DNA of 64,000 bases, taken from the NCBI GenBank assembly GCA_902778275.1, contig CACYXE010000001.1, forward strand, positions 124,001 to 188,000, given 5' to 3'. Shown here piece by piece: positions 1 to 64,000 of the stretch. Every line of letters starts with the position of its first letter. Positions within the stretch are counted from its first letter, which is position 1. The stretch comes from Oscillospiraceae bacterium. Lineage in GTDB: Bacteria > Bacillota > Clostridia > Oscillospirales > Oscillospiraceae. The notes below the pieces were generated by a model. The model searched no databases. It was given only the letters and a program-made list of their open reading frames with translations, and was not told where the DNA came from. The translations under genes and the position numbers were made by a program.

Positions 1-2
1 GC

Positions 3-260
3 GCGGGCTCCATCACCTCCAACGTGAAGAGCGACAAGACCCTCGTTGTGGTGAAAGAGCCGGGCAATCCCATCGAGACCGGACGCAAGAAATTCGGCGC
101 CATTCTGGGGGACAACGTGGAAGTGGGCTGCAACAGCGTGCTCAATCCCGGCACCGTGGTGGGCCGCCGCTCCAACATCTATCCCACCTCCTGCGTGCGC
201 GGCGTCATCCCCTCCGACAGCATCTACAAAGACAAGAACGACATCGCCGCCAAAGAGTGA
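3..260 (+). CDS. C-terminal part of a hexapeptide-repeat (left-handed beta-helix) acyltransferase-like protein
   Basis: Only the last 85 residues are inside the window; the gene starts upstream. The readable part carries beta-helix repeats (GAILGDNVEVGCNSVLNPG, then VVGRRSNIYP), as in LpxA/GlmU-type transferases and in the C-terminal half of clostridial UDP-N-acetylglucosamine pyrophosphorylase-like proteins. I infer a sugar-nucleotide or acetyl transfer role for the full protein, but the catalytic half is not visible. It ends at TGA 258-260 and is followed by a strong bidirectional hairpin. Confidence 0.7.
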   Translation, partial: AGSITSNVKSDKTLVVVKEPGNPIETGRKKFGAILGDNVEVGCNSVLNPGTVVGRRSNIYPTSCVRGVIPSDSIYKDKNDIAAKE

Positions 261-280
261 TCGCGGCGTTCAACGCAAAA

Positions 281-315
281 TACGGAGACTGTATCATACA
301 GTCTCCGTATCCTTT
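281..315. terminator. Bidirectional intrinsic terminator
   Basis: A perfect 13-bp inverted repeat (281-293 with 297-309) has a 3-base loop, with A residues before it and CCTTTT after it. It lies between two convergent genes and can serve both. Confidence 0.85.
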
Positions 316-1106
316 TATACCATGCTCCGGTATTCCGTGCTCTCGGTGACGCTGTCCGGCGGGAAGAATTCCTCCACCGGGAAATTGATGCGGCTGAACA
401 GCTCACAGGGATCGTCCGGCGTACTGCCCGGGCACTCCTTGTCGGGCAGGCTGTAATCGTAGGCCGGGATCAGCAGCTGGGTGTCCCGCTCCAGGCGGAC
501 GATGCTGAACTGACCAATGGTGGCGTACCAGCGCCGTCCCGCATCGGTGAGGACCAGCGCCTCGGGGAAAGCGGAGAGGATGAACTCGGGGATCACGCGG
601 CCTTCCGCCTCGGCCAGCGGCGTCACGTCCGCGTCCACCACCTTCATGTGCAGGGCGATGGGATCCACCGCGTTCAACACGGCGATGGGCAGATCTTCAT
701 TCACCACTGTGGGGACTGTGGTTTCGGAGGAGAAGGTCATGGCGCTGCCCTCACTGCCGAAAAGCATGACCCGCTTATCGAAGATGGCCAGCCCCTTCAC
801 CGTCTGGGCGCTTGGGAAGGCCTCCCCGGTCACCCGGTAGAAGTATGTGCAGTCGATGGTGTAATAGCCCCGGTTGAAGCTGATGGGTTCCACGTTCAGC
901 GCCGTGTACAGCAGCTCCGCTGAGCGGGGACGGATGCTCATCGCGCTGTCGATCACAGCCTGAGAACTGACGATGGGATAGACCCGCAGATCATCCACAC
1001 AGTCCTTGTCGCGGCAGCTGTCGAAGATCTTGCGCGTATTGATGGATACGGCCTCGTGAATGACCGCTGCGGCGTCCACGGGACCGGGTACGACTCTGTC
1101 AGCCAT
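315..1106 (-). CDS. Conserved-looking clostridial protein of unknown function (263 aa)
   Basis: I do not recognise a named family. The protein is soluble and acidic, with no signal peptide or membrane segment. A CRDKDC cysteine pair lies near residue 32-37 (after AVSINTRKIFDS), and further cysteines lie near residue 86 and in the C-terminal CPGSTPDDPCELF stretch. The start ATG at 1106 has a good ribosome site (GGAGGT about 8 bases upstream on the minus strand). It is monocistronic between the hairpin at 281-315 and a divergent promoter for the DUF4364 gene. The cysteine spacing and a clostridial feel suggest a spore-coat or structural role, but that is a guess. Confidence 0.75.
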   Translation of the reverse strand: MADRVVPGPVDAAAVIHEAVSINTRKIFDSCRDKDCVDDLRVYPIVSSQAVIDSAMSIRPRSAELLYTALNVEPISFNRGYYTIDCTYFYRVTGEAFPSAQTVKGLAIFDKRVMLFGSEGSAMTFSSETTVPTVVNEDLPIAVLNAVDPIALHMKVVDADVTPLAEAEGRVIPEFILSAFPEALVLTDAGRRWYATIGQFSIVRLERDTQLLIPAYDYSLPDKECPGSTPDDPCELFSRINFPVEEFFPPDSVTESTEYRSMV

Positions 1107-1186
1107 AGCAATACCTCCTGTCGCATAGCTTGAAAAAAACTTCAGTACAGTCTATGCGCCGGGGCCGCGTATGTGTTATTTATGTC

Positions 1187-1214
1187 TTGAAAAATCTGTC
1201 CCTTGCAGTATAAT
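1187..1214 (+). promoter_or_regulatory. Sigma-A promoter of the DUF4364-asnA unit
   Basis: TTGAAA (1187-1192), a 16-base spacer, and TATAAT (1209-1214). This places the transcript start about 30 bases before the ATG at 1250. Confidence 0.75.
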
Positions 1215-1249
1215 AGTTCTATGTTTTGCCGGATCAAGGAGGGCGCGCC

Positions 1250-1765
1250 ATGGATCAGTTTGGGTTCATTCATGAGAAACTGGATATCAAGATCCTGATT
1301 TTGTTCATTCTCCGCCGCCTGCCCGGCACGGTGGATCCGGAGACCCTGCTGGAGCTCTGCCAGGTGGACAGCGGGATCGGTTATTTTGACTATTCCGACT
1401 GCCTGAGCGAACTGACGGAGACCGGCCACGTGGAGCAGAACGACGAGGGCTATACCATCACGGAAAAGGGGAAACGCAACGCCGACGCGGTGGAGAGCAG
1501 CCTGCCCTATTCCGTGCGGGTCAAGGCGCTCAAACTGATCGCCCCGGTGGAGGAGCGGATGCGCCGGGCGGCGATGATCACGGCCCGCCATGAAACCGGC
1601 AGGGACGGCTGCTTTGTGGAGCTGGCCATGTCCGACGGCAAGGGAGAGATCATCCATCTGAAGCTTCTCTGTTCCGGCGAGGAGCAGGCGCAGCAGATCG
1701 AAAAGCATTTTCGTAAGGACGCGGAGAGCTATTATCAGAAGATCGCCGCGCTGCTTTCTGAATAA
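1250..1765 (+). CDS. DUF4364 family protein
   Basis: 171 aa, the usual length of DUF4364, a Firmicutes family with no proven function. The N-terminal half (about residues 10-80: IKILILFILRRL, LLELCQ, YSDCLSELTETGHVE, YTITEKGK) reads as a winged helix of the PadR/MarR style. The C-terminal half is a small alpha/beta domain. ATG 1250 is chosen over the TTG at 1226 because AGGAGGG sits 7 bases before it. It is followed 14 bases later by asnA. The winged helix suggests DNA binding, but this is not established. Confidence 0.85.
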   Translation: MDQFGFIHEKLDIKILILFILRRLPGTVDPETLLELCQVDSGIGYFDYSDCLSELTETGHVEQNDEGYTITEKGKRNADAVESSLPYSVRVKALKLIAPVEERMRRAAMITARHETGRDGCFVELAMSDGKGEIIHLKLLCSGEEQAQQIEKHFRKDAESYYQKIAALLSE

Positions 1766-1779
1766 AAAGGAGAAACAAG

Positions 1780-2793
1780 ATGCACACCAGTATTCCCGAA
1801 GGCTACAAGAGCCTCCTGACCATCTATGACACCCAGAAGGCGATCAGTCTGCTGCACCGGCTGTTCGAGGATCGGCTCGGCGCGCTGCTGAACCTGTACC
1901 GGGTCTCCGCTCCGCTGTTCGTGGATGAGAACTCCGGCCTGAACGACAATCTGAACGGCTACGAGCGCCCTGTCAGCTTTGACATCCTGCGCTCCGACCA
2001 TAAGGCCCAGGTGGTCCAGTCCCTGGCCAAGTGGAAGCGCCTGGCCCTCAAGCGCTACGGTTTCTACCCCGGCAAGGGCCTGTATACCGATATGAACGCC
2101 ATCCGCCGGGACGAGGATGAGCTGGACAATCTGCACTCGGTCTACGTGGATCAGTGGGACTGGGAGAAGGTCATCCTGCCGGAGAACCGGAATCTGGATT
2201 ATCTGAAGCTGACGGTGATGGATATCGTCACCGCCATCTGCGACACCCAGGACACCATCCAGGCCATCTACCCCCAGCTGCAGACCCTGGGAAAGCTGGA
2301 GCGCCGCGTCACCTTCGTTACAGCACAGGAGTTGGAGGACATGTTCCCGGACCTGACGCCCAAGGAGCGGGAGAACGCCTATCTGAAGGACCACAAGACC
2401 ACCTTCATCATCGGTATCGGCGGGGCGCTGCGCTCCGGCAAGCCCCACGACGGGCGGGCGCCGGACTATGACGACTGGGCGCTCAACGGGGATATCATGT
2501 TCTGGAACGATCTGCTGGGCTGCGCTTTTGAGGTCTCCTCCATGGGCATCCGGGTCGATCCCGCTTCCCTGGACCGGCAGCTGCGTCTGTCGGGCTGCGA
2601 CGACCGGCGGGCGCTGCCGTACCACAAGGCGCTTTTAAACGGCGAGCTTCCGCTGACCATCGGCGGCGGCATCGGCCAGTCCCGCGTGTCCATGCTGCTG
2701 CTGGGCAAGGCCCACATCGGCGAGGTCCAGGCCTCGATCTGGGACCAGGACACCGTGGATATCTGCGAAAAAGCCGGCGTGATGCTGTTATAA
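1780..2793 (+). CDS. asnA: Aspartate--ammonia ligase (asparagine synthetase A)
   Basis: Makes asparagine from aspartate, ammonia and ATP (giving AMP and PPi) in the cytosol. 337 aa, close to the family norm of about 330. It shows class II aminoacyl-tRNA-synthetase-like signatures: RVSAPLFVDENSGLNDNLNG near residues 40-60, RPVSFDI, VYVDQWDWEK near 115-125, and GGGIGQSRVSMLLL near 297-310. The start follows AAAAAGGAGAAACAAG, a good ribosome site. It is co-transcribed with the DUF4364 gene and ends at a bidirectional terminator. Confidence 0.97.
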   Translation: MHTSIPEGYKSLLTIYDTQKAISLLHRLFEDRLGALLNLYRVSAPLFVDENSGLNDNLNGYERPVSFDILRSDHKAQVVQSLAKWKRLALKRYGFYPGKGLYTDMNAIRRDEDELDNLHSVYVDQWDWEKVILPENRNLDYLKLTVMDIVTAICDTQDTIQAIYPQLQTLGKLERRVTFVTAQELEDMFPDLTPKERENAYLKDHKTTFIIGIGGALRSGKPHDGRAPDYDDWALNGDIMFWNDLLGCAFEVSSMGIRVDPASLDRQLRLSGCDDRRALPYHKALLNGELPLTIGGGIGQSRVSMLLLGKAHIGEVQASIWDQDTVDICEKAGVMLL

Positions 2794-2801
2794 AAAAGAG
2801 A

Positions 2802-2832
2802 AGCGGGCACCGTTTGGTGCCCGCTGAAACTA
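2802..2832. terminator. Bidirectional intrinsic terminator
   Basis: A perfect 10-bp stem (2802-2811 / 2816-2825) with a GTTT loop, A-rich on the left and T-rich on the right. It separates asnA from convergent thiN. Confidence 0.85.
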
Positions 2833-2838
2833 TGTTTT

Positions 2839-3456
2839 TCAGAGTTTGGACAGGACGATCAGCAGGATGCCCTCTGCCGCAGAGATCTCCGCGGTATCTT
2901 CCACCCACTCGTTGCTGACGCCGAAGGGGAAACGGTTGGTGACTTCCGCGTCCCGCAGGGGATACTTGGCGCCGGATACGCTTACCCCGGTGCAGCGATC
3001 CGTGACGGCGAAGACGGACAGGGACCAGCCTTCCCGGCGGGGGATGCGGAGACTGCCGTTTTGCAGAGTCGTGACGAAGGTGTCTTCCGCCCGGATCGAG
3101 GCGCGCAGTCCGTGGGCCTGGGCAAAGGCCAGGGCCTGGAGATTGGCCAGCGCGTGGTCCAGCCGCCCGCCCAGGGCGCAAAGCAGCAGGACCTCCTCAA
3201 AGCCATGCTCCACCGCGTAGCGGATGGCGATCATGGTGTCGGTGTCGTCCTTCTCGGACTGAAACCGCTTGACCGGAATCCCCGGGTCGATCTGGCCGCC
3301 GTAGGAATCGAAGTCGCTGACCACCAGGTCAGGCAAGACGCCGCAGCGCTTGGCGTAGGTATAGCCTTTGTCGCAGGCGATTACAAAATCGGCAGGGGAC
3401 AGGCCCTCAATGGGCGAAAACTCCCCGCCGCTGATGATGACGCAGCGTTTGGACAT
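2839..3456 (-). CDS. thiN: Thiamine pyrophosphokinase
   Basis: Transfers pyrophosphate from ATP to thiamine to give thiamine diphosphate. 205 aa, normal for the family. Motifs: VISGGEFSP at the N-terminus, VIACDKGY near residue 34, VVSDFDS near 55, EKDDTDTMIA near 76-85, and GGRLDHALANLQ near 107-118. The Asp and Lys residues in these motifs bind Mg and ATP. ATG 3456 is preferred over an upstream in-frame start because AAGGAG lies 8 bases before it. It lies directly downstream (minus strand) of tRNA-Gly and its terminator. Confidence 0.95.
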   Translation of the reverse strand: MSKRCVIISGGEFSPIEGLSPADFVIACDKGYTYAKRCGVLPDLVVSDFDSYGGQIDPGIPVKRFQSEKDDTDTMIAIRYAVEHGFEEVLLLCALGGRLDHALANLQALAFAQAHGLRASIRAEDTFVTTLQNGSLRIPRREGWSLSVFAVTDRCTGVSVSGAKYPLRDAEVTNRFPFGVSNEWVEDTAEISAAEGILLIVLSKL

Positions 3457-3472
3457 GATGCTTCTCCTTGCA

Positions 3473-3506
3473 ACAACAGCCCCCATCAGAGGATGGGGGC
3501 TGTTTT
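3473..3506. terminator. Terminator of tRNA-Gly (minus), overlapping the thiN leader
   Basis: AACAGCCCCCATC pairs with GATGGGGGCTGTT around an AGAG loop. It lies just 3' of the tRNA on the minus strand and just before the thiN ribosome site. It may act as tRNA terminator or processing hairpin. Confidence 0.7.
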
Positions 3507-3508
3507 AA

Positions 3509-3582
3509 TGGAGCGGATGATGGGAGTCGAACCCACCTTATCGGCTTGGGAAGCCGGAGTTCTACCGATGAACTACATCCGC
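3509..3582 (-). tRNA. tRNA-Gly (anticodon CCC)
   Basis: 74 nt, with 7-bp acceptor stem GCGGATG/CATCCGC, D-arm GTTCATCGGTAGAAC, anticodon loop TTCCCAA (anticodon CCC), T-loop GGTTCGACTCC, discriminator T, and CCA encoded in the gene. The anticodon stem has one mismatched outer pair. Confidence 0.92.
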
Positions 3583-3592
3583 AAGTGCAGAT

Positions 3593-3621
3593 AGTATATC
3601 ACGGCGGCAAAAAAAATTCAA
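3593..3621 (-). promoter_or_regulatory. Promoter of tRNA-Gly
   Basis: On the minus strand TTGAAT (3621-3616), 17-base spacer, TATACT (3598-3593), ending 10 bases before the mature tRNA 5' end. Confidence 0.75.
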
Positions 3622-3668
3622 TAGGAAATCGGAACTGTTTTCGGGCAAATTTCGTCCTGTTGTACAGG

Positions 3669-3706
3669 GGCTTTGCGATAGGATGGAGGGAACAGAGCGC
3701 AAAGCC
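3669..3706. repeat. Inverted repeat in the tRNA-Gly / SPFH intergenic region
   Basis: GGCTTTGCG (3669-3677) and CGCAAAGCC (3698-3706), 20 bases apart, with no T-run. It sits just upstream of the putative SPFH-operon promoter and could be an operator. Function unknown. Confidence 0.4.
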
Positions 3707-3723
3707 GGCGCGCTATTTTCCTG

Positions 3724-3752
3724 TTGCTTTTTAAGGCGTAATCCACTATATT
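3724..3752 (+). promoter_or_regulatory. Putative promoter of the SPFH/TPM operon
   Basis: TTGCTT (3724-3729), 17-base spacer, TATATT (3747-3752), leaving a leader of about 60 bases. The -35 is imperfect. I looked for an ECF (sigma-W-like) promoter because the Bacillus counterpart uses one, and saw no clear match. Confidence 0.5.
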
Positions 3753-3819
3753 GGTATCAGAATCCAACAGGCGATTTATTAAATGCAAGATACTGCATAG
3801 ATTCGAAAGGAGAAACATC

Positions 3820-5124
3820 ATGGGTCTTATCGCAGCGGCTTTGGGAGCAGCCACCGGCGTGCTCTCCGATCAGTGGAAAGAGTATTTTTATTGTGACGCG
3901 CTTCCCAACAACGTTCTTGCCGTCAAGGGCAGAAAGAGAGTGACGGGCCTGTCCTCCAACAACGGCAACGACAATATCATTTCCAGCGGCTCCATCATCG
4001 CCGTGGCCGACGGTCAGTGCATGCTGATCGTGGAGCAGGGCAAAATCGTGGACGTGTGCGCCGTGCCCGGCGAGTACAGGTATGACGCCTCCACCGAGCC
4101 CTCTGTTTTCAATGGCAATCTGGGCGACGGCATCCTGGAGGTGTTTGAGCGCATCGGCAAGCGCTTCACCTTCGGCGGCCAGGCGCCCAAGGACCAGCGG
4201 GTCTATTATTTCAACACCAAGGAGCTGACCGGCAACAAGTACGGCACACCTTCTCCGGTGCCCTTCCGCGTGGTCGATAAAAACATCAACCTGGATATGG
4301 ACATCTCCATTCGCTGCTTCGGTGAATACAGCTATCGGATCGCAAACCCGCTGCTGTTCTACAGCAACATCTGCGGCAACGTGACCACGGCCTACACCCG
4401 CGACCAGTTGGAGGGCCAGATGAAGACCGAGCTGCTGACCGCTCTGCAGCCCGCCTTCGCGCGCATCTCCGAGATGGGCGTGCGCTATTCCGCCCTGCCC
4501 GGACATACCACGGAGCTGGCCGCCGCGCTCAATGAGGAGCTGTCCGCCAAGTGGCGTGACCTGCGCGGCATTGAGATCGTCTCCATCGGCGTTTCCAGCG
4601 TGAAGGCCAATGAGGAAGACGAGAAGATGATCAAGGAGCTGCAGCGCAACGCCACCTTCCGGGATCCCAACATGGCCGCCGCCCACCTGGTGGGCGCCCA
4701 GGCTTCCGCCATGCAGGCGGCCGCCGCCAACGAGGGTGCCGGCGCCCCCATGGCCTTCATGGGCATGAATATGGCCGGAGCTGCCGGCGGCGTCAACGCC
4801 CAGGGGCTGTATCAGATGGGCCAGCAGGCCGCACCGGCCGCCAACACCTGGACCTGCCCCAGCTGCGGCACGGCGGCGACCGGCAAGTTCTGCCCGGAGT
4901 GCGGCGCCAAAAAGCCGGAGCCTGTGAGCGCCAACTCCTGGATCTGTGTCAGCTGCGGCACCGCCAACAAGGGCAAGTTCTGCGCCGAGTGCGGCGCCAA
5001 AAAGCCTGCGGGCGCGCCCCAGTACAAGTGTGATAAGTGCGGCTGGGAGCCTGCTGACCCGCAGCACCCGCCCAAGTTCTGCCCGGAGTGCGGCGATCCC
5101 TTTGACAGTGGGGATACTGTCTGA
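3820..5124 (+). CDS. SPFH-domain protein with three C-terminal zinc ribbons (YdjI-like)
   Basis: 434 aa. The first 300 residues resemble the SPFH/virion-core-like family (Bacillus YdjI): DQWKEYFYCDALPNNVLAVKG at the N-terminus, then the band-7-like core PVPFRVVDKNINLDMDISIRC. After an Ala/Gly/Met-rich linker come three CxxC...CxxC ribbons (about residues 346-362, 376-392, 404-427; the third has a longer spacer). ATG 3820 has GGAGAAACATC before it. YdjI-type proteins help organise the membrane-stress protein PspA at the membrane (family knowledge). Here it heads a four-gene set with YdjG- and YdjH-like neighbours, but no pspA is visible in the window. Confidence 0.88.
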   Translation: MGLIAAALGAATGVLSDQWKEYFYCDALPNNVLAVKGRKRVTGLSSNNGNDNIISSGSIIAVADGQCMLIVEQGKIVDVCAVPGEYRYDASTEPSVFNGNLGDGILEVFERIGKRFTFGGQAPKDQRVYYFNTKELTGNKYGTPSPVPFRVVDKNINLDMDISIRCFGEYSYRIANPLLFYSNICGNVTTAYTRDQLEGQMKTELLTALQPAFARISEMGVRYSALPGHTTELAAALNEELSAKWRDLRGIEIVSIGVSSVKANEEDEKMIKELQRNATFRDPNMAAAHLVGAQASAMQAAAANEGAGAPMAFMGMNMAGAAGGVNAQGLYQMGQQAAPAANTWTCPSCGTAATGKFCPECGAKKPEPVSANSWICVSCGTANKGKFCAECGAKKPAGAPQYKCDKCGWEPADPQHPPKFCPECGDPFDSGDTV

Positions 5125-5149
5125 TCGGAGTTGAGAGATCATTAGCAAG

Positions 5150-6052
5150 TTGCGCAAAAACCACGGCAAATATATAGCGGCGCTGCTGCTGAGCGCCCTG
5201 TGTCTGCTGCTCGCCGCCTGCGGGGAGGAGGTACCTGACGCGGGGAAATATCTCTGCGTCTCGGTGGAGTCCGACGGCTTCCGGTGGGAGCCGGAGGCGC
5301 TTTTCCCCGAGGGGGTGGAGCTGGAGCTGGGCACCGGCGGCAGAGGAGTCCTCACGGCCGGGGATCTGAGCGGCACCTTCCGCTGGAGCCTCAGCGGGAC
5401 AAAGCTGAGTTTGAACCTTGGCGGCGAGCGCGCGGGCGGTACGCTGCAGGACGGCGTGCTGGATCTGCGCCTGTCCGATGGGGAGATGCTGCTGCATTTC
5501 CTGAGGGAGGACCTGGCGGAGCAGCAGCCGAAACCGCTTGACCAATCGGCCTACGATGCGCTGGTTTCCCGGTGGTGCGGCGACTGGTTCGGCCGCTGGA
5601 CGCTGCGCAATGTGCAGGGGACCTTCGCGGAGACCTGGTATGACTGCTGCGCGTCCATCCGTGCCGTACCGGAGGATCATACGCTGATCCTGACGCTCTG
5701 GGACGAGGACGGCTCCCGGGACGCGCCTATGGCGCGGGTGGAGTTTTCCGCGGAAGCGGAGAAGGGACCGGCCCTTTCCACAAGGGGCAGCTTCTGGTTC
5801 CAGGAGATCGGCCCGGGCGACTGGGCCCTGGACCCGGACAGCGCCGGTTTTCCCGACATGCTCCTGTTGAGCGGCCACCATGACGGCGGGGGAGAGGTCT
5901 TTGACTATGAGATCACGCTCCGTCCCTGGGGGCGCGCATGGGACGATGTGGCGAAGAAGGACAGCTTCCGGCTGCCGTTTCGATATGAGTGGTATCTGAC
6001 GCAGATCGAGGCGGGCGAGCCTATGCCGGAGGCTTTGCCGCCGGCGGCATAA
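5150..6052 (+). CDS. Predicted lipoprotein of unknown function
   Basis: 300 aa with a lipoprotein signal: KNHGK, a hydrophobic stretch, then the LLAAC lipobox with the lipidated Cys at residue 24. The rest looks like a beta-rich extracytoplasmic domain with no family I recognise (a GTLQDGVLDLRLSDGEML strand repeat near residues 92-115, and a pair WCGDWFGRWTLRNV / TWYDCC near 143-166). The first start in frame is TTG 5150, with only a weak ribosome site. An ATT codon at 5141 is better spaced from GGAG (5127-5130). It lies between the SPFH and zinc-ribbon genes and so probably belongs to the same envelope module. Confidence 0.8.
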   Translation: MRKNHGKYIAALLLSALCLLLAACGEEVPDAGKYLCVSVESDGFRWEPEALFPEGVELELGTGGRGVLTAGDLSGTFRWSLSGTKLSLNLGGERAGGTLQDGVLDLRLSDGEMLLHFLREDLAEQQPKPLDQSAYDALVSRWCGDWFGRWTLRNVQGTFAETWYDCCASIRAVPEDHTLILTLWDEDGSRDAPMARVEFSAEAEKGPALSTRGSFWFQEIGPGDWALDPDSAGFPDMLLLSGHHDGGGEVFDYEITLRPWGRAWDDVAKKDSFRLPFRYEWYLTQIEAGEPMPEALPPAA

Positions 6053-6075
6053 GCGCAAGTTTTAGGAGGATAACG

Positions 6076-7206
6076 ATGCCTTCACAGATAACCAACTATC
6101 AGTGCCCTCGCTGCACGGGGCCGCTGCACTATGCGGGGAGCAGCGGTATGGTGGAGTGCGACTACTGCGGCAGCAGCTTCACTGTGCAGGAGATCGAGGC
6201 GCTGTATGCGGATAAGATCGAGCAGGCCGAGCAGACCGGCGTGGCTGCCGCGCAGCAGCAGACCGCGGACGCTGAGGCGGATTACGACGCGGATTGGGAC
6301 TGCGACAGCGCGGGCTCCGAATGGGGCGCGGACGCGGCGGGGATGAAGCAGTACAGCTGTCCCTCCTGCGGCGCGGAGCTGATCTGTGACGCCACCACCG
6401 CGGCCACCAGCTGCCCCTACTGCGGCAATCCCACCGTGGTGCCCGCCCAGTTCCATGGCGGCCTGAAGCCGGACTACATCCTGCCCTTCAAGCTCAGCAA
6501 AGAGCAGGCCGTGCAGGCGCTCACCAAGTATTATAAAGGAAAAAAGCTGCTGCCCAAGACCTTCGCGGACAGCAACCATATCGAGGAGATCAAGGGGGTC
6601 TATGTGCCATTCTGGCTCTTCAACGGCGAGGCGGATGTGGAGATGAACTTCGCCGCCACCCGTGTCTATACCAGCCGTCGCGGCAACCAGCGGATCACGG
6701 AGACGGACCATTTCGACCTTCTGCGCGGGGGCCGGGTCTCCTTCTCCCGGATCCCAGTGGACGCCTCCACCAAGATGCCGGACTCCCATATGGACGCCAT
6801 CGAGCCCTTTGACTACACGGATCTGAAGCCTTTTTCCACGGCTTATCTGCCTGGCTTCCTGGCGGATATCTATGACGTGCCGCCCCAGAGCTGCGCGTCG
6901 CGTGCGGATGAGCGGGCCACCAATACCGCAAAGCACATCGTGGAAAATACCGTGAGCGGCTATTCCACCTGCACGCCCACCTCGGCCAGGGTGCGCCTGC
7001 GCCGGGGCCGGGTCGACTATGCCCTGATGCCCGTCTGGATGCTCAGCACCCGCTGGAACGGCAAGAGCTTTCTGTTCGCCATGAATGGTCAGAGCGGCAA
7101 GCTGATCGGCGATCTGCCTGTCTCCACAGGACGCTATTGGGCGCGCTTTGCCGGGATCGCGGCGCCGATCGCAGCGGCGCTTGCGGCGCTGATGTTTTTC
7201 CTGTAA
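6076..7206 (+). CDS. Zinc-ribbon, C-terminally membrane-anchored protein (YdjG-like)
   Basis: 376 aa. It has two N-terminal zinc ribbons (CPRC...CDYC, residues 10-31; CPSC...CPYC, residues 95-116) separated by an acidic linker. A 200-residue alpha/beta domain follows (KPDYILPFKLSKEQA, IKGVYVPFWLFNGE, YALMPVWMLSTRW), and a single hydrophobic segment at the extreme C-terminus (IAAPIAAALAALMFFL) makes it tail-anchored. Such proteins are often mislabelled PriA-like or TFIIB zinc-finger proteins. Bacillus YdjG has the same layout. ATG 6076 follows TAGGAGGATAACG. The operon context supports a membrane-stress or envelope role. Confidence 0.87.
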   Translation: MPSQITNYQCPRCTGPLHYAGSSGMVECDYCGSSFTVQEIEALYADKIEQAEQTGVAAAQQQTADAEADYDADWDCDSAGSEWGADAAGMKQYSCPSCGAELICDATTAATSCPYCGNPTVVPAQFHGGLKPDYILPFKLSKEQAVQALTKYYKGKKLLPKTFADSNHIEEIKGVYVPFWLFNGEADVEMNFAATRVYTSRRGNQRITETDHFDLLRGGRVSFSRIPVDASTKMPDSHMDAIEPFDYTDLKPFSTAYLPGFLADIYDVPPQSCASRADERATNTAKHIVENTVSGYSTCTPTSARVRLRRGRVDYALMPVWMLSTRWNGKSFLFAMNGQSGKLIGDLPVSTGRYWARFAGIAAPIAAALAALMFFL

Positions 7207-7216
7207 GGAGGCGCCG

Positions 7217-8062
7217 ATGAAGAAACGATTGTTTTGTCTGGGGCTGCTCCTGCTTCTGATCTGCTCTTTCCTGGGTGTGACCGCCTATGCGGCAGCCGAT
7301 GAGGAGCAGGTCCGGCTAGCCTACGTGACGGACGTCACCGGCAGCATCAGCGAAAGTCAGCGGGATTCCTTGAGTCAACTGGCGGGACAGATCTCGGAGC
7401 AGTACAGCTGCGGCGTTTATATCGTGGTCGTCGACAACTACGAGGAGTATAACAGCGAAGGGATCGAGGAGTGCGCGGAGGGGATCTACCGCTTCTATGA
7501 TTTGGGCTGGGGCGACCAGCGGGACGGCGTGATGCTGATCATGAGCATGAACCAGCGGGAGTATGACATCGCGGCCTACGGCGATTTCGGCAACGCGGCC
7601 TTTACCGACTACGGCAAGGACTATCTGGCCCAGAGCTTTCTGGATGATTTCCGGCGAAACGACTGGTACAGCGGCTTTCAGGATTATCTGAATACGGCGG
7701 CCTCCATGCTGTCCAGCGCCCGCCAGGGCGAGCCGGTGGATATCGTCTGGGAAGAGCGGGAACCTGAGGGACCGGGCCCGGTGGCAAAGCTCATCATGGC
7801 TCTGCTGCCGTCCAGCGTCGCTGCCTTCTTTATCACCAACGGCGACAAGCGGAAAATGAAGACCGCGGTCAGCAAGCGGACCGCGGAGGATTATGTGGTG
7901 CCCGGCGGCATTAATCTGTATCTGCACGAGGACCGCTTCCTCCACCGCTCTCGACATGTGGAGGTCATTCAGAACCGGCCGCGGGATTCCGGCGGCAGCC
8001 ACCACGGCGGCGGGACTACGGTCCACTCCAGCGGGTTTTCCCACCACAGCGGAAAATTCTGA
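7217..8062 (+). CDS. TPM-domain (TLP18.3/Psb32/MOLO-1) membrane protein, YdjH-like
   Basis: 281 aa. Signal peptide MKKRLFCLGLLLLLICSFLGVTAYA, then a TPM domain (about residues 30-165: VTDVTGSISESQRDSLSQLA, GVYIVVVDNY, DGVMLIMSMNQREYDIAAYGDFG). A transmembrane segment follows (KLIMALLPSSVAAFFI, near 190-207). The cytoplasmic tail ends in the Gly/His/Ser-rich GGSHHGGGTTVHSSGFSHHSGKF, typical of TPM proteins. It is translated 10 bases after the zinc-ribbon gene with a good AAGGAGG site. YdjH is the Bacillus counterpart, where it belongs to a PspA-linked membrane complex. Confidence 0.9.
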   Translation: MKKRLFCLGLLLLLICSFLGVTAYAAADEEQVRLAYVTDVTGSISESQRDSLSQLAGQISEQYSCGVYIVVVDNYEEYNSEGIEECAEGIYRFYDLGWGDQRDGVMLIMSMNQREYDIAAYGDFGNAAFTDYGKDYLAQSFLDDFRRNDWYSGFQDYLNTAASMLSSARQGEPVDIVWEEREPEGPGPVAKLIMALLPSSVAAFFITNGDKRKMKTAVSKRTAEDYVVPGGINLYLHEDRFLHRSRHVEVIQNRPRDSGGSHHGGGTTVHSSGFSHHSGKF

Positions 8063-8075
8063 ATCCGTACAAGAT

Positions 8076-8113
8076 AAGAAAATGCCATCCGGCAGCGGAT
8101 GGCATTTTCTTAT
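8076..8113. terminator. Bidirectional intrinsic terminator
   Basis: A 15-bp perfect stem (8076-8090 / 8097-8111) with loop GGCAGC, A-rich before and T-rich after. It overlaps the stop codon region of the convergent DUF364 gene. Confidence 0.9.
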
Positions 8114-8844
8114 TTGGAGAGGACGAAGGGGAGCCCCAGCCTGTAGGGGGAACCGGGAAGATCCTGCGCTACATGGGCTCTGGCCGCCTCCGGCTGGGTG
8201 ATGGCGAGGCCCGCCAGCCGGTCGATCCCGAAGTCCAGAAGCGCGGGACACAGCGGCACGGAGGGGCCGGTCAATACCGTATAGGCGTCGCAGCTGAGCG
8301 CCAGCAGCCGGGGCAGGGTCTTGTTGATGAGGGAGCTGCCGGTGATCAGCACGATATCGCACTGGGGGAGCAGGACCTCGCAGGCGGGGTCCGGATAGTC
8401 GCCCTGCTTGGGGTCACGCTCCAGATAGTAGATCTGCTTGGCCTGCTGATGCATACGCTTGCTGCCACGCATGTGCCCCACGACTCCCACGGTCTTTCCG
8501 GTGAAATCCAGATCATCGGTATAATGGATCTCAAGAGGAACGTAATTGTTGCCGGCCTGGACACGTTCAGCGGTGTTGAGCGCGGCGTTGATGGCGGCGA
8601 GGGCCAGGCTGGCCTCCTCCAGGTTCCAGCTTTTCAGTGCTGCTGCTGCCTGGGCAAGCGGCAGGCCCGGGAATCCCTGCGGATAGACCGGCGGGACCGT
8701 GCTGCCCGGAGTGGCCATGGCCATCCCGCAGCGATCGTCCGCGCTGACACAGGCCCAAAGGCTCCCCGTCAGCGTAGCGGTGATCGGCCGGTTTGAATGT
8801 ATCTCTTCAATAAGGCACTCATAGAGCGCAAAAAAATCGTTCAT
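8110..8844 (-). CDS. DUF4213/DUF364 (Rossmann-like) protein
   Basis: 244 aa with the two-domain layout of the putative heavy-metal-chelation family: an N-terminal DUF4213 part (GSLWACVSADDRCGMAMATPG, YPQGFPGLPLAQAAAALKSWN) and a C-terminal Rossmann-like DUF364 part (VGVVGHMRG, CDIVLITGSSLINKTLPRLL). These proteins often sit near metal or molybdenum genes, but no such neighbours are present here. ATG 8844 is chosen over upstream in-frame starts because AGGGAGA precedes it. It is monocistronic, with its own promoter at 8879-8907. Biochemical role unknown. Confidence 0.85.
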   Translation of the reverse strand: MNDFFALYECLIEEIHSNRPITATLTGSLWACVSADDRCGMAMATPGSTVPPVYPQGFPGLPLAQAAAALKSWNLEEASLALAAINAALNTAERVQAGNNYVPLEIHYTDDLDFTGKTVGVVGHMRGSKRMHQQAKQIYYLERDPKQGDYPDPACEVLLPQCDIVLITGSSLINKTLPRLLALSCDAYTVLTGPSVPLCPALLDFGIDRLAGLAITQPEAARAHVAQDLPGSPYRLGLPFVLSK

Positions 8845-8878
8845 GGGGAATCTCCCTGTCCGAATGCTGTTTTCCTTT

Positions 8879-8907
8879 ATTATACGGCTTTTTTCCATCC
8901 ACGTAAA
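8879..8907 (-). promoter_or_regulatory. Promoter of the DUF364 gene
   Basis: Minus strand: TTTACG (8907-8902), 17-base spacer, TATAAT (8884-8879). The -35 matches 4 of 6 consensus bases. Confidence 0.65.
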
Positions 8908-8909
8908 GA

Positions 8910-8947
8910 GGCGCTGAAAGGAATTTCCTGCTTTTCCTTTCAGCGCC
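8910..8947. repeat. Unexplained inverted repeat between divergent promoters
   Basis: GGCGCTGAAAGGA (8910-8922) pairs with TCCTTTCAGCGCC (8935-8947), 13 bp perfect with a 12-base loop. It lies upstream of the DUF364 promoter, outside that transcript, and about 80 bases before the 39-aa ORF. No T-run follows, so it is not a standard terminator. It could be an operator or a small-repeat remnant. Confidence 0.6.
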
Positions 8948-9029
8948 CAGGTTGGGTGCATTGTCCGGTTTAATGGACTCGGCTTGTTGTATGCTGTAAG
9001 CAGAAATGAAAAGACGGGAGGTCTTGAAT

Positions 9030-9149
9030 ATGCGCGGTTACTTTACGGCAGGCGGCTATTACGGCAATGTGAACGGCAGGTACATGCTGTTCTCCTCGGA
9101 ATCGGAATACTACGAGATGGTCCGGCAGGACACGGAGGATGAGGACTGA
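9030..9149 (+). CDS. Putative 39-aa small protein
   Basis: ATG 9030 to TGA 9149, with a strong ribosome site GGGAGGT (9017-9021 core) and its own intrinsic terminator just after the stop. The peptide is rich in Gly and aromatic residues (MRGYFTAGGYYGNVNGRYML, then an acidic tail ending EDED). It has no membrane segment. Family not recognised. Ribosome site, stop and terminator together suggest a real small gene. Confidence 0.6.
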   Translation: MRGYFTAGGYYGNVNGRYMLFSSESEYYEMVRQDTEDED

Positions 9150-9175
9150 ACGGCGGCCTTATACAGCCTGCCCAT

Positions 9176-9226
9176 AAAATGGCCAAACCCGGCGCGTTTC
9201 CGTTCGCCGGGTTTGGCCATTTTTCC
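9176..9226 (+). terminator. Intrinsic terminator of the small gene
   Basis: A 19-bp perfect stem (9176-9194 / 9205-9223) with a 10-base loop, followed by TTTT. It ends only 5 bases before the -35 of the his-operon promoter, insulating the operon. Confidence 0.88.
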
Positions 9227-9228
9227 TC

Positions 9229-9257
9229 TTGACAGAAAGGGCCGGCAGAACTATAAT
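9229..9257 (+). promoter_or_regulatory. Consensus sigma-A promoter of the yerC-his operon
   Basis: TTGACA (9229-9234), 17-base spacer, TATAAT (9252-9257): a perfect match, implying strong transcription that needs active repression. Confidence 0.92.
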
Positions 9258-9281
9258 GCATACATCAATCACATTAGTCAG

Positions 9282-9297
9282 ATAAAGCGATAAAGCG
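9282..9297 (+). repeat. Tandem 8-bp direct repeat in the his leader
   Basis: ATAAAGCG twice in a row (9282-9289, 9290-9297), directly before the AGGAG ribosome site of yerC and about 20 bases downstream of the expected transcript start. It could be an operator half-site pair for the YerC/HisR-type repressor, or chance. Confidence 0.4.
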
Positions 9298-9306
9298 AGG
9301 AGCCTT

Positions 9307-9603
9307 ATGAGCAACTGGGTATCAGAAGATGTAAAAGAACTGTTTCGCGCCATTGTGAGCCTGGAAACGGAGGAAGAATGCCGTATGTTTTTCGAAGACG
9401 CCTGCACGGTCCGGGAGATCATTGAGATCGCTCAGCGTCTGAAGGTGGCAAAGCTGCTGCACTCCAAAACCAGCTACAGCGCCATTAACAAGGAGACCGG
9501 CGTCAGTTCCGCGACCATCAGCCGGGTCAGCCGCTGTCTTGATTATGGCAGCGGCGGCTACCAGCTGGTGCTGGAGCGGCTGGAGAAGGAGAGCGCAGAA
9601 TGA
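9307..9603 (+). CDS. yerC: YerC/YecD-type TrpR-family transcriptional regulator (candidate HisR)
   Basis: 98 aa, typical TrpR-fold length. Helix-turn-helix region TVREIIEIAQRLKVAKLL then TGVSSATISRVSRCLDYGSGGYQ (about residues 34-85), the characteristic YerC signature. Comparative genomics has linked this family with histidine-gene control in Firmicutes (HisR). Its place as first gene of the his operon, overlapping hisZ by 4 bp, supports autogenous control of histidine synthesis. The tandem repeat just upstream is a possible binding site. Ligand (histidine or tRNA signal) is not shown by sequence. Confidence 0.9.
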   Translation: MSNWVSEDVKELFRAIVSLETEEECRMFFEDACTVREIIEIAQRLKVAKLLHSKTSYSAINKETGVSSATISRVSRCLDYGSGGYQLVLERLEKESAE

Positions 9604-10703
9604 TCGACGAGAGAGTTCTGAAAAGTGAAGAACGGGCGGTGTACGCCCTGCGCTCTCTGTATGGAAAGTACGGCTACCGGGCCTATAAGATGAGCAAGTT
9701 CGAGGAATATGATCTCTATGTGCGCAACAAGGACTTTCTGATCAGCGACCGGATCATCACCTTTAACGATACCGACGGCAAGCTGATGGCGCTGAAGCCG
9801 GACGTGACCCTCTCCATCATCAAGAACCTGGACGAGCAGCCCGGCTGCAAGCAGAAGGTCTGCTATAACGAGAACGTCTACCGGGTCTCCGGCAGCACCC
9901 GGCAGTTCAAGGAGATCATGCAGGCGGGGCTGGAGTGTATCGGCGCCCTGGACCGCTACGATCTCTATGAGGTGGTGTCTCTGGCGGCGGAGAGCCTGGC
10001 GCTGATCTCAGAGGATTTCGTGCTGGACGTCTCCCACCTGGGGATCCTGACCGCCATGCTGGAGGAGAGCAGCGGCGATGTGCAGCTGCGTCGGGAGCTG
10101 ACCCGTTACATTGCGGCAAAGAACCCCCATGATCTGGAGCGGGTCTGCAGAGAAAACGGGATCTCCCCGGAAAAGACCGCGGCCATTTGTAAATTCATCG
10201 GCATCTACGGCGACATGGACAGCGTGCTCCGCCGTTTGGAACCCCTGTGCACCGGCGAGGCCGCGCGGGCTGCCCTGGCAGAGCTGGAGCAGCTGCGGAA
10301 GCTGCTGGATGACTGCCCCTGGAAGGATAAGATCCATTTTGATTTTTCCATTGTCAACGATATGGACTACTATAACGGCATCGTGTTCCAGGGCTTTCTC
10401 AGCGGGATCTGCGAGAGTGTGCTGTCCGGCGGTCAGTATGACAAGCTGATCCAAAAAATGGGCAGAAGCGGCGGCGCCGTGGGCTTCGCTCTGTATCTGG
10501 ACCTGCTGGAGGATCTGGGCCGGACGGAGCGTGACCGGGATGTGGACGTGCTGCTGCTGTACGACGAGGAGGACGCGGCCCTGGCGGCCAGGGAAACCAA
10601 GCGCCTGATCGGTGAGGGCAAGAGCGTCAGCGCCCAGAGAGCGATCCCCGAGAAGCTGCGCTATGGTCGGGTCTTGGATCTGCGGAAGGAGGGGCGCGTA
10701 TGA
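9600..10703 (+). CDS. hisZ: ATP phosphoribosyltransferase regulatory subunit
   Basis: 367 aa HisRS-like paralogue without tRNA-binding activity. It partners the short-form HisG to build the allosteric first enzyme of histidine synthesis. Histidyl-tRNA-synthetase-like motifs: YRAYKMSKFEEYDLY, LKPDVTLSIIKN near residue 60-72, ENVYRVSG, QAGLECIG near 109, and YYNGIVFQGF near 256. The ATGA overlap with yerC implies coupled translation. The C-terminus (DLLLL..., KRLIGEGKSVSAQRA) keeps a shortened anticodon-domain remnant. Confidence 0.93.
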   Translation: MIDERVLKSEERAVYALRSLYGKYGYRAYKMSKFEEYDLYVRNKDFLISDRIITFNDTDGKLMALKPDVTLSIIKNLDEQPGCKQKVCYNENVYRVSGSTRQFKEIMQAGLECIGALDRYDLYEVVSLAAESLALISEDFVLDVSHLGILTAMLEESSGDVQLRRELTRYIAAKNPHDLERVCRENGISPEKTAAICKFIGIYGDMDSVLRRLEPLCTGEAARAALAELEQLRKLLDDCPWKDKIHFDFSIVNDMDYYNGIVFQGFLSGICESVLSGGQYDKLIQKMGRSGGAVGFALYLDLLEDLGRTERDRDVDVLLLYDEEDAALAARETKRLIGEGKSVSAQRAIPEKLRYGRVLDLRKEGRV

Positions 10704-11338
10704 TCAATGTTGCGCTGCCCAAGGGGCGTCTCGGCGAGAGCGTATACGCCATGTTTGAGACGGCGGGCTATGAGTGCCCGGCCATCAAAGAGAACAACCG
10801 CAAGCTGATCTTTGAAAACGAGGCTGTGGGGATCCGTTTCTTCTGGGTCAAGCCCTCGGACGTTTCCATCTATGTGGAGCGGGGGTCTGCGGATATCGGT
10901 GTTGCGGGAAAGGACATCCTGCTGGAATATCAGCCGGACATCTATGAGCTGCTGGACCTGAACATCGGCAAGTGCCGTATGGCCGTGGCGGCCCCCAGGG
11001 GCTACCATGACAGCGGCGAGCGGACCTTGAAGGTGGCCACCAAGTTCAGCCATATCGCCAGCCGCTACTATGCGGATCGGGGTCGGGACATCGACATCAT
11101 CAAGCTCAACGGTTCCATCGAGATCGCGCCGATCCTGGGACTGTCCGATGTGATCGTGGACATCGTGGAGACCGGTACGACCCTGCGGGAAAACGACCTG
11201 GAGGTGGTGGCGACTGTGGTGCCCATCAGCGCCCGGCTGATCGCCAACAAAGCCGCCTTCAAATTCAAGACAAAGCAGATCGAGGAGATCACAGCAAAAC
11301 TGAAAGGCTTGGTAGTGAAGAATGATTCGGATCTTTGA
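10700..11338 (+). CDS. hisG: ATP phosphoribosyltransferase, short form
   Basis: 212 aa short HisG, which needs HisZ (encoded just upstream, 4-bp overlap). It condenses ATP and PRPP, the committed step of histidine synthesis. Motifs: INVALPKGRL at the N-terminus, GSADIGVAGKDIL near residues 63-75, and the PRPP-binding DVIVDIVETGTTLREN near 151-166. The C-terminal regulatory domain of the long form is absent, as expected. Confidence 0.97.
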   Translation: MINVALPKGRLGESVYAMFETAGYECPAIKENNRKLIFENEAVGIRFFWVKPSDVSIYVERGSADIGVAGKDILLEYQPDIYELLDLNIGKCRMAVAAPRGYHDSGERTLKVATKFSHIASRYYADRGRDIDIIKLNGSIEIAPILGLSDVIVDIVETGTTLRENDLEVVATVVPISARLIANKAAFKFKTKQIEEITAKLKGLVVKNDSDL

Positions 11339-12602
11339 TTACGGCGAAGTCTCCAACGATCAGATCTTTGCCCGCAGAGGCAGCAGCGCCGATGTGGAAA
11401 AGGTCGTATCGGAGATCATCGCGCAGGTTGTTGAAAAGGGCGACGAGGCCCTGTTTGCCTATACCAGAAAATTCGATAAAGTGGAGCTTGCGTCCCTGGA
11501 AGTGAGCGAGGCGGAGTTTGCGGAGGCCATGGCCTCGGTGGACGACGAGTTCCTGAGTATCCTGCGGGAGGCGGCGGACAACATCCGCGCCTACCACGAA
11601 AAGCAGGTGCGGCGGGATTATGTGATGATGGAGAGGGACGGCGTGATCCTGGGACAGAAGATCACGCCCATCGAGAAGGTGGGTCTCTACGTCCCCAACG
11701 GGACGGCCGCCTATCCCTCCACGGTTTTGATGGATGCCATTCCCGCGAAGATCGCCGGCTGTAGCGAGCTGGTCATGGTGACGCCGCCCTCCCGGAACGG
11801 GAAGGTGGACCCCTTTATCCTGGCTGCGGCCAGGGTCTCAGGGATCGATCGGGTGTTCAAGGTGGGCGGCGCCCAGGCGGTGGCAGCTCTGGCCTATGGC
11901 ACCGAGAGCGTGCCCGCGGTCTATAAGATCGTCGGCCCCGGCAACGCCTATGTGGCGGAGGCCAAAAAGCAGGTCTACGGCAAGGTGGCCATCGACGTGG
12001 TGGCCGGGCCCAGCGAGGTGCTGGCAGTGGCGGACGACAGCTGTGACGCCCGGATCGTGGCAGCGGATCTGCTGTCCCAGGCGGAGCACGACGTGATGTC
12101 CACCGCGGTGCTGGTGACGGACAGCCGAGCCTTCGCTGAGCAGGTGGCGGCGGAGATGGACCGCCAGGTGCGGCTCCTGCCCCGCTATGAGATCGCCAAT
12201 GCGTCCGTGGAAAACAATGGCATGATCATCGTGGTGGACAGCCTGGACGTGGCCATCGACGTGGCCAACGAGATCGCCCCGGAGCATCTGGAGCTCTGCA
12301 TGGACGAGCCCTTTTCCTATCTGGACCGGGTGAAAAACGCAGGCTCCATCTTCCTGGGCAAGAACTGCCCGGAGGCCCTGGGGGACTACATGGCGGGGCC
12401 CAATCACACCCTGCCCACCGGCGGCATCGCCAAGTTCGCCTCGCCCCTGTCCGTGGATGATTTCGTGAAGAAATCCCAGTTTACCTATTACACCGGCGAG
12501 GCTCTGTCCAAAATCGCCGGCAAGATCGCCATATTTGCCAGAAATGAGGGCCTGGAGGGCCACGCCCGCAGCGTGCTCTCCCGCTTTGAGGATACGATAT
12601 GA
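11322..12602 (+). CDS. hisD: Histidinol dehydrogenase
   Basis: Oxidises histidinol to histidine in two NAD-dependent steps with Zn. 426 aa, normal. Motifs: VGLYVPNGTAAYPSTVLMDAIPA near 115-140, GGAQAVAALAYGT near 185, GPGNAYVAEAKK, and the signature VAGPSEVLAVADD near 227-240. The Zn-ligand Gln/His region LLSQAEHD is near 249 and the C-terminal His is in GPNHTLPTGG. The start overlaps hisG by 17 bp, so it is translationally coupled. Confidence 0.97.
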   Translation: MIRIFDYGEVSNDQIFARRGSSADVEKVVSEIIAQVVEKGDEALFAYTRKFDKVELASLEVSEAEFAEAMASVDDEFLSILREAADNIRAYHEKQVRRDYVMMERDGVILGQKITPIEKVGLYVPNGTAAYPSTVLMDAIPAKIAGCSELVMVTPPSRNGKVDPFILAAARVSGIDRVFKVGGAQAVAALAYGTESVPAVYKIVGPGNAYVAEAKKQVYGKVAIDVVAGPSEVLAVADDSCDARIVAADLLSQAEHDVMSTAVLVTDSRAFAEQVAAEMDRQVRLLPRYEIANASVENNGMIIVVDSLDVAIDVANEIAPEHLELCMDEPFSYLDRVKNAGSIFLGKNCPEALGDYMAGPNHTLPTGGIAKFASPLSVDDFVKKSQFTYYTGEALSKIAGKIAIFARNEGLEGHARSVLSRFEDTI

Positions 12603-13657
12603 GCAGCTTTTTTACCAAGCGCTATGCGGCGCTGGAGCCCTATACTCCCGGGGAACAGCCCCAGGACATGCAGTATGTCAAGCTCAATACCAATGAATCG
12701 CCCTTCCCGCCCTCGCCGGGAGTGGCCGCCGCGGTGGCGGCGGAATGCGCCAGGCTGCAGCTGTACTCCGATCCGGAGAGCCGGAAACTCACGGAGAAGC
12801 TTGCGGAGGTCTACGGCGTCAAGCCGGAGCAGGTGCTCATGACCAACGGTTCGGACGAGATTCTGAACTTCGCCTTCATGGCCTTCGCCGACGAGGAGCG
12901 GCCCCTGGTCTTTCCGGATATCAGCTATGGCTTTTATCCCGTCTTTGCCCAGCTCAACCACATCCCCTATGAGGAGATCCCGCTGAAGGAGGATTTCAGC
13001 ATCGATCCGGCAGATTACTGCGGCGGGGGAAAGACCGTGGTGCTCGCCAATCCCAACGCGCCCACGGGAATGTCCCTGAGCCTGCAGCAGATCGAGCAGA
13101 TCGTGGCGGGCAACCCGGACGGCGTGGTCATCGTGGACGAGGCCTATGTGGATTTCGGCGGGGAGAGCGCCGTCTGCCTGGTGGATCGGTATGAAAACCT
13201 GCTGGTCACGGGGACCTTTTCCAAGTCCCGCTCCATGGCGGGGGCCCGGCTGGGTTTCGGGATCGGGAATGCGGCGCTGATCCGGGATCTGAATACCATC
13301 AAGTATTCCACCAATCCTTACAATGTAAACCGGATGACCTCCGCAGCCGGCATCGCCGCGCTGGAGGAAAACGAGTACTATCTGGCCAACTGCCGTGTTA
13401 TCATGGCCAATCGGGAGTATACGGCTGAGGCGCTGCGCGCCCTTGGGTTTGAGGTCCTGCCCTCCTGTGCCAACTTCATTTTTGCCCGGCGGCCCGGCGT
13501 GGACGGGGGAGAACTGTACCGCAGCCTGAAAGCCAGAGGGATCTTGGTCCGGCATTTTGACAAGCCCCGGATCCGGGACTTCCTGCGCATCAGCATTGGT
13601 ACAAGAGAACAGATGGAGCGCTTTGTGGAAGGCGTCAAACAGTGTTTGGAGGCGTGA
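12599..13657 (+). CDS. hisC: Histidinol-phosphate aminotransferase
   Basis: PLP class I/II aminotransferase making histidinol phosphate from imidazole-acetol phosphate and glutamate. 352 aa. Motifs: [12 protein letters not shown] near 29-40, LTNGSDEIL near 81, NPNAPTG near 150, VDEAYVDF near 179, and the PLP-lysine segment [17 protein letters not shown] near 206-222. It overlaps hisD by 4 bp. Confidence 0.96.
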
Positions 13658-13659
13658 AC

Positions 13660-14250
13660 ATGAGAACAGCGGAGATCAAGCGGAAGACCGCGGAGACGGA
13701 TATTGTCCTCAGTCTGGATCTGGACGGCAGCGGAAAGGTACAGTGCGAGACCGGGATCGGCTTTCTGGACCACATGCTGACCCTGTTTGCCAGGCACGGC
13801 GGCTTCGATCTGGAGCTGAAGTGCCAGGGGGACACCTGGGTGGACTTTCACCACAGCACGGAGGACATCGGCATTTGCCTCGGCAAAGCGGTGGCCCAGG
13901 CCCTGGGAGACAAGAAGGGCATCGTCCGCTATGGCGATATCATCCTGCCTATGGACGAGGCGCTGATCGTGTGCGCCGTTGATATCTCCGGCCGGGGAGA
14001 GAGTTATTTCGCGCTGGACATCCCCACGGAAAAGGTGGGGGACTTCGACACGGAGCTGTGCGAGGAGTTCTTCCGGGCCTTTGCGAGGGATGCCGGCGTG
14101 ACGCTGCACCTGCGCCAGCTGAGCGGGAAAAATTCCCACCACATCATTGAGGGCGCTTTCAAGGCCTTTGCCAGAAGTCTGGCCAAAGCAGCGGCCATCG
14201 ACGAGAAGAACGCGGACAGAGTGCCGTCGACCAAGGGGATGCTGGGATGA
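13660..14250 (+). CDS. hisB: Imidazoleglycerol-phosphate dehydratase
   Basis: Mn-dependent dehydration of imidazole glycerol phosphate. 196 aa, the monofunctional form without the phosphatase domain; hisJ supplies that activity. Motifs: [21 protein letters not shown] near 36-56, [10 protein letters not shown] near 69-78, and [20 protein letters not shown] near 156-175 with the metal-binding His residues. ATG 13660 follows TTGGAGGCGTGAAC and is preferred over GTG 13642. Confidence 0.96.
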
Positions 14251-14864
14251 TCGCAGTCATTGATTATGGCGTGGGAAACCTGTTTTCCCTGTGCTCCTCG
14301 CTCCGTTATATCGGGGCGGACACTGTTGTGACGGCGGACCCGGCGCAGATCCGGGCGGCGGATAAGATCATCCTGCCGGGTGTGGGCGCCTTCGGCGACG
14401 CGGCGGATAAGCTGCGCGCCGGCGGCCTGGACACCGTGGTAAAGGAAGAAGCCGCTGCCGGGAAAGAGATCCTGGGGATCTGTCTGGGCATGCAGCTGCT
14501 CTTTGAAAAAAGCTATGAATATGGCGAGCATGCGGGCCTGGGCCTGCTCAAGGGCCGGGTGGTCGACATGAACGGAAGGATCCCGGAAAACCTGATGATC
14601 CCGCACATCGGCTGGAACGGCATGATCTTTAAACGCAAGCATAAGCTGCTGCGCTATCTCCGGGAGGGGGACTGCGTGTACTTCGTCCACTCCTTCTATG
14701 CCGAGGACTGCGAGGAAAGTCTGATTGCAACGGCGGAATACGGCCGGGAGCTGACCGCGATCGTGGCCAAAGACAACGTGATGGGCTGTCAGTTCCACCC
14801 GGAAAAAAGCGGTGAAGTAGGGCTGAATATCTTGCGCGCCTTCTGTGAGGAGGATGCCATATGA
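14247..14864 (+). CDS. hisH: Imidazole glycerol phosphate synthase, glutamine amidotransferase subunit
   Basis: Class I glutaminase that feeds ammonia to HisF. 205 aa. Catalytic Cys in [14 protein letters not shown] near residue 80, with the His/Glu pair in [12 protein letters not shown] near 181-192. N-terminal [14 protein letters not shown] is typical. It overlaps hisB by 4 bp. Confidence 0.96.
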
Positions 14865-15574
14865 TCCTGCTTCCGGCAATCGATCTGTACGAAAAAAAAG
14901 CAGTCCGCCTGTTCAAGGGAGACTACGCGCAGATGACCGTATACAGCGAGGATCCCCTCGCAGTGGCGCGGGACTTTGCCCGCTGCGGGGCCCGGTGGAT
15001 CCATATGGTGGACCTGGAGGGCGCGCGCGACGGCGGCACGCCCAATCTGGAGATCGTGACCGGCGTGGCGAAGGAGACCGGCCTCTCTGTGGAGGTCGGC
15101 GGCGGTATCCGCGATATGGAGACCATAGAGCGTTATATTGCCGGCGGCGTTTCCCGGGTGATCCTGGGGACGGCGGCGGTGCAGAACGAGGCGCTGCTGC
15201 GGCAGGCCGTGGCGGCCTATGGGGAAAAGATCGCGGTAGGCGCGGATATCCGCGACGGCTTTATCGCCATCAAGGGCTGGCTGGAAAGCTCCGCCAGGTC
15301 CTTTGCGGATTTCCTGGCCGGGATGCAGGAGATCGGAGTGCAGACGGTGATCTGCACGGATATTTCCCGGGACGGGGCCATGCGCGGGACGAATCTGGAA
15401 TTGTACGGGCAGCTGTCGAAGCAGTATTCCATGCAGATCGTGGCTTCCGGCGGCGTGTCCGGCATGGAGGACGTACGGGCCCTGAAGGAGCTGGGACTGT
15501 ACGGCGCCATTATTGGGAAGGCCTATTATACCGGGGCGCTGGATCTGGCGAAAGCGATCGAGGTGGCAAGATGA
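14861..15574 (+). CDS. hisA: ProFAR isomerase
   Basis: Amadori isomerisation of ProFAR to PRFAR on a (beta/alpha)8 barrel. 237 aa. General-base Asp in LLPAIDLYEKKAVRL (Asp8) and catalytic Asp in VICTDISRDGAMRGTN. Phosphate-binding loops VGGGIRDMETIERYI and SGGVSGMEDVRAL. It overlaps hisH and hisF by 4 bp each, so HisH/A/F are made from a coupled stretch. Confidence 0.96.
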   Translation: MILLPAIDLYEKKAVRLFKGDYAQMTVYSEDPLAVARDFARCGARWIHMVDLEGARDGGTPNLEIVTGVAKETGLSVEVGGGIRDMETIERYIAGGVSRVILGTAAVQNEALLRQAVAAYGEKIAVGADIRDGFIAIKGWLESSARSFADFLAGMQEIGVQTVICTDISRDGAMRGTNLELYGQLSKQYSMQIVASGGVSGMEDVRALKELGLYGAIIGKAYYTGALDLAKAIEVAR

Positions 15575-16329
15575 TCACAAAGAGAATCATACCCTGTCTG
15601 GACGTGAAAAACGGCCGTGTGGTCAAGGGCGTCAATTTTGAGGGCGTCCGGGACGTCTCCTCGCCGGTGGACCTGGGGAAGTATTACTCCGACCACGGCG
15701 CGGACGAACTGGTCTTTTACGATATCACCGCCTCCTATGAGGAGCGGGCCTTGTTTACGGATATCCTGCGCCGGGTGGCGGAGACCATCTTCATTCCCCT
15801 GACGGTGGGCGGCGGGATCAACACCGTGGAGGACTTCGACCGGGTGCTCAAGTGCGGCGCCGACAAGGTCAGCGTCAACTCCGGGGCCATCCGCAATCCC
15901 TCCCTGGTAGGGGAGGCCGCCCGAAAGTACGGAGATCAGTGCGTGGTGCTTTCCGCGGACGTGAAGCGCGTGGACGGCAGTTTTCGCATCTTTGCCAAGG
16001 GCGGCCGGGAGGACACCGGCATGGAGGCCATCTCCTGGATCAAAAAGTGTGTGAACATGGGGGCCGGCGAGGTGGTGGTCAATTCCATCGACACCGACGG
16101 CGTCAAGCAGGGCTTTGACATCGAGATGCTCCGTGCGGTGCGGGAGGCCGTCAAGGTACCGGTGATCGCCTCCGGCGGCGCGGGCTCCATGGCGGATTTT
16201 GTCCGGCTGTTCAAGGAGATCCCGGATATCGACGCGGGCTTGGCCGCTTCCGTTTTCCATTTCGGAGAAATCCAGATCCCGGATCTGAAACGGGAGCTGC
16301 GGAGAAATGACATTGTGGTGAGGCTGTAA
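15571..16329 (+). CDS. hisF: Imidazole glycerol phosphate synthase cyclase subunit
   Basis: Uses HisH-derived ammonia to form imidazole glycerol phosphate and AICAR. 252 aa. Catalytic Asp11 in IPCLDVKNGRVVKG and the second Asp in VLSADVKR (about residue 130). Phosphate loops VGGGINTVEDF and ASGGAGSMADF. Start ATG 15571 is set by the ATGA overlap with hisA. Confidence 0.97.
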   Translation: MITKRIIPCLDVKNGRVVKGVNFEGVRDVSSPVDLGKYYSDHGADELVFYDITASYEERALFTDILRRVAETIFIPLTVGGGINTVEDFDRVLKCGADKVSVNSGAIRNPSLVGEAARKYGDQCVVLSADVKRVDGSFRIFAKGGREDTGMEAISWIKKCVNMGAGEVVVNSIDTDGVKQGFDIEMLRAVREAVKVPVIASGGAGSMADFVRLFKEIPDIDAGLAASVFHFGEIQIPDLKRELRRNDIVVRL

Positions 16330-16331
16330 CG

Positions 16332-16982
16332 ATGATCAACATTGACGAACTGAAATTTGATGAGAAGGGTTTGATCCCGGCTGTGGTGGTGGACGCGGTC
16401 AGCAAAAAGGTGCTGACGGTGGCCTATATGAATCGGGAAAGCCTGGCGATCTCCATGGAAAAGGGCCTGACCTGCTTCTGGAGCCGCTCCCGTCAGGAAC
16501 TGTGGCTGAAAGGGGAGACCAGCGGCAATTACCAGCACATCGTCTCCATCACGGCGGACTGCGACAAGGACGCGCTCCTGGTCATGGTGGAGAAGGACGG
16601 CCCGGCCTGCCATCTGGGGACGGACTCCTGCTTTTCCAATCCGCTGTGGTACAGCGACAGCCTGTCGGAGTTCAGCCTCCAGGGCCTCTACGATCTGCTG
16701 CAGGGGCGCAAGGAGGAACGGCCGGAGGGCTCCTATACCAGTTATCTGTTCGACAAGGGCATCGACAAGATCCTGAAAAAGGTGGGCGAGGAGTGCACCG
16801 AGGTGATCATCGCCTCCAAAGCCGACGACAAAAAGGAGACCGTCTATGAGGTGGCGGATCTGGCCTACCATGTGATGGTGATGATGGTCCAGATGGGCAT
16901 CAGCGTGGAGGACGTGCAGAGAGAGCTGGCCTCCCGCCACGTGATCGACCACAAGGTCAAGCAGGAGAAAATGACCCAATGA
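16332..16982 (+). CDS. hisI: Bifunctional phosphoribosyl-AMP cyclohydrolase / phosphoribosyl-ATP pyrophosphatase
   Basis: 216 aa HisIE fusion for steps 2 and 3. The N-terminal HisI domain (about 1-110) has AYMNRESLA, CFWSRSRQELWLKGETSGN and metal residues in ITADCDKDALL and GPACHLGTDSCF. The C-terminal HisE domain (about 115-216) has GSYTSYLFDKGIDKILKKVGEECTE and ADLAYHVMVMM. It starts 2 bases after the hisF stop. Confidence 0.96.
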   Translation: MINIDELKFDEKGLIPAVVVDAVSKKVLTVAYMNRESLAISMEKGLTCFWSRSRQELWLKGETSGNYQHIVSITADCDKDALLVMVEKDGPACHLGTDSCFSNPLWYSDSLSEFSLQGLYDLLQGRKEERPEGSYTSYLFDKGIDKILKKVGEECTEVIIASKADDKKETVYEVADLAYHVMVMMVQMGISVEDVQRELASRHVIDHKVKQEKMTQ

Positions 16983-17755
16983 GCCTCTCCAACTACCATA
17001 CCCATACCCGTTACTGTGACGGAAAGGACAGCCCCGAGGAACTGGTGCTGGAAGCGATCCGCCTCGGCTGCCCGGAGCTGGGCTTTTCCGGGCACTCATA
17101 TCTGCCCTTCACCGACTGGACCATGAGCGAAGCGGGGACGGCGGCCTATATGCGGGAAATCCGTCGGCTGCAGGAGAAGTATCGGGATCGGATCCGGCTG
17201 TATCTGGGGATCGAATATGATATCTGTTCTGACCTCGATACCAGCCCCTTTGACTATGTGATCGGCAGCGTCCATTACCTGTATCGGGACGGCTGTTATC
17301 TGCCTGTGGATGAGAGCAGGGAAGACCAGATCACCCTGGTCAATGAACATTACGGCGGGGACTTTTACAGCTTTGTCGAGGATTACTATGCCGCCGTGTC
17401 GGAGGTCTGCGAAAAGACGAAATGCGATATCGTAGGGCATTTTGACTTGGTGACTAAGTTCAACGAGGGCGGATGCCTCTTTGACACGTCGCACCCCAGA
17501 TATCGGAAGGCGGCGCTGGAAGCCATGGACCGGCTGCTGCAGCATCCCGTTTTTTTCGAGATCAACACAGGGGCTATGTCCCGGGGGTACAGGACTTGCC
17601 CTTATCCGGAATCCTTCCTGCTGCAGGAGCTTGAGAAGCGCGGGGCGCCGCTGATCCTGTCCTCGGACTGTCACGACAAGAGAAACCTTCTCTATGGACT
17701 TGAAGAGCTGCAGGGGAGCGCAAAGGGGATCCGGCCCAGACTGTTTATGGATTAA
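16979..17755 (+). CDS. hisJ: Histidinol-phosphatase, PHP family
   Basis: Removes phosphate from histidinol phosphate, the activity missing from the monofunctional HisB. 258 aa, PHP-domain HisJ/HisK family. Metal residues in NYHTHTRYCDGKD near residue 4-16, SGHSYLPFTD near 38, GIEYD near 79, IGSVHYL, and VGHFDLVTKFN near 143. SSDCHDKRNLLYG lies near the C-terminus. It overlaps hisI by 4 bp, is the last gene of the operon, and completes all histidine steps in one locus. Confidence 0.93.
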   Translation: MSLSNYHTHTRYCDGKDSPEELVLEAIRLGCPELGFSGHSYLPFTDWTMSEAGTAAYMREIRRLQEKYRDRIRLYLGIEYDICSDLDTSPFDYVIGSVHYLYRDGCYLPVDESREDQITLVNEHYGGDFYSFVEDYYAAVSEVCEKTKCDIVGHFDLVTKFNEGGCLFDTSHPRYRKAALEAMDRLLQHPVFFEINTGAMSRGYRTCPYPESFLLQELEKRGAPLILSSDCHDKRNLLYGLEELQGSAKGIRPRLFMD

Positions 17756-17764
17756 ACAGAGAAT

Positions 17765-17800
17765 AAAAAACGACTGTCTCTTTCGAGACAGCCGTTTTTT
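17765..17800. terminator. Bidirectional terminator at the end of the his operon
   Basis: AAAAAACGACTGTCTC pairs with GAGACAGCCGTTTTTT around loop TTTC, with one internal mismatch. It also serves the convergent oxidoreductase gene. Confidence 0.88.
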
Positions 17801-17818
17801 GTATATGCTGTGAGGGGA

Positions 17819-19879
17819 TCAGATTCTCATGCAGACGTCCCAGGCACGCCACACGACGGTACGCAGGTTGCCGATGGCAACGCAGTCACCGACGCGGTGG
17901 ACATGGGCGCTCTTCTCACCGACGGGAGCGGGAACGAAGCCGATGCCGTTGACAACAGCGTCGCACTCGACCTTGAAGGTCTCATCGGGAGTCTTGATGA
18001 CGCAGTAGCCGTCACCGATCTCGGTGATGGTGCTGTGCAGGTACACGGGAACCTTGTGATACTCCATGGCGTCGCGCAGGAAGGAGGTGTTGGCAAGGCA
18101 GGTGGCCTGAGCCGCGACCAGGTCGTTGCCGTACTCGACGATGACGGGGTGCTTGCCGGCCAGGACCAGATCGTAAGCTGCCTCGCAGGAGGACTGACCG
18201 CCGCCGAGGAATACGATCTTGTCGCCTTCAACAGACTTCTCACGCAGGAGCTGACGGAAGGACTTGGTCTTCTCAAAGCCCTTGATGTTGGGCATGGATC
18301 TGGGAACGGAACCGGTGCAGACGATGATCTCATCAAAGCTGCGCTTGATGGTGCCCAGGTCGTTGACCTCGGAATTGAAGCGAACTTCAATGTTGTAGCG
18401 CTTGATCTCGTCTCTGTACCAGCTGATCAGCTTCTTGTCATTCTCTTTGAAGGTCATGGCAGAAGCGGTCAGGAACAGGCCGCCCAGCTGATCTTCCTTC
18501 TCGAAGATCACGGGGTTGTGACCGCGCTTTTTCAGAACCAGAGCGCACTCCATACCACCGACGCCGCCGCCGATGATGGCGACCTTCTTGGGCTTCTTGG
18601 TGGGGACGATCTTGTAGCGGTTGTGCTGCATGGTGGGCGGGTTCAGAGCGCAGCGGGCCAGGTGCAGGGAGTCGCCCAGGGACTGCATGTTCTCGGTGCC
18701 GTTGGCCTTGGAGAAGTTGAAGCAGCCGTTGTGGCAGCGGATGCAGGGACGGATCTCGTTCTCGCGGCCGGTCTTGATCTTGGTGACCCAGTTCTCGTCG
18801 ACCAGGTTCTGACGGGCGATGGCGATGGCGTCCAGACGGCCGGCGGCGATCTCTTCCGCGGCCTTCTCCGGCGTCATGCGGCCGGCGCAGGCAACAGGGA
18901 TATCAATGAACTGACGGATATGCTCGACGTCTGCCAGGTTGCAGTTGTCGGGCATATACTGAGGCGGATGTGCCCAGTACCAGGCGTCGTAAGTACCGTT
19001 GTCGCAGTTGAGGAAGTCGTAGCCGGCATCCTGCAGGATCTTGACGGCCTTTTCGGACTCAGCCAGGTCACGGCCGAACTCCTCAAACTCCTCGTAAGGC
19101 ATGGCGCCCTTGCGCCAGCCCTTTGTGCAGGAACGGACGGAGTAACGCAGGGAGACGGGGAAGTCGTCGCCGGCCTGCTTCTTGATCTCCTGAACGATCT
19201 CGGTGGCAAAGCGGAGACGATTCTCCAGGGAGCCGCCGTACTGGTCGGTGCGGAAGTTCATGTTGGCAATGGCGAACTGGTCCAGGTTGTAGCCCTCATG
19301 GACAGCGTGGATCTCAACGCCGTCGATACCGGCCTCACGCAGCTTCTTGGCGGTAGCGCCAAAGTGCCACACCATTTCCTGGATCTCTTCAATGGTGAAG
19401 GGACGGGAATTCAGGTTGTCAGCCCAGCGGTTGGGGGTCTCGGAAGCGGAGGCGCAGCTGTACTGCACGTCCACGATGGGGCTGGCCAGCTTGTTCAGCA
19501 GATCGTTTCTGGCGAGAGCGGCCATCCAGGGGGTAACGGCCATGGAACGACCGAAGCCGCCGGCCAGCTGGATAAAAAGCTTACCGCCGGTCTTGTGGTA
19601 CTCTTCCATATAGGGCTTGAGCACTCTGTACATCTGACGGTTGGAGTCCAGCCATTTTCTGCCCATGGTGTCACGAATGACCTGCATGCCGGGGAGGACC
19701 AGGCCGACGCCGTCCTTGGCACGCTTCAGCAGGAAGTCCGCGCCTTCCAGGTCAAAGTGGGAAGGCTCCAGCCAGCCGAACAGGGTGGTGCCGCCCATGG
19801 AACATTGCACGATGCGGTTGGGAATTTCTACTTCTCCGATTTTGAACGGAGTAAATAGAGGTTCGTAAATAGCGTTCAT
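17819..19879 (-). CDS. Old-yellow-enzyme-type FMN/FAD/4Fe-4S reductase (2,4-dienoyl-CoA-reductase / BaiCD-like)
   Basis: 686 aa with the three-part plan of the NADH:flavin oxidoreductase family. An FMN TIM barrel (about 1-365) has LFTPFKIGEVEIPNRIV, GVEIHAVHEGYNLDQF, FRTDQYGGSLENRLRF and ACAGRMTPEKA. A 4Fe-4S cluster has CIRCHNGC near 378-385 and a fourth Cys in LARCALNP near 410. FAD/NAD domains have VAIIGGGVGGMECALVLKKRG and IVFLGGGQSSCEAAYDL. It likely reduces an enoyl/enone substrate through NADH, FAD, Fe-S and FMN. Substrate is not readable from sequence (enoate, dienoyl-CoA or steroid all possible). It is encoded 37 bases after a small membrane-protein gene. Confidence 0.9.
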   Translation of the reverse strand: MNAIYEPLFTPFKIGEVEIPNRIVQCSMGGTTLFGWLEPSHFDLEGADFLLKRAKDGVGLVLPGMQVIRDTMGRKWLDSNRQMYRVLKPYMEEYHKTGGKLFIQLAGGFGRSMAVTPWMAALARNDLLNKLASPIVDVQYSCASASETPNRWADNLNSRPFTIEEIQEMVWHFGATAKKLREAGIDGVEIHAVHEGYNLDQFAIANMNFRTDQYGGSLENRLRFATEIVQEIKKQAGDDFPVSLRYSVRSCTKGWRKGAMPYEEFEEFGRDLAESEKAVKILQDAGYDFLNCDNGTYDAWYWAHPPQYMPDNCNLADVEHIRQFIDIPVACAGRMTPEKAAEEIAAGRLDAIAIARQNLVDENWVTKIKTGRENEIRPCIRCHNGCFNFSKANGTENMQSLGDSLHLARCALNPPTMQHNRYKIVPTKKPKKVAIIGGGVGGMECALVLKKRGHNPVIFEKEDQLGGLFLTASAMTFKENDKKLISWYRDEIKRYNIEVRFNSEVNDLGTIKRSFDEIIVCTGSVPRSMPNIKGFEKTKSFRQLLREKSVEGDKIVFLGGGQSSCEAAYDLVLAGKHPVIVEYGNDLVAAQATCLANTSFLRDAMEYHKVPVYLHSTITEIGDGYCVIKTPDETFKVECDAVVNGIGFVPAPVGEKSAHVHRVGDCVAIGNLRTVVWRAWDVCMRI

Positions 19880-19916
19880 AAAATATCCCCTTTTTCAGTA
19901 ATTTTTCCGTGTGCGA

Positions 19917-20126
19917 TTAAGGAAGCAAAGCTCTGACAAAGTCGATCGGCCACATCAGCAGGTCGCCGCCGAGACGGACCTTATCGAGGATGGCCAGATA
20001 AAGATCCTCACCAAGCACTGCAAACAGCTTCTCCTGAACTTCGGCCTTTTGCGCCAGCTTGCCGCACAGGTAGGCGATGCCGCCAAAACACGCGAGGAAC
20101 AAGAGCTTCTTTGCTGCTTTTTTCAT
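19917..20126 (-). CDS. Small membrane protein upstream of the flavin reductase
   Basis: 69 aa. One N-terminal hydrophobic segment (LLFLACFGGIAYLCGKL) after a lysine-rich start, then an amphipathic stretch (VQEKLFAVLGEDLYLAILDKVRLGGDL). Ribosome site GGAGGGG sits 6 bases before the ATG. It shares the transcript with the flavin reductase. I know no function; it could tether or modulate the reductase at the membrane. Confidence 0.75.
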   Translation of the reverse strand: MKKAAKKLLFLACFGGIAYLCGKLAQKAEVQEKLFAVLGEDLYLAILDKVRLGGDLLMWPIDFVRALLP

Positions 20127-20170
20127 GTTTTCCCCTCCTGTAAAATTTTGATTGCGATTTGATTGCTCAT

Positions 20171-20199
20171 ATTATACCGCAGTGTAACAATTATAATTG
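20171..20199 (-). promoter_or_regulatory. Promoter for the small membrane protein / flavin reductase pair
   Basis: On the minus strand a perfect TATAAT (20176-20171), with only a weak -35 (CAATTA) at 17 bases. The weak -35 suggests an activator or an alternative control. Confidence 0.45.
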
Positions 20200-20206
20200 G
20201 AAATCC

Positions 20207-20252
20207 AAAAATAGTCAAGGCCAAGTTGTGCAAATTGAACAACTTGACCTTG
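20207..20252 (-). terminator. Intrinsic terminator of glnS
   Basis: CAAGG.CAAGTTGT (20216-20229) pairs with ACAACTTG.CCTTG (20239-20252), one mismatch, 9-base loop. On the minus strand ACTATTTTT follows. Confidence 0.75.
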
Positions 20253-20310
20253 TTTTAGAATCTCAGAAACTGGTGTTTAGACAAAAGATGAGCGACTGTC
20301 ACCAAAGCTT

Positions 20311-21996
20311 TTATTTTTTGAAGCTATCCTTCAGAGCAACGGCGCGGTTGAACACCAGATGACCGGGAGCCGCGTCTCTGTTGTCCAGGCAGAAGTAGCC
20401 CTGGCGCATGAACTGATAGCCGGTGGAGTTCTTTCCGGGCTCCGGCATGGGAGCTTCAGCGAGGCTGGCTTCCACCTTGCAATGGTGCAAAATCACGAGA
20501 CTTTCGGGATTGATATAGTCCAGGAAATTCTTATCCGGGCCGTCGGGATCGGGATCGGTGAAGAGATAGTCGTAAAGCCGCACCTCGGCGTCGGCACAGG
20601 TGGCGGCGTCCACCCAGTGGATGGTGGCGCCCTTGACCTTGCGCCCGTCGGCGGGATCGCCGCCCCGGCTGTCGGGATCGTATTCGCACAGGACCTCGGT
20701 CACATTCCCGGCTTCGTCTTTTACGCAGCCGGTGCAGGTGACCAGATACGCCCCCTTGAGCCGCACCTCATAGCCGGGATGCAGACGCTTATACTTGGGT
20801 GCGGGGATCTCCATGAAGTCGTCCGCCTCGATCCACAGGTTCCGGGAGAAGCTGACCTGGCGGCTGCCGTCCTCAGGCTTGAGGGGGTTGTTCTCGATGG
20901 TCAGCAGCTCACTCTGTCCCTCCGGATAGTTGGTGACGGTGAGCTTGATGGGGTGCAGGACTGCCATGACCCGGCGGGCGTTCTCATTCAGATCATCCCG
21001 CAGGCAGCTCTCCAGCAGGGCCCAGTCCACCGTGGAGTCCACCTTGGAGACGCCGATGCGCTCGCAGAAATTGCGGATGGACCGGGAGGTATAACCCCGG
21101 CGGCGGAGACCGCAGAGGGTGGGCATTCTGGGATCGTCCCAGCCGGAGACCCGCTTTTCCTCCACCAGCTGGCGCAGCTTGCGCTTGGACATGACGGTGT
21201 AATTGATACCCAGGCGGGCAAACTCGATCTGCCGGGGCTTGATGCCCGGGATGGAGACGTTGGAAACCACCCAGTCATACAGGGGCCGGTGGTCCTCATA
21301 CTCCAGAGAGCAAAGGGAGTGGGTGATGCCTTCCAGCGCGTCCTGGATGGGATGGGCAAAATCATACATGGGGAAGATGCACCACTTGTTGCCCTGGCGG
21401 TGATGCTCGATGTAGCGGATGCGGTAGAGTACCGGGTCGCGCATGTTGAAGTTGCCGCTGGCCAGGTCGATCTTGGCCCGCAGGGTATAGCGGCCCTCCT
21501 CGAATTCCCCGTCGCGCATGCGCCGGAACAGGTCCAGGTTCTCCTCGATGGGCCGGTCCCGCCAGGGACTGACGGCGGGCCGGGTGGTGTCGCCCCGGTA
21601 TTCCCGGAACTGCTCGGGTGTCAGCTCACATACATAGGCCAGACCCTTGCGGATCAGTTCCAGAGCGTACTCGTAGGTCTTCTCAAAATAGTCCGAGCCG
21701 TAGAAGAAACGGTCGCCCCAGTCAAAGCCCAGCCAGTGGATATCCTCCTGGATGGCGTCCACATATTCCGTATCCTCTTTGGCGGGGTTGGTATCGTCCA
21801 TCCGCAGATTACAGATGCCGCCAAAGCGCTCCGCGGTGCTGAAGTCGATGGTCAGCGCCTTGCAGTGACCGATATGCAGATAGCCGTTGGGCTCCGGCGG
21901 GAAACGGGTGTGCACCTGCATCCCATAGCAGCGCTGTCCCTCGGACAGGTCCTCCTGCACAAAGGCTTCGATAAAGTTTCTTGCGTTCTCGTCCAT
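20311..21996 (-). CDS. glnS: Glutaminyl-tRNA synthetase
   Basis: Charges tRNA-Gln directly. 561 aa, normal for bacterial GlnRS. Class I signatures: [18 protein letters not shown] (HIGH) near 31-48, the Gln-specific [21 protein letters not shown] near 205-225, KMSKS-like VMSKRKL near 262, and the two beta-barrel anticodon-binding domains in the C-terminal half. ATG 21996 ([12 protein letters not shown]) has GAGAGGT upstream; longer in-frame upstream codons lie in the promoter region. Many Firmicutes lack GlnRS and use the GatCAB route, so this gene reflects ancient transfer into this lineage. Confidence 0.95.
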
Positions 21997-22028
21997 TTTG
22001 CGTACCTCTCTGTATAAAGTGCGCAAAT

Positions 22029-22057
22029 AGTATACTCTATTTTTGGATTGATTACAA
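22029..22057 (-). promoter_or_regulatory. Promoter of glnS
   Basis: Minus strand: TTGTAA (22057-22052), 17-base spacer, TATACT (22034-22029). Confidence 0.75.
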
Positions 22058-22113
22058 TATGATTCTGCAAGGATTGTCCCAAAATAAAAACTGTGATAAA
22101 CTAAGAAAAAAGC

Positions 22114-22142
22114 TTGCAAAATGGGAAAAGGCCGATTATAAT
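22114..22142 (+). promoter_or_regulatory. Promoter of the thioredoxin-reductase-like gene
   Basis: TTGCAA (22114-22119), 17-base spacer, TATAAT (22137-22142). Confidence 0.78.
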
Positions 22143-22186
22143 ATACACAATTAAATTTTACAAAATCAATCCAAAGGAGAAGGAAT

Positions 22187-23002
22187 ATGTCTGATACGTT
22201 TGACGTCATTATCGTCGGCGGCGGCGCCGCGGCCACTTCCGCGGCCCTGACCTGCCTCAACCGCAGCAAGACCGTGGGCGTAGTAGCCAACAAGGCGGAT
22301 ACCAGCAGTCTTTACAAAGCGGAAAAGGTCACCAACTATCCCGGCCTGCCGCCCATGACGGGTTCCGAGATGACCGCGCTGTTTCGTAAACAGCTGGAGG
22401 AGAGCGGGGCGGAGATCATCACAGGGCGCGCCCTGTCGGTCATGCCCATGGGCGACAGCTTCGGCGTGGCCGTCGGCAGCGACTATTACATGTGCAAGGC
22501 GGTCATTCTGGCCGCGGGCATCACCCGGGAAAAGCTCTATCCCGGCGAGGCGGAGTATCTGGGCCGGGGCGTCAGCTATTGCGCCACCTGCGACGGCATG
22601 CTCTATCGCGGCAAGACGGTTGCCGTGGTAGGCGCCGGGGAAGAGGCCAAGGTGGACGCAGACTTTCTGGAGGGGATCGGCTGCACGGTGCTGCGCTTCC
22701 CGCAGAACGGCCGCTACGAGGTCCGCGGGGAGAAGAAGGCGAACACCCTGGTATTCGCCGGTGAGGAGCATAAGGTGGACTGCGTGTTCATCATCAAGGA
22801 TACCGTATCGGTGACCAAGCTCGTGCCCGGCCTGGAATATGCTGACGGCGGCATCGCGGTGGACCGGCACATGGCCACCAACGTGCCCGGCGTGTTTGCC
22901 GCCGGTGACTGCACCGGCAAGCCCTTCCAGCTGGCCAAGGCGGCCGGCGAGGGCAATGTGGCGGCCCTGTCCGCCTGCGATTACATCGCAAAGCTGGGAT
23001 GA
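22187..23002 (+). CDS. Thioredoxin-reductase-like flavoprotein lacking the usual NADPH motif
   Basis: 271 aa, about 40 residues shorter than NADPH-dependent TrxB. FAD site [15 protein letters not shown] at the N-terminus, redox disulfide SYCATCDG (Cys132/Cys135), and C-terminal FAD motif [22 protein letters not shown]. At the usual NADPH positions the canonical GGGxSA is VGAGEEA and the HRR triplet is LRFPQ, so NADPH binding is doubtful. Clostridial flavin thioredoxin reductases that use ferredoxin or other donors (FFTR/DFTR types) lose exactly these motifs, so I infer a similar enzyme. It has its own promoter; RBS AAAGGAGAAGG. No thioredoxin gene adjoins it. Confidence 0.85.
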
Positions 23003-23036
23003 ACTGAACAAATTTATAACGATCGTTTTGTAACGG

Positions 23037-23065
23037 TTGACAAACTTTCCGGCATATATTATAAT
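23037..23065 (+). promoter_or_regulatory. Consensus promoter of the valS T-box transcript
   Basis: TTGACA (23037-23042), 17-base spacer, TATAAT (23060-23065): a perfect match, predicting a start near 23072. Confidence 0.92.
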
Positions 23066-23071
23066 TTCCGC

Positions 23072-23320
23072 ATGATTTTTGATGCGCGTTGACGAGCAGG
23101 AGTACACAGCAGGCGGACTTCAGAGAAGAGGCGGGTGGTGCGAGCCTCCAGGATGCCCTGTGGAAGGTCGGCTCTGAGCGCCCGGGGTGAAGGGGTGACC
23201 TGTGTAGCTTCGGCGTAAGGTCTGCGTTAAGGGCCGGAGAGTGCCGCAGCAATGCGGAATTCAGGTGGTACCGCGGTAATGATTATCGCCCTGAGACGGA
23301 AACGTCTCAGGGCGTTTCCC
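23072..23320 (+). promoter_or_regulatory. T-box riboswitch controlling valS (valine specifier GTC)
   Basis: The core T-box AGGTGGTACCGCG is at 23263-23275. An intrinsic terminator lies at 23288-23313 (GCCCTGAGACG / CGTCTCAGGGC, loop GAAA) followed by GTTTCCC. Stem I can be drawn with GAGC/GCTC and CACAG/CTGTG helices around a specifier loop with 5' AGGAGTA and 3' GAAGGTCG. This puts the valine codon GTC (23167-23169) in the specifier position. Uncharged tRNA-Val would favour the antiterminator and valS transcription. Confidence 0.93.
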
Positions 23321-23343
23321 ATTCTGATCAGGAGGGAAGACGA

Positions 23344-25968
23344 ATGAAAGAACTTCCGAAAGTGTACGAACCCCAGAAGGTGGAAAAAAAGATCTACGAC
23401 ATGTGGATGCAGGGCGGCTATTTCAAGGGTGAGATCGATCCCGATAAAGAGCCGTTCTCCATCGTGATGCCGCCCCCCAACGTGACCGGTCAGCTGCACA
23501 TGGGTCACGCTCTGGACGCGACGCTCCAGGATATCCTGACCCGCTATAAGCGGATGCAGGGCTATTCCGCCATGTGGCTGCCGGGACAGGATCACGCCGG
23601 TATCGCCACGCAGATCCGTGTCGAGCAGGAGCTGCGGGAGAAGGAGGGCCTGAGCCGTTACGATCTGGGCCGCGAGAAATTCCTGGAGCGGGTATGGGAC
23701 TGGAAAAACCAGTTCGGCAACCGCATCATCGAGCAGCAGAAGAGCCTGGGCGTCTCCTGCGACTGGGACCGCAACCGCTTCACCATGGACGAGACCTGCG
23801 CCAGGGCCGTCCGCGAGACCTTCTGCGAGTTGTACGACAAGGGGCTCATTTACAAGGGCAGCCGCATCATCAACTGGTGTCCCCACTGCCGCACCGCTTT
23901 GTCGGACGCGGAGGTGGAATATAAGGACATGCCCGGCAGCTTCTGGCATATCCGCTACCCCATCGAGGATTCCGACGAGGAATTCATCATCGCCACCACC
24001 CGGCCGGAGACCATGCTGGGCGACTCCGGCGTGGCTGTCCACCCGGACGATGCGCGCTATGCGCACCTGGTGGGGAAGAACGCCATCCTGCCCCTGGTGG
24101 GCCGCAAGCTGCCCATCGTGGCGGACGACTATGTGGAGCTGGGCTTCGGCACCGGCGCCGTGAAGATGACCCCCTGCCACGACCCCAACGACTATGAGGT
24201 GGGCCTGCGCCACGGCCTGGAGCAGATCCAGTGCATCGACGAGGATGCGAAGATCATCAACGGCGGCAAGTACGACGGCATGGACCGTTATGAAGCCCGC
24301 AAGGCCATCGTGGCCGATCTGGAGGAGCAGGGCTATCTGGTCAAGACCGAGCCCTACAACCACAACGTGGGCTGCTGCTATCGCTGCGGCACCGTGGTGG
24401 AGCCGCTGACCAGCCCCCAGTGGTTTGTGAAGATGAAGCCCCTGGCCAAGGCCGCCATCGACGTGGTCAAGGACGGGCGCATCAAATTCGTGCCCGAGCG
24501 CTTTACCAAGACCTATCTGAACTGGATGGAGAACGTGCACGACTGGTGCATTTCCCGCCAGCTGTGGTGGGGCCACCAGATCCCCGCCTGGTACTGTGCC
24601 GACTGCGGTCATATCACCGTATCCAGGCAGGACGCCTGTGAGTGCGAGAACTGCCACAGCAAGAACATCACCCGGGATGCGGATGTGTTGGATACCTGGT
24701 TCTCTTCCGCCCTGTGGCCCTTCTCCACCATGGGCTGGCCCGACAAAAACGACACTCTGGATTATTGGTATCCCACCACGGTCATGGTCACCGGCTACGA
24801 CATCATCTTCTTCTGGGTTGCCCGCATGATCTTCTCCGGCATGGAGCAGATGAAGGAGGAGCCCTTCTACACGGTGTTCATCCACGGCATCGTCCGCGAC
24901 AGCCTGGGCCGCAAGATGTCCAAATCCCTGGGCAACGGCATCGATCCGCTGGAGATCGTGGAGAAGTACGGCGCCGACGCGCTGCGCTACAACCTGATCA
25001 CCGGCAACTCTCCCGGCAACGACATGCGCTTCTACGTGGAGAAGTGCGAGGCCATGCGCAATTTCTGCAACAAGCTGTGGAACGCTTCCCGCTTCGTGAT
25101 GATGAATCTGACCATCGATAAGAACGAACTGCCCGAGGAGCTGGAGATCGAGGACAAGTGGATCCTCTCCAAGCTCAACGACGTGGTCAGGGAAGTCTGC
25201 GAGAACATGGACAGCTTCGAGCTGGGCGTGGCCGCGGGCAAGATCTATGACTTCATCTGGGACAGCTTCTGCGACTGGTATATCGAGTTGACCAAGCCCC
25301 GCCTCAACGGTGAGGATGAGGTGTCCAAGCTGGCGGCTCAGAAGGTGCTGCTGTATGTGCTGACGGAGATTTTGAAGCTGGTGCATCCCTTCATGCCCTT
25401 CATCACAGAGGAGATCTGGCAGGCGCTGCCCCATGAGGGCGAGGCGCTGATGATCGCCAGGTATCCCGAGTACAGCGAGGCGCTGAGTTTCCCCGAGGAT
25501 GAGCAGAGCTTTGAGATGGTCATGGCGGCCATCAAGGCTGTCCGCGCCCGCCGCAGCGATATGAACGTGCCGCCTTCCCGCAAGGCCCACCTGTTCATCG
25601 CTACCGACAGGAAGGCCGCGTTTGAGGCCGGCTTGAGCTATATCAAAAAGCTGGCCTACGCCAGTGAGGTCGAGGTCGCTGACATGCCGCCCGCCGGCAG
25701 CGAGAGCATGGTCTCCGTGGTCACGGACAACGCCCGCATGTTCATGCCCATGGCGGAGCTGGTGGATCTGGAGAAGGAGAAAGCCCGGATCGAAAAGGAA
25801 CTGGCCAACGCCGAAAAGCAGCTGGCCGGGCAGAATGCCAAGCTGGCCAATGAGAATTTTGTGACCCGGGCCCCCGAGGCCGTGGTCAATGTGGAGCGGG
25901 AAAAGAAGGCAAAGCTGGAGGCGCTGATCGTCAACCTGAGGTCCAGCCTTGAAAATCTGGGCAAATAA
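23344..25968 (+). CDS. valS: Valyl-tRNA synthetase
   Basis: 874 aa, class Ia. HIGH motif as QLHMGHALD near residue 51, CP1 editing domain (about 160-370, with [17 protein letters not shown]), KMSKS as [11 protein letters not shown] near 520, an anticodon-binding helical domain (about 590-760), and a C-terminal coiled-coil ([22 protein letters not shown]..., 805-870) that contacts tRNA. RBS AGGAGGGAAGACG. It is regulated by the T-box upstream. Confidence 0.97.
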
Positions 25969-26006
25969 GCCCATTCGACAAGCTTCACAGAGAAAATAGA
26001 ATAAAA

Positions 26007-26042
26007 TGGCGCTGCAGCCGTAAAGCTGCGGCGCTATTTTTT
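26007..26042 (+). terminator. Terminator between valS and spoIIAA
   Basis: GGCGCTGCAGC pairs with GCTGCGGCGCT (two G-T wobbles) around CGTAAA, followed by ATTTTTTAT. The T-run ends only about 7 bases before the spoIIAA ribosome site, so a spoIIA promoter must lie upstream of or inside this hairpin. Confidence 0.8.
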
Positions 26043-26061
26043 ATCCAGAAAGGGGAGCGAA

Positions 26062-26376
26062 ATGAACATCCATACCGCATTTTCCGCCGGCAGACTCACG
26101 CTCTATCTGTCCGGCGAACTGGACCACCACGAAGCGCGGTCAGCTGCAGGACTGATCGATCAGCTGCTGGACGAGTATCTGCCCCGTGACTGTGCCGTGG
26201 ATATGTCCGGGCTGAATTTCATGGATTCCTCCGGCATTGCGGTGATCATCCGCATCAGCAGGAGGCTTAAGGACATGGGCGGCAGAGTGTGGATCGAAAA
26301 CCCGGCGGGACAGCCCCGCCGGGTACTGGACGCCTCGGGGATCGATCGGCTGGTCCCCGTGGCCATCAGCAGATAG
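26062..26376 (+). CDS. spoIIAA: Anti-sigma F factor antagonist
   Basis: 104 aa STAS-domain protein. In the forespore, dephosphorylated SpoIIAA releases sigma F from SpoIIAB. STAS motifs: LSGELDHHEA near 22-31 and the phosphorylation loop LNFMDSSGIAVIIR, with the target serine at 56 or 57. RBS AAGGGGAGCG. First gene of the classical spoIIA operon. Confidence 0.93.
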   Translation: MNIHTAFSAGRLTLYLSGELDHHEARSAAGLIDQLLDEYLPRDCAVDMSGLNFMDSSGIAVIIRISRRLKDMGGRVWIENPAGQPRRVLDASGIDRLVPVAISR

Positions 26377-26388
26377 GAGGAAGACGAA

Positions 26389-26829
26389 ATGAACGCACAA
26401 AACTACATAAAACTGGATTTTCCAAGCCAGAGCTGCAACGAGGCTTTTGCCCGCACGGCCGCCGCGGCCTTCGCCGCCCAGCTGGACCCGACCCTGGAAG
26501 AGATAGGCGATATCAAGACCGCCGTCTCCGAAGCCGTGACCAACTGCATCGTACACGCCTATCCCAAGGAGATCGGGCGGATCAGCATGCGGCTGCGGAT
26601 CCTGCCGGACGGACAGCTGGAGATCTCCGTCCGGGACTGGGGCTGCGGGATCGAGAATGTGGAACAGGCCATGAAGCCGCTCTTCACCACCGGCGGAGAG
26701 GAGCGCGGCGGTATGGGCTTTACCATCATGGACAGCTTCATGGACAGGCTCCGGGTCCGCTCCGCGCCGGGAAAGGGGACCACAGTGGTCATGGTACGGG
26801 CCCTGCGGCAGCGCCGGAAAAGGATATGA
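26389..26829 (+). CDS. spoIIAB: Anti-sigma F factor / serine kinase
   Basis: 146 aa GHKL-fold kinase that holds sigma F inactive and phosphorylates SpoIIAA. N box: EEIGDIKTAVSEAVTNCIVHAY near 42-62. G1 box: VRDWGCGIEN near 83. Lid and G2: EERGGMGFTIMDSF near 104-117. GKGTTVVM near the C-terminus. It overlaps sigF by 4 bp. Confidence 0.95.
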   Translation: MNAQNYIKLDFPSQSCNEAFARTAAAAFAAQLDPTLEEIGDIKTAVSEAVTNCIVHAYPKEIGRISMRLRILPDGQLEISVRDWGCGIENVEQAMKPLFTTGGEERGGMGFTIMDSFMDRLRVRSAPGKGTTVVMVRALRQRRKRI

Positions 26830-27536
26830 GCGAGGAGCTCTATGAGGCGATCCGTGCGGCTCAGGCCGGGGACCGGGAGGCAGCCGGCAGACTGGTGGAA
26901 GAAAACGCGGGACTGATCTGGAGCGTGGCCCGGCGCTATTTCGGTCGGGGCACCGACCCGGAGGACCTGTACCAACTGGGCTGCGTAGGCTTCCTGAAAG
27001 CCATCGAAGGTTTTGATCTGAGCTACGGCACCCGGTTTTCCACCTACGCGGTTCCCAAGATCTCCGGGGAGATCCGGCGCTTTCTCCGGGATGACGGGAC
27101 GGTGAAGGTCAGCCGCGGGATCAAGGAGCAGGCGGCGCAGATCCGGGCCGCCCGCACGGCGCTGGAACAGCGGATGGGACGGGAGCCCACCATCACCGAG
27201 CTTGCCAGAGAGACGGGAATGACCCCGGAGGATATCGCCTTTGCCGAGACGGCTACCGGTCCCGCCGAGAGCCTGCAGCGGGAGAGCGGCGACGACGGCT
27301 TTACCCTGGAGCACGTGCTGGGCGACTACGCTGCGGAAGAGCGCATGGTGGAGCACGTGGCCCTGCGGGCGGTGATCGAGAAGCTGCCGGAACGGGAGCG
27401 CCAGGTGGTGGCGCTGCGCTATTATCACGGCATGACCCAGCAAAACTGCGCCAGGGTGATGCGGGTCTCTCAGGTGCAGATCTCCCGCCTGGAACGGCGG
27501 GCGGTAGAGCTGCTGCGCCAATGGCTCCAGGCTTAA
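26826..27536 (+). CDS. sigF: Forespore sigma factor F
   Basis: 236 aa sigma-70 family factor, first forespore-specific regulator of sporulation. Region 2: AAGRLVEENAGLIWSVARRYF, DPEDLYQLGCVGFLKAIEGFD, TRFSTYAVPKISGEIRRFLRDDG (about 18-90). Region 3: MGREPTITELARETGM (about 118-134). Region 4: LPERERQVVALRYYHGMTQQNCARVMRVSQVQISRLERRA (about 188-228). Start ATG 26826 is set by the ATGA overlap with spoIIAB. Confidence 0.95.
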   Translation: MSEELYEAIRAAQAGDREAAGRLVEENAGLIWSVARRYFGRGTDPEDLYQLGCVGFLKAIEGFDLSYGTRFSTYAVPKISGEIRRFLRDDGTVKVSRGIKEQAAQIRAARTALEQRMGREPTITELARETGMTPEDIAFAETATGPAESLQRESGDDGFTLEHVLGDYAAEERMVEHVALRAVIEKLPERERQVVALRYYHGMTQQNCARVMRVSQVQISRLERRAVELLRQWLQA

Positions 27537-27545
27537 GACCGGGTC

Positions 27546-27608
27546 TCGTTCCGGCATGTGCGGAATGATCAGATTCCCGGAAAGCGAAAGGAAATCTTTG
27601 TCTATTTT
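27546..27608 (+). terminator. Possible terminator region after sigF
   Basis: Two weak hairpins (TTCCG/CGGAA at about 27549-27565; AGATTCCC/GGAAATCT at about 27571-27597) are followed by TTTGTCTATTTTT. Weak compared with other terminators here. Confidence 0.4.
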
Positions 27609-27613
27609 TCTGC

Positions 27614-27642
27614 TTGACAAGAGAGAGGGGAGAGATTATATT
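27614..27642 (+). promoter_or_regulatory. Promoter of the aro (shikimate) operon
   Basis: TTGACA (27614-27619), 17-base spacer, TATATT (27637-27642). The transcript starts about 30 bases before the leader-peptide ATG. Confidence 0.88.
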
Positions 27643-27677
27643 TATTTACAGTGTTAAAGAGCCGTAAGGAGAAGCCT

Positions 27678-27731
27678 ATGAACGCCCGTTTTTATACCGC
27701 ATATTATTACTTTACTGTCACGCAGCGGTAA
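27678..27731 (+). CDS. Aromatic-amino-acid leader peptide (attenuator)
   Basis: A 17-residue ORF, MNARFYTAYYYFTVTQR, with an excellent ribosome site (AAGGAG 6 bases before ATG). Six of its 17 residues are Phe or Tyr, including YYYF. It lies between a strong promoter and an intrinsic terminator before aroF, in the arrangement of pheL-type leader peptides. Ribosome stalling at Tyr/Phe codons when charged tRNA is low should prevent terminator formation and switch on the shikimate/Phe/Tyr operon. This is inferred; I could not recall a described family with this sequence. Confidence 0.82.
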   Translation: MNARFYTAYYYFTVTQR

Positions 27732-27776
27732 GGGTAATTTGTGGTGCAAAGATAGGCTGAAGAGTTTGCTTTCAAT

Positions 27777-27811
27777 GCTGCACAGGTTACGCCTGTGCAG
27801 CTTTTTCTTTT
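27777..27811 (+). terminator. Attenuator terminator of the aro operon
   Basis: A perfect 10-bp GC-rich stem GCTGCACAGG / CCTGTGCAGC (27777-27786 / 27792-27801) with loop TTACG, then TTTTTCTTTT. It lies 45 bases after the leader-peptide stop and 36 bases before aroF. A competing weak pairing GCAAA/TTTGC (27746-27750 / 27765-27769) may belong to the antiterminator. Confidence 0.9.
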
Positions 27812-27846
27812 CCGTAAAACGGTTCAAATCATAGGAGGAAAGAATC

Positions 27847-28848
27847 ATGATCGTTGTATTGAAGCACGGAACATCTCCCGACAGACAGGAGCAGCTGATC
27901 CACTGGCTGAAGAATCTGGGACTGCAGATCCACGTTTCCAAGGGCGAGTCCTATACGGTCCTCGGCCTTGTGGGCGACACCAGCCGTGTGGATATGGACC
28001 TGGTGGGCAGCCTGGATATCGTGGATGCGGTCAAGCGCGTTTCCGAGCCCTTCAAGTGCTGCAACCGGAAGTTCCACCCGGAGGATACCGTGGTGGAAGT
28101 AGGCGATGTAAAGATCGGCGGCGGTCATTTTGCCATGATCGCGGGTCCCTGCTCCGTGGAGAGCGAGGAGCAGATCGTGGCGGTGGCGAAGGCGGTAAAG
28201 GCCTCCGGCGCAGATCTGCTGCGCGGCGGCGCCTTCAAGCCCCGTACTTCCCCCTATGATTTCGCGGGCCTTAAGGCCGAAGGTCTGGAGCTGCTGAAGA
28301 TCGCCAGAGCGGAGACGGGCCTGCCCTTTGTGACCGAGCTGATGAACATCATGGATCTGGACCTGTTCGAGGACGTGGACGTGATCCAGGTGGGCGCGCG
28401 GAACATGCAGAACTTCGACCTGCTGCGGGAGCTGGGCAAGGTGGACAAGCCCATCCTCTTAAAGCGCGGTCTGGCCAATACCCTGAAGGAACTGCTCATG
28501 AGCGCGGAGTACATCATGGCCAGCGGCAACGAGCAGGTCATGCTCTGCGAGCGGGGCATCCGCACCTTCAGCGATTATACCCGCAATACCCTGGACCTCT
28601 CTGCGGTCCCCATGCTGCGGGAGCTGAGCCATCTGCCCATCATCGTGGATCCCAGCCACGCCACCGGCATTGCCCGCCTGGTGCCGCCTATGGCCCTGGC
28701 GGCCACGGCTGCCGGCGCGGACGGCCTGATCATCGAGGTCCACAACGATCCCATCCACGCCCTCTGCGACGGCGCCCAGTCCCTGCGGCCGGAGGAGTAT
28801 GACAAGCTGGCGGCCAAGGTCCGCAGCATCCGGGGGGTCGTGGCATGA
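27847..28848 (+). CDS. aroF: 3-deoxy-7-phosphoheptulonate (DAHP) synthase, AroA-beta type with ferredoxin-like regulatory domain
   Basis: First step of the shikimate pathway: PEP plus erythrose 4-phosphate. 333 aa. The N-terminal ACT/ferredoxin-like domain (1-70: MIVVLKHGTSPDRQEQLIHWL) usually mediates Tyr/Phe inhibition. The barrel has HFAMIAGPCSVES near 97-108, GAFKPRTSPYDF near 129, LLKRGLANTLKELL and DPSHATGIARLV near 268-280. RBS AGGAGGAAAGAATC. First structural gene after the attenuator. Confidence 0.95.
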   Translation: MIVVLKHGTSPDRQEQLIHWLKNLGLQIHVSKGESYTVLGLVGDTSRVDMDLVGSLDIVDAVKRVSEPFKCCNRKFHPEDTVVEVGDVKIGGGHFAMIAGPCSVESEEQIVAVAKAVKASGADLLRGGAFKPRTSPYDFAGLKAEGLELLKIARAETGLPFVTELMNIMDLDLFEDVDVIQVGARNMQNFDLLRELGKVDKPILLKRGLANTLKELLMSAEYIMASGNEQVMLCERGIRTFSDYTRNTLDLSAVPMLRELSHLPIIVDPSHATGIARLVPPMALAATAAGADGLIIEVHNDPIHALCDGAQSLRPEEYDKLAAKVRSIRGVVA

Positions 28849-29675
28849 AAGTCGGCATTGTCGGACTGGGCCTGATCGGAGGATCCCTGGCAAAGGCATA
28901 CAAGGCGGCGGGGCACCAGGTCCTGGCCCATAACCGCAGCCGCTCCACGCTGGATTTTGCCATGCTCAGCGGCGCGGTGGATGAGGAATTGACAAGGGAA
29001 AATATCAGCGATTGTGATCTTGTCCTGGTGGCGGTCTATCCTCAGGCGGCCATCGACTATCTGAAGGAGATGGGCCCCTATATCGGGAAAAAGCCCATCG
29101 TTATCGACTGCTGCGGCACCAAGCGCGTGGTCTGTGAGGCCTGTTTTCCAATTGCGGAGGAGTACAGCTTCACCTATCTGGGCGGTCATCCTATGGCGGG
29201 CACCCAGTATTCCGGCTTCAAATATGCCAAGGCGGATCTGTATCAGGGGGCGCCCATGGTGATCGTACCGCCGCGCTTTGACGATATCGAGCTGTTGGGC
29301 CGGGTCAAGGAGCTGCTGGCGCCTGCGGGCTTCGGTTCCTTTTCCGTCACCACGGCGGACAAGCACGACGCCATGATCGCCTTCACCTCACAGATGGCCC
29401 ACGTGGTGTCCAACGCCTACATCAAGAGCCCGACCGCCGGGGTCCACAAGGGCTTTTCCGCAGGCAGCTACAAGGATATGACCCGTGTGGCCTGGCTCAA
29501 TCCCCAGATGTGGGCGGAGCTGTTTCTGGAAAATAAGGACTGCCTGCTGTACGAGCTGGATCTGTTCATCAGCAGCCTGCAGCAGTACAAGGAGGCCATG
29601 GAGACCGACGATCTGGACCGGCTGGTCCGACTTCTGGATGAAGGGAGAAAGCGCAAGGAGGAGGTGGACGGCTGA
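28845..29675 (+). CDS. tyrA: Prephenate dehydrogenase
   Basis: NAD(P)-dependent oxidative decarboxylation of prephenate to 4-hydroxyphenylpyruvate (Tyr branch). 276 aa without a C-terminal ACT domain. Rossmann motif KVGIVGLGLIGGSLAKAY; conserved YLGGHPMAGTQYSGF near 109-122; helical dimer domain with AFTSQMAHVVSNAYI near 180-195. It overlaps aroF by 4 bp. Confidence 0.93.
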   Translation: MKVGIVGLGLIGGSLAKAYKAAGHQVLAHNRSRSTLDFAMLSGAVDEELTRENISDCDLVLVAVYPQAAIDYLKEMGPYIGKKPIVIDCCGTKRVVCEACFPIAEEYSFTYLGGHPMAGTQYSGFKYAKADLYQGAPMVIVPPRFDDIELLGRVKELLAPAGFGSFSVTTADKHDAMIAFTSQMAHVVSNAYIKSPTAGVHKGFSAGSYKDMTRVAWLNPQMWAELFLENKDCLLYELDLFISSLQQYKEAMETDDLDRLVRLLDEGRKRKEEVDG

Positions 29676-30733
29676 TGACCGTCGTTCCCGTGAAAGCTTC
29701 CCGTGATTATGAGGTGCTGATCGGCGCCGGGCTCCTGGACGAGCTGGGCAGCCGACTGCGCAGGGTCAGCGGTGCGAAGACCGCCGCCGTGATCTCGGGC
29801 GAGCATGTGTTCCCTCTGTATGGGGCGCGAGCGATCGCCTCTCTCGAGGCGGCGGGTTTTCGGGTGATCCACTATGTGCTGCCCCAGGGGGAGGCGGCCA
29901 AGAGCCTCGCCGTCTATGGGAAACTGCTGGATTTTCTGTCGGTCAACCGCATGACCCGCGGAGATGTCCTCGTCGCCCTGGGCGGCGGCGTGACCGGGGA
30001 TCTGACCGGCTTTGCGGCTGCCACCTATCAAAGGGGCGTCGGCTTTGTCCAGGTGCCCACGACCCTGCTTGCGGCGGTGGATTCCTCCGTGGGCGGCAAG
30101 ACCGCCATCAATCTGCCCACAGGCAAAAACCAGGTGGGCTGTTTCTACCAGCCGCTGCTGGTCCTGTGCGATCCGACTGTACTGGATACCCTGCCGGAAG
30201 AGGAATTCCGATGCGGCAGCGCGGAGGTCCTGAAATACGGCGTTCTGGGCAGCCGGGCCTTTTTCGATGAACTGGTGCGCACGCCCATCCATAAGCAGCT
30301 GGAGCATGTGATCCGGACCTGCGTGGAGATGAAACGGGATATCGTGGCCGAAGACGAATTTGACCGGGGAAAGCGGCAGCTGCTGAATCTGGGTCACTCC
30401 TTTGGCCATGCAGTGGAGGCCTGCAGCGGCTTTACGGTGCTGCACGGACAGGCCGTGGCCATCGGCATGGCGGCCATCACCCGGGCCGCCGCGGCGAAGG
30501 GCTGCTGCAGCCAAGAGACTGTGGACGAGCTGCTGGCCGCATTGGAGCAGTTCGGCCTGCCGACGCACACAGAGTATCCGCTGGACGACATGGTCCGGTC
30601 GGTGTATACGGATAAAAAGCTGGACGGCGATACCATGCATCTGGTGGTGCCGGAGGCCATCGGCCGCTGCCGGATCCAGGCGGTCCCGATCACAGAGGTC
30701 AGGGACTGGATGCGGCTTGGAGGGATCGGATGA
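29675..30733 (+). CDS. aroB: 3-dehydroquinate synthase
   Basis: Converts DAHP to 3-dehydroquinate using NAD and Zn. 352 aa. Motifs: VLVALGGGVTGDLTGFAAATYQRGVGFVQVPTTLLA split over 98-133, DSSVGGKTAINLPTGKN near 136-152, and metal ligands in EVLKYG and GHSFGHAVEA near 240-255. Its ATG shares a base with the tyrA TGA (TGATG). Confidence 0.96.
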   Translation: MTVVPVKASRDYEVLIGAGLLDELGSRLRRVSGAKTAAVISGEHVFPLYGARAIASLEAAGFRVIHYVLPQGEAAKSLAVYGKLLDFLSVNRMTRGDVLVALGGGVTGDLTGFAAATYQRGVGFVQVPTTLLAAVDSSVGGKTAINLPTGKNQVGCFYQPLLVLCDPTVLDTLPEEEFRCGSAEVLKYGVLGSRAFFDELVRTPIHKQLEHVIRTCVEMKRDIVAEDEFDRGKRQLLNLGHSFGHAVEACSGFTVLHGQAVAIGMAAITRAAAAKGCCSQETVDELLAALEQFGLPTHTEYPLDDMVRSVYTDKKLDGDTMHLVVPEAIGRCRIQAVPITEVRDWMRLGGIG

Positions 30734-31986
30734 ACAAGACACTTACACCGGGAGAGCGCACAGGCTGCGTCCGGGTCCCGGCGTCCAAATCCCAGGCCCA
30801 CCGACTGCTGATCTGTGCCGCGCTGGGAACAGGGGAGACGCTGATCTGCTGCGACGGGATCTCCAAAGATATCAAGGCCACCATGGATTGCCTTACTGCC
30901 CTGGGGGCTGAGATCTTGCTCCTGCCGGACGGACAGATCCTGGTAAAGCCCATTCGGGCCGTCCCTGCGAGAGCGGATCTGTATTGCGGTGAGAGCGGTT
31001 CCACCCTGCGTTTCCTGCTGCCGCTGGCAGGCGCCCTGGGCGCGAACGCGGTTTTCCACATGGAGGGGCGGCTGCCCAAGCGGCCACTGGCGCCGCTGGA
31101 TGAGCAGTTGCGCGCTCACGGTATGCAGATCGAGCAGGAAGACGATCTGCTCCTCTGCGGCGGGCAACTGCGCCCCGGCGCGTATACCCTGCCGGGCAAC
31201 GTGTCCTCCCAATACATTTCCGGCCTGCTGATGGCCCTGCCGCTTTTGCCGGGGGACAGCAGCCTGACGGTCAGCGGACAGGTGGAGTCGGCGGCCTATA
31301 TCACCATGACGGAGGACGCCCTGTCGCTCTCCGGCATAAGACTTGAAAAGAACGATAACCGATACAGCATTCCCGGCAGGCAGCGGGCAAAGCTGCCGGA
31401 GCAGCTGCAGGTGGAGGCGGATTATTCCAACGCGGCCTTCTTTCTGAGCATCGGCGCCCTGTCAGGACCCGGGATGAATGTCAAGGGGCTTTCCCCGGAT
31501 TCCTCCCAGGGCGACAAGGCGGTTTTGGAGATCCTGGAGCGCTGCGGCGCGGAACTATGGATCCGGGAGGATGCCGTGTGGATCCGCAGAAGTGAGCTTC
31601 GCGGCTGTAAGATCGACGCAGCGCCTGTTCCGGATCTGATCCCGGTGCTGGCTGTTGTGGCTTCTGTGGCGAAAGGAGAGACCCGGATCGTCAATGCTGC
31701 CCGCCTGCGGCTGAAGGAATCCGACCGGCTGGCCAGCACCACACAAATGCTCAAGGCCCTGGGCGCGGACATCACGGAATTGGACGACGGTCTTGTGATC
31801 CACGGTGTGGAGGCCTTGACCGGCGGCACGGTGGACGCCTGCGGCGATCACCGGATCGCTATGGCGGCGGCTGTGGCCGCCTGCGCCTGTACAGGTCCGG
31901 TGAACGTCATCGGCGCGGAATGCGTACAGAAGTCCTATCCTCGCTTCTGGGAGGATTATGAGCAATTGACAGGAGGCGAAGTATGA
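30730..31986 (+). CDS. aroA: 3-phosphoshikimate 1-carboxyvinyltransferase (EPSP synthase)
   Basis: Joins PEP with shikimate 3-phosphate. 418 aa, two inverse alpha/beta barrels. Motifs: RVPASKSQAHRLLICAAL near 15-31, GESGSTLRFLLPLA near 86-99, EGRLPKRPLAPL, VSSQYISGLLMALPL near 157-171, and RLKESDRLAST near 326. It overlaps aroB by 4 bp. Residue 89 of the SGSTLRF loop keeps the usual Gly-Ser-Thr pattern. Confidence 0.95.
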   Translation: MNKTLTPGERTGCVRVPASKSQAHRLLICAALGTGETLICCDGISKDIKATMDCLTALGAEILLLPDGQILVKPIRAVPARADLYCGESGSTLRFLLPLAGALGANAVFHMEGRLPKRPLAPLDEQLRAHGMQIEQEDDLLLCGGQLRPGAYTLPGNVSSQYISGLLMALPLLPGDSSLTVSGQVESAAYITMTEDALSLSGIRLEKNDNRYSIPGRQRAKLPEQLQVEADYSNAAFFLSIGALSGPGMNVKGLSPDSSQGDKAVLEILERCGAELWIREDAVWIRRSELRGCKIDAAPVPDLIPVLAVVASVAKGETRIVNAARLRLKESDRLASTTQMLKALGADITELDDGLVIHGVEALTGGTVDACGDHRIAMAAAVAACACTGPVNVIGAECVQKSYPRFWEDYEQLTGGEV

Positions 31987-33053
31987 GCAGCAGTTACGGA
32001 GAGAATTTTCATCTGACCATTTTCGGCCAGTCCCATTCTCCGGCCATCGGCGTGACCATGGAGGGCATTCCCGCCGGGGAGGACTTGGATCTGGAGGAGC
32101 TGCAGCGCTTTCTGAACCGGCGCGCGCCCGGGAATAATGCTTATTCTACCGCCCGCAAGGAGGCGGACGTGCCGGAATTCGTGTCGGGATTAAAAGGAAA
32201 TATCACCTGCGGCGTGCCCATTACGGCACTCATCCGCAATACCGATACCCGTTCCCAGGATTATTCCGGTCTGGACCGCGTGCCGCGGCCCGGCCACGCG
32301 GACTATACCGCGGCGGTGAAATACTTCGGAGCCCAGGACTACGCAGGCGGAGGGCATTTCTCCGGGCGTCTGACGGCTCCGCTCTGCATCGCGGGCGGGA
32401 TCTGCATCCAGCTTCTGCGCAAAGAGGAGATCGGGATCATCTCCCGGATCGCCTCCATCGGCGGCGTTCGGGATGAGGGCGCCCTGACCGCTTCCACCGC
32501 GGAGAAGGCTTTCCCCACGGTCAGCGATGAGCGGGGAGAAGAAATGCAGGCGCGGATTGCCCAGGTAAAAGCGGAGGGCGACTCCGTGGGCGGCGTGATC
32601 GAGTGTGCGGTGCTGGGCCTGCCCGCCGGACTGGGCGACCCCATGTTCGACGGCATGGAGAACCGGATCGCCGCCATCGTATTCGGCATCCCTGCTGTCA
32701 AGGGCATCGAGTTTGGCGAGGGCTTTGCCGCGGCGGAGCTGTGCGGCAGCGAGAACAACGATTGCTTTACCGTCGAGGGAGGCAAGGTGGTGACCACGAC
32801 CAACCACAGCGGCGGCATCCTGGGCGGTATCACCAACGGTATGCCTCTGTGCTTTCGGGTGGCGGTCAAGCCCACCGCGTCCATTGCCAAAGAGCAGGAC
32901 AGCGTGGATCTGCAGACGCTGCAGCCGGAAAAGCTGACGGTGACAGGGCGGCACGATCCCTGCATCGTGCCCCGGGCCGTGCCCGTTGTGGAGGCCGCGG
33001 CGGCCATCGCGGTATACGACGCGCTGCTCCAGCGCAGAAAAGAGATGAGGTGA
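31983..33053 (+). CDS. aroC: Chorismate synthase
   Basis: FMN-dependent trans-elimination giving chorismate. 356 aa. Signatures: FHLTIFGQSHSPAIGVTMEG near 8-27, RRAPGNNAYSTARKEAD near 47-63, GGGHFSGRLTAPL near 121-133, and TTNHSGGILGGITNGMPL near 271-288. It overlaps aroA by 4 bp. Confidence 0.96.
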   Translation: MSSSYGENFHLTIFGQSHSPAIGVTMEGIPAGEDLDLEELQRFLNRRAPGNNAYSTARKEADVPEFVSGLKGNITCGVPITALIRNTDTRSQDYSGLDRVPRPGHADYTAAVKYFGAQDYAGGGHFSGRLTAPLCIAGGICIQLLRKEEIGIISRIASIGGVRDEGALTASTAEKAFPTVSDERGEEMQARIAQVKAEGDSVGGVIECAVLGLPAGLGDPMFDGMENRIAAIVFGIPAVKGIEFGEGFAAAELCGSENNDCFTVEGGKVVTTTNHSGGILGGITNGMPLCFRVAVKPTASIAKEQDSVDLQTLQPEKLTVTGRHDPCIVPRAVPVVEAAAAIAVYDALLQRRKEMR

Positions 33054-33060
33054 CGTGACT

Positions 33061-34203
33061 ATGGACCTGAAAGAATGCAGAAGGGAGATCGACTCCATCG
33101 ACGATCAGCTGCTGGAGCTGTTTGCCAGGCGCATGGGTGTCTCGGCCCAGGTGGCGGCCTACAAAAAGGAACACGGGCTGCCTGTCCTTGACGCTGCCCG
33201 GGAGCGGGAAAAGCTGAACGATGTGCTGCAGAAGAGCCCGGAGGGCATCGGGGAGTACGCGGTGAGCCTGTTCTCCCTCATCATGGACCTCAGCCGCAGC
33301 AGCCAGAACCGGCTGCTGGGGACTCATACCGAGCTGACGAAGCAGATCACCCAGGCCATCGAGATCACACCCCGGCTGTTCCCGGCCAATGCAACAGTGG
33401 CCTGCCAGGGGGTGGAGGGCGCCTATTCCCAGATCGCGTGCGAGAAGCTGTTCAAGCTGCCGAGCATCTCCTATTATCCCAGCTTCGGCTCGGTGTTCAC
33501 CGCCATTGAGGAGGGAAAGTGCCGCTACGGTGTGATCCCCCTGGAAAACAGCACGGCCGGGTCCGTGAACGCGGTTTATGATCTGATGATGCAGCACAAC
33601 TTTCGTATCGTCCGCAGTGTGCGGATCAAGGTGGACCACAATCTGCTGGTCAAGCCCGGGACTCAACTGAGCGATATTCGGGAGATCTATTCCCACGAGC
33701 AGGCCATCAGCCAGTGCGCGGGCTTCCTGCAGAAGCTCAGCGGCGTCAAGGTGATCCCCTGCGCCAATACGGCTGTGGCAGCCAAAATGGTGTCCGAGGC
33801 AGGGGACAACAGCGTGGCAGCCCTGTCCTCCCGTTCGTGCATGAAGCTGTACGGCCTCTCCTGCCTGGCGGAGTCGGTGCAGGACAAGGGCAACAACCAC
33901 ACCCGCTTTATCTGCATCAGCAAGGACCTGGAAATTTACCCCGGCGCTGACCGGACCAGTCTGATGCTGGTGCTGCCACATACGCCCGGCTCTCTGTATA
34001 AGGCCCTGTCCCGCTTCTATGCGCTGGGGATCAACCTGATCAAGCTGGAGAGCCGCCCGCTGCCGGACCGAAACTTCGAATTCATGTTTTATTTCGACCT
34101 GGATATATCGGTCTATTCACCGCAGTTTATCCAGTTGATGGGGGAGCTGGAATCCATCAGTGAGGACTGCTCTTACCTGGGCAGCTACAGTGAGGTGATA
34201 TGA
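33061..34203 (+). CDS. pheA: Bifunctional chorismate mutase / prephenate dehydratase (P-protein)
   Basis: Directs chorismate to phenylpyruvate (Phe branch). 380 aa. N-terminal AroQ-type chorismate mutase (about 1-85: CRREIDSIDDQLLELFARRMGVSAQVAAYK). Prephenate dehydratase domain (about 105-285: VACQGVEGAYSQIACEKL, PLENSTAGSVNAVYDLM, and the TRF motif in NNHTRFICI). C-terminal ACT domain (about 296-375) with the Phe-binding LPHTPGSLYKAL and LESRPLPDRNFEFMFYFD. Start ATG 33061 is taken because GAGGTGA lies 7 bases upstream; GTG 33055 is too close. Confidence 0.95.
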   Translation: MDLKECRREIDSIDDQLLELFARRMGVSAQVAAYKKEHGLPVLDAAREREKLNDVLQKSPEGIGEYAVSLFSLIMDLSRSSQNRLLGTHTELTKQITQAIEITPRLFPANATVACQGVEGAYSQIACEKLFKLPSISYYPSFGSVFTAIEEGKCRYGVIPLENSTAGSVNAVYDLMMQHNFRIVRSVRIKVDHNLLVKPGTQLSDIREIYSHEQAISQCAGFLQKLSGVKVIPCANTAVAAKMVSEAGDNSVAALSSRSCMKLYGLSCLAESVQDKGNNHTRFICISKDLEIYPGADRTSLMLVLPHTPGSLYKALSRFYALGINLIKLESRPLPDRNFEFMFYFDLDISVYSPQFIQLMGELESISEDCSYLGSYSEVI

Positions 34204-35426
34204 TGCTCAAATGCGGACTTTTGGGGGAAAAGCTGGGGCACAGCTATTCCCCGGCCATCCACAGCATGCTGGCAGACTACGAGTATAAGCTCTATGAGCG
34301 CAGCCCCGAGGACGTTGAGGCCTTCATCCGGCATGGCGAATGGGATGGGCTGAACGTGACCATACCCTACAAGAAGACGGTGATGCCCTTCTGCGACCAG
34401 CTGTCCGAAACGGCAAAGCGAATCGGCAGTGTCAACACACTGGTGCGGCGAGCGGACGGCAGCATCTTCGGAGACAATACAGATGCCTACGGCTTCGAGC
34501 GCCTGGTGCGGCGCAGCGGCATCCAGATCCAGGGGAAGAAGGCACTGGTCCTGGGCAGCGGCGGCGCGTCCGTGACGGTGTGCGACGTGCTGCAAACGCT
34601 GGGAGCCGCCAGCGTCACGGTCATCTCCCGGGGTGGGGAGAACAATTACGGCAATCTGGAACAGCACGCCGACGCTCAGATCATCGCCAACACCACGCCC
34701 CTTGGAATGTACCCCAACACGGGCAAAGCGGCGGTGGATCTGCGTCAGTTCCCAAAATGCGAGGGCGTGCTGGACGTAGTCTACAACCCGGCCCGTACGG
34801 CGCTGATGCTGCAGGCGGAAGCTCTGCACATCCCCTGCGCCAGCGGCTTGTATATGCTGGTGGCCCAGGCCAAGCGCAGCTCGGAGCTGTTCACTGGCAC
34901 AAGCATCGACGACAGTCAGATCGACCGCATCGAGCATATACTGGCCTCCTCCATGCAGAACGTGGTGATCATCGGCATGCCCGGCAGCGGGAAAAGCACG
35001 GTTTCCGCCGCCCTGGGACAGAGGCTTGGCCGCCCGGTCCGGGAGGCGGACGCCCTGATCGCGGAGCAGGCCGGCTGCAGCATCCCGGAGATTTTTGCTG
35101 CCCAGGGGGAGGAGGGCTTCCGGAAGCTGGAAACAGAGGTGCTCGCGCAGCTGGGAAAACAGTCCGGCGCCATCCTGTCCACTGGCGGGGGCTGCGTGAC
35201 CCGGGCGGAAAACTATCCCTTGCTGCACCAGAACGGGACGATCTTCTGGCTCCAGCGGGACACGGCGCTTCTGCCCAGAGACGGCCGCCCCATCTCCCTG
35301 CGCAGCGATCTGAACGAACTCTATGAAAAGCGCAGACCCATGTATGAGGCCTTTGCCGACTATGTGATCGACAACAACGGCAGCCTGGAAGAGACGGTAG
35401 AAAAGATCCTGGAGGTGCTGGCATGA
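34200..35426 (+). CDS. aroE-aroK: Fused shikimate dehydrogenase - shikimate kinase
   Basis: 408 aa. Residues 1 to about 248 are AroE (LGEKLGHSYSPAIHSML, GLNVTIPYKK, GDNTDAYGFERLV, ALVLGSGGASVTVCDVL, IIANTTPLGM, GLYMLVAQA). Residues from 254 on are shikimate kinase (VVIIGMPGSGKSTVSAAL P-loop, READALI, STGGGCV, RRPMYEAFADYVI). One protein thus covers reduction of dehydroshikimate and phosphorylation of shikimate. No frameshift or stop at the junction. It overlaps pheA by 4 bp; ATG 34203 is an equally possible start. Confidence 0.94.
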   Translation: MMLKCGLLGEKLGHSYSPAIHSMLADYEYKLYERSPEDVEAFIRHGEWDGLNVTIPYKKTVMPFCDQLSETAKRIGSVNTLVRRADGSIFGDNTDAYGFERLVRRSGIQIQGKKALVLGSGGASVTVCDVLQTLGAASVTVISRGGENNYGNLEQHADAQIIANTTPLGMYPNTGKAAVDLRQFPKCEGVLDVVYNPARTALMLQAEALHIPCASGLYMLVAQAKRSSELFTGTSIDDSQIDRIEHILASSMQNVVIIGMPGSGKSTVSAALGQRLGRPVREADALIAEQAGCSIPEIFAAQGEEGFRKLETEVLAQLGKQSGAILSTGGGCVTRAENYPLLHQNGTIFWLQRDTALLPRDGRPISLRSDLNELYEKRRPMYEAFADYVIDNNGSLEETVEKILEVLA

Positions 35427-35869
35427 GGCTTCTGGTGATCAACGGGCCCAACATCAACATGTTGGGGATCCGGGAGCCGTCTATCTACGGCAAGGAGGAT
35501 TTCCATGCGCTGCAGGAGCTGGTGCGGAAAACCTGCAGCCAGGAGGGCATTGAGGTGGAGCTGTTCCAGTCCAACCATGAGGGCGCCATCGTGGACAAGA
35601 TCCAGAGCGCTTACGGCGTCATGGATGGGATCGTGATCAACCCGGCCGCCTACACCCATACCAGTGTGGCCATCCTGGACGCGCTGAAAGCGGTGGCCAT
35701 CCCGGCGGTTGAGGTCCACATCTCCGATGTGAAAACCCGGGAGGATTTCCGCCAAATCTCCTACGCGGGCATGGCCTGCATCAAGACTTATATGGGGCTG
35801 GGACTTGACGGATACCGGCAGGCGATATTATATTTAAAACAATATCTGAACGAACACGGCGTGGGGTAA
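35423..35869 (+). CDS. aroQ: 3-dehydroquinate dehydratase, type II
   Basis: 148 aa dodecameric type II enzyme. Catalytic Tyr/Arg loop LLVINGPNINMLGIREPSIYG near 3-23, FQSNHEGAIVDKIQ near 50, INPAAYTHTSVAILDAL near 72-88, and VEVHISDVKTREDFR near 97-110. It overlaps aroE-aroK by 4 bp and completes the shikimate pathway in this operon. Confidence 0.96.
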   Translation: MRLLVINGPNINMLGIREPSIYGKEDFHALQELVRKTCSQEGIEVELFQSNHEGAIVDKIQSAYGVMDGIVINPAAYTHTSVAILDALKAVAIPAVEVHISDVKTREDFRQISYAGMACIKTYMGLGLDGYRQAILYLKQYLNEHGVG

Positions 35870-35875
35870 GAGAGT

Positions 35876-36586
35876 ATGATCGCAGTTTTTGTGAATATGG
35901 CGACGGTACTGATCGGCAGTGTGCTGGGCATCCTGTTTCGCAACCGTTTGAAGGTCGAGCTGCAGAACGCCGTCATGCGTGTGCTGGCCTTGTGCACCCT
36001 GGTCATCGGCATTTCCAGCGCCATCGCCACCCGGGAGCTGCTGTGTGTGATCATCTGCCTGGTGCTGGGCACGGTGCTGGGGGAGCTGATCCGTATCGAC
36101 GACGGCATCGAGAACGCGGGAGACTTCATCAAGAATAAGGTGCTGAAAGGTAAGGTGAAGGAAAACCGTTTTACCGAGGGCTTCGTGTCCGCCTGCATCC
36201 TGTTTTGCATCGGTTCTATGACCATTGTGGGCTCCCTGGAGGCCGGTATCAACCACAACTACAGCATCATCTACGCCAAGAGCACCCTGGACTTTGTGTC
36301 CTCCATGGCCTTTGGCGCGGCTATGGGCTTTGGGGTGACCTGTTCGGTACTGTTCATCCTGGTGTTTCAGGGGGGGCTGACCCTGTTAGCCGGGCTGGTG
36401 GGTCCGGCGCTGAGTACCGCTGTGGTCACGGAGATGTCCGCTGTGGGCGGTACCATTCTGATCGGGATGGGGCTCAACATGGTGGGGGCCTTAAATGAGC
36501 GGGTCAAAGTGGCCAATATGCTGCCGGCCATCTTCCTGCCCATCGCCTATTTCCCCATAGCAAACTGGCTGAGCAGCCTGTTCTGA
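35876..36586 (+). CDS. DUF554 family membrane protein
   Basis: 236 aa, about seven hydrophobic segments, family DUF554 (YdfK/YqgA-type). N-terminal VFVNMATVLIGSVLGILF and conserved acidic LGTVLGELIRIDDGIE, SMTIVGSLEAGINHNY, and MGLNMVGALNERVKVANMLPAI. Transport substrate unknown. It lies 6 bases after aroQ, last gene of the aro operon, so a role with aromatic compounds is possible but unproven. Confidence 0.88.
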   Translation: MIAVFVNMATVLIGSVLGILFRNRLKVELQNAVMRVLALCTLVIGISSAIATRELLCVIICLVLGTVLGELIRIDDGIENAGDFIKNKVLKGKVKENRFTEGFVSACILFCIGSMTIVGSLEAGINHNYSIIYAKSTLDFVSSMAFGAAMGFGVTCSVLFILVFQGGLTLLAGLVGPALSTAVVTEMSAVGGTILIGMGLNMVGALNERVKVANMLPAIFLPIAYFPIANWLSSLF

Positions 36587-36598
36587 AAAAGAAAAGAG

Positions 36599-36645
36599 AG
36601 CAAGTCCGGCGCGTCTGTGTTCGACGCGCCGGACTTGCTTTTTTG
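36599..36645. terminator. Bidirectional terminator (aro operon / fum operon)
   Basis: A perfect 17-bp stem (36599-36615 / 36623-36639) with loop TGTGTTC, A-rich left side and TTTTTT right side. Confidence 0.93.
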
Positions 36646-36649
36646 TGGT

Positions 36650-37213
36650 TTATTTGTCTTTCAAACTGTTCAGATAGGCGGCGGGACCGCTGTCATATAT
36701 GCTCTCACCGGTGCTGTCTATGGCCACGGTCAGGGGCATGTCCCGGACCTGCAGCCTGCGCACGGCCTCACAGCCCAGATCCTCCCAGCAGAGCACTTCC
36801 AGGGCTTCCACACAGGCGCCCATCAACGCGCCGGCGCCGCCCATGGCGGCCAGATACACGGCGCCGTTTCGACGTATGGCGTCCACCACGGCGGCACTGC
36901 GGCCGCCCTTACCGATCATGACGCTCTGGCCAAGATCCAGCAGCCGGGGGGAGAAGGCGTCCATCCGGCCGGAAGTGGTGGGACCGGCGGAGCCGATCAC
37001 CTGACCGGGCTGCTCCGGGGTGGGACCCACATAGTAGATCACACTGCCCTCCAGCGGGAAGGGGAGCGGCTGCCCCGCATCCAAAAGCTCCATGAGCCGT
37101 TTGTGGGCGGCGTCCCGGGCGGTATAGACCGTACCGGAGAGCAGCACCCGGTCCCCGGCACGGAGCAGAGAGAGCTGTTCCTTCGTGATCGGTGTTTGCA
37201 GTCTGTATTCCAT
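36650..37213 (-). CDS. fumB: Class I fumarate hydratase, beta (C-terminal) subunit
   Basis: 187 aa. Swivelling domain of the 4Fe-4S fumarase/L(+)-tartrate dehydratase family: LLSGTVYTARDAAHKRLMELL near 26-46, PFPLEGSVIYYVGP, GSAGPTTSGRMDAF near 76-89, and MIGKGGRS near 99. ATG 37213 has GAGGTGCCCT upstream. It pairs with the alpha subunit 8 bases upstream. Tartrate dehydratase is the alternative reading. Confidence 0.88.
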   Translation of the reverse strand: MEYRLQTPITKEQLSLLRAGDRVLLSGTVYTARDAAHKRLMELLDAGQPLPFPLEGSVIYYVGPTPEQPGQVIGSAGPTTSGRMDAFSPRLLDLGQSVMIGKGGRSAAVVDAIRRNGAVYLAAMGGAGALMGACVEALEVLCWEDLGCEAVRRLQVRDMPLTVAIDSTGESIYDSGPAAYLNSLKDK

Positions 37214-37221
37214 AGGGCACC

Positions 37222-38061
37222 TCACAGCTCGCCGCTGGCGCGGCGGGTCACATGACAGCTGATATTCACAGCCACGGGCAGTCCGGCCACATGGGTGGGC
37301 ATGGTCTCGATACAAAGCCCCAGCGCTGTGGTCCGGCCGCCGAAGCCCTGGGGGCCGATGCCCAGACGGTTGATCTCCTCCAACAGCTCCGCTTCCAAAG
37401 CGGCGTAGTAGGGATCCGGATTCGTCTGGTCGATGGGGCGAAGCAGCGCGTGCTTTGCCAGGGCGGCCACCTTGTCAAAGGTACCGCCGATCCCCACGCC
37501 GACCACAATGGGCGGGCAGGGGTTGGCGCCGGCCGCGGCGACGGTGTCGATGATAAATTTCTTGACGCCCTCCACACCGTCCGCCGGTTTCAGCATGGCG
37601 AGCCTGCTCATGTTTTCACTGCCGAAGCCCTTGGGGACAACGGTGAGCTTAAGCGCGTCTCCCGGGACAAACTCCACGGTGATGGCCGCGGGGGTATTGT
37701 CCTCGGTGTTGACCCGACGCAGCGGATCGCCCACCACGCTCTTTCGCAGATAGCCCTCCCTATAGCCCCGACGAACACCCTCCTGGATCGCCTCCTGGAA
37801 ATTTCCTTCGACGTGGACGTCCTGTCCCAACTCCGCGAAGACACAGGCGAGACCCGTGTCCTGGCAGATGGGCAGCGCCTTCTCCCGAGCGGCGTCCAGA
37901 TTGGCGCAGAGTACGGACAGCGTCTCTTTTGCCAGGGGCCAGGGCTCCGATCCTGCGGCCCCGGTCATGGCGCGGACGATATCTTCCGGCAGCTCCCGGT
38001 TTGCCCGGATGCAGAGCTCTGCGACCAGGTCGCGGATTTGATCGGCATGGATGGTTTTCAT
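37222..38061 (-). CDS. fumA: Class I fumarate hydratase, alpha (Fe-S) subunit
   Basis: 279 aa. N-terminal catalytic subunit of the heteromeric 4Fe-4S fumarase: LPICQDTGLACVFAELGQDVH near 63-83 (first cluster Cys), VPKGFGSENMSRLAML near 141-156, GANPCPPIVVGVGIGGTFDKVA near 179-200 (second Cys), and IETMPTHVAGLPVAVNISCHVTRRA near the C-terminus (third Cys). Start overlaps the stop of the eamA transporter by 4 bp. Fumarate or tartrate as substrate cannot be told apart with certainty. Confidence 0.9.
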   Translation of the reverse strand: MKTIHADQIRDLVAELCIRANRELPEDIVRAMTGAAGSEPWPLAKETLSVLCANLDAAREKALPICQDTGLACVFAELGQDVHVEGNFQEAIQEGVRRGYREGYLRKSVVGDPLRRVNTEDNTPAAITVEFVPGDALKLTVVPKGFGSENMSRLAMLKPADGVEGVKKFIIDTVAAAGANPCPPIVVGVGIGGTFDKVAALAKHALLRPIDQTNPDPYYAALEAELLEEINRLGIGPQGFGGRTTALGLCIETMPTHVAGLPVAVNISCHVTRRASGEL

Positions 38062-38942
38062 GTTCGCTTTCTCCCTTTCAGAAAAGAGGTCCCGGTCTCA
38101 GAGATCACCACGGAGAGGAAGATCAGAAGAAACCCGACTACCAGCTTGAGCGTCAGCGCCTCGTGATAAAAAATCACCGAGCTGAACGCCCCGAAGACCG
38201 CCTCAAAGGTCAGAATAACGGCGGCCGTGGACGAGGGCGTATAACGGATGCCCCAGGCCTGCAGAAAAAAGCACAGCCCCGTGCATACCACCGCCATGTA
38301 CAGGATGCTGCCCCACAGGGCGGGCGTGACCTGCTGGGCCCGATGCTCAAACAGGAGCGTTCCGATCCAGCAGATGACAGCCGCCGCGGCAAATTCGATG
38401 GCGGAAATGCACACCGCTTCACAATTGGAAACGTAGCGCTCCATCATAATGATCAGAAGGGCATAAAAGATCCCGCACAGCAGCGTGAGGATATCGCCGC
38501 GGTTCAGCCCCGCGGTCTCGCCGCCCAGGGAGACGAAGCCGATCCCGATCATGCACAGGAAAGCGGCCACAATATTGTATGCGGCGGGCTTTTTCCTGTA
38601 GATCGCCCAGGCAAGGAAGGGGACCAGCACGCAATAGACCGCGGTGAGGAAGGCGTTTTTCCCCGGGGTCGTATATTTGAGCCCATAGGTCTGCACGATA
38701 TAAGCGGCGGCCAGGCAGGCACCGATCAGGATGCTGCCCCGCACGTTTTCCCGTGTCATATGCAGGAGCTTCCTGTTGGCAAACAGGGCAAACAGCAGCG
38801 CGGCAATGGAAAAGCGGACGGCCAGGATCCACAGGATATCGACCTGATATAGAGCGTTTTTCAATACCACGAAGGAGGTGCCCCAGAAAAAGGTTGCGGT
38901 AAAGAGGGCCAGGCGGCCCCAAATGGTCTTTTTCGTTTTCAT
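38058..38942 (-). CDS. DMT-superfamily (EamA) transporter
   Basis: 294 aa, ten predicted membrane helices in two EamA repeats. Characteristic ATFFWGTSFVVLKNAL at the start, YTTPGKNAFLTAVYCVLVPF, and in the second half YTPSSTAAVILTFEAVFGAFSSVIFYHEALT. Exporter of amino acids or metabolites by family. Encoded between pcrA and fumA with 4-bp overlaps on both sides. Substrate unknown. Confidence 0.88.
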   Translation of the reverse strand: MKTKKTIWGRLALFTATFFWGTSFVVLKNALYQVDILWILAVRFSIAALLFALFANRKLLHMTRENVRGSILIGACLAAAYIVQTYGLKYTTPGKNAFLTAVYCVLVPFLAWAIYRKKPAAYNIVAAFLCMIGIGFVSLGGETAGLNRGDILTLLCGIFYALLIIMMERYVSNCEAVCISAIEFAAAAVICWIGTLLFEHRAQQVTPALWGSILYMAVVCTGLCFFLQAWGIRYTPSSTAAVILTFEAVFGAFSSVIFYHEALTLKLVVGFLLIFLSVVISETGTSFLKGRKRT

Positions 38943-41311
38943 GCTTCTTTGGTCATGTGCTGGGCTGCTGCGCGCAGCATCAGCTTTTTGATGCCGATCT
39001 GTTCGAAGTTGATCTCGATCAGATAATCACCGCCCATGGGCGTCATCTTCACGATCACACCGCTGCCGAAGGCCTTGTGCTTTACATTGTCTCCCAGCGC
39101 GAAAGCGGGAAGGGCCGCCGCAGCAGCCGGTCGCGGCGCTGCGGGAGCGGCGACCTTGTAGGAGCGGGAGGGCTGCGCCTTGTAGGCAAAGCCCAGATCC
39201 CGGCTGCGGTCACTGTAGGCGTAGCCCTTGGGGATGTTCTTGTGGATATGCTCCTGGGGGATCTCATCCACAAAGCGGGAGACCCGATTGGCGGTGGTCC
39301 GGCCGAACAGCATACGCTGCCGGGCACAGACCATGTAGAGCTGCCGCTTGGCACGGGTGATGGCCACGTAGCAGAGGCGGCGCTCCTCTTCCATCTCCTC
39401 CTGCTCGCCGATGGCGCGCATGCCGGGGAAGATGCTCTCCTCCATGCCCACCAGAAACACCGTGGGGAATTCCAGACCTTTGGCGCTGTGCATGGTCATC
39501 ATGACGACGCTGTCCGAATCCTGGTCGTAATTGTCCAGATCCGTGTACAGAGCCACGTTGGCCAAATAGCCCTCCAGTGTGGTGTCGCCGGACTCTTTCA
39601 TATAGGAGAGGATGCTGCTCTTGAGTTCCTTGACGTTTTCCGCCCGGGTGGCGTCCTTGGGATCGGTGGACTCCTCCAGGATGCGCAGGTATCCGGTCTT
39701 TTCCAGAAGCTCGTCATAGAGAAGGTCCGGGGTGTTGTTTTCCGCAAAGCTCCGCAGATCCCGGATCAAAATGGCAAACTGGCGCATGCGCAGACCGGCG
39801 CGGGACAGCTCCTGATAGCGATCCGCCCGGCTGATGATCTCATAGATGCTGGTCTGCTCTGCGGCGGCAAGCTGCCGCGCGATCTCCAGGCTCCGCTCAC
39901 CGATGCCCCGGGTAGGGCTGTTGATGATGCGGCTCAGGCGCAGATCGTCCGCCGGAACGGCGATCACGTTCAGGTAAGCCAGCAGATCCTTGATCTCCGC
40001 GTGGTCGAAAAAGCGGGTGCCGCCGATGATCCGGTAGGGGATGCCCTGCCGCTTGAAGGCAAATTCCAGCTGGCTGGACTGGGCGTTCATGCGGTACAGG
40101 ATCGCGTGATCCCGCCAGTTGGCGCCCTGGCTATAGGCGCTCATGATGGTGGAGGCCACGAACTGCGCCTCCTCATGCTCGTTGTCGGCACAGTATAATT
40201 CGATCTGGGTGCCGTTGCCCTTGCTGGTCCAGAGCTCCTTGCCCTTGCGGCCCAGATTGTTGCGGATGACGGCGTTCGCCGCGTCCAGGATATGGGCGGT
40301 GCTGCGGTAGTTCTGCTCCAGCCGTATGGTGCGGCAGTTTTTATATTGCTCCTCAAAGGACAGAATATTTTCAATGGTTGCGCCGCGGAACTTGTAGATG
40401 CTCTGGTCGTCGTCGCCCACGACGCAGATGTTGCCCCAGCCGTCGGCCAGGGTGGCGGCCAGCAGATACTGCAGGTGGTTGGTATCCTGGTACTCGTCGA
40501 TCAGCACATAGCGGAAGCGGCGCTGCCAATACTCGCACACATCGTCATGCTCCTGCAGGAGCTTCACGGTGAAGAAGATCAGATCGTCAAAGTCCATGGC
40601 GTTGGCGGCAAACATCCGGCGCGTGTACTCCACGTACAGATCGCCGATCCTGGACCGCCGGATATCGGAGGAGGCTCTGGCCTGCTGCCGGTATTCCTCC
40701 GCGCCGACGTAACTGTCCTTGGCCCGGCTGATCTCCGCCAGCACGGCCCGGGGAGGGAAGATCTTGTCGTCCAGATCCATATCCTTCAGGATCCGCTTCA
40801 TGAGGCTCTGACTGTCGGCGGTGTCGTAAATGCTGAAATTGTCCCCAAAACCCAGCTTGTCCGCGTCCCGGCGCAGGATGCGCACACAGGCGGAGTGGAA
40901 GGTGCAGGCCCAGATGTCGTTGGCCTCGGGACCCAGCATCCGCTCCAATCGGGATTTCAACTCGCCGGCGGCCTTGTTGGTAAAGGTGATGGCCAGGATG
41001 CGCCAGGGGGCGACCGGATCGACAGCGGCCAGCTTTTCCGCCTCCGGGCCGCCGGACAGGAGCAGCTGCAGCTGCTTTTCATCCGCCCCGTCGGGGATCT
41101 CATCACTGTCCGCGGCGCAGCCGTATTTGAGCAGATTGGCGATACGGTTGATCAAAACCGTGGTCTTGCCGCTGCCCGCGCCGGCCAGGATCAGCAGGGG
41201 GCCCTCCGTAGCCATGACGGCCTCCAGCTGCATGTCGTTCAGCCCGGAAAAATCGGCGCGGATCAAGGCGCGTCGGGCTTCAATATATCGTTTTTCAAAA
41301 TCAGTCATCAT
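38939..41311 (-). CDS. pcrA: ATP-dependent DNA helicase PcrA/UvrD
   Basis: About 790 aa, superfamily 1A 3'-5' helicase for repair and replication restart. Motifs: Q motif LNDMQLEAV, Walker A LAGAGSGKTTVLINRI near 58, ITFTNKAAGELKSRL, VLIDEYQDTNHLQ, VVGDDDQSIYKFRGA, LEQNYRST, VMMTMHSAKGLEFPTVFLVG, and VAITRAKRQLYM. The C-terminal tail keeps the PcrA tudor-like end (FALGDNVKHKAFGSGVIV). Start is ATG 41311 or 41308. There is no Shine-Dalgarno sequence, and a promoter sits directly upstream, so the mRNA may be leaderless. Confidence 0.93.
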   Translation of the reverse strand: MMTDFEKRYIEARRALIRADFSGLNDMQLEAVMATEGPLLILAGAGSGKTTVLINRIANLLKYGCAADSDEIPDGADEKQLQLLLSGGPEAEKLAAVDPVAPWRILAITFTNKAAGELKSRLERMLGPEANDIWACTFHSACVRILRRDADKLGFGDNFSIYDTADSQSLMKRILKDMDLDDKIFPPRAVLAEISRAKDSYVGAEEYRQQARASSDIRRSRIGDLYVEYTRRMFAANAMDFDDLIFFTVKLLQEHDDVCEYWQRRFRYVLIDEYQDTNHLQYLLAATLADGWGNICVVGDDDQSIYKFRGATIENILSFEEQYKNCRTIRLEQNYRSTAHILDAANAVIRNNLGRKGKELWTSKGNGTQIELYCADNEHEEAQFVASTIMSAYSQGANWRDHAILYRMNAQSSQLEFAFKRQGIPYRIIGGTRFFDHAEIKDLLAYLNVIAVPADDLRLSRIINSPTRGIGERSLEIARQLAAAEQTSIYEIISRADRYQELSRAGLRMRQFAILIRDLRSFAENNTPDLLYDELLEKTGYLRILEESTDPKDATRAENVKELKSSILSYMKESGDTTLEGYLANVALYTDLDNYDQDSDSVVMMTMHSAKGLEFPTVFLVGMEESIFPGMRAIGEQEEMEEERRLCYVAITRAKRQLYMVCARQRMLFGRTTANRVSRFVDEIPQEHIHKNIPKGYAYSDRSRDLGFAYKAQPSRSYKVAAPAAPRPAAAAALPAFALGDNVKHKAFGSGVIVKMTPMGGDYLIEINFEQIGIKKLMLRAAAQHMTKEA

Positions 41312-41318
41312 GGCGTTG

Positions 41319-41347
41319 ATTTTATCATAAAGCGGAGCTTTTAACAA
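41319..41347 (-). promoter_or_regulatory. Promoter abutting the pcrA start codon
   Basis: Minus strand: TTGTTA (41347-41342), 17-base spacer, TAAAAT (41324-41319). The expected transcript start coincides with the A of the pcrA ATG at 41311. Confidence 0.6.
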
Positions 41348-41481
41348 GGCGAAAAAAGTAACGGAGTCTCGTCACGGGCTGGGCCGGTTTGTCTTGCAAA
41401 GTATACAAGGGAAGTATTGCTGTTGCAATCCGAGGGGATTTCAGTTATTATAATTCCAATGATTTTTCTGAGAGAAAACCT

Positions 41482-42999
41482 ATGGATACAAACAACAGTT
41501 TTTTCAAAAGAATAGGCAAAGCGATGACGGATCCCCGCTACATCAAACCCCTGCTGATCATCATCTGCATTCTGGCCGTGCTGCTGTCGGCGCTGATCGT
41601 CATGGCAGGTCTGCAGGTGCGGCGGGAGAAGCAGGCGGAGCTTGCCCAGACCATGGCTGCGGAGAGCATGGAGGAGCAGGAGCTGCCGCCTGTCATGCTG
41701 ACGGCTTACTCCACCCGGGCGGATCTGAACATCGCGGTCCTCGACGTGGACGGCACCGCGATCGAAGGACAGCGCTTTTCCGTATGGGTCCGGTATCCAG
41801 ACGGCGAGAGCTACCGTTTCGATACGGAGGAGGATGGGACCTGCTATCTGTATGGGCTGCCGGGCGGGGAATACTCGCTGGAGGTACAGTCTTCCGGCGC
41901 TTACGCCTCCGCGGGTCCGGTCATCTGCACGGTCGTGGGCACAGACGATGACCCGGCCGCGGAGCAGGGACTCCCCGTGCTGGATGAAAACGGCGATCCC
42001 AGGTATCGTTATCAAGCGCTGCTGGGACCTCACGGCTATCTGCTCTCCAAGCGCAGCCATGAAGAAAGCCGGGTCCTGCCTGTAGACAGCGACGGGGACG
42101 GCACCCCGGATTACGGCGTAGAGCTGGCTCAATTGCCGGCCGGTGTGAATGAGGACGGAGAGGCCTATGAGGCCGCAGCCTATCGCCGTACCGTAAGGCT
42201 CTATGAGGATGACAACCGCCCGGTCGCGGATTATGCCATCGAGGCAGTTCCGCTGACCGATCCCGCCGGACCGCTGCGCGGCTGGCAGGTGCTGGACGGC
42301 GTCACCTATTACTACGAAAACGGCTATCCTGCGACCGGCCTGCGGCGCATCGACGGAAAGCTCTATTATTTCGACCCCCAAGGAGCGCGGGCGAAAGCAT
42401 TGGGCATCGACGCCTCGTACTATAACGAGCATATCGATTGGAAAACCGTAAAAGCCGCAGGCATCGATTTCGCCATCGTGCGGATCGGCGGACGCGGCTG
42501 GACCTCCGGCGCGCCTTACGGAGATCTGAGGACCCATGAATATCTGATGGAGGCGCAGGAGGCTGGCGTAAAAACAGGCGTATACTTTTATACCTCTGCC
42601 ATCAACACCCGTGAGGCCATGGAAGAGGCCCAGGCTGCCCTGCGGACTCTGGACGGGATCCAGCTGGAGCTGCCCATCTTCATCGACATGGAGTTTTCCG
42701 GGGAGAATCCCTGGGGCCGGGCGGACCGGCTGACCACGGCGGAGCGCACGGAGATCATCCGCACCTTCTGTGAGACTGTTCGCCACGCGGGGTATTCCGC
42801 CGGCATCTATTCCGGCCAGTATTTCTACCAGAGGACGCTCTATTATCCGGCCCTCTCCGGCTATACCATCTGGATGGCCAATTACACCTATTACGGACAG
42901 CTGCCGGACTTCCCGGAGCGCTATGATATCTGGCAGTTTACCGAGCGCGGGACCGTGCCCGGCGTTCCGGGGCGGGTGGATCTGAACGTGATGTTCTGA
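41482..42999 (+). CDS. Membrane-anchored GH25 muramidase
   Basis: 505 aa. N-terminal cytoplasmic stub, then one transmembrane segment (YIKPLLIIICILAVLLSALIVMAGL, about residues 17-41), a prealbumin/SpaA-like beta domain (NIAVLDVDGTAIEGQRFSVWV), a short choline-binding-like repeat (GWQVLDGVTYYYENGYPATG, DGKLYYFDPQG), and a C-terminal GH25 lysozyme domain (ALGIDASYYNEHIDWKTVKAAGIDFAIVR..., VYFYTSAINTREAMEEA, LPIFIDMEF, IWMANYT, YDIWQFTERGTVPG). It cleaves peptidoglycan outside the membrane. ATG 41482 has only a weak ribosome site. Confidence 0.88.
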   Translation: MDTNNSFFKRIGKAMTDPRYIKPLLIIICILAVLLSALIVMAGLQVRREKQAELAQTMAAESMEEQELPPVMLTAYSTRADLNIAVLDVDGTAIEGQRFSVWVRYPDGESYRFDTEEDGTCYLYGLPGGEYSLEVQSSGAYASAGPVICTVVGTDDDPAAEQGLPVLDENGDPRYRYQALLGPHGYLLSKRSHEESRVLPVDSDGDGTPDYGVELAQLPAGVNEDGEAYEAAAYRRTVRLYEDDNRPVADYAIEAVPLTDPAGPLRGWQVLDGVTYYYENGYPATGLRRIDGKLYYFDPQGARAKALGIDASYYNEHIDWKTVKAAGIDFAIVRIGGRGWTSGAPYGDLRTHEYLMEAQEAGVKTGVYFYTSAINTREAMEEAQAALRTLDGIQLELPIFIDMEFSGENPWGRADRLTTAERTEIIRTFCETVRHAGYSAGIYSGQYFYQRTLYYPALSGYTIWMANYTYYGQLPDFPERYDIWQFTERGTVPGVPGRVDLNVMF

Positions 43000-43026
43000 G
43001 CCTTTGCCCGGCCGCAAGCTTTTTTG

Positions 43027-43056
43027 ATCCCGGGACTTGCCTTTTGCAGGCGGGAT
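43027..43056 (+). other. Hairpin in the prfC upstream region
   Basis: ATCCCG / CGGGAT with an inner CTTGC / GCAGG stem and small loop. No T-run follows. It could be a weak terminator for the GH25 gene or a leader structure. Confidence 0.4.
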
Positions 43057-43065
43057 ATGGTAACA

Positions 43066-43087
43066 TTGCATGCTGATTGCATGCTGA
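43066..43087 (+). repeat. Tandem 11-bp direct repeat before prfC
   Basis: TTGCATGCTGA occurs twice in perfect tandem (43066-43076, 43077-43087). Each contains the palindrome GCATGC. Possible operator or slippage product. Confidence 0.6.
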
Positions 43088-43104
43088 TTACAATTGATAG
43101 GAGA

Positions 43105-43121
43105 GGCAGCATAGAGCTGCC
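43105..43121 (+). other. Hairpin between ribosome site and start codon of prfC
   Basis: GGCAGC (43105-43110) pairs with GCTGCC (43116-43121) around ATAGA. AGGAGAGG (43099-43106) lies 15 bases from ATG 43122. Folding of this hairpin would bring them close or block initiation. Confidence 0.5.
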
Positions 43122-44726
43122 ATGGTTAACGATATGCCCGATATGAAAAATGAGATCCAGCGGCGACGGACCTTCGCGATTATCTCCCATCCCGACGCCG
43201 GCAAAACCACACTGACCGAAAAGCTGCTGCTTTACGGCGGAGCCATACAGCTGGCCGGTTCGGTCAAAGGAAAGGCCACGGCCCGCCATGCCGTGTCCGA
43301 CTGGATGGAGCTGGAAAAGCAGCGCGGTATCTCGATCACATCCTCCGTCATGCAGTTTGAGTACGAGGGCTACTGTATCAACATTCTGGACACGCCGGGA
43401 CACCAGGACTTCTCCGAAGATACCTACCGCACGCTGATGGCGGCGGACTCCGCGGTGATGGTCATCGACGCGGCCAAGGGCATTGAGCCCCAGACCCGCA
43501 AGCTCTTCAAGATCTGCGCCATGCGGCACATCCCGATCTTCACCTTCATCAACAAGCTGGACCGGGAGGCCCGCAGCCCCTACGATCTGATGGAGGAGCT
43601 GGAAAACGAGTTTGGTATCGGCACCTATCCCATGAACTGGCCCATCGGCTGCGGCCAGGACTTCAAGGGCGTGTACGACCGGGAAAAGCAGGAGATCCTG
43701 GCTTTCAACGAATTCCACCGTGGCCAGAGCCGGATCCAGGCCATCGCCTGCCGCATGGAGGAGACGGAAAAGCTGGACGAGCTGATCGGCTCCCGTCTGC
43801 GCCAGGTGCTGGCGGACGACATTGAGCTGCTGGACGGCGCGGGCTATGAGTTCGACATCGAGCAGGTGCGGCAGGGAAAACTGAGCCCCGTCTTCTTCGG
43901 CTCGGCTTTGAACAACTTCGGCGTGGAGCCTTTTCTGGAGAGCTTCCTGAAAATGACCATGCCGCCGCTGCCCCGGATCTCCGGGGAGGAGATCGTGGAT
44001 CCCTTCGATCCCCATTTCTCCGCTTTCGTTTTCAAGATCCAGGCGAATATGAACAAGGCTCACCGGGACAGGATCGCCTTTATGCGCATCTGCTCCGGGC
44101 GTTTTGAGCGGGACAAGGAGTATTTCCACGTTCAGGGCGGGAAGGCCCTGCGCCTGGCCCAGCCCCAGCAGCTGATGGCCCAGGAGCGTGCCATCATCGA
44201 CGAGGCCTACGCCGGGGATATCATCGGCGTGTTTGATCCCGGCCTCTTTTCCATCGGCGACACCATCTGCGAAAAAGGCATGAATCTCTGCTTTGAAGGG
44301 ATCCCCACCTTCGCCCCGGAGCATTTCGCGGCGGTAGAGCGTGTGGACACCATGAAGCGCAAGCAGTTTGAAAAGGGGATCATGCAGATCGCCCAGGAGG
44401 GCGCCATTCAGATCTTCCACGAGCCGCACACTGGCGTGGAGGAAGTAATCGTGGGCGTTGTGGGCGTGCTGCAGTTTGAGGTGCTGGAGTACCGCCTGAA
44501 GACGGAATACGGCGTGGATATCCGTCGCCGCTCCATGCCCTTTGAGCTGGTCCGCTGGGTGGAGAACGAGGACGTGGATATCCGCTCGCTGAACCTGACC
44601 AGCGATACCAAATGGGTGCAGGATTTCAAAGGCAACAATCTGCTGCTCTTCACCTCACCCTGGTGCGTCAACTGGGCGCTCCAGAAAAACGAGGGCCTGC
44701 AGCTGCGGGAATTCAACCGGGACTGA
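43122..44726 (+). CDS. prfC: Peptide chain release factor 3
   Basis: 534 aa GTPase that recycles RF1/RF2 from ribosomes. G1 ISHPDAGKTTLTEKL near 22-36, switch I RGISITSSVMQFEY near 68, G3 LDTPGHQDFSEDTYRTL near 92, and G4 FINKLDREARSPYDL near 143. It has the RF3-specific C-terminal domain (EVIVGVVGVLQFEVLEYRLKTEYGVDI). ATG 43122 is assumed; ATG 43134 and 43143 are in-frame alternatives. Confidence 0.94.
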   Translation: MVNDMPDMKNEIQRRRTFAIISHPDAGKTTLTEKLLLYGGAIQLAGSVKGKATARHAVSDWMELEKQRGISITSSVMQFEYEGYCINILDTPGHQDFSEDTYRTLMAADSAVMVIDAAKGIEPQTRKLFKICAMRHIPIFTFINKLDREARSPYDLMEELENEFGIGTYPMNWPIGCGQDFKGVYDREKQEILAFNEFHRGQSRIQAIACRMEETEKLDELIGSRLRQVLADDIELLDGAGYEFDIEQVRQGKLSPVFFGSALNNFGVEPFLESFLKMTMPPLPRISGEEIVDPFDPHFSAFVFKIQANMNKAHRDRIAFMRICSGRFERDKEYFHVQGGKALRLAQPQQLMAQERAIIDEAYAGDIIGVFDPGLFSIGDTICEKGMNLCFEGIPTFAPEHFAAVERVDTMKRKQFEKGIMQIAQEGAIQIFHEPHTGVEEVIVGVVGVLQFEVLEYRLKTEYGVDIRRRSMPFELVRWVENEDVDIRSLNLTSDTKWVQDFKGNNLLLFTSPWCVNWALQKNEGLQLREFNRD

Positions 44727-44741
44727 TACGGAGGAAAATAC

Positions 44742-45347
44742 ATGGCCGGAAGCATCAAGATCGAGATTTTCAAGAAGAAGGAAGCTGAGGAGTTCACCGC
44801 CTGCCTGGCAGACCCGGAAAGCCGTCTGGACGCGGGCGGGGGCGCGGCCATGTGCGCGGCGCTCTCCGCCTCGCTCCTGTGCCGGGCGGCCAGGCTGACT
44901 GCGGCTGCGGGAAATACGGATGAGGCGCTGGATTACATCGTCCGCAATGGGGAGACCCTGCGCAAGTACATGGTCCATCTGATTGACGAGGATGTGCGCT
45001 GCCGCGGCCCGCTGCGCAAGGCGAAACAGGAGGGCGACCCGGTGCGCATTGACGCCGCAAGTGAATCCGCTGTCAGCGTGTGCGAGGAAATCGTCAACAT
45101 GTCCATGAAGGCGCTGGAGATGCAGCGGGATCTGGCTGAGATCTGCTGTGAGGATGCGCAGGCTTACGTTCTGGAAAGCGCGGAGCTGGCCATGGCGGCC
45201 ATGAGGACGGCCATGCATTATATCCTCAACCTGAGCTCCAAGAGCATGGACGAGACCTACCGCTTCGTCACGAAACGGGAAAACCAGATCACTCTGGAAC
45301 AGGCGATCCCCGTATATGAGGCGATCCGCTCCAAGCTGGCCAAGTAA
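44742..45347 (+). CDS. Cyclodeaminase/cyclohydrolase (FTCD_C) family protein
   Basis: 201 aa, all-helical. GGGAAMCAALSASLLCRAARLT near 32-53 is the recognisable FTCD_C core that acts on formimino- or methenyl-tetrahydrofolate in its relatives. The rest is helical with IVNMSMKALEMQRDLAEIC. RBS GGAGGAAAATAC. It probably takes part in one-carbon metabolism, but no fhs/folD neighbours are present and activity is not assured. It follows prfC by 15 bases. Confidence 0.8.
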   Translation: MAGSIKIEIFKKKEAEEFTACLADPESRLDAGGGAAMCAALSASLLCRAARLTAAAGNTDEALDYIVRNGETLRKYMVHLIDEDVRCRGPLRKAKQEGDPVRIDAASESAVSVCEEIVNMSMKALEMQRDLAEICCEDAQAYVLESAELAMAAMRTAMHYILNLSSKSMDETYRFVTKRENQITLEQAIPVYEAIRSKLAK

Positions 45348-45353
45348 AACCGT

Positions 45354-45390
45354 GCCGCGGCAGTGGAAGCTGCCGCGGCGCTTTTTCTTA
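45354..45390 (+). terminator. Intrinsic terminator
   Basis: GCCGCGGCAG / CTGCCGCGGC (45354-45363 / 45370-45379), loop TGGAAG, then GCTTTTTCTT. Confidence 0.88.
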
Positions 45391-45426
45391 AGAATTCATA
45401 AATTCCGCTCCGGCGGCCCGCTTTGC

Positions 45427-45455
45427 TTGCCAATTCGGTGCCGGTAGTGTATAAT
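45427..45455 (+). promoter_or_regulatory. Promoter of the sirtuin-tmk unit
   Basis: TTGCCA (45427-45432), 17-base spacer, TATAAT (45450-45455). Confidence 0.72.
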
Positions 45456-45499
45456 CCGAATAGTTGTTAAGAAATGGATTCCTGACGGGAGGTACAGCC

Positions 45500-46216
45500 A
45501 TGAATGAGAATATTTTGAAACTGAAAGAGTGGATCGCCAACAGCGACAACGTGGTTTTCTTCGGCGGCGCCGGCGTCAGTACGGAGAGCGGGATCCCCGA
45601 TTTCCGCAGTGTGGACGGCCTGTACAACCAGAAGTGGAAATACCCGCCGGAAACCATTCTGAGCCACAGCTTCTTTGAACGCTATCCGGAGGAGTATTAC
45701 CGCTTCCATCGGGAAAAGCTGGTCATCGACGGTGTGCAGCCCAACCGGGCCCATCTGCGGCTGGCGGAGCTGGAGCGGGAAGGAAAGCTGCGGGCGGTGA
45801 TCACGCAGAACATCGACGGTCTGCACCAGGCCGCCGGAAGCAAGAACGTGCTGGAGCTGCATGGCAGCATCCTGCGGGCCTATTGCTCCCGCTGCCGCCG
45901 CCCCTATCCCCAGGAGGAGATGAACAAGGGGACCGGCCTGCCGCGCTGCAGCTGCGGCGGCATCATCCGCCCGGATATCGTCCTGTATGAGGAGCCGCTG
46001 GACCAGGATATCGTCTCTTCCGCGGTCCACTATATCCGCAACGCGGATGTGCTCATCATCGGCGGGACTTCGCTGAACGTCTATCCCGCCGCGGGATTGA
46101 TCAACTATTACCGGGGAAATAAGCTGGCGCTGGTGAACCTGAGCGAGACACCCTATGACCACTACGCGGATCTGATCATCCACGAGAAGATCGGCGAAGT
46201 GTTCAGCCAGATTTGA
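45500..46216 (+). CDS. cobB: NAD-dependent protein deacylase (sirtuin, SIR2 family)
   Basis: Removes acyl groups from lysines using NAD. 238 aa. NAD site [18 protein letters not shown] near 20-37, [14 protein letters not shown] near 102-115, catalytic His in LELHGS near 122, a Zn site with CSRCRRPYP and [18 protein letters not shown], and [15 protein letters not shown] near 192. ATG 45500 (RBS GGGAGG) is preferred over the upstream in-frame start at 45464. Confidence 0.93.
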
Positions 46217-46256
46217 AAAATGAGCCGCGTGTGAAAGCGGCGGAACGGAGAGAGAA

Positions 46257-46925
46257 ATGGCCCAGGGTAAGCTGATCGTGCTGGAAGGCATCGACGGCAG
46301 CGGAAAATCTTCGCAGTATCGCCGCCTGTGCGCACGAATGGAACAAGACCGAATCGCCTATAATCATATTGTGTTTCCCCGGTACGAGCAGGAGAGCAGC
46401 GCCCTGATCCGCATGTACCTGGCCGGAGAGTTCGGGACCCATCCCAATGATGTGAACGCCTACGCCGCGTCCATGTTCTACGCGGTGGACCGCTATGCGG
46501 CCTACAAGACAGACTGGGGGAAACTCTATGAAAACGGCGCTTTGATCCTCTCTGACCGGTATACCACATCCAACGCCGTCCATCAGGGGGCCAAGCTGCC
46601 GGAGGATGAATTGCCGGATTTCTTCGCCTGGCTGTCCGATCTGGAATACGGCAAGATGGGTCTGCCCAGGCCGGACCTGGTGATCTATCTGGATGTGGAT
46701 ATCCAGACCTCCCTGGCCCGTATGCGCCGCCGGGAGGCCAGGCACCACACCAAGGCGGATATCCATGAGAAGGATACCTCTTATCTGGAGCGCTGCCTGC
46801 GCACGGCACAGCTGGCTGCGGAGTACTACGGCTGGACGCGGATCCCGTTTTTGAAGGACGGGAAAGAGCGGGAGCTGATGGAGAAGAATGACGAGATCTA
46901 TCGGGTCCTCCGCGACTATATATAA
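46257..46925 (+). CDS. tmk: Thymidylate (dTMP) kinase-like protein
   Basis: 222 aa P-loop nucleoside-monophosphate kinase. LIVLEGIDGSGKSSQYRRL near 6-24; the DRYAAYK segment near 79 and LSDRYTTSNAVHQGAKL near 97-113 (DRY motif); YLDVDIQTSLARMRRREARHH near 142-162, a lid-like region. It starts 40 bases after the sirtuin with GGAGAGAG. Some sequence drift from standard Tmk, so a related deoxynucleotide kinase is a lesser possibility. Confidence 0.85.
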   Translation: MAQGKLIVLEGIDGSGKSSQYRRLCARMEQDRIAYNHIVFPRYEQESSALIRMYLAGEFGTHPNDVNAYAASMFYAVDRYAAYKTDWGKLYENGALILSDRYTTSNAVHQGAKLPEDELPDFFAWLSDLEYGKMGLPRPDLVIYLDVDIQTSLARMRRREARHHTKADIHEKDTSYLERCLRTAQLAAEYYGWTRIPFLKDGKERELMEKNDEIYRVLRDYI

Positions 46926-46931
46926 ATAAAA

Positions 46932-46955
46932 ATGGGGCTTCCGAAGAAGCCCCGG
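46932..46955 (-). terminator. Terminator of the Cys-rich micro-protein gene (also 3' of tmk)
   Basis: GGGGCTTC / GAAGCCCC with loop CGAA (46934-46941 / 46946-46953). On the minus strand ATTTTTATTTA follows. Confidence 0.75.
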
Positions 46956-46965
46956 GTCTTGCGCC

Positions 46966-47097
46966 TCAGCAGCCGCAGCCGCAGCCGTTGTTGTTATTGT
47001 CGCAGCCACAGCCGCAGCCAAAGCCGCTGCCGTTGCAGCCGAAGAGAATGATGATGAGGATCAGGATCCAGAGACCGTTGTTATTGTTGCAGAACAT
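46966..47097 (-). CDS. Small Asn/Cys/Gly-rich membrane protein
   Basis: 43 aa. MFCNNNNG, one hydrophobic segment (LWILILIIILFG), then a Cys/Gly-rich tail with alternating GCGCGC. It resembles the tiny proteins labelled YjcZ-like or chorion-class high-cysteine in clostridial genomes. Such proteins are linked with spores in Bacillus, but function is unproven. RBS GGAGAAAGGGT before ATG 47097, and it has its own terminator. Confidence 0.7.
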   Translation of the reverse strand: MFCNNNNGLWILILIIILFGCNGSGFGCGCGCDNNNNGCGCGC

Positions 47098-47265
47098 GTT
47101 GCTACCCTTTCTCCGCGCTATGGAATTTGTTCCTCTTCCGCCCCGCGCGGAGGACGGCGAGGTCCGCTGGCGGGAACAGAGCGCGGTATCCCACGCTCGT
47201 GCCATTTTATGCGGCGTCGGAGCCTTGGGTTACAGAGGATAAAACGAAGATCAGGGAGGTCAAAT

Positions 47266-48588
47266 ATGGCTGAAGATCTTGATAAGATAAATGAAGTGTT
47301 TCGCCTGCATGACGAGAAGGCCGCGGAAACCGGTCGTCTTTCCGCAGTGGAAAAGAAAGAAAAAGCGGCTCCCATCCGGGCGATGGACAAGCTGCTGATC
47401 GATGAGAGCGGCGAGCAGGCTCACAATTATACAGGCGACGAGGAGTCGGAGCGGGATTACCGTCCGGTCCGGCAGAGCCACGAATATAAGTCCGGCTGCC
47501 TGGGCGGGATCATGTATTTTGTTTTCATCCTCTGCGTCAGCGTGATCCTGGCCTGCCTGGCCTGGATGGCCGCCAGCGATATGCTGGCCCTGAACAAGGA
47601 TGATTTCACCGCCAAGGTAACGCTGCCCATGAGCATCTTTACCTCCGAAACGGTGGACACCTTTGACGAAAAGGGCAACAAGACCGGCACCGAGCGGGTG
47701 ACCAAAGCGGATATCGGCTATGTGGCGGATACGCTGAAGGACGCGGGACTCATCCAGTATAAGTGGCTGTTTGAATCCTTCTGCCGTTTTTCCCACGCGG
47801 ACGAGAAGGTCCGCCCGGGCGAGTATGAGCTGCAGTCCAGCTTCGACTACCGGGCACTGGTACAGAATATGCGGCCCGGCTCCAGCGCGGCGCTGACCAT
47901 CGACGTGACCTTCCCGGAGGGCTTCAATATGCGGCAGATCTTTATGCGTCTGGAAGAGAAGGGCGTCAGCAGCTTTGACGATCTGATGGAGGCCGCAGCG
48001 GAGTACAAGTTCAACTACAGCTTCCTGGAGAACAAAGAGACCGGTGACGCCTCTCGTCTTGAGGGATATCTGTTCCCGGACACCTACCAGTTCTATGTGG
48101 GGATGCAGGCCTCCAGCGCCATCAACAAGTTCCTGGAGAACTTCCACTATGTGCTGTCGGCGGATATGCTGCAGATGGCGGAGAACCGCGGCCTGAGCAT
48201 CGACGAGGTCGTGACGGTCGCCTCCATGATCGAGCGCGAGGCGGCCAACGATTCGGAGCGTGCCAGGATCGCGTCGGTCATCTACAATCGCTTGGCGGCC
48301 AATATGCCGCTGGGTCTGGAATCCACCATCCTCTACGCCCATCCGGAGCATGAGGGCGCGCCCACGGCGGAGATGATCGCCGAGGACAGCCCCTACAACA
48401 CCCTGAACCACACCGGGCTGCCGCCAACGCCCATCTGCAACCCGGGCCGCGCGTCTATTATGGCGGCGCTGAGTCCCGAGACCACCAACTACTATTATTT
48501 CACGCTGGATACGGATACCGGCATGCACCGCTTCTTCACCAACTATGCCGAGTTTGAGGCCTTCGTGGCCACCCAGAATTATGGCTGA
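47266..48588 (+). CDS. mltG: Endolytic transglycosylase MltG (YceG-like)
   Basis: 440 aa. Cytoplasmic N-terminus (about 85 residues, charged), one transmembrane helix (GGIMYFVFILCVSVILACLAWMAA), a LysM-like region, then the YceG domain: TFPEGFNMRQIFMRLEEKGV, LEGYLFPDTYQF (catalytic Glu usually in this EGY motif), VASMIEREAANDSERARIASVIYNRL, and NTLNHTGLPPTPICNPG. It cuts nascent glycan strands outside the membrane. ATG 47266 has AGGGAGGT upstream; it overlaps the U32 gene by 8 bp. Confidence 0.93.
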   Translation: MAEDLDKINEVFRLHDEKAAETGRLSAVEKKEKAAPIRAMDKLLIDESGEQAHNYTGDEESERDYRPVRQSHEYKSGCLGGIMYFVFILCVSVILACLAWMAASDMLALNKDDFTAKVTLPMSIFTSETVDTFDEKGNKTGTERVTKADIGYVADTLKDAGLIQYKWLFESFCRFSHADEKVRPGEYELQSSFDYRALVQNMRPGSSAALTIDVTFPEGFNMRQIFMRLEEKGVSSFDDLMEAAAEYKFNYSFLENKETGDASRLEGYLFPDTYQFYVGMQASSAINKFLENFHYVLSADMLQMAENRGLSIDEVVTVASMIEREAANDSERARIASVIYNRLAANMPLGLESTILYAHPEHEGAPTAEMIAEDSPYNTLNHTGLPPTPICNPGRASIMAALSPETTNYYYFTLDTDTGMHRFFTNYAEFEAFVATQNYG

Positions 48589-49783
48589 GCAGCCTGAACT
48601 GCTCTCGCCGGCGGGGGACAGGGAGCGCCTGCTGATGGCGCTCCACTACGGGGCAGACGCGGTCTATCTGGCCGGGCGGCAATTCGGCATGCGCGCCGCC
48701 GCGGCCAACTTTGCGGATGATGAGCTGCGGGAGGCGGTGCGCCTGGCCCATGGCATGGGCAGGCGGATCCATGTGACCTGCAACACCCTGCCCATCGAAG
48801 ACGAACTCAAACAGCTGCCGGAGTATCTGAGTTTTCTGCAGGACGCCGGCGTGGACGCTCTGATCATCGCGGATCTGGGTGTGCTGGAGCTTGCCAAGCG
48901 CTATGCGCCCCGGGTCGCCCGCCATGTGAGCACCCAGTTGGGCGTGATCAACAGCGCCACGGCCAACGCCCTGTTCGAGCTGGGGGCCGATACGGTGGTG
49001 CTGGCCCGGGAGACCCGGTTGGAGGATATCCGCAAGATCCGCGCCAACACGGCGCCGGAGCTGCGCTTGGAGGCCTTTGTGCACGGGGCCATGTGCGTGT
49101 CTTTCTCCGGACGCTGCCTGCTTTCCAACTATATGACCGGGCGGGACGCCAACCGGGGCCAGTGTGCCCAGCCCTGCCGCTGGAAGTACCACCTGGTGGA
49201 GGAGACACGGCCGGGAGAGTATTTTGAGATCACCGAGGACGGCGGTACCCATATCCTCAATTCCCGGGACATGCGCATGATCGAGCATATCCCCGAATTG
49301 CTGGAGGCGGGCGTCAGCAGCTTCAAGATCGAGGGGCGGATGAAATCTGCCTACTACACGGCCATCGTCACCAATGCCTACCGGCAGGCCGTCGACGCCG
49401 CCGTGGCGGGCAAAGCTCTGGACCCGGTTTGGGTGGCGGAAACGGATGCGGTGAGCCACCGGCCGTATTCCACGGGGTTTTACTTCGGCGATCCCGGACA
49501 GTACTATCCGGACTCCATGTATGACAGCACCGCCGAGGTGATGGCGGTGGTCCAGTCCTGCGATGGGGAGGGAAACGCGATCCTGACCCAGCGCAACAAG
49601 TTCCATAAGGGCGACAGCCTGGAACTGGTGCGGCCCGGTGAAAAGCCCGTGCCTTTTGCGGCGCGGCAGATTTTTGACGCTGAGGGCGCGGAGATCGAGG
49701 ATACCCGCCGCGCCATGATGGAGATCCGCATGAAACTGCCCTGCGCGGCGTCGCAGTTTTCCATTGTCAGAAAGCGCAAATGA
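48581..49783 (+). CDS. U32 family peptidase-like protein (TrhP/YrrO-type tRNA hydroxylation family)
   Basis: 400 aa. N-terminal barrel PELLSPAGDRERLLMALHYGADAVYLAG, family signature EAFVHGAMCVSFSGRCLLSNYMTGRDANRGQCAQPCRW (about 168-205, with four Cys for a likely Fe-S site), and FKIEGRMKSAYYTAIVTNAYR. Relatives (Bacillus YrrN/YrrO, E. coli TrhP) hydroxylate uridine 34 of tRNAs in a prephenate-dependent route. Gene order mltG-U32 matches the Bacillus yrrL-yrrN/O neighbourhood. ATG 48581 lies inside the mltG end. Confidence 0.88.
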   Translation: MAEQPELLSPAGDRERLLMALHYGADAVYLAGRQFGMRAAAANFADDELREAVRLAHGMGRRIHVTCNTLPIEDELKQLPEYLSFLQDAGVDALIIADLGVLELAKRYAPRVARHVSTQLGVINSATANALFELGADTVVLARETRLEDIRKIRANTAPELRLEAFVHGAMCVSFSGRCLLSNYMTGRDANRGQCAQPCRWKYHLVEETRPGEYFEITEDGGTHILNSRDMRMIEHIPELLEAGVSSFKIEGRMKSAYYTAIVTNAYRQAVDAAVAGKALDPVWVAETDAVSHRPYSTGFYFGDPGQYYPDSMYDSTAEVMAVVQSCDGEGNAILTQRNKFHKGDSLELVRPGEKPVPFAARQIFDAEGAEIEDTRRAMMEIRMKLPCAASQFSIVRKRK

Positions 49784-49796
49784 GGCTGGGCGGCGC

Positions 49797-49824
49797 TTGA
49801 CAAACGGCGCCGATGTGGTAAAAT
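49797..49824 (+). promoter_or_regulatory. Promoter of the alaS T-box transcript
   Basis: TTGACA (49797-49802), 16-base spacer, TAAAAT (49819-49824). Confidence 0.8.
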
Positions 49825-49830
49825 ATGCAA

Positions 49831-50052
49831 CGTTGATACATAAGGGCTATGACGAAACGAGTCAGCCTGAGGACAGCACAGAGAGGGGCCGGACGGTGCG
49901 AGACCCCGTGTCCGGAGCTGACAGCCACTTCCGAGCCTTCCCGGGAAACCGGGGCGTATGCCTGCGTTAAAGGCGCTGAGAGGCCGCATTGCGGCAAATC
50001 AGGGTGGTACCGCGAATTCACCTTCGCCCCTGCCGGGGCGGAGGTCTATTTT
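49831..50052 (+). promoter_or_regulatory. T-box riboswitch controlling alaS
   Basis: T-box core AGGGTGGTACCGCG at 50001-50014. Terminator stem CCTTCGCCCC / GGGGCGGAGG (50021-50030 / 50035-50044), loop TGCC, then TCTATTTTTTT. Stem I carries the CAGAGAG and GGTGCGAGACC landmarks also seen in the valS leader. An alanine specifier is available as GCT (49917-49919) or GCC (49924-49926). I favour GCT by spacing with the valS leader. Confidence 0.92.
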
Positions 50053-50066
50053 TTTGGAGGACGACT

Positions 50067-52700
<2,634 letters not shown>

Positions 52701-52711
52701 GGAGGATAACC

Positions 52712-53059
52712 ATGAGAGACGAAAATTGCCTGTTTTGCAAGATCATCAGCGGCGAGATCCCCAGCACCAAGGTCTATGAGGACGACTATGTGTTCGCATT
52801 CCGGGATATCAATCCCCAGGCACCGACCCATGTCCTGGTCGTGCCCAAGGCGCATATCGCCTGCGTCGATGCAATCGACGGGGAAAACTCCGTCTATGTG
52901 GCAAAGAGCTTTGAAGCCATCGCCAAGATCGCCAAGGCCGAGGGCCTGGACACCGGCTATCGGGTCATCAACAACTGCGGGGAGGATGGCGGCCAGACCG
53001 TCATGCACCTGCACTTCCATCTGATCGGCGGCGTGAAGCTCTCCGAGAAGATCGTCTGA
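52712..53059 (+). CDS. HIT-family (HinT-like) nucleotide-binding hydrolase
   Basis: 115 aa. N-terminal CLFCKIISGEIPSTKVYEDD, central FRDINPQAPTHVLVVPKAHI, and the histidine triad MHLHFHLIGG near 98-107. Probable purine nucleotide phosphoramidase. It follows alaS by 11 bases with RBS AAGGAGG, so it is likely in the alaS transcript. Confidence 0.94.
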   Translation: MRDENCLFCKIISGEIPSTKVYEDDYVFAFRDINPQAPTHVLVVPKAHIACVDAIDGENSVYVAKSFEAIAKIAKAEGLDTGYRVINNCGEDGGQTVMHLHFHLIGGVKLSEKIV

Positions 53060-53067
53060 TCATAGGC

Positions 53068-53106
53068 ACAGCCGCAGGGGTCCTGGACCTCTGCGGCTGT
53101 TATTCT
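53068..53106 (+). terminator. Intrinsic terminator of alaS-HIT unit
   Basis: A 13-bp stem 53068-53080 / 53088-53100 with one G-T wobble, followed by TATTCTGTTT. Moderate T-content. Confidence 0.75.
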
Positions 53107-53129
53107 GTTTGGTTCGGCAGGTGAGGGAG

Positions 53130-55421
53130 ATGCGAAAACTGGCAACGGCTGCGCTGGCCTTTTCGGCTGCGGTCTTTGCGGCAAACTACATATTGCCTAC
53201 GGCCTGGCCGCCGGTTTTTGCGATCGCCCTTGCCGTCGGCGGGGCGGTGCTCACAGCCTTCCACAGGAAGTGGCTGCGCGGCTTTGTCATCGTGTCGATC
53301 GCGGCGGCGGTGGGCTTTGGGCTGTTCTTTATCCATGCCCAGCGCACCACAGTGAAAGCTCGGGAACTGGACGGCACAAGCCGCGAGCTGACTGTGCGGC
53401 TTCTGGACTATCCCCAGGTGTACGACAGCTATTGCCGGGCAAGCGTCCGCGTGGAAGGGGAGGGGCTGCCCCGCCTCAACGCGCTGTTGTATGATAGCGA
53501 TATGTGGATCGCCGGCGCGGAGCCGGGCCAGCTCCTGCGCTTTACCGGCAGCCTGAAAGCGGCCGATACCAAATACGGCGAAGATTATGATTATTACAAT
53601 TCCCGGGACATCTATCTGACCATCAACGCCAGATCGGCTGTTGCCGTGGTGGATCGGGGCTTTGATCTGCGCACGATCCCGGCGCGGCTGCATCATTTCC
53701 TCGCGCAACTGGCGGAGCGCGTTTTCCCACAGGATGTGTCCGCCTATATGAAGGCGCTGATGCTGGGCGACAAGTCCGGGCTGTACGAGGATCCGGGAAT
53801 GAAGCTGGCTTTGACCAGGGCCGGTTTCATGCAAGTAGTGGCGGTATCGGGTATGCATATCGCGTATCTGGTGACCCTGCTGCAGCTGCTGTTGGGCAAA
53901 AACCGCCGCAGCTCGCTGCTGTGCATCGGGCTGGTCTGGCTGTTCGTGCTGACCACCGGGGCGAGCCCCTCAGCGGTCCGAGCCGGGATCATGCAGAGTT
54001 TCCTGCTGTTTGCGCCTGTCGTGAAGCGGGAGAACGATCCGCTGACCTCCCTGTCCACGGCTCTCGCGCTTATCCTGCTCTGGAATCCCTATGCGGCGGC
54101 CAGTGTCAGCCTGCAGCTGTCCTTCTCCTCCATGGCGGGCCTCATGTGCTTTTCCGACTGGTTCCGAGCCCTTTTGCATATCCCGCTGCCTGCCGGCAGG
54201 CTTGGTCGGGTTTTGAGGAGCTTCCTGGATGTGGCGGTCACTTCTCTGAGCGCATTGGTCTTTACGCTCCCGCTGGCGGCCATCCATTTCGGGTATGCCG
54301 CGATCCTGTCGCCGCTGACCGGCATACTTGCCATGTGGACAGTGCCCATCTGCTTCTGCGGCGCCTATATCAGCTGCGCCCTGGGAGCGATCATACCGGC
54401 CTTGGGTTCACTGGCGGGATGGCTGGTGGCATGGCCCGCCCGCTTCCTGCTGCTGGTCGCCCGGCTCAGCTCGGCGATCCCGTTTTCGCTGGTGTATATG
54501 CAAAACGAACTGGGCCTGCTGTGGCTGATCTTCTGCTATGCGGCCTTCATCATATTGGCGCTTTGCCGGGTGAATCGATGGCTGAAGCTGCTGATCCCGA
54601 CGGTTCTGTCCGCGGCGGCGCTGTTTCTCATTCTTTTCCTCACGCGTATAGGCTATGAGCGTTTGCCGGGCGTGATCTCAGTCCTGGATGTGGGCGAAGG
54701 GCAGTGCATCACAGCCTTCGCCGGGGAGCGCACGTTGATGATCGACTGCGGCGGACAGTGGACCCTGGACAACGCGGGAGAGACGGCAGGCGCCTATTTG
54801 AGAGCCTGCGGGAGAGAGCGGGTAGATTTGCTTCTGCTTAGCCATCTGCATGAGGACCATCTGAACGGCGTCCCGTTGTTGCTGGAGATGCTGCCGGTGG
54901 AGCAGATCATTCTGCCGGTGCCGGAAGACAGGGAGCTTCCGGCCTTCGATGAGATCCGGAAAACCGCCGCCGCCCATGGGACACAGCTGCTGGTCCTTCA
55001 GAACGATCTGGTGTTCAGGCTTGATGATGTCAGCATAGCTCTCTTTGCGCCGACTGAGAATACAGATGCAGATGCCAACGAGCGCTGCATCATGGCGAAG
55101 GTCTCCCTGGGCAGCTACGACATGTTGGTGACCGGGGATTCACCCGCGGCGGAGGAAGAAGCCCTGCTGGCGCGCCAGACCATTACGGGAGCGGAGCTTC
55201 TGATCGTAGGGCACCATGGCTCCAAAACATCCAGCGGTGAAGAATTGCTGGGAAGCATCGGAGCCGACACGGCAGTAATCAGCTGCGGCTATAACCGTTA
55301 CGGACACCCGGACCAGGAAACTCTTGAACGCCTGGCGCGTTACAGGTATAATGTATACAGAACTGACAGAGACGGGACCATAGTGATCCGGGTGGGGCAG
55401 GAATATGGCGAAACGAACTGA
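53130..55421 (+). CDS. comEC: ComEC/Rec2 DNA-uptake channel with C-terminal metallo-beta-lactamase domain
   Basis: 763 aa. N-terminal hydrophobic segments and DUF4131 region (1-175), competence membrane domain (about 180-505: LMLGDKSGLYEDPGMKLALTRAGFMQVVAVSGMHIAYLV in pieces, GASPSAVRAGIMQSFLL), and an extracytoplasmic metallo-beta-lactamase-like domain (about 515-760: VLDVGEGQCITAF, LLLSHLHEDHLNG with the HxHxDH motif, VTGDSP, IVGHHGSKTSS). It imports single-stranded DNA in competent bacteria. ATG 53130 is close to its ribosome site (AGGTGAGGGAG), so GTG 53121 is an alternative. Confidence 0.92.
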   Translation: MRKLATAALAFSAAVFAANYILPTAWPPVFAIALAVGGAVLTAFHRKWLRGFVIVSIAAAVGFGLFFIHAQRTTVKARELDGTSRELTVRLLDYPQVYDSYCRASVRVEGEGLPRLNALLYDSDMWIAGAEPGQLLRFTGSLKAADTKYGEDYDYYNSRDIYLTINARSAVAVVDRGFDLRTIPARLHHFLAQLAERVFPQDVSAYMKALMLGDKSGLYEDPGMKLALTRAGFMQVVAVSGMHIAYLVTLLQLLLGKNRRSSLLCIGLVWLFVLTTGASPSAVRAGIMQSFLLFAPVVKRENDPLTSLSTALALILLWNPYAAASVSLQLSFSSMAGLMCFSDWFRALLHIPLPAGRLGRVLRSFLDVAVTSLSALVFTLPLAAIHFGYAAILSPLTGILAMWTVPICFCGAYISCALGAIIPALGSLAGWLVAWPARFLLLVARLSSAIPFSLVYMQNELGLLWLIFCYAAFIILALCRVNRWLKLLIPTVLSAAALFLILFLTRIGYERLPGVISVLDVGEGQCITAFAGERTLMIDCGGQWTLDNAGETAGAYLRACGRERVDLLLLSHLHEDHLNGVPLLLEMLPVEQIILPVPEDRELPAFDEIRKTAAAHGTQLLVLQNDLVFRLDDVSIALFAPTENTDADANERCIMAKVSLGSYDMLVTGDSPAAEEEALLARQTITGAELLIVGHHGSKTSSGEELLGSIGADTAVISCGYNRYGHPDQETLERLARYRYNVYRTDRDGTIVIRVGQEYGETN

Positions 55422-56460
55422 CAAAAACGATAAACGGCTGAATTACCCGGCTGCTGTGCGGCAGCTGAAGGAGCAGGGCCCGCAGAGGCTGTATTTCCTG
55501 TGGGGACCCGAGGACTACCTGCGGGAAGATTATCTGACGAAGCTGAAAAAGATCTGCCTCCCGGAGGGGGAGGACAGCTTCAGCTTCAAGCGCCTGGACG
55601 GCCCGGAGTTGGACCGGCAGGAACTGCGCCAGGCCATCGACGCCATGCCCTTCCTGACGGAGCGCAGCTTTGTGGAGATCCGCAATGTGGACCTGAACAA
55701 GCTGGGCGACGCGGATGGCTGTCTGAAGCTGCTGACGGATATTCCAGACTATTGCACTGTGGCGCTGGTCCAGTCCGCACAGTTTGAGCCGGACGGCCGG
55801 CTGAAATTCCTCAAGGGCCTTCGGGAGATCGCCGTAGAGCTGAAATTTACCCAGCAGCCCCAGGGGATGCTGATCGACTGGATCTCTCGTCGTTTTGCGG
55901 CGGCCGGGAAGCGTATCGACCTGGAGGCCGCCCAACGGCTGATCTTCATCAGCGGCGATCTGATGAACCGGCTGATTCCGGAGATTGACAAGGTCTCCGC
56001 TTATGCCAAAGAGGAGCGGGTCACGGCAGCGGATGTGGAGGCGGTGGCCAATCACATCCCCGAGGCTGTGATCTTCGACATGACGGATCAGATATCCCAG
56101 AAGCAGTATAATACCGCCGTGAGCACCCTGGCTGAGCTGCTGGCGGATAAAAACAATGAGCCCATCCCCATGCTGGCCATGCTGGGCGTACAGATGCGAA
56201 AGCTGTACGCTGCGCGGCTCGCCATTGAGGAAGGGCTGGGGAATCAATATGTGATGGAGGTCTGCGCCATCAAGCACGACTTCATCGCCAACCGGCTGCT
56301 GCAGTCTGCCAGAGGCTTTACTTTGGCGCAGCTGCAGCGGGCGGTGGAGCTGTGCGCGGAGACGGACTACCGCATCAAGAGCAGCGGGCAGGACGACCGC
56401 GAACTGTTCAAGGAGACGGTCCTGCGGATCGCGGCGGGGGAGGACCATGCGCAGGATTAA
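55405..56460 (+). CDS. holA: DNA polymerase III subunit delta
   Basis: Clamp-loader wrench subunit that opens the beta clamp. 351 aa. N-terminal YFLWGPEDYLREDYLTKLKK near 31-50, DAMPFLTERSFVEIRNVDLNK near 78-98, and the helical C-terminal collar with IFDMTDQISQKQYNTAVSTLAELL. It overlaps comEC by 17 bp, the common Firmicutes comEC-holA order. Confidence 0.92.
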   Translation: MAKRTDKNDKRLNYPAAVRQLKEQGPQRLYFLWGPEDYLREDYLTKLKKICLPEGEDSFSFKRLDGPELDRQELRQAIDAMPFLTERSFVEIRNVDLNKLGDADGCLKLLTDIPDYCTVALVQSAQFEPDGRLKFLKGLREIAVELKFTQQPQGMLIDWISRRFAAAGKRIDLEAAQRLIFISGDLMNRLIPEIDKVSAYAKEERVTAADVEAVANHIPEAVIFDMTDQISQKQYNTAVSTLAELLADKNNEPIPMLAMLGVQMRKLYAARLAIEEGLGNQYVMEVCAIKHDFIANRLLQSARGFTLAQLQRAVELCAETDYRIKSSGQDDRELFKETVLRIAAGEDHAQD

Positions 56461-57025
56461 AGAGGTCATTGTCGTCGAAGGGCGCTATGATAAAAACGCT
56501 TTGAGCCAGGTAGTGGACGCGGTGATCCTGGAGACCAGCGGCTTCGGGATCTTCAACGACAGGCAAAGGCAGAAGCTGCTGCGGACTATGGCCGAAAAGC
56601 GGGGCCTGATCGTGCTGACCGACCCGGACGGCGCGGGCTTCATGATTCGGAATTTTATTAAGTCCTGTATCGAGCCGGCTCTGATGAAGCAGGCATACGT
56701 TCCCGATATCCACGGAAAAGAGCGCAGGAAAGCCGCTCCCTCCAAGGAGGGGAAGCTGGGGGTGGAGGGCATGCGGCCTCAGATCCTGCTGGCAGCCTTG
56801 GAGCGGGCCGGGGCGACCTTTGACGATGGGGAGCCGAGCAACAATCATAATGCGCCCATCACCAAAGCGGATCTTTACGCCAAAGGGCTCAGCGGGAAAA
56901 ACGGAAGCAGTCAAGCGCGGAAAGAACTGCTGCAGCAGCTTGAACTGCCGGAGCGGCTGACAGCGGACGGCCTGCTGGACGTACTCAACGCGGTCATGAG
57001 CCGGGAAGAATTCTACGCGCTTTGA
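56447..57025 (+). CDS. rnmV: Ribonuclease M5
   Basis: Matures 5S rRNA. 192 aa. TOPRIM motifs IKEVIVVEGRYDKNAL near 4-19 (catalytic Glu) and GLIVLTDPDGAGFMIRNFI near 53-71 (DxD); C-terminal DUF4093-type region with NNHNAPITKADLYAKGLSG. It overlaps holA by 14 bp. The 3' end overlaps the convergent small membrane-protein gene by 13 bp. Confidence 0.93.
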   Translation: MRRIKEVIVVEGRYDKNALSQVVDAVILETSGFGIFNDRQRQKLLRTMAEKRGLIVLTDPDGAGFMIRNFIKSCIEPALMKQAYVPDIHGKERRKAAPSKEGKLGVEGMRPQILLAALERAGATFDDGEPSNNHNAPITKADLYAKGLSGKNGSSQARKELLQQLELPERLTADGLLDVLNAVMSREEFYAL

Positions 57026-57264
57026 AGATCCTCCACGATTGCGGGCAGCAGCATGCCGATCAGCAGGACCGCCTGAGCGGTCTCATTCAGGGCCTGAGCG
57101 GTCATATACAGAGTGTAGTGTTCCAGCATTTCGCCGTTCCAGGTGATCAGAAGCAGCACGGCGCCCAGCAGCAGCACGCAGCTGAGCTGGATGCTGCGGA
57201 TGAATATGGACCAGGAAAGCGGGCACATGCCCAGCATGCGCCGCAGGATCGGCTTCAGCTTCAT
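57013..57264 (-). CDS. Small two-helix membrane protein
   Basis: 83 aa. Basic N-terminus (MKLKPILRRMLG), hydrophobic segments SIQLSCVLLLGAVLLLITW and ALNETAQAVLLIGMLLPAIV separated by a short acidic loop. RBS GGGAGTG before ATG 57264, promoter upstream. Small membrane proteins of this layout are common in Clostridia; function unknown. Confidence 0.7.
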   Translation of the reverse strand: MKLKPILRRMLGMCPLSWSIFIRSIQLSCVLLLGAVLLLITWNGEMLEHYTLYMTAQALNETAQAVLLIGMLLPAIVEDLQSA

Positions 57265-57282
57265 ATGTATCACTCCCGGCCT

Positions 57283-57312
57283 ATTATACCGAAACACCTT
57301 GCGGCGCAGCAA
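57283..57312 (-). promoter_or_regulatory. Promoter of the small two-helix membrane protein
   Basis: Minus strand: TTGCTG (57312-57307), 18-base spacer, TATAAT (57288-57283). Confidence 0.6.
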
Positions 57313-57330
57313 GGATCAAATTCTTCCAAC

Positions 57331-57365
57331 AAAAGGGGACCATCCGCAGAGGATGATCCCCTTTT
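57331..57365 (-). terminator. Terminator-like hairpin after the partial tRNA copy
   Basis: AAAAGGGGA.CATCC pairs with GGATG.TCCCCTTTT (one mismatch, loop GCAGA). On the minus strand it directly follows the CCA of the partial tRNA-Arg copy, as a tRNA terminator would. Confidence 0.8.
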
Positions 57366-57385
57366 GGCCCCCACGAGAGGATTCG
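57365..57385 (-). pseudogene. Duplicated 3' end of tRNA-Arg (tRNA remnant)
   Basis: TGGCCCCCACGAGAGGATTCG matches 20 of 21 bases of the true tRNA-Arg 3' end at 57489-57509 (acceptor 3' strand, T-arm, CCA) in the same orientation, 124 bp away. The rest of the tRNA is absent. Either a decayed second tRNA or an attachment-site scar. Confidence 0.75.
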
Positions 57386-57447
57386 CATGCATTCTCTTTT
57401 TACGGGGTAAAAAGAGAATAAAGTATTCACCAGATTCGAATCCTCTC
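57375..57447. repeat. Nested palindromes next to the tRNA remnant
   Basis: Outer inverted repeat GAGAGGATTCG / CGAATCCTCTC (57375-57385 / 57437-57447) encloses a second perfect one ATTCTCTTTTTAC / GTAAAAAGAGAAT (57391-57403 / 57407-57419). The outer arm reuses the tRNA T-arm sequence. Confidence 0.75.
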
Positions 57448-57453
57448 ATGAAA

Positions 57454-57488
57454 AAAGTTGTCACCCCAAGAGGGGCAACAGCTTTTTA
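57454..57488 (-). terminator. Terminator of tRNA-Arg
   Basis: On the minus strand AAAAAGCTGTTGCCCC pairs with GGGGTGACAACTTTTT (wobbles and one mismatch) around TCTT, ending in TTTTTT. Confidence 0.8.
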
Positions 57489-57565
57489 TGGCACCCACGA
57501 GAGGATTCGAACCTCCGACCCCTCGCTTAGGAGGCGAGTGCTCTATCCTGCTGAGCTACGTGGGC
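57489..57565 (-). tRNA. tRNA-Arg (anticodon CCT)
   Basis: 77 nt with CCA encoded. Acceptor GCCCACG paired with CGTGGGT (a G-U at the first pair), D-arm GCTCAGCAGGATAGAGC, anticodon loop CTCCTAA (CCT), T-loop GGTTCGAATCC, discriminator G. Confidence 0.94.
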
Positions 57566-57584
57566 ATATTGATTTTGCTCAGAC

Positions 57585-57613
57585 ATTTTACCGCAGTTTT
57601 GAAACAGTGTCAA
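57585..57613 (-). promoter_or_regulatory. Promoter of tRNA-Arg
   Basis: Minus strand: TTGACA (57613-57608), 17-base spacer, TAAAAT (57590-57585). Confidence 0.8.
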
Positions 57614-57619
57614 CAGCAA

Positions 57620-57650
57620 GATCCCCCGGCTATTTGGCCGGGGGATCGCT
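57620..57650 (-). terminator. Hairpin terminator after hypA
   Basis: GATCCCCCGGC / GCCGGGGGATC (57620-57630 / 57637-57647), loop TATTTG. A strong stem but few T residues on the minus side. Confidence 0.6.
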
Positions 57651-57651
57651 T

Positions 57652-57996
57652 TTACATAGCTTCGATCTCTTTGATGATATACTCGTTGCCTGTCACCAGG
57701 AAGGTGTTGCCGCTCTTGCAGTAGGGACAGATCTTGGCATACTGCATAGTGGGGTAGGTCTGACCGCAGTCCTGGCAATAAGTGACAGCCTTCAGTTCTT
57801 CGATCTTCAGCTCCGTATTCTGAAAATGCTCCGTCTTCTTGCGGGCGTAGAGCCAGAAGTCCTGGAGATAGTCAGGGATGATCCCGCTGACTTCTCCAAC
57901 TTCCAGGGTGATGGAGGCGACCTCTTTCAGGTCGTTTTCCACCATCAGCTTTTCCACCGTGTCGATGACGTAATAGATGGTTCCCAGCTCGTGCAT
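57652..57996 (-). CDS. hypA: HypA/HybF-like nickel/zinc metallochaperone
   Basis: 114 aa. N-terminal MHELG, where His2 is the Ni ligand of HypA. LEVGEVSGIIPDYLQDFW near 32-49 is typical. A zinc site is formed by CQDC and CPYC near 74-93. HypA normally delivers Ni to NiFe hydrogenase, but no hydrogenase or other hyp genes are in the window. It shares one base with the stop of the 901-aa oxidoreductase gene, so the two are one transcript and may work together. Confidence 0.87.
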   Translation of the reverse strand: MHELGTIYYVIDTVEKLMVENDLKEVASITLEVGEVSGIIPDYLQDFWLYARKKTEHFQNTELKIEELKAVTYCQDCGQTYPTMQYAKICPYCKSGNTFLVTGNEYIIKEIEAM

Positions 57997-60701
57997 TACT
58001 TATTCTTCCGGATAATACGAATCTGCTTTGCCGCGTGCTTGAGCATGGGACCGACCTTGTCCTCGCAGCGGACCAGGTTGGAGGCCTCCGGCACGTCGCG
58101 CTCCAGATGGATGGCGTCAAACATGCACTTGGTGGTGCACAGACCGCAGCCGATGCAGCGGTTCCGGTCCACGACGCTGACACCGCAGCCCAGGCAGCGG
58201 CTGGCTTCCGTCTTGACCTGCTCTTCCGTGAAGGTGAGGCGGTCGTGCTCAAAGGACTTTGCCTTGGCGGCGTCATGCAGGATGGGCTGCCGGGCGGGCC
58301 GGTCGAAGCTGTCCACCCCCAGAACGATCTCGTCTTTGTTCAGCTCGTAGAACTCACGCAGGTTGCGGCCGCGGGTCAGGCTCTGACCGTCCTGGACGAA
58401 GCGGTGCAGAGACTCGGCGCCTTCACGGCCGGCGGCAATGGCGTCAATGGCGAACTTGGGTCCGGTGAACACGTCGCCGCCCACGAAGATATCCTTCTGC
58501 TCGGTCTGATAGGTGACGGCATCGGCCAGGGCGTTGCCCTTCTTGCCGGTCTTGAGCTCGCCCACATCCAGGCCGCCCCAGTCGATGGACTGGCCAACAG
58601 CGGCCAGGATCGAGTCGACCTCGATGGTCTCGAACTTGCCGGTGCCGACAGGGGAGCGGCGACCCTTCTCATCGGGCTCGCCCAGTTCCATGATCTCTAC
58701 CTTGAGACCGCATACCTTGCCGTCAGCGCCAATGATCTCCGCGGGAGCGTTCAGGAAGCAGAACTTCACGCCCTCTTCCTTGGCCTCGGCGATCTCTTCC
58801 TTGTCGGCGGGCATCTCGGCCTCGCTGCGGCGGTAGATCACGTAGGTATCCGCACCCAGACGGACAGCCGTACGGCACACGTCCATGGCAACGTTGCCGC
58901 CGCCGATGACCGCGCACTTCTTGCCGATCTCGGGCTTGTTGCCCAGGTTGACCTGGCGCAGGAAGTCCACACCGCCGTATACGCCGGTCAGATCCTCGCC
59001 GGGGATGTTGAGCTTGGAGCTCTTCTGGGCGCCGATGGCCACATAGAAGCCCTTGTAACCCTCAGCGCGCAGCTGCTCAATGGTGATATCCTTGCCGACC
59101 TCAGTGTTCATCTGGAAGTGGACGCCCATCTTCTCCAGAACCTCGATCTCACCCTTGAGGGCGCTGCGGTCCAGGCGGTAGCTGGGAATGCCCATGACCA
59201 GCATGCCGCCGGGGGCGGGATTGCGGTCAAAGACGGTCACATTGACGTAACCCATGCGGGCCAGGTAGTAGGCGCAGCTGAGACCGGCGGGACCGGCGCC
59301 GATGATGGCGATCTTCTCCTCGTAGTCCTTGTCGATGGGACGGCGGCGAATGAGTTCAGGCACGTAACGCTCGTCGCTCTTCAGATCCTGCTCGGCGATG
59401 AACTTCTTGATCTCGTCGATGGCCAGGGCCTTATCGATGGAGCCGCGGGTGCAGGCGTCCTCGCAGCGGCGGTTGCAGACATGACCGCAGACAGAGGGGA
59501 AGGGGTTGTCCTGCTTGATGAGCTTCAGCGCGTCCAGATAGCGGCCTTCCTTGGCCAGCTTGATGTAACCCTGAATGGCAATATGTGCGGGACATGCGGT
59601 CTTGCAGGGGGCGGTGCCGGACTCGTGACAGTTTTTGCGGTTGTCTGCCACATAGTTCCAGTTCCACTTGTCTTCGCCCCACTTGAGGCCACTGGGCAGC
59701 TCCTGCTTGGGATACTCCACTTCGCCCTTCTTGGTGCAGAGCTTCTGGCCCAGTTTGACGGCGCCAGCGGGACAGACCTCCACGCACTTGCCGCAGGCCA
59801 CGCAGTTTTCCTTGTTCACATGGGCGCGGTAGGCGGAAGCGGAAAGGTTCGGGGTGTTGAACAACTGGCTGGTGCGCAGCGCAAAACAGACGCCCAGGTC
59901 GCAGTTGCACAGACCGAAGATCTTGTCCACGCCGTCAATGTTTGTGGTCTGATGTACGTAGCCGTTGTCCTCAGCACGCTGGCAGATCGCCAGAGCTTCT
60001 TCCTTGGTGATGGGACGGCCTTTGCCGGTCTCGACCAGATATTCGGCAAAGTCGCCCAGACCGATGCAGCAGTCGTCCTGGATCTCGCCGGAGCCCTCGT
60101 TAAAGAGGCGGCGGGCGTTGCGGCAGGAACAGTAGCCCACAGAGAGCTTGCCGTCATACTTGTCCAGCCAGTGGGAAATGTGCTCGATGGAAAGGGAAGT
60201 ATTCTCAGACGCGATGGCCTTCTCCACGGGGATGACGTGCATGCCGATGCCGTCGCCGCCGGGAGGGATCAGATGGGTCTTGCCGGCCAGGGGCAGATAG
60301 GTCATCTTGTCAAAGCACTCGGCCAGCTCGGGATATTTCTCGACTTGCCAAAGGACCATGTTGGTCATCTCGGCGATGCCGGGGACGAACACCTGTACGT
60401 AGTACTGCTTCTCATGCTGCGGGTTTTCCCGGTGGTATTCTACCGCGCCGGTCATGCAGGCTTTTTCCAGCAGTTCTTCCACATGCTTGGGATCCTTGCC
60501 GGTGATTTTTGCGATCTCCTCCAGGGTCTTGGGCTGACGGAGGCCCATTTTCAGCATGATCTCAGCCTGTTCATCGCTCTCCAGCGCGCGATTCAGGATG
60601 ATGTATTCCGGATCCTCCTCTGTCAGCTTTTTGATGCCGAACTTATACGGGATACGGTCCGTGATCATTTTGCCAAGGTCGAACAGAATTTCTCTTGCCA
60701 T
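57996..60701 (-). CDS. Multidomain Fe-S / GltD-like FAD oxidoreductase
   Basis: 901 aa. An N-terminal domain (1-280) with winged-helix-like LEEIAKITGKDPKHVEELL and a Cys-rich GYCSCRNARRLFNEG...DDCC...CNCDLGVC set (about 190-265). A ferredoxin motif CVACGKCVEVCPAGAVKLG near 300. The GltD-type Fe-S domain CKTACPAHIAIQGYIKLAKEGRYLDAL...CGHVCNRRCEDACTRG (about 360-430). FAD/NAD(P) domains with IAIIGAGPAGLSCAYYLARMG near 465 and CAVIGGGNVAMDVCRTAVRLGA near 590. A C-terminal ferredoxin pair CLGCGVS, CIGCGLCTTKC near 835-860. It probably passes electrons from NAD(P)H or ferredoxin through FAD. The partner and substrate are unknown. RBS GAGAGGAG. Confidence 0.88.
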   Translation of the reverse strand: MAREILFDLGKMITDRIPYKFGIKKLTEEDPEYIILNRALESDEQAEIMLKMGLRQPKTLEEIAKITGKDPKHVEELLEKACMTGAVEYHRENPQHEKQYYVQVFVPGIAEMTNMVLWQVEKYPELAECFDKMTYLPLAGKTHLIPPGGDGIGMHVIPVEKAIASENTSLSIEHISHWLDKYDGKLSVGYCSCRNARRLFNEGSGEIQDDCCIGLGDFAEYLVETGKGRPITKEEALAICQRAEDNGYVHQTTNIDGVDKIFGLCNCDLGVCFALRTSQLFNTPNLSASAYRAHVNKENCVACGKCVEVCPAGAVKLGQKLCTKKGEVEYPKQELPSGLKWGEDKWNWNYVADNRKNCHESGTAPCKTACPAHIAIQGYIKLAKEGRYLDALKLIKQDNPFPSVCGHVCNRRCEDACTRGSIDKALAIDEIKKFIAEQDLKSDERYVPELIRRRPIDKDYEEKIAIIGAGPAGLSCAYYLARMGYVNVTVFDRNPAPGGMLVMGIPSYRLDRSALKGEIEVLEKMGVHFQMNTEVGKDITIEQLRAEGYKGFYVAIGAQKSSKLNIPGEDLTGVYGGVDFLRQVNLGNKPEIGKKCAVIGGGNVAMDVCRTAVRLGADTYVIYRRSEAEMPADKEEIAEAKEEGVKFCFLNAPAEIIGADGKVCGLKVEIMELGEPDEKGRRSPVGTGKFETIEVDSILAAVGQSIDWGGLDVGELKTGKKGNALADAVTYQTEQKDIFVGGDVFTGPKFAIDAIAAGREGAESLHRFVQDGQSLTRGRNLREFYELNKDEIVLGVDSFDRPARQPILHDAAKAKSFEHDRLTFTEEQVKTEASRCLGCGVSVVDRNRCIGCGLCTTKCMFDAIHLERDVPEASNLVRCEDKVGPMLKHAAKQIRIIRKNK

Positions 60702-60851
60702 GTCAGATCTCCTCTCAAGATTGGTGGTAAATGGTCAAAAAAGATTAAACTGTTAATTTTTTTGCTTGTACACAACCACTTTATCATATTGTTTCAAAAT
60801 AGTCACTATACATTTTGCGTATTTATGCTGAATTTTTGTGCAGGTTGCCGC

Positions 60852-60884
60852 CAGAAAAAAGGGCTCTGCCCGGCAGGACAGAGC
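60852..60884 (-). terminator. Terminator of the deacetylase remnant
   Basis: GCTCTG / CAGAGC hairpin (60863-60868 / 60879-60884). On the minus strand it is followed by CCTTTTTT. Confidence 0.7.
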
Positions 60885-60896
60885 ATGTGAGCAGGT

Positions 60897-61142
60897 TCAT
60901 TTAGGGCACTGCTTCCCGGTGTTGTCGATCATGGTTTCGCCTGAGAGGATGATCTGCGATATGGGGACGATGCGGTAGCCGTCTGCCAGCAGGGACTCGA
61001 TGATGCCAGGCAGGGCCGCGGGGGTGTTCTCGGCAGCGTTGTGGAAGAGGATGATGCTGCCCGGCTCAACACTTTTCAGGACCCGGCGCTGGATCTCATC
61101 GGCGGAAATGCCCTTCCAGTCGAGGCTGTCGCTTTCCCATAT
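60897..61142 (-). pseudogene. C-terminal fragment of a PdaB-like polysaccharide deacetylase
   Basis: Minus strand, about 82 codons to TGA: IWESDSLDWKGISADEIQRR, then GSIILFHNAAENTPAALPGI and ESLLADGYRIVPISQIIL. This is the last third of the NodB-fold deacetylases found in sporulating Clostridia. An in-frame TAG at 61152-61154 and an AT-rich junction lie upstream, and the N-terminal two thirds, with the metal and catalytic motifs, are missing. The fragment is still followed by its terminator, so truncation looks recent. Confidence 0.85.
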
Positions 61143-61231
61143 AGCTGAAACCTATTGAAAACACTGGCTTTTCCAACGAGCATTTTAACGAAACCAAATT
61201 CCAAGGGGGCGGAAAAGGTCATTTAAAGAAA
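61143..61231. other. AT-rich junction without a gene
   Basis: From about 61143 the base composition drops sharply and no coding sequence, transposase end or clear inverted repeat is seen. It marks the break between the deacetylase remnant and the CobW gene. Confidence 0.5.
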
Positions 61232-61260
61232 TTGAATATTTTCGATGTCCATAGTATAAT
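61232..61260 (+). promoter_or_regulatory. Promoter of the CobW-family gene
   Basis: TTGAAT (61232-61237), 17-base spacer, TATAAT (61255-61260), leaving a leader of about 105 bases. Confidence 0.75.
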
Positions 61261-61372
61261 AAAATCAAAAAAACAAGCGCATTCAAAGGAAAAGTGGACA
61301 TGGATTATCTCCGCGTGTTCCGGGCTTTTTTGCGTGCACGCAGAGTAAATGACATACGAAAGAGAGCAGACT

Positions 61373-62434
61373 ATGAAAAAATTCGCGGTGTTCAGCGGCT
61401 TTCTGGGCTCCGGCAAAACAACGACTATGATGGCTCTGACGAAATATTACGCAGCGCATTATGGAAAAGCCGCTATGATTTCAAATGATCTGGGTGAAGG
61501 CGTCACGCTTGCCGATCATCGCCTGGCGCAGCTCAATGGCGTGAATGCCTCAGAGATCACCGATGAGTGCATTTGCTTTTGCCACGACGTGCTGACACGG
61601 CAGTTGAACGCATATTATGACGACGGATGCGAGCTGGTTATCTCGGACATCCCGGGCTTTGGCGTGGGCGCGCTGGAGCACGTATACCACGGCTTGACCG
61701 AGGGTTATCCCGGGCAGTTCCAACTGGCCCCGTTTACCGTGCTCATTGAACCTTGCAATGCGGCCTTGCTGCGCAGCGGGCGAGAGAGCGATGCGGCGTA
61801 TATTCTGCGCGCCCAGCTGTTGGAAGCGGACCTGATCGTACTGAATAAGTGCGATTTGCTTGGAGAGGAAGAGCTCACGGCAGACAGAGCCTGGCTTGTC
61901 GAGAACTATCCCCAGGCGGAAGTCCTGGCGATCAGCGCGGCAAAGGGAGATGGTCTTGGGAAATTGGCCCAGGCTTTGCGGCAGGGCGAAGCCTCCATGC
62001 GGCATCCGGCGATCGACTATGACGACGAAAATCTGCAAAACGCCATGGACCAAGTGACGGAATACTACCTCGAATACCACGCTAGGGTTTGCTGCGATTA
62101 CTTTGACGGGACGGAATATCTGAAGGATCTGGCCTTCATGATCCAGGCGGAGCTGCAGGCCGGAGGGTTTGAGATCCCCCATTTGAAGCTGTTGGCCTGG
62201 AACGCGGAGGGGGATTACGCCAAAGTCGACCTGCAGGGAGTGGAGCGTCCTATTGAGACGGAGCGTTGTTTCAAAGGACCTTGTACCGAGATCAGCGTAT
62301 CTCTGAACGCAAATGCAGTCAGCCCGGCGGACAAGCTGGATGCGATCATTTCGGAAGCGGTGAAGGTGGCGGCCTTGATGCATCGTTTGGACTATACGGT
62401 GTTCAAGAAGGAATGCTTCAATCTTGGTGAATGA
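61373..62434 (+). CDS. CobW/COG0523-family P-loop GTPase
   Basis: 353 aa. P-loop FAVFSGFLGSGKTTTMMAL near 4-21, SNDLGEGVTLAD near 39, DIPGFGVGALEH near 92-103, and LNKCDLLGEEEL (NKxD) near 154. The metal-binding loop expected as GCxCC is instead ITDECICFCHD near 60-70, so the Cys pattern is CICFC. Members are metal chaperones for Zn, Co or Ni enzymes. ATG 61373 has only AAAGAGAG upstream; ATG 61349 is an alternative. Codon use and lower GC than neighbours suggest acquisition. A LysR remnant and an alpha-hydroxy-acid oxidase-like gene follow. Confidence 0.85.
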   Translation: MKKFAVFSGFLGSGKTTTMMALTKYYAAHYGKAAMISNDLGEGVTLADHRLAQLNGVNASEITDECICFCHDVLTRQLNAYYDDGCELVISDIPGFGVGALEHVYHGLTEGYPGQFQLAPFTVLIEPCNAALLRSGRESDAAYILRAQLLEADLIVLNKCDLLGEEELTADRAWLVENYPQAEVLAISAAKGDGLGKLAQALRQGEASMRHPAIDYDDENLQNAMDQVTEYYLEYHARVCCDYFDGTEYLKDLAFMIQAELQAGGFEIPHLKLLAWNAEGDYAKVDLQGVERPIETERCFKGPCTEISVSLNANAVSPADKLDAIISEAVKVAALMHRLDYTVFKKECFNLGE

Positions 62435-62447
62435 GCCTTTTTGATCT

Positions 62448-62560
62448 TTTGCCGGGTTTTGTATGGTATAGCCCAGGATCTCGGCAGCCTTGGCAGAGCT
62501 GCCGCCCTCGACGACTCTCCGTAAAACAACATATGGAAACAGAAAAAACATGGTGATCAT
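62448..62560 (-). pseudogene. N-terminal remnant of a LysR-type regulator
   Basis: Minus strand reading MITMFFLFPYVVLRRVVEGG then SSAKAAEILGYTIQNPAKD matches the start of a LysR helix-turn-helix (VVEGGSSAKAAEILGYT) and then loses similarity. No effector domain follows, and the frame runs on into the antisense of the CobW gene. It is a short fossil. Confidence is moderate because the match is only about 30 residues. Confidence 0.5.
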
Positions 62561-62581
62561 TTCAGAAAGGATGAAAAGAAA

Positions 62582-63514
62582 ATGGCGACAGCGAATGAGG
62601 AATTTGTAAAGAGATGGTACGGCAGCCCGACAGTGGGAAACTCAAATGTGATCTCGAGAAACTATCTGGACTCTCTGCTCATTGAGACAAGGTATATGAA
62701 CTCCGGTACGCCGTCCACGGAATTTACGCTCTATGGGGAAACCTTTGCTTCGCCCATCATGTCAGCGGCCCTTTCGCATATCGATCATTTCATGTATGAA
62801 GGTGCTGCTGACAGCCTGGTGCGCGGAGTAGTCGCCGCCAATGCGGCGTTCTGGTACGGCATGGCTCCCGATGAGGAAATCGAGCGCTTCGTGAGTGCGG
62901 GGGCAAGGGTGATCGAAATCATCAAGCCCTTTGCCGACAGGGATAAAATCTATATGAAAATAGAGCATGCGGAAAAGTGCGGACTGCTGGCCGTGGGGAT
63001 CGATATCGACCATGTCTTCGCCAATGATGGGTCCCCGTGCATCTGTTTCGGCGAAGAGCTTCGCGCCTTAACAACGGCAGAATTGGCAGATATCTGCAGA
63101 GCATCAAAGCTGCCGGTCATCGCAAAGGGCGTTCTCAGCGCTTATGACGCGGAGGAAACTTTGAAAGCCGGCGTACAGGGTATGGCCCTTTCTCACCATC
63201 ATAACCGGATCGAATTTGCGGTTGCTCCGCTGCAGGTGCTGCCGGTCATTACCGAAATCGTAGAAGGAAGCATTCCTCTGTTTGTGGACTGCATGATACA
63301 AACCGGTATGGATGCCTTTAAAGCGCTTGCGTTGGGCGCAACGGCTGTGGGGATTGGTCGGCCGCTGATGACGGCGATCAAGAACGATCCCGAAAACGGC
63401 GTAAGAGATTACCTGCTGAAAGCCAACCAGGAGCTTGCCAAGGCAATGGCGTATACGGGGTGCACGGACTTGTCCAGGATAGATTCGAGTGTGATTCATT
63501 TCCGCGAACGGTAG
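62582..63514 (+). CDS. FMN-dependent alpha-hydroxy-acid oxidase/dehydrogenase-like protein
   Basis: 310 aa, somewhat shorter than lactate oxidase/glycolate oxidase (about 360). N-terminal RNYLDSLLIETRYMNSGTPSTEFTLYG and SPIMSAALSHID near 58-69, a barrel with LLAVGIDIDHVF, PVIAKGVLSAYDAEETLKAGVQGMALS near 178-204 (Lys of the KGV motif), SHHHNR near 204-209 in place of the classical SNHGGR (catalytic His and Arg positions kept), and GATAVGIGRPLMTAI near 258-272. Substrate unknown, possibly lactate or an isoprenoid-type acid. RBS AAAGGATGAAAAGAAA. A short RBS-linked gap separates it from the LysR remnant. Confidence 0.82.
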   Translation: MATANEEFVKRWYGSPTVGNSNVISRNYLDSLLIETRYMNSGTPSTEFTLYGETFASPIMSAALSHIDHFMYEGAADSLVRGVVAANAAFWYGMAPDEEIERFVSAGARVIEIIKPFADRDKIYMKIEHAEKCGLLAVGIDIDHVFANDGSPCICFGEELRALTTAELADICRASKLPVIAKGVLSAYDAEETLKAGVQGMALSHHHNRIEFAVAPLQVLPVITEIVEGSIPLFVDCMIQTGMDAFKALALGATAVGIGRPLMTAIKNDPENGVRDYLLKANQELAKAMAYTGCTDLSRIDSSVIHFRER

Positions 63515-63577
63515 ATCCCGCCCCGCCAGGCAAGACCGAGTGAATACCTGTGATTGGCGAGGGGAAAGGATTCGATT

Positions 63578-64000
63578 ATGCTGTTTTGTCACGCAAATGT
63601 GTTCACCCCGGATGGCTACGTTTACGGCGGCTTTCGGGTGGAGGACGGGCGCTTTACCGAGATTCTTCCCGGGCTAGACCGGGGAGACCTGGACCTGGGC
63701 GGCGCCAAGGTGCTGCCGGGCCTGGTGGATATCCATACCCACGGAAACTCCGGGGCGGACTTCTCAGACGGAAGTTTGGAAGGCCTGACCCTTATGGCCG
63801 GATATCTGGCCCAAAATGGTATCACCGGCTTTGCGCCTGCCTCCATGACCCTGCCCTATGAGAAGCTGGCCAAGGCTTTTGAGACGGCTGCGCGGCTGCG
63901 CCGTCAAAGCCCCACGGGCTGTGCCCGGATACAGGGCATCCACATGGAGGGGCCGTTCCTGGCTGAAAAGAAAAAAGGCGCCCAGAACGGCGATTATCTG
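63578..64000 (+). CDS. nagA: N-acetylglucosamine-6-phosphate deacetylase (5' part)
   Basis: 141 codons visible; it runs off the window. Amidohydrolase start LFCHANVFTPDGYVYGGFRVEDGR, then metal motif VLPGLVDIHTHGNSGADFSDG near 45-65 (HTH), GITGFAPASMTLPYEKL near 80-96, and IQGIHMEGPFLAEKKKGAQN near 119-138 (HxEGP catalytic motif). It deacetylates GlcNAc-6-P for amino-sugar use. RBS AAAGGA, ATG 63578. GC-rich again, unlike the two genes before it. Confidence 0.92.
   Translation, partial: MLFCHANVFTPDGYVYGGFRVEDGRFTEILPGLDRGDLDLGGAKVLPGLVDIHTHGNSGADFSDGSLEGLTLMAGYLAQNGITGFAPASMTLPYEKLAKAFETAARLRRQSPTGCARIQGIHMEGPFLAEKKKGAQNGDYL

Follow-up and report, generated by a model that had tools for sequence, protein, structure and literature searches.

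In the pheL-pheA and trpL-trp attenuators of E. coli, control follows a logic of alternative strand pairings (1:2, 2:3 and 3:4), and the leader described here can be drawn in the same way. As in our leader, the control codons are those of the end product (PMC11802643, as far as its accessible text goes); the bacteria and the genes are others, and the comparison stops short of the sequences. In Corynebacterium glutamicum, the aroR leader of the aroF operon encodes a short peptide with Phe-Tyr-Phe (PMC11802643, PMC4046766), and ribosome stalling is reported to raise transcription under Phe limitation, Tyr being without effect (PMC11802643). Judged by the description in these excerpts, aroR resembles our leader in placing a leader peptide before a DAHP synthase gene, and differs in its host (Actinobacteria), its three-residue run and the reported lack of a Tyr effect. 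Another candidate, uORFC-13-1 of Acholeplasma, combines Phe codons and a terminator before aroF; in the portion of the source at hand it has 24 representatives, from Acholeplasma and environmental sequences, with at least one Phe, and its mechanism is only proposed (PMC8632094). Its likeness to our leader is again one of description, not of alignment. PMC6429828 (Fig. 6b legend and section 15), a study of five genomes (HIMB5, Clostridium novyi, Thermovirga lienii, Arcobacter sp. L and Baumannia cicadellinicola), reports two uORF candidates for shikimate genes that contain F and Y; like our leader, they join Phe and Tyr with an association to shikimate genes.

The locus studied here lies in a stretch of 64,000 nucleotides (the window) from an Oscillospiraceae bacterium. 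For amino-acid genes of this phylum, control by T-boxes or repressors is the usual description. The available parts of PMC2965389 and PMC9413887 describe these genes mostly in such terms, and also contain predictions of leader-peptide attenuators for histidine genes of Firmicutes, in places otherwise left to T-boxes or repressors; these share the phylum with our leader and differ in their genes (histidine) and lineages. In the freely readable article text covered, we recognised no description of the present leader family in these bacteria. Since aroR-aroF and the Acholeplasma aroF candidate are already known, the aro leader is of a known kind, and the leaders reported here are a large addition to the known leader-peptide attenuators, not a new mechanism.

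An earlier note on this DNA had pointed to a near-consensus promoter, a 17-residue ORF with six Phe/Tyr and a strong ribosome site, and a terminator before aroF, and had counted nine genes downstream. We recover all of these elements, with 35 bases between the terminator end and the aroF start. The leader and the genes behind it are laid out as follows.

27614..27642, plus strand: promoter TTGACA-17-TATATT, matching the consensus at 11 of 12 positions
27666..27671, plus strand: Shine-Dalgarno (SD) sequence AAGGAG of the leader ORF
27678..27731, plus strand: leader ORF MNARFYTAYYYFTVTQR, 17 residues with 2 Phe and 4 Tyr; stop TAA at 27729-27731
27684..27718, plus strand: strand 1, coding; predicted from folds and synonymous recoding to pair with 27725-27757 (strand 2 inside) when ribosome-free
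27702..27713, plus strand: main control codons Tyr-Tyr-Tyr-Phe (TAT TAT TAC TTT)
27734..27747, plus strand: strand 2, GTAATTTGTGGTGC, 5' half of the predicted antiterminator, beginning 20 nt past the last aromatic codon
27777..27790, plus strand: strand 3, GCTGCACAGGTTAC, common to the predicted antiterminator and the terminator 5' arm
27777..27811, plus strand: intrinsic terminator, strands 3:4; stem 27777-27801, T tract TTTTTCTTTT at 27802-27811
27847..28848, plus strand: aroF, DAHP synthase (NCBIfam)
28845..29675, plus strand: tyrA, prephenate dehydrogenase
29675..30733, plus strand: aroB
30730..31986, plus strand: aroA
31983..33053, plus strand: aroC
33055..34203, plus strand: pheA, chorismate mutase and prephenate dehydratase
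34200..35426, plus strand: aroE-aroK fusion
35423..35869, plus strand: aroQ
35876..36586, plus strand: gene for a DUF554 protein (Pfam PF04474)

Judging from its close spacing, the DUF554 gene is probably the last of the operon. It is followed by a 20-pair terminator-like site at 36596; with the eight aro genes before it, the count of nine fits. Within the window, a short, SD-preceded ORF with at least six aromatic residues in ten and no more than 280 nt from aroF arises in 1 of 3000 dinucleotide shuffles of the upstream region. The leader RNA folds 3.9 sd below the shuffle mean (1 of 200 shuffles folds as well), and its sequence occurs once in the 2.38 Mb assembly. A helix that would sequester the start codon (AGCCTAT/ATAGGCT) is present in the window and, by eye, absent from its genus-mates; we discarded it as a conserved element.

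We consider it very probable that the leader works as a ribosome-mediated transcription attenuator, in which the charging of tRNA-Phe and tRNA-Tyr is sensed. With both tRNAs charged, the ribosome would reach the stop codon and cover strand 2, the terminator would form, and transcription would end before aroF. With either tRNA uncharged, the ribosome would stall in the Tyr/Phe run and cover strand 1, leaving strand 2, about 20 nt downstream, to pair with the terminator 5' arm and allow read-through into the operon. On a leader without a ribosome, strand 1 would pair with strand 2 and the terminator would again form. From the parts of the leader, their conservation, the terminator/antiterminator pairing and the tendency in codon content, we infer the stalling, termination and read-through themselves. 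It was as ribosome-mediated attenuation that the earlier note had read this locus, and the conserved leaders, the terminator, the paired antiterminator and the codon content all argue for that reading.

The earlier note had proposed examining related leaders for aromatic codons and a terminator, and both are kept. We searched genome contigs for AroF and retained the best 80 loci, in 78 of which the aroF start is present (L036 and L064, with aroF cut at a contig end, were dropped). A short, SD-preceded ORF no more than 280 nt from aroF, with at least six aromatic residues in ten, is found in 66 of these 78, versus 5 of 1580 dinucleotide shuffles and none of 79 antisense regions, and we rejected a chance ORF on these counts. 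Four further loci reach five residues in ten. By eye, L002, L023, L029 and L077 also show an aromatic ORF, which is less dense or has a weaker ribosome site. Upstream of aroF in L014 and L016 are related leaders that end in CWRWRKF and NWRWRKF, with Trp codons and no clear terminator. Among the carriers with names are Oscillibacter, Dysosmobacter and Faecousia assemblies and Eubacterium pyruvativorans strain i6. Searching the order for an exact pattern of the element recovered 2 of 147 genomes; this was too strict to help, and we set it aside.

Beyond these loci, a phylum sample comprised 159 genomes, 142 of them with an AroF match, from which 29 loci and 60 chosen regions were examined. The leader is present with 10 of the 14 nearest AroF; at least six aromatic residues in ten are reached in 2 of 75 more distant upstream regions, one of the two (L159) being a duplicate of L087. 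Upstream of a distant aroF outside the main group (L169), there is an aromatic ORF beginning MHNPLASKINQVNNFYFKNWCFYFSTGYLRC. Among 26 further loci from relatives, 13 of the 15 from the window's own genus have at least five aromatic residues in ten or a run visible by eye (L181 and L183-L192 at least five by script, L198 nine, L194 by eye); L182 has four, and L193 has no aromatic leader run. In other families of the order, 9 of 11 further loci carry an aromatic leader, with none in L196 and L207.

Of 82 leaders examined, 81 have a hairpin with a T-rich tail downstream of the ORF. Three of these hairpins (L014, L016, L048) fail to reach -5 kcal/mol and are probably wrong calls. For the structure tests and the promoter count, seven of the 81 leaders, in which the terminator or the ORF is doubtful, were left out (L014, L015, L016, L043, L048, L073, L085); the structure work also drew on 11 extra leaders from the phylum sample, picked because a leader is present. 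A promoter matching at least 10 of 12 consensus positions precedes 45 of 74 homologous leaders, versus 43 of 1480 mononucleotide shuffles. Alignment A1 holds 43 of the 44 leaders retained by filtering for motifs in strand 2 and in the terminator arm; because its rows were chosen by this filter, conservation of those motifs is partly due to selection. In A1, 93.9% of terminator cells are paired versus 83.2% in shuffles, above all 500 of them and with slid registers far lower; 50 cells are changed on both sides versus 15.1 expected, and 8 pairs show changes on both sides versus 4.3 in shuffles.

The antiterminator was no part of the earlier note. We find it here, and its pairing is kept: 92.9% of 2:3 cells in A1 are paired, above all 500 shuffles (88.6%), versus 28-56% in slid registers, and 25 cells are changed on both sides versus 9.4 expected; pairs with changes on both sides are no more frequent in A1 than in shuffles (4 vs 3.9). 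Across 74 leaders, strand 2 begins a median 19 nt past the last aromatic codon, its partner being the terminator 5' arm. This pairing supports an antiterminator that is mutually exclusive with the terminator. When partners are swapped among leaders, strands 2 and 3 give a moderate signal (mean rank 0.26, with 0.5 expected by chance). In 72 of the 74, predicted 2:3 pairing is greater with a ribosome at the last aromatic codon than at the stop, under an assumed footprint of 12 nt. In 72 of 74 leaders the antiterminator duplex is weaker than the terminator, so read-through would depend on the order of folding during transcription.

The 1:2 helix in the window register shows no covariation across A1 (70.6% paired vs 71.8% in shuffles), and registers seem to differ between subgroups. 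Over 74 leaders, native 1:2 folding surpasses that of synonymous recodings which leave the peptide unchanged (mean z -1.35), with p at 0.05 or below in 25 of them, and in the ribosome-free fold strand 2 prefers strand 1 to strand 3 in 49 of 74.

The mix of codons in the leader tends to follow the end products that the genome can make, with exceptions. Fifty genomes were compared for leader codons and pheA (35 from the 78 loci and 15 bearing G handles), and 45 counted; left out were two duplicates (G309, G331), two with no scripted leader (G308 and G317, the latter visible by eye in L194) and one with no pheA match (G314). The Phe fraction is lower in seven genomes whose pheA is mutase-only than in 38 with the dehydratase (Mann-Whitney p 0.0007), in a test whose p-values ignore relatedness and in which many genomes are incomplete assemblies. 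No Pfam PDT match was found in any of the seven. The value becomes p 0.002 with two related rows merged, p 0.008 without two genomes that had been predicted, and, with G314 included, p 0.0007 on Phe counts and 0.006 on fractions. That prediction, made beforehand, was that the Tyr-heavy leaders L183 and L191 would, if tracking were strict, precede operons without pheA. In both, pheA is cut to its chorismate mutase domain and the genome has no dehydratase match, so the prediction held as to the dehydratase domain, and the mutase domain remains. A prediction for G168 came out weakly: its other aroF sits inside an operon, with no leader seen.

Natural splits of the pathway bear on the same tendency. 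G328 (L012) has two aroF genes: a leader with 7 Phe and 1 Tyr precedes aroF-aroB-aroA-aroC-pheA-aroEK, and a second leader, MNRTQNLHYAYYYYYRFTGIFGRAVL, with 6 Tyr, 2 Phe and its own terminator, precedes aroF2-tyrA. In G329 and G330, the operon lacks tyrA, the assemblies contain no PDH_N match, and the dehydratase is present; their leaders (6F 1Y 1W and 3F 2Y 2W) have Tyr as 1 of 8 and 2 of 7 aromatic residues, and both contain Trp. Exceptions include L065, with no dehydratase in the assembly and yet 4F 5Y, and, if its missing pheA is real, G314 with 3F 2Y; L026 and L028 are middling. We also considered a narrower rule, in which Tyr codons go with a tyrA beside aroF. The three loci without an adjacent tyrA that have the lowest Tyr fractions give a permutation p of 5e-5, for loci chosen after looking. 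Tyr codons are nevertheless kept where tyrA is not beside aroF in L087 (G086), L089 (G065), L205 and L208, and in G086 and G065 tyrA is located elsewhere in the genome; these two contradict the rule and point instead to whole-genome capacity. Two gene arrangements were noted alongside. In L269 (5805-7307), a single 500-aa protein joins chorismate mutase to aroE-aroK; the genome has no prephenate dehydratase match. In L219 (5280-5740, minus strand), a TrpB-like gene with its own T-box-like leader, seen by eye, follows the aro operon in a genome without a PDH_N match.

Could the RNA do all of this without a sensing peptide? The codons would then be kept only to pair with strand 2, the ORF would be incidental or unread, and a metabolite or protein would control the fold. 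Some of the evidence leans that way: TTACTTT is at least 90% conserved at every column in A1, the nucleotides of ATTTGTGNTGC are also at least 90% conserved there, partly through row selection, and 1:2 folding exceeds that of synonymous recodings. Window positions 27696-27812 also match the full length of the RF04312 trpB motif, the best sub-threshold family, which has a similar hairpin-plus-terminator layout; the score (31.3 bits, gathering cut-off 59) excludes membership, and of 117 genomes of the order 54 have a match at E <=0.1 and none has one over the cut-off. However, Phe/Tyr runs are still kept in leaders whose strand 2 and terminator arm are quite different in sequence, and in the core (the most aromatic-rich part of each of 74 leaders) Phe and Tyr make up 524 of the 672 residues, both synonymous codons are in use, and only 30 residues are one-base neighbours. 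The SD and the open frame are kept as well, and codon choice tends to follow end products. We therefore give a peptide-free switch little credence. RF04312 itself is termed a riboswitch candidate (PMC11109978); in the text available its authors do not decide on attenuation, so a look for leader ORFs among its members may be worthwhile. At gathering thresholds, no Rfam family matches the leader in the window, the 78 loci or 20 of 29 further loci. A T-box (RF00230) was rejected for the window leader, with no covariance match at 27540-27900, while 23080-23296 before valS does match.

Two other explanations seem to us hardly tenable. A translated regulator peptide might act in trans, or might be a small protein with a function of its own, as shared tails such as FGKAFRGLAE in one subgroup might suggest, but in that subgroup the coding sequence of the tail is the predicted antiterminator strand, and outside the aromatic run both sequence and length vary widely. 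Just as improbable is a plain terminator of a sporulation operon, with ORF and pairing there by chance. A spoIIAA-like gene, spoIIAB and a gene that we take from its sequence to encode a sigma factor do end at 27536, just upstream; a promoter lies in between, however, the layout recurs before aroF in many genomes, and shuffles almost never yield such an ORF.

The attenuator that we favor is not the only device of this general type in the cell. T-box RNA is bound directly by tRNA, unlike a leader-peptide attenuator; like the aro leader, the T-box leaders of this genome are associated with control of transcription by attenuation in response to tRNA charging. Seven T-box matches, two of them over the cut-off, precede genes for valS, asnB, alaS, a TrpB-like protein, a TrpX-like protein (below the curated cut-off of its family), pheS and thrS; valS, alaS and thrS are presumably what their sequences suggest to us. 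In the window itself, the T-box before valS is over the Rfam cut-off, and one at 49840-50034 before an alaS-like gene is below it. With a T-box match before pheS and a leader-peptide ORF before the aro operon, two ways to read tRNA-Phe charging probably coexist in one cell. Among 20 loci scanned, one distant aroF (L099) has a T-box over the cut-off instead of the leader. Upstream of aroF in L268, from the same order and with relatives that carry the leader peptide, a T-box-like sequence is visible by eye. Elsewhere in the window, on the minus strand from 47097 to about 46966, an ORF of 43 residues lies between an SD and a terminator-like hairpin; it contains an Ile/Leu run as well as Gly-Cys and Asn repeats.

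On an AroF tree of 134 rows, picked by AroF similarity, the leader is present in 107 of 119 rows of one clade and in none of 15 on the other side (labelled by eye: L014 and L016 without a leader; L002, L023, L029, L077 and L194 with one). The leader label changes 12 times, and at least six of these changes are forced by well-supported branches. This distribution fits one early origin with losses, and is not proof of it. We lean, with some reserve, toward an attenuator that was already present in the ancestor of one large AroF clade (mostly gut Clostridia), was passed on together with aroF, and was retuned by loss or gain of Phe, Tyr and Trp codons as branch enzymes were lost or split; its codons would then be a record of the aromatic amino acids made.

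Finally, T-box matches precede pheS and tryptophan-related genes in a genome whose shared Phe/Tyr operon has a translatable leader ORF in front of it. The leader family is a large one, is found mostly in uncultured bacteria, and includes natural variants whose codons and pathway genes change in step. These variants make the choice between sensing systems, and their retuning, open to test. If the link between codons and capacity holds, such short leaders could help to predict Phe or Tyr auxotrophy from genomes.
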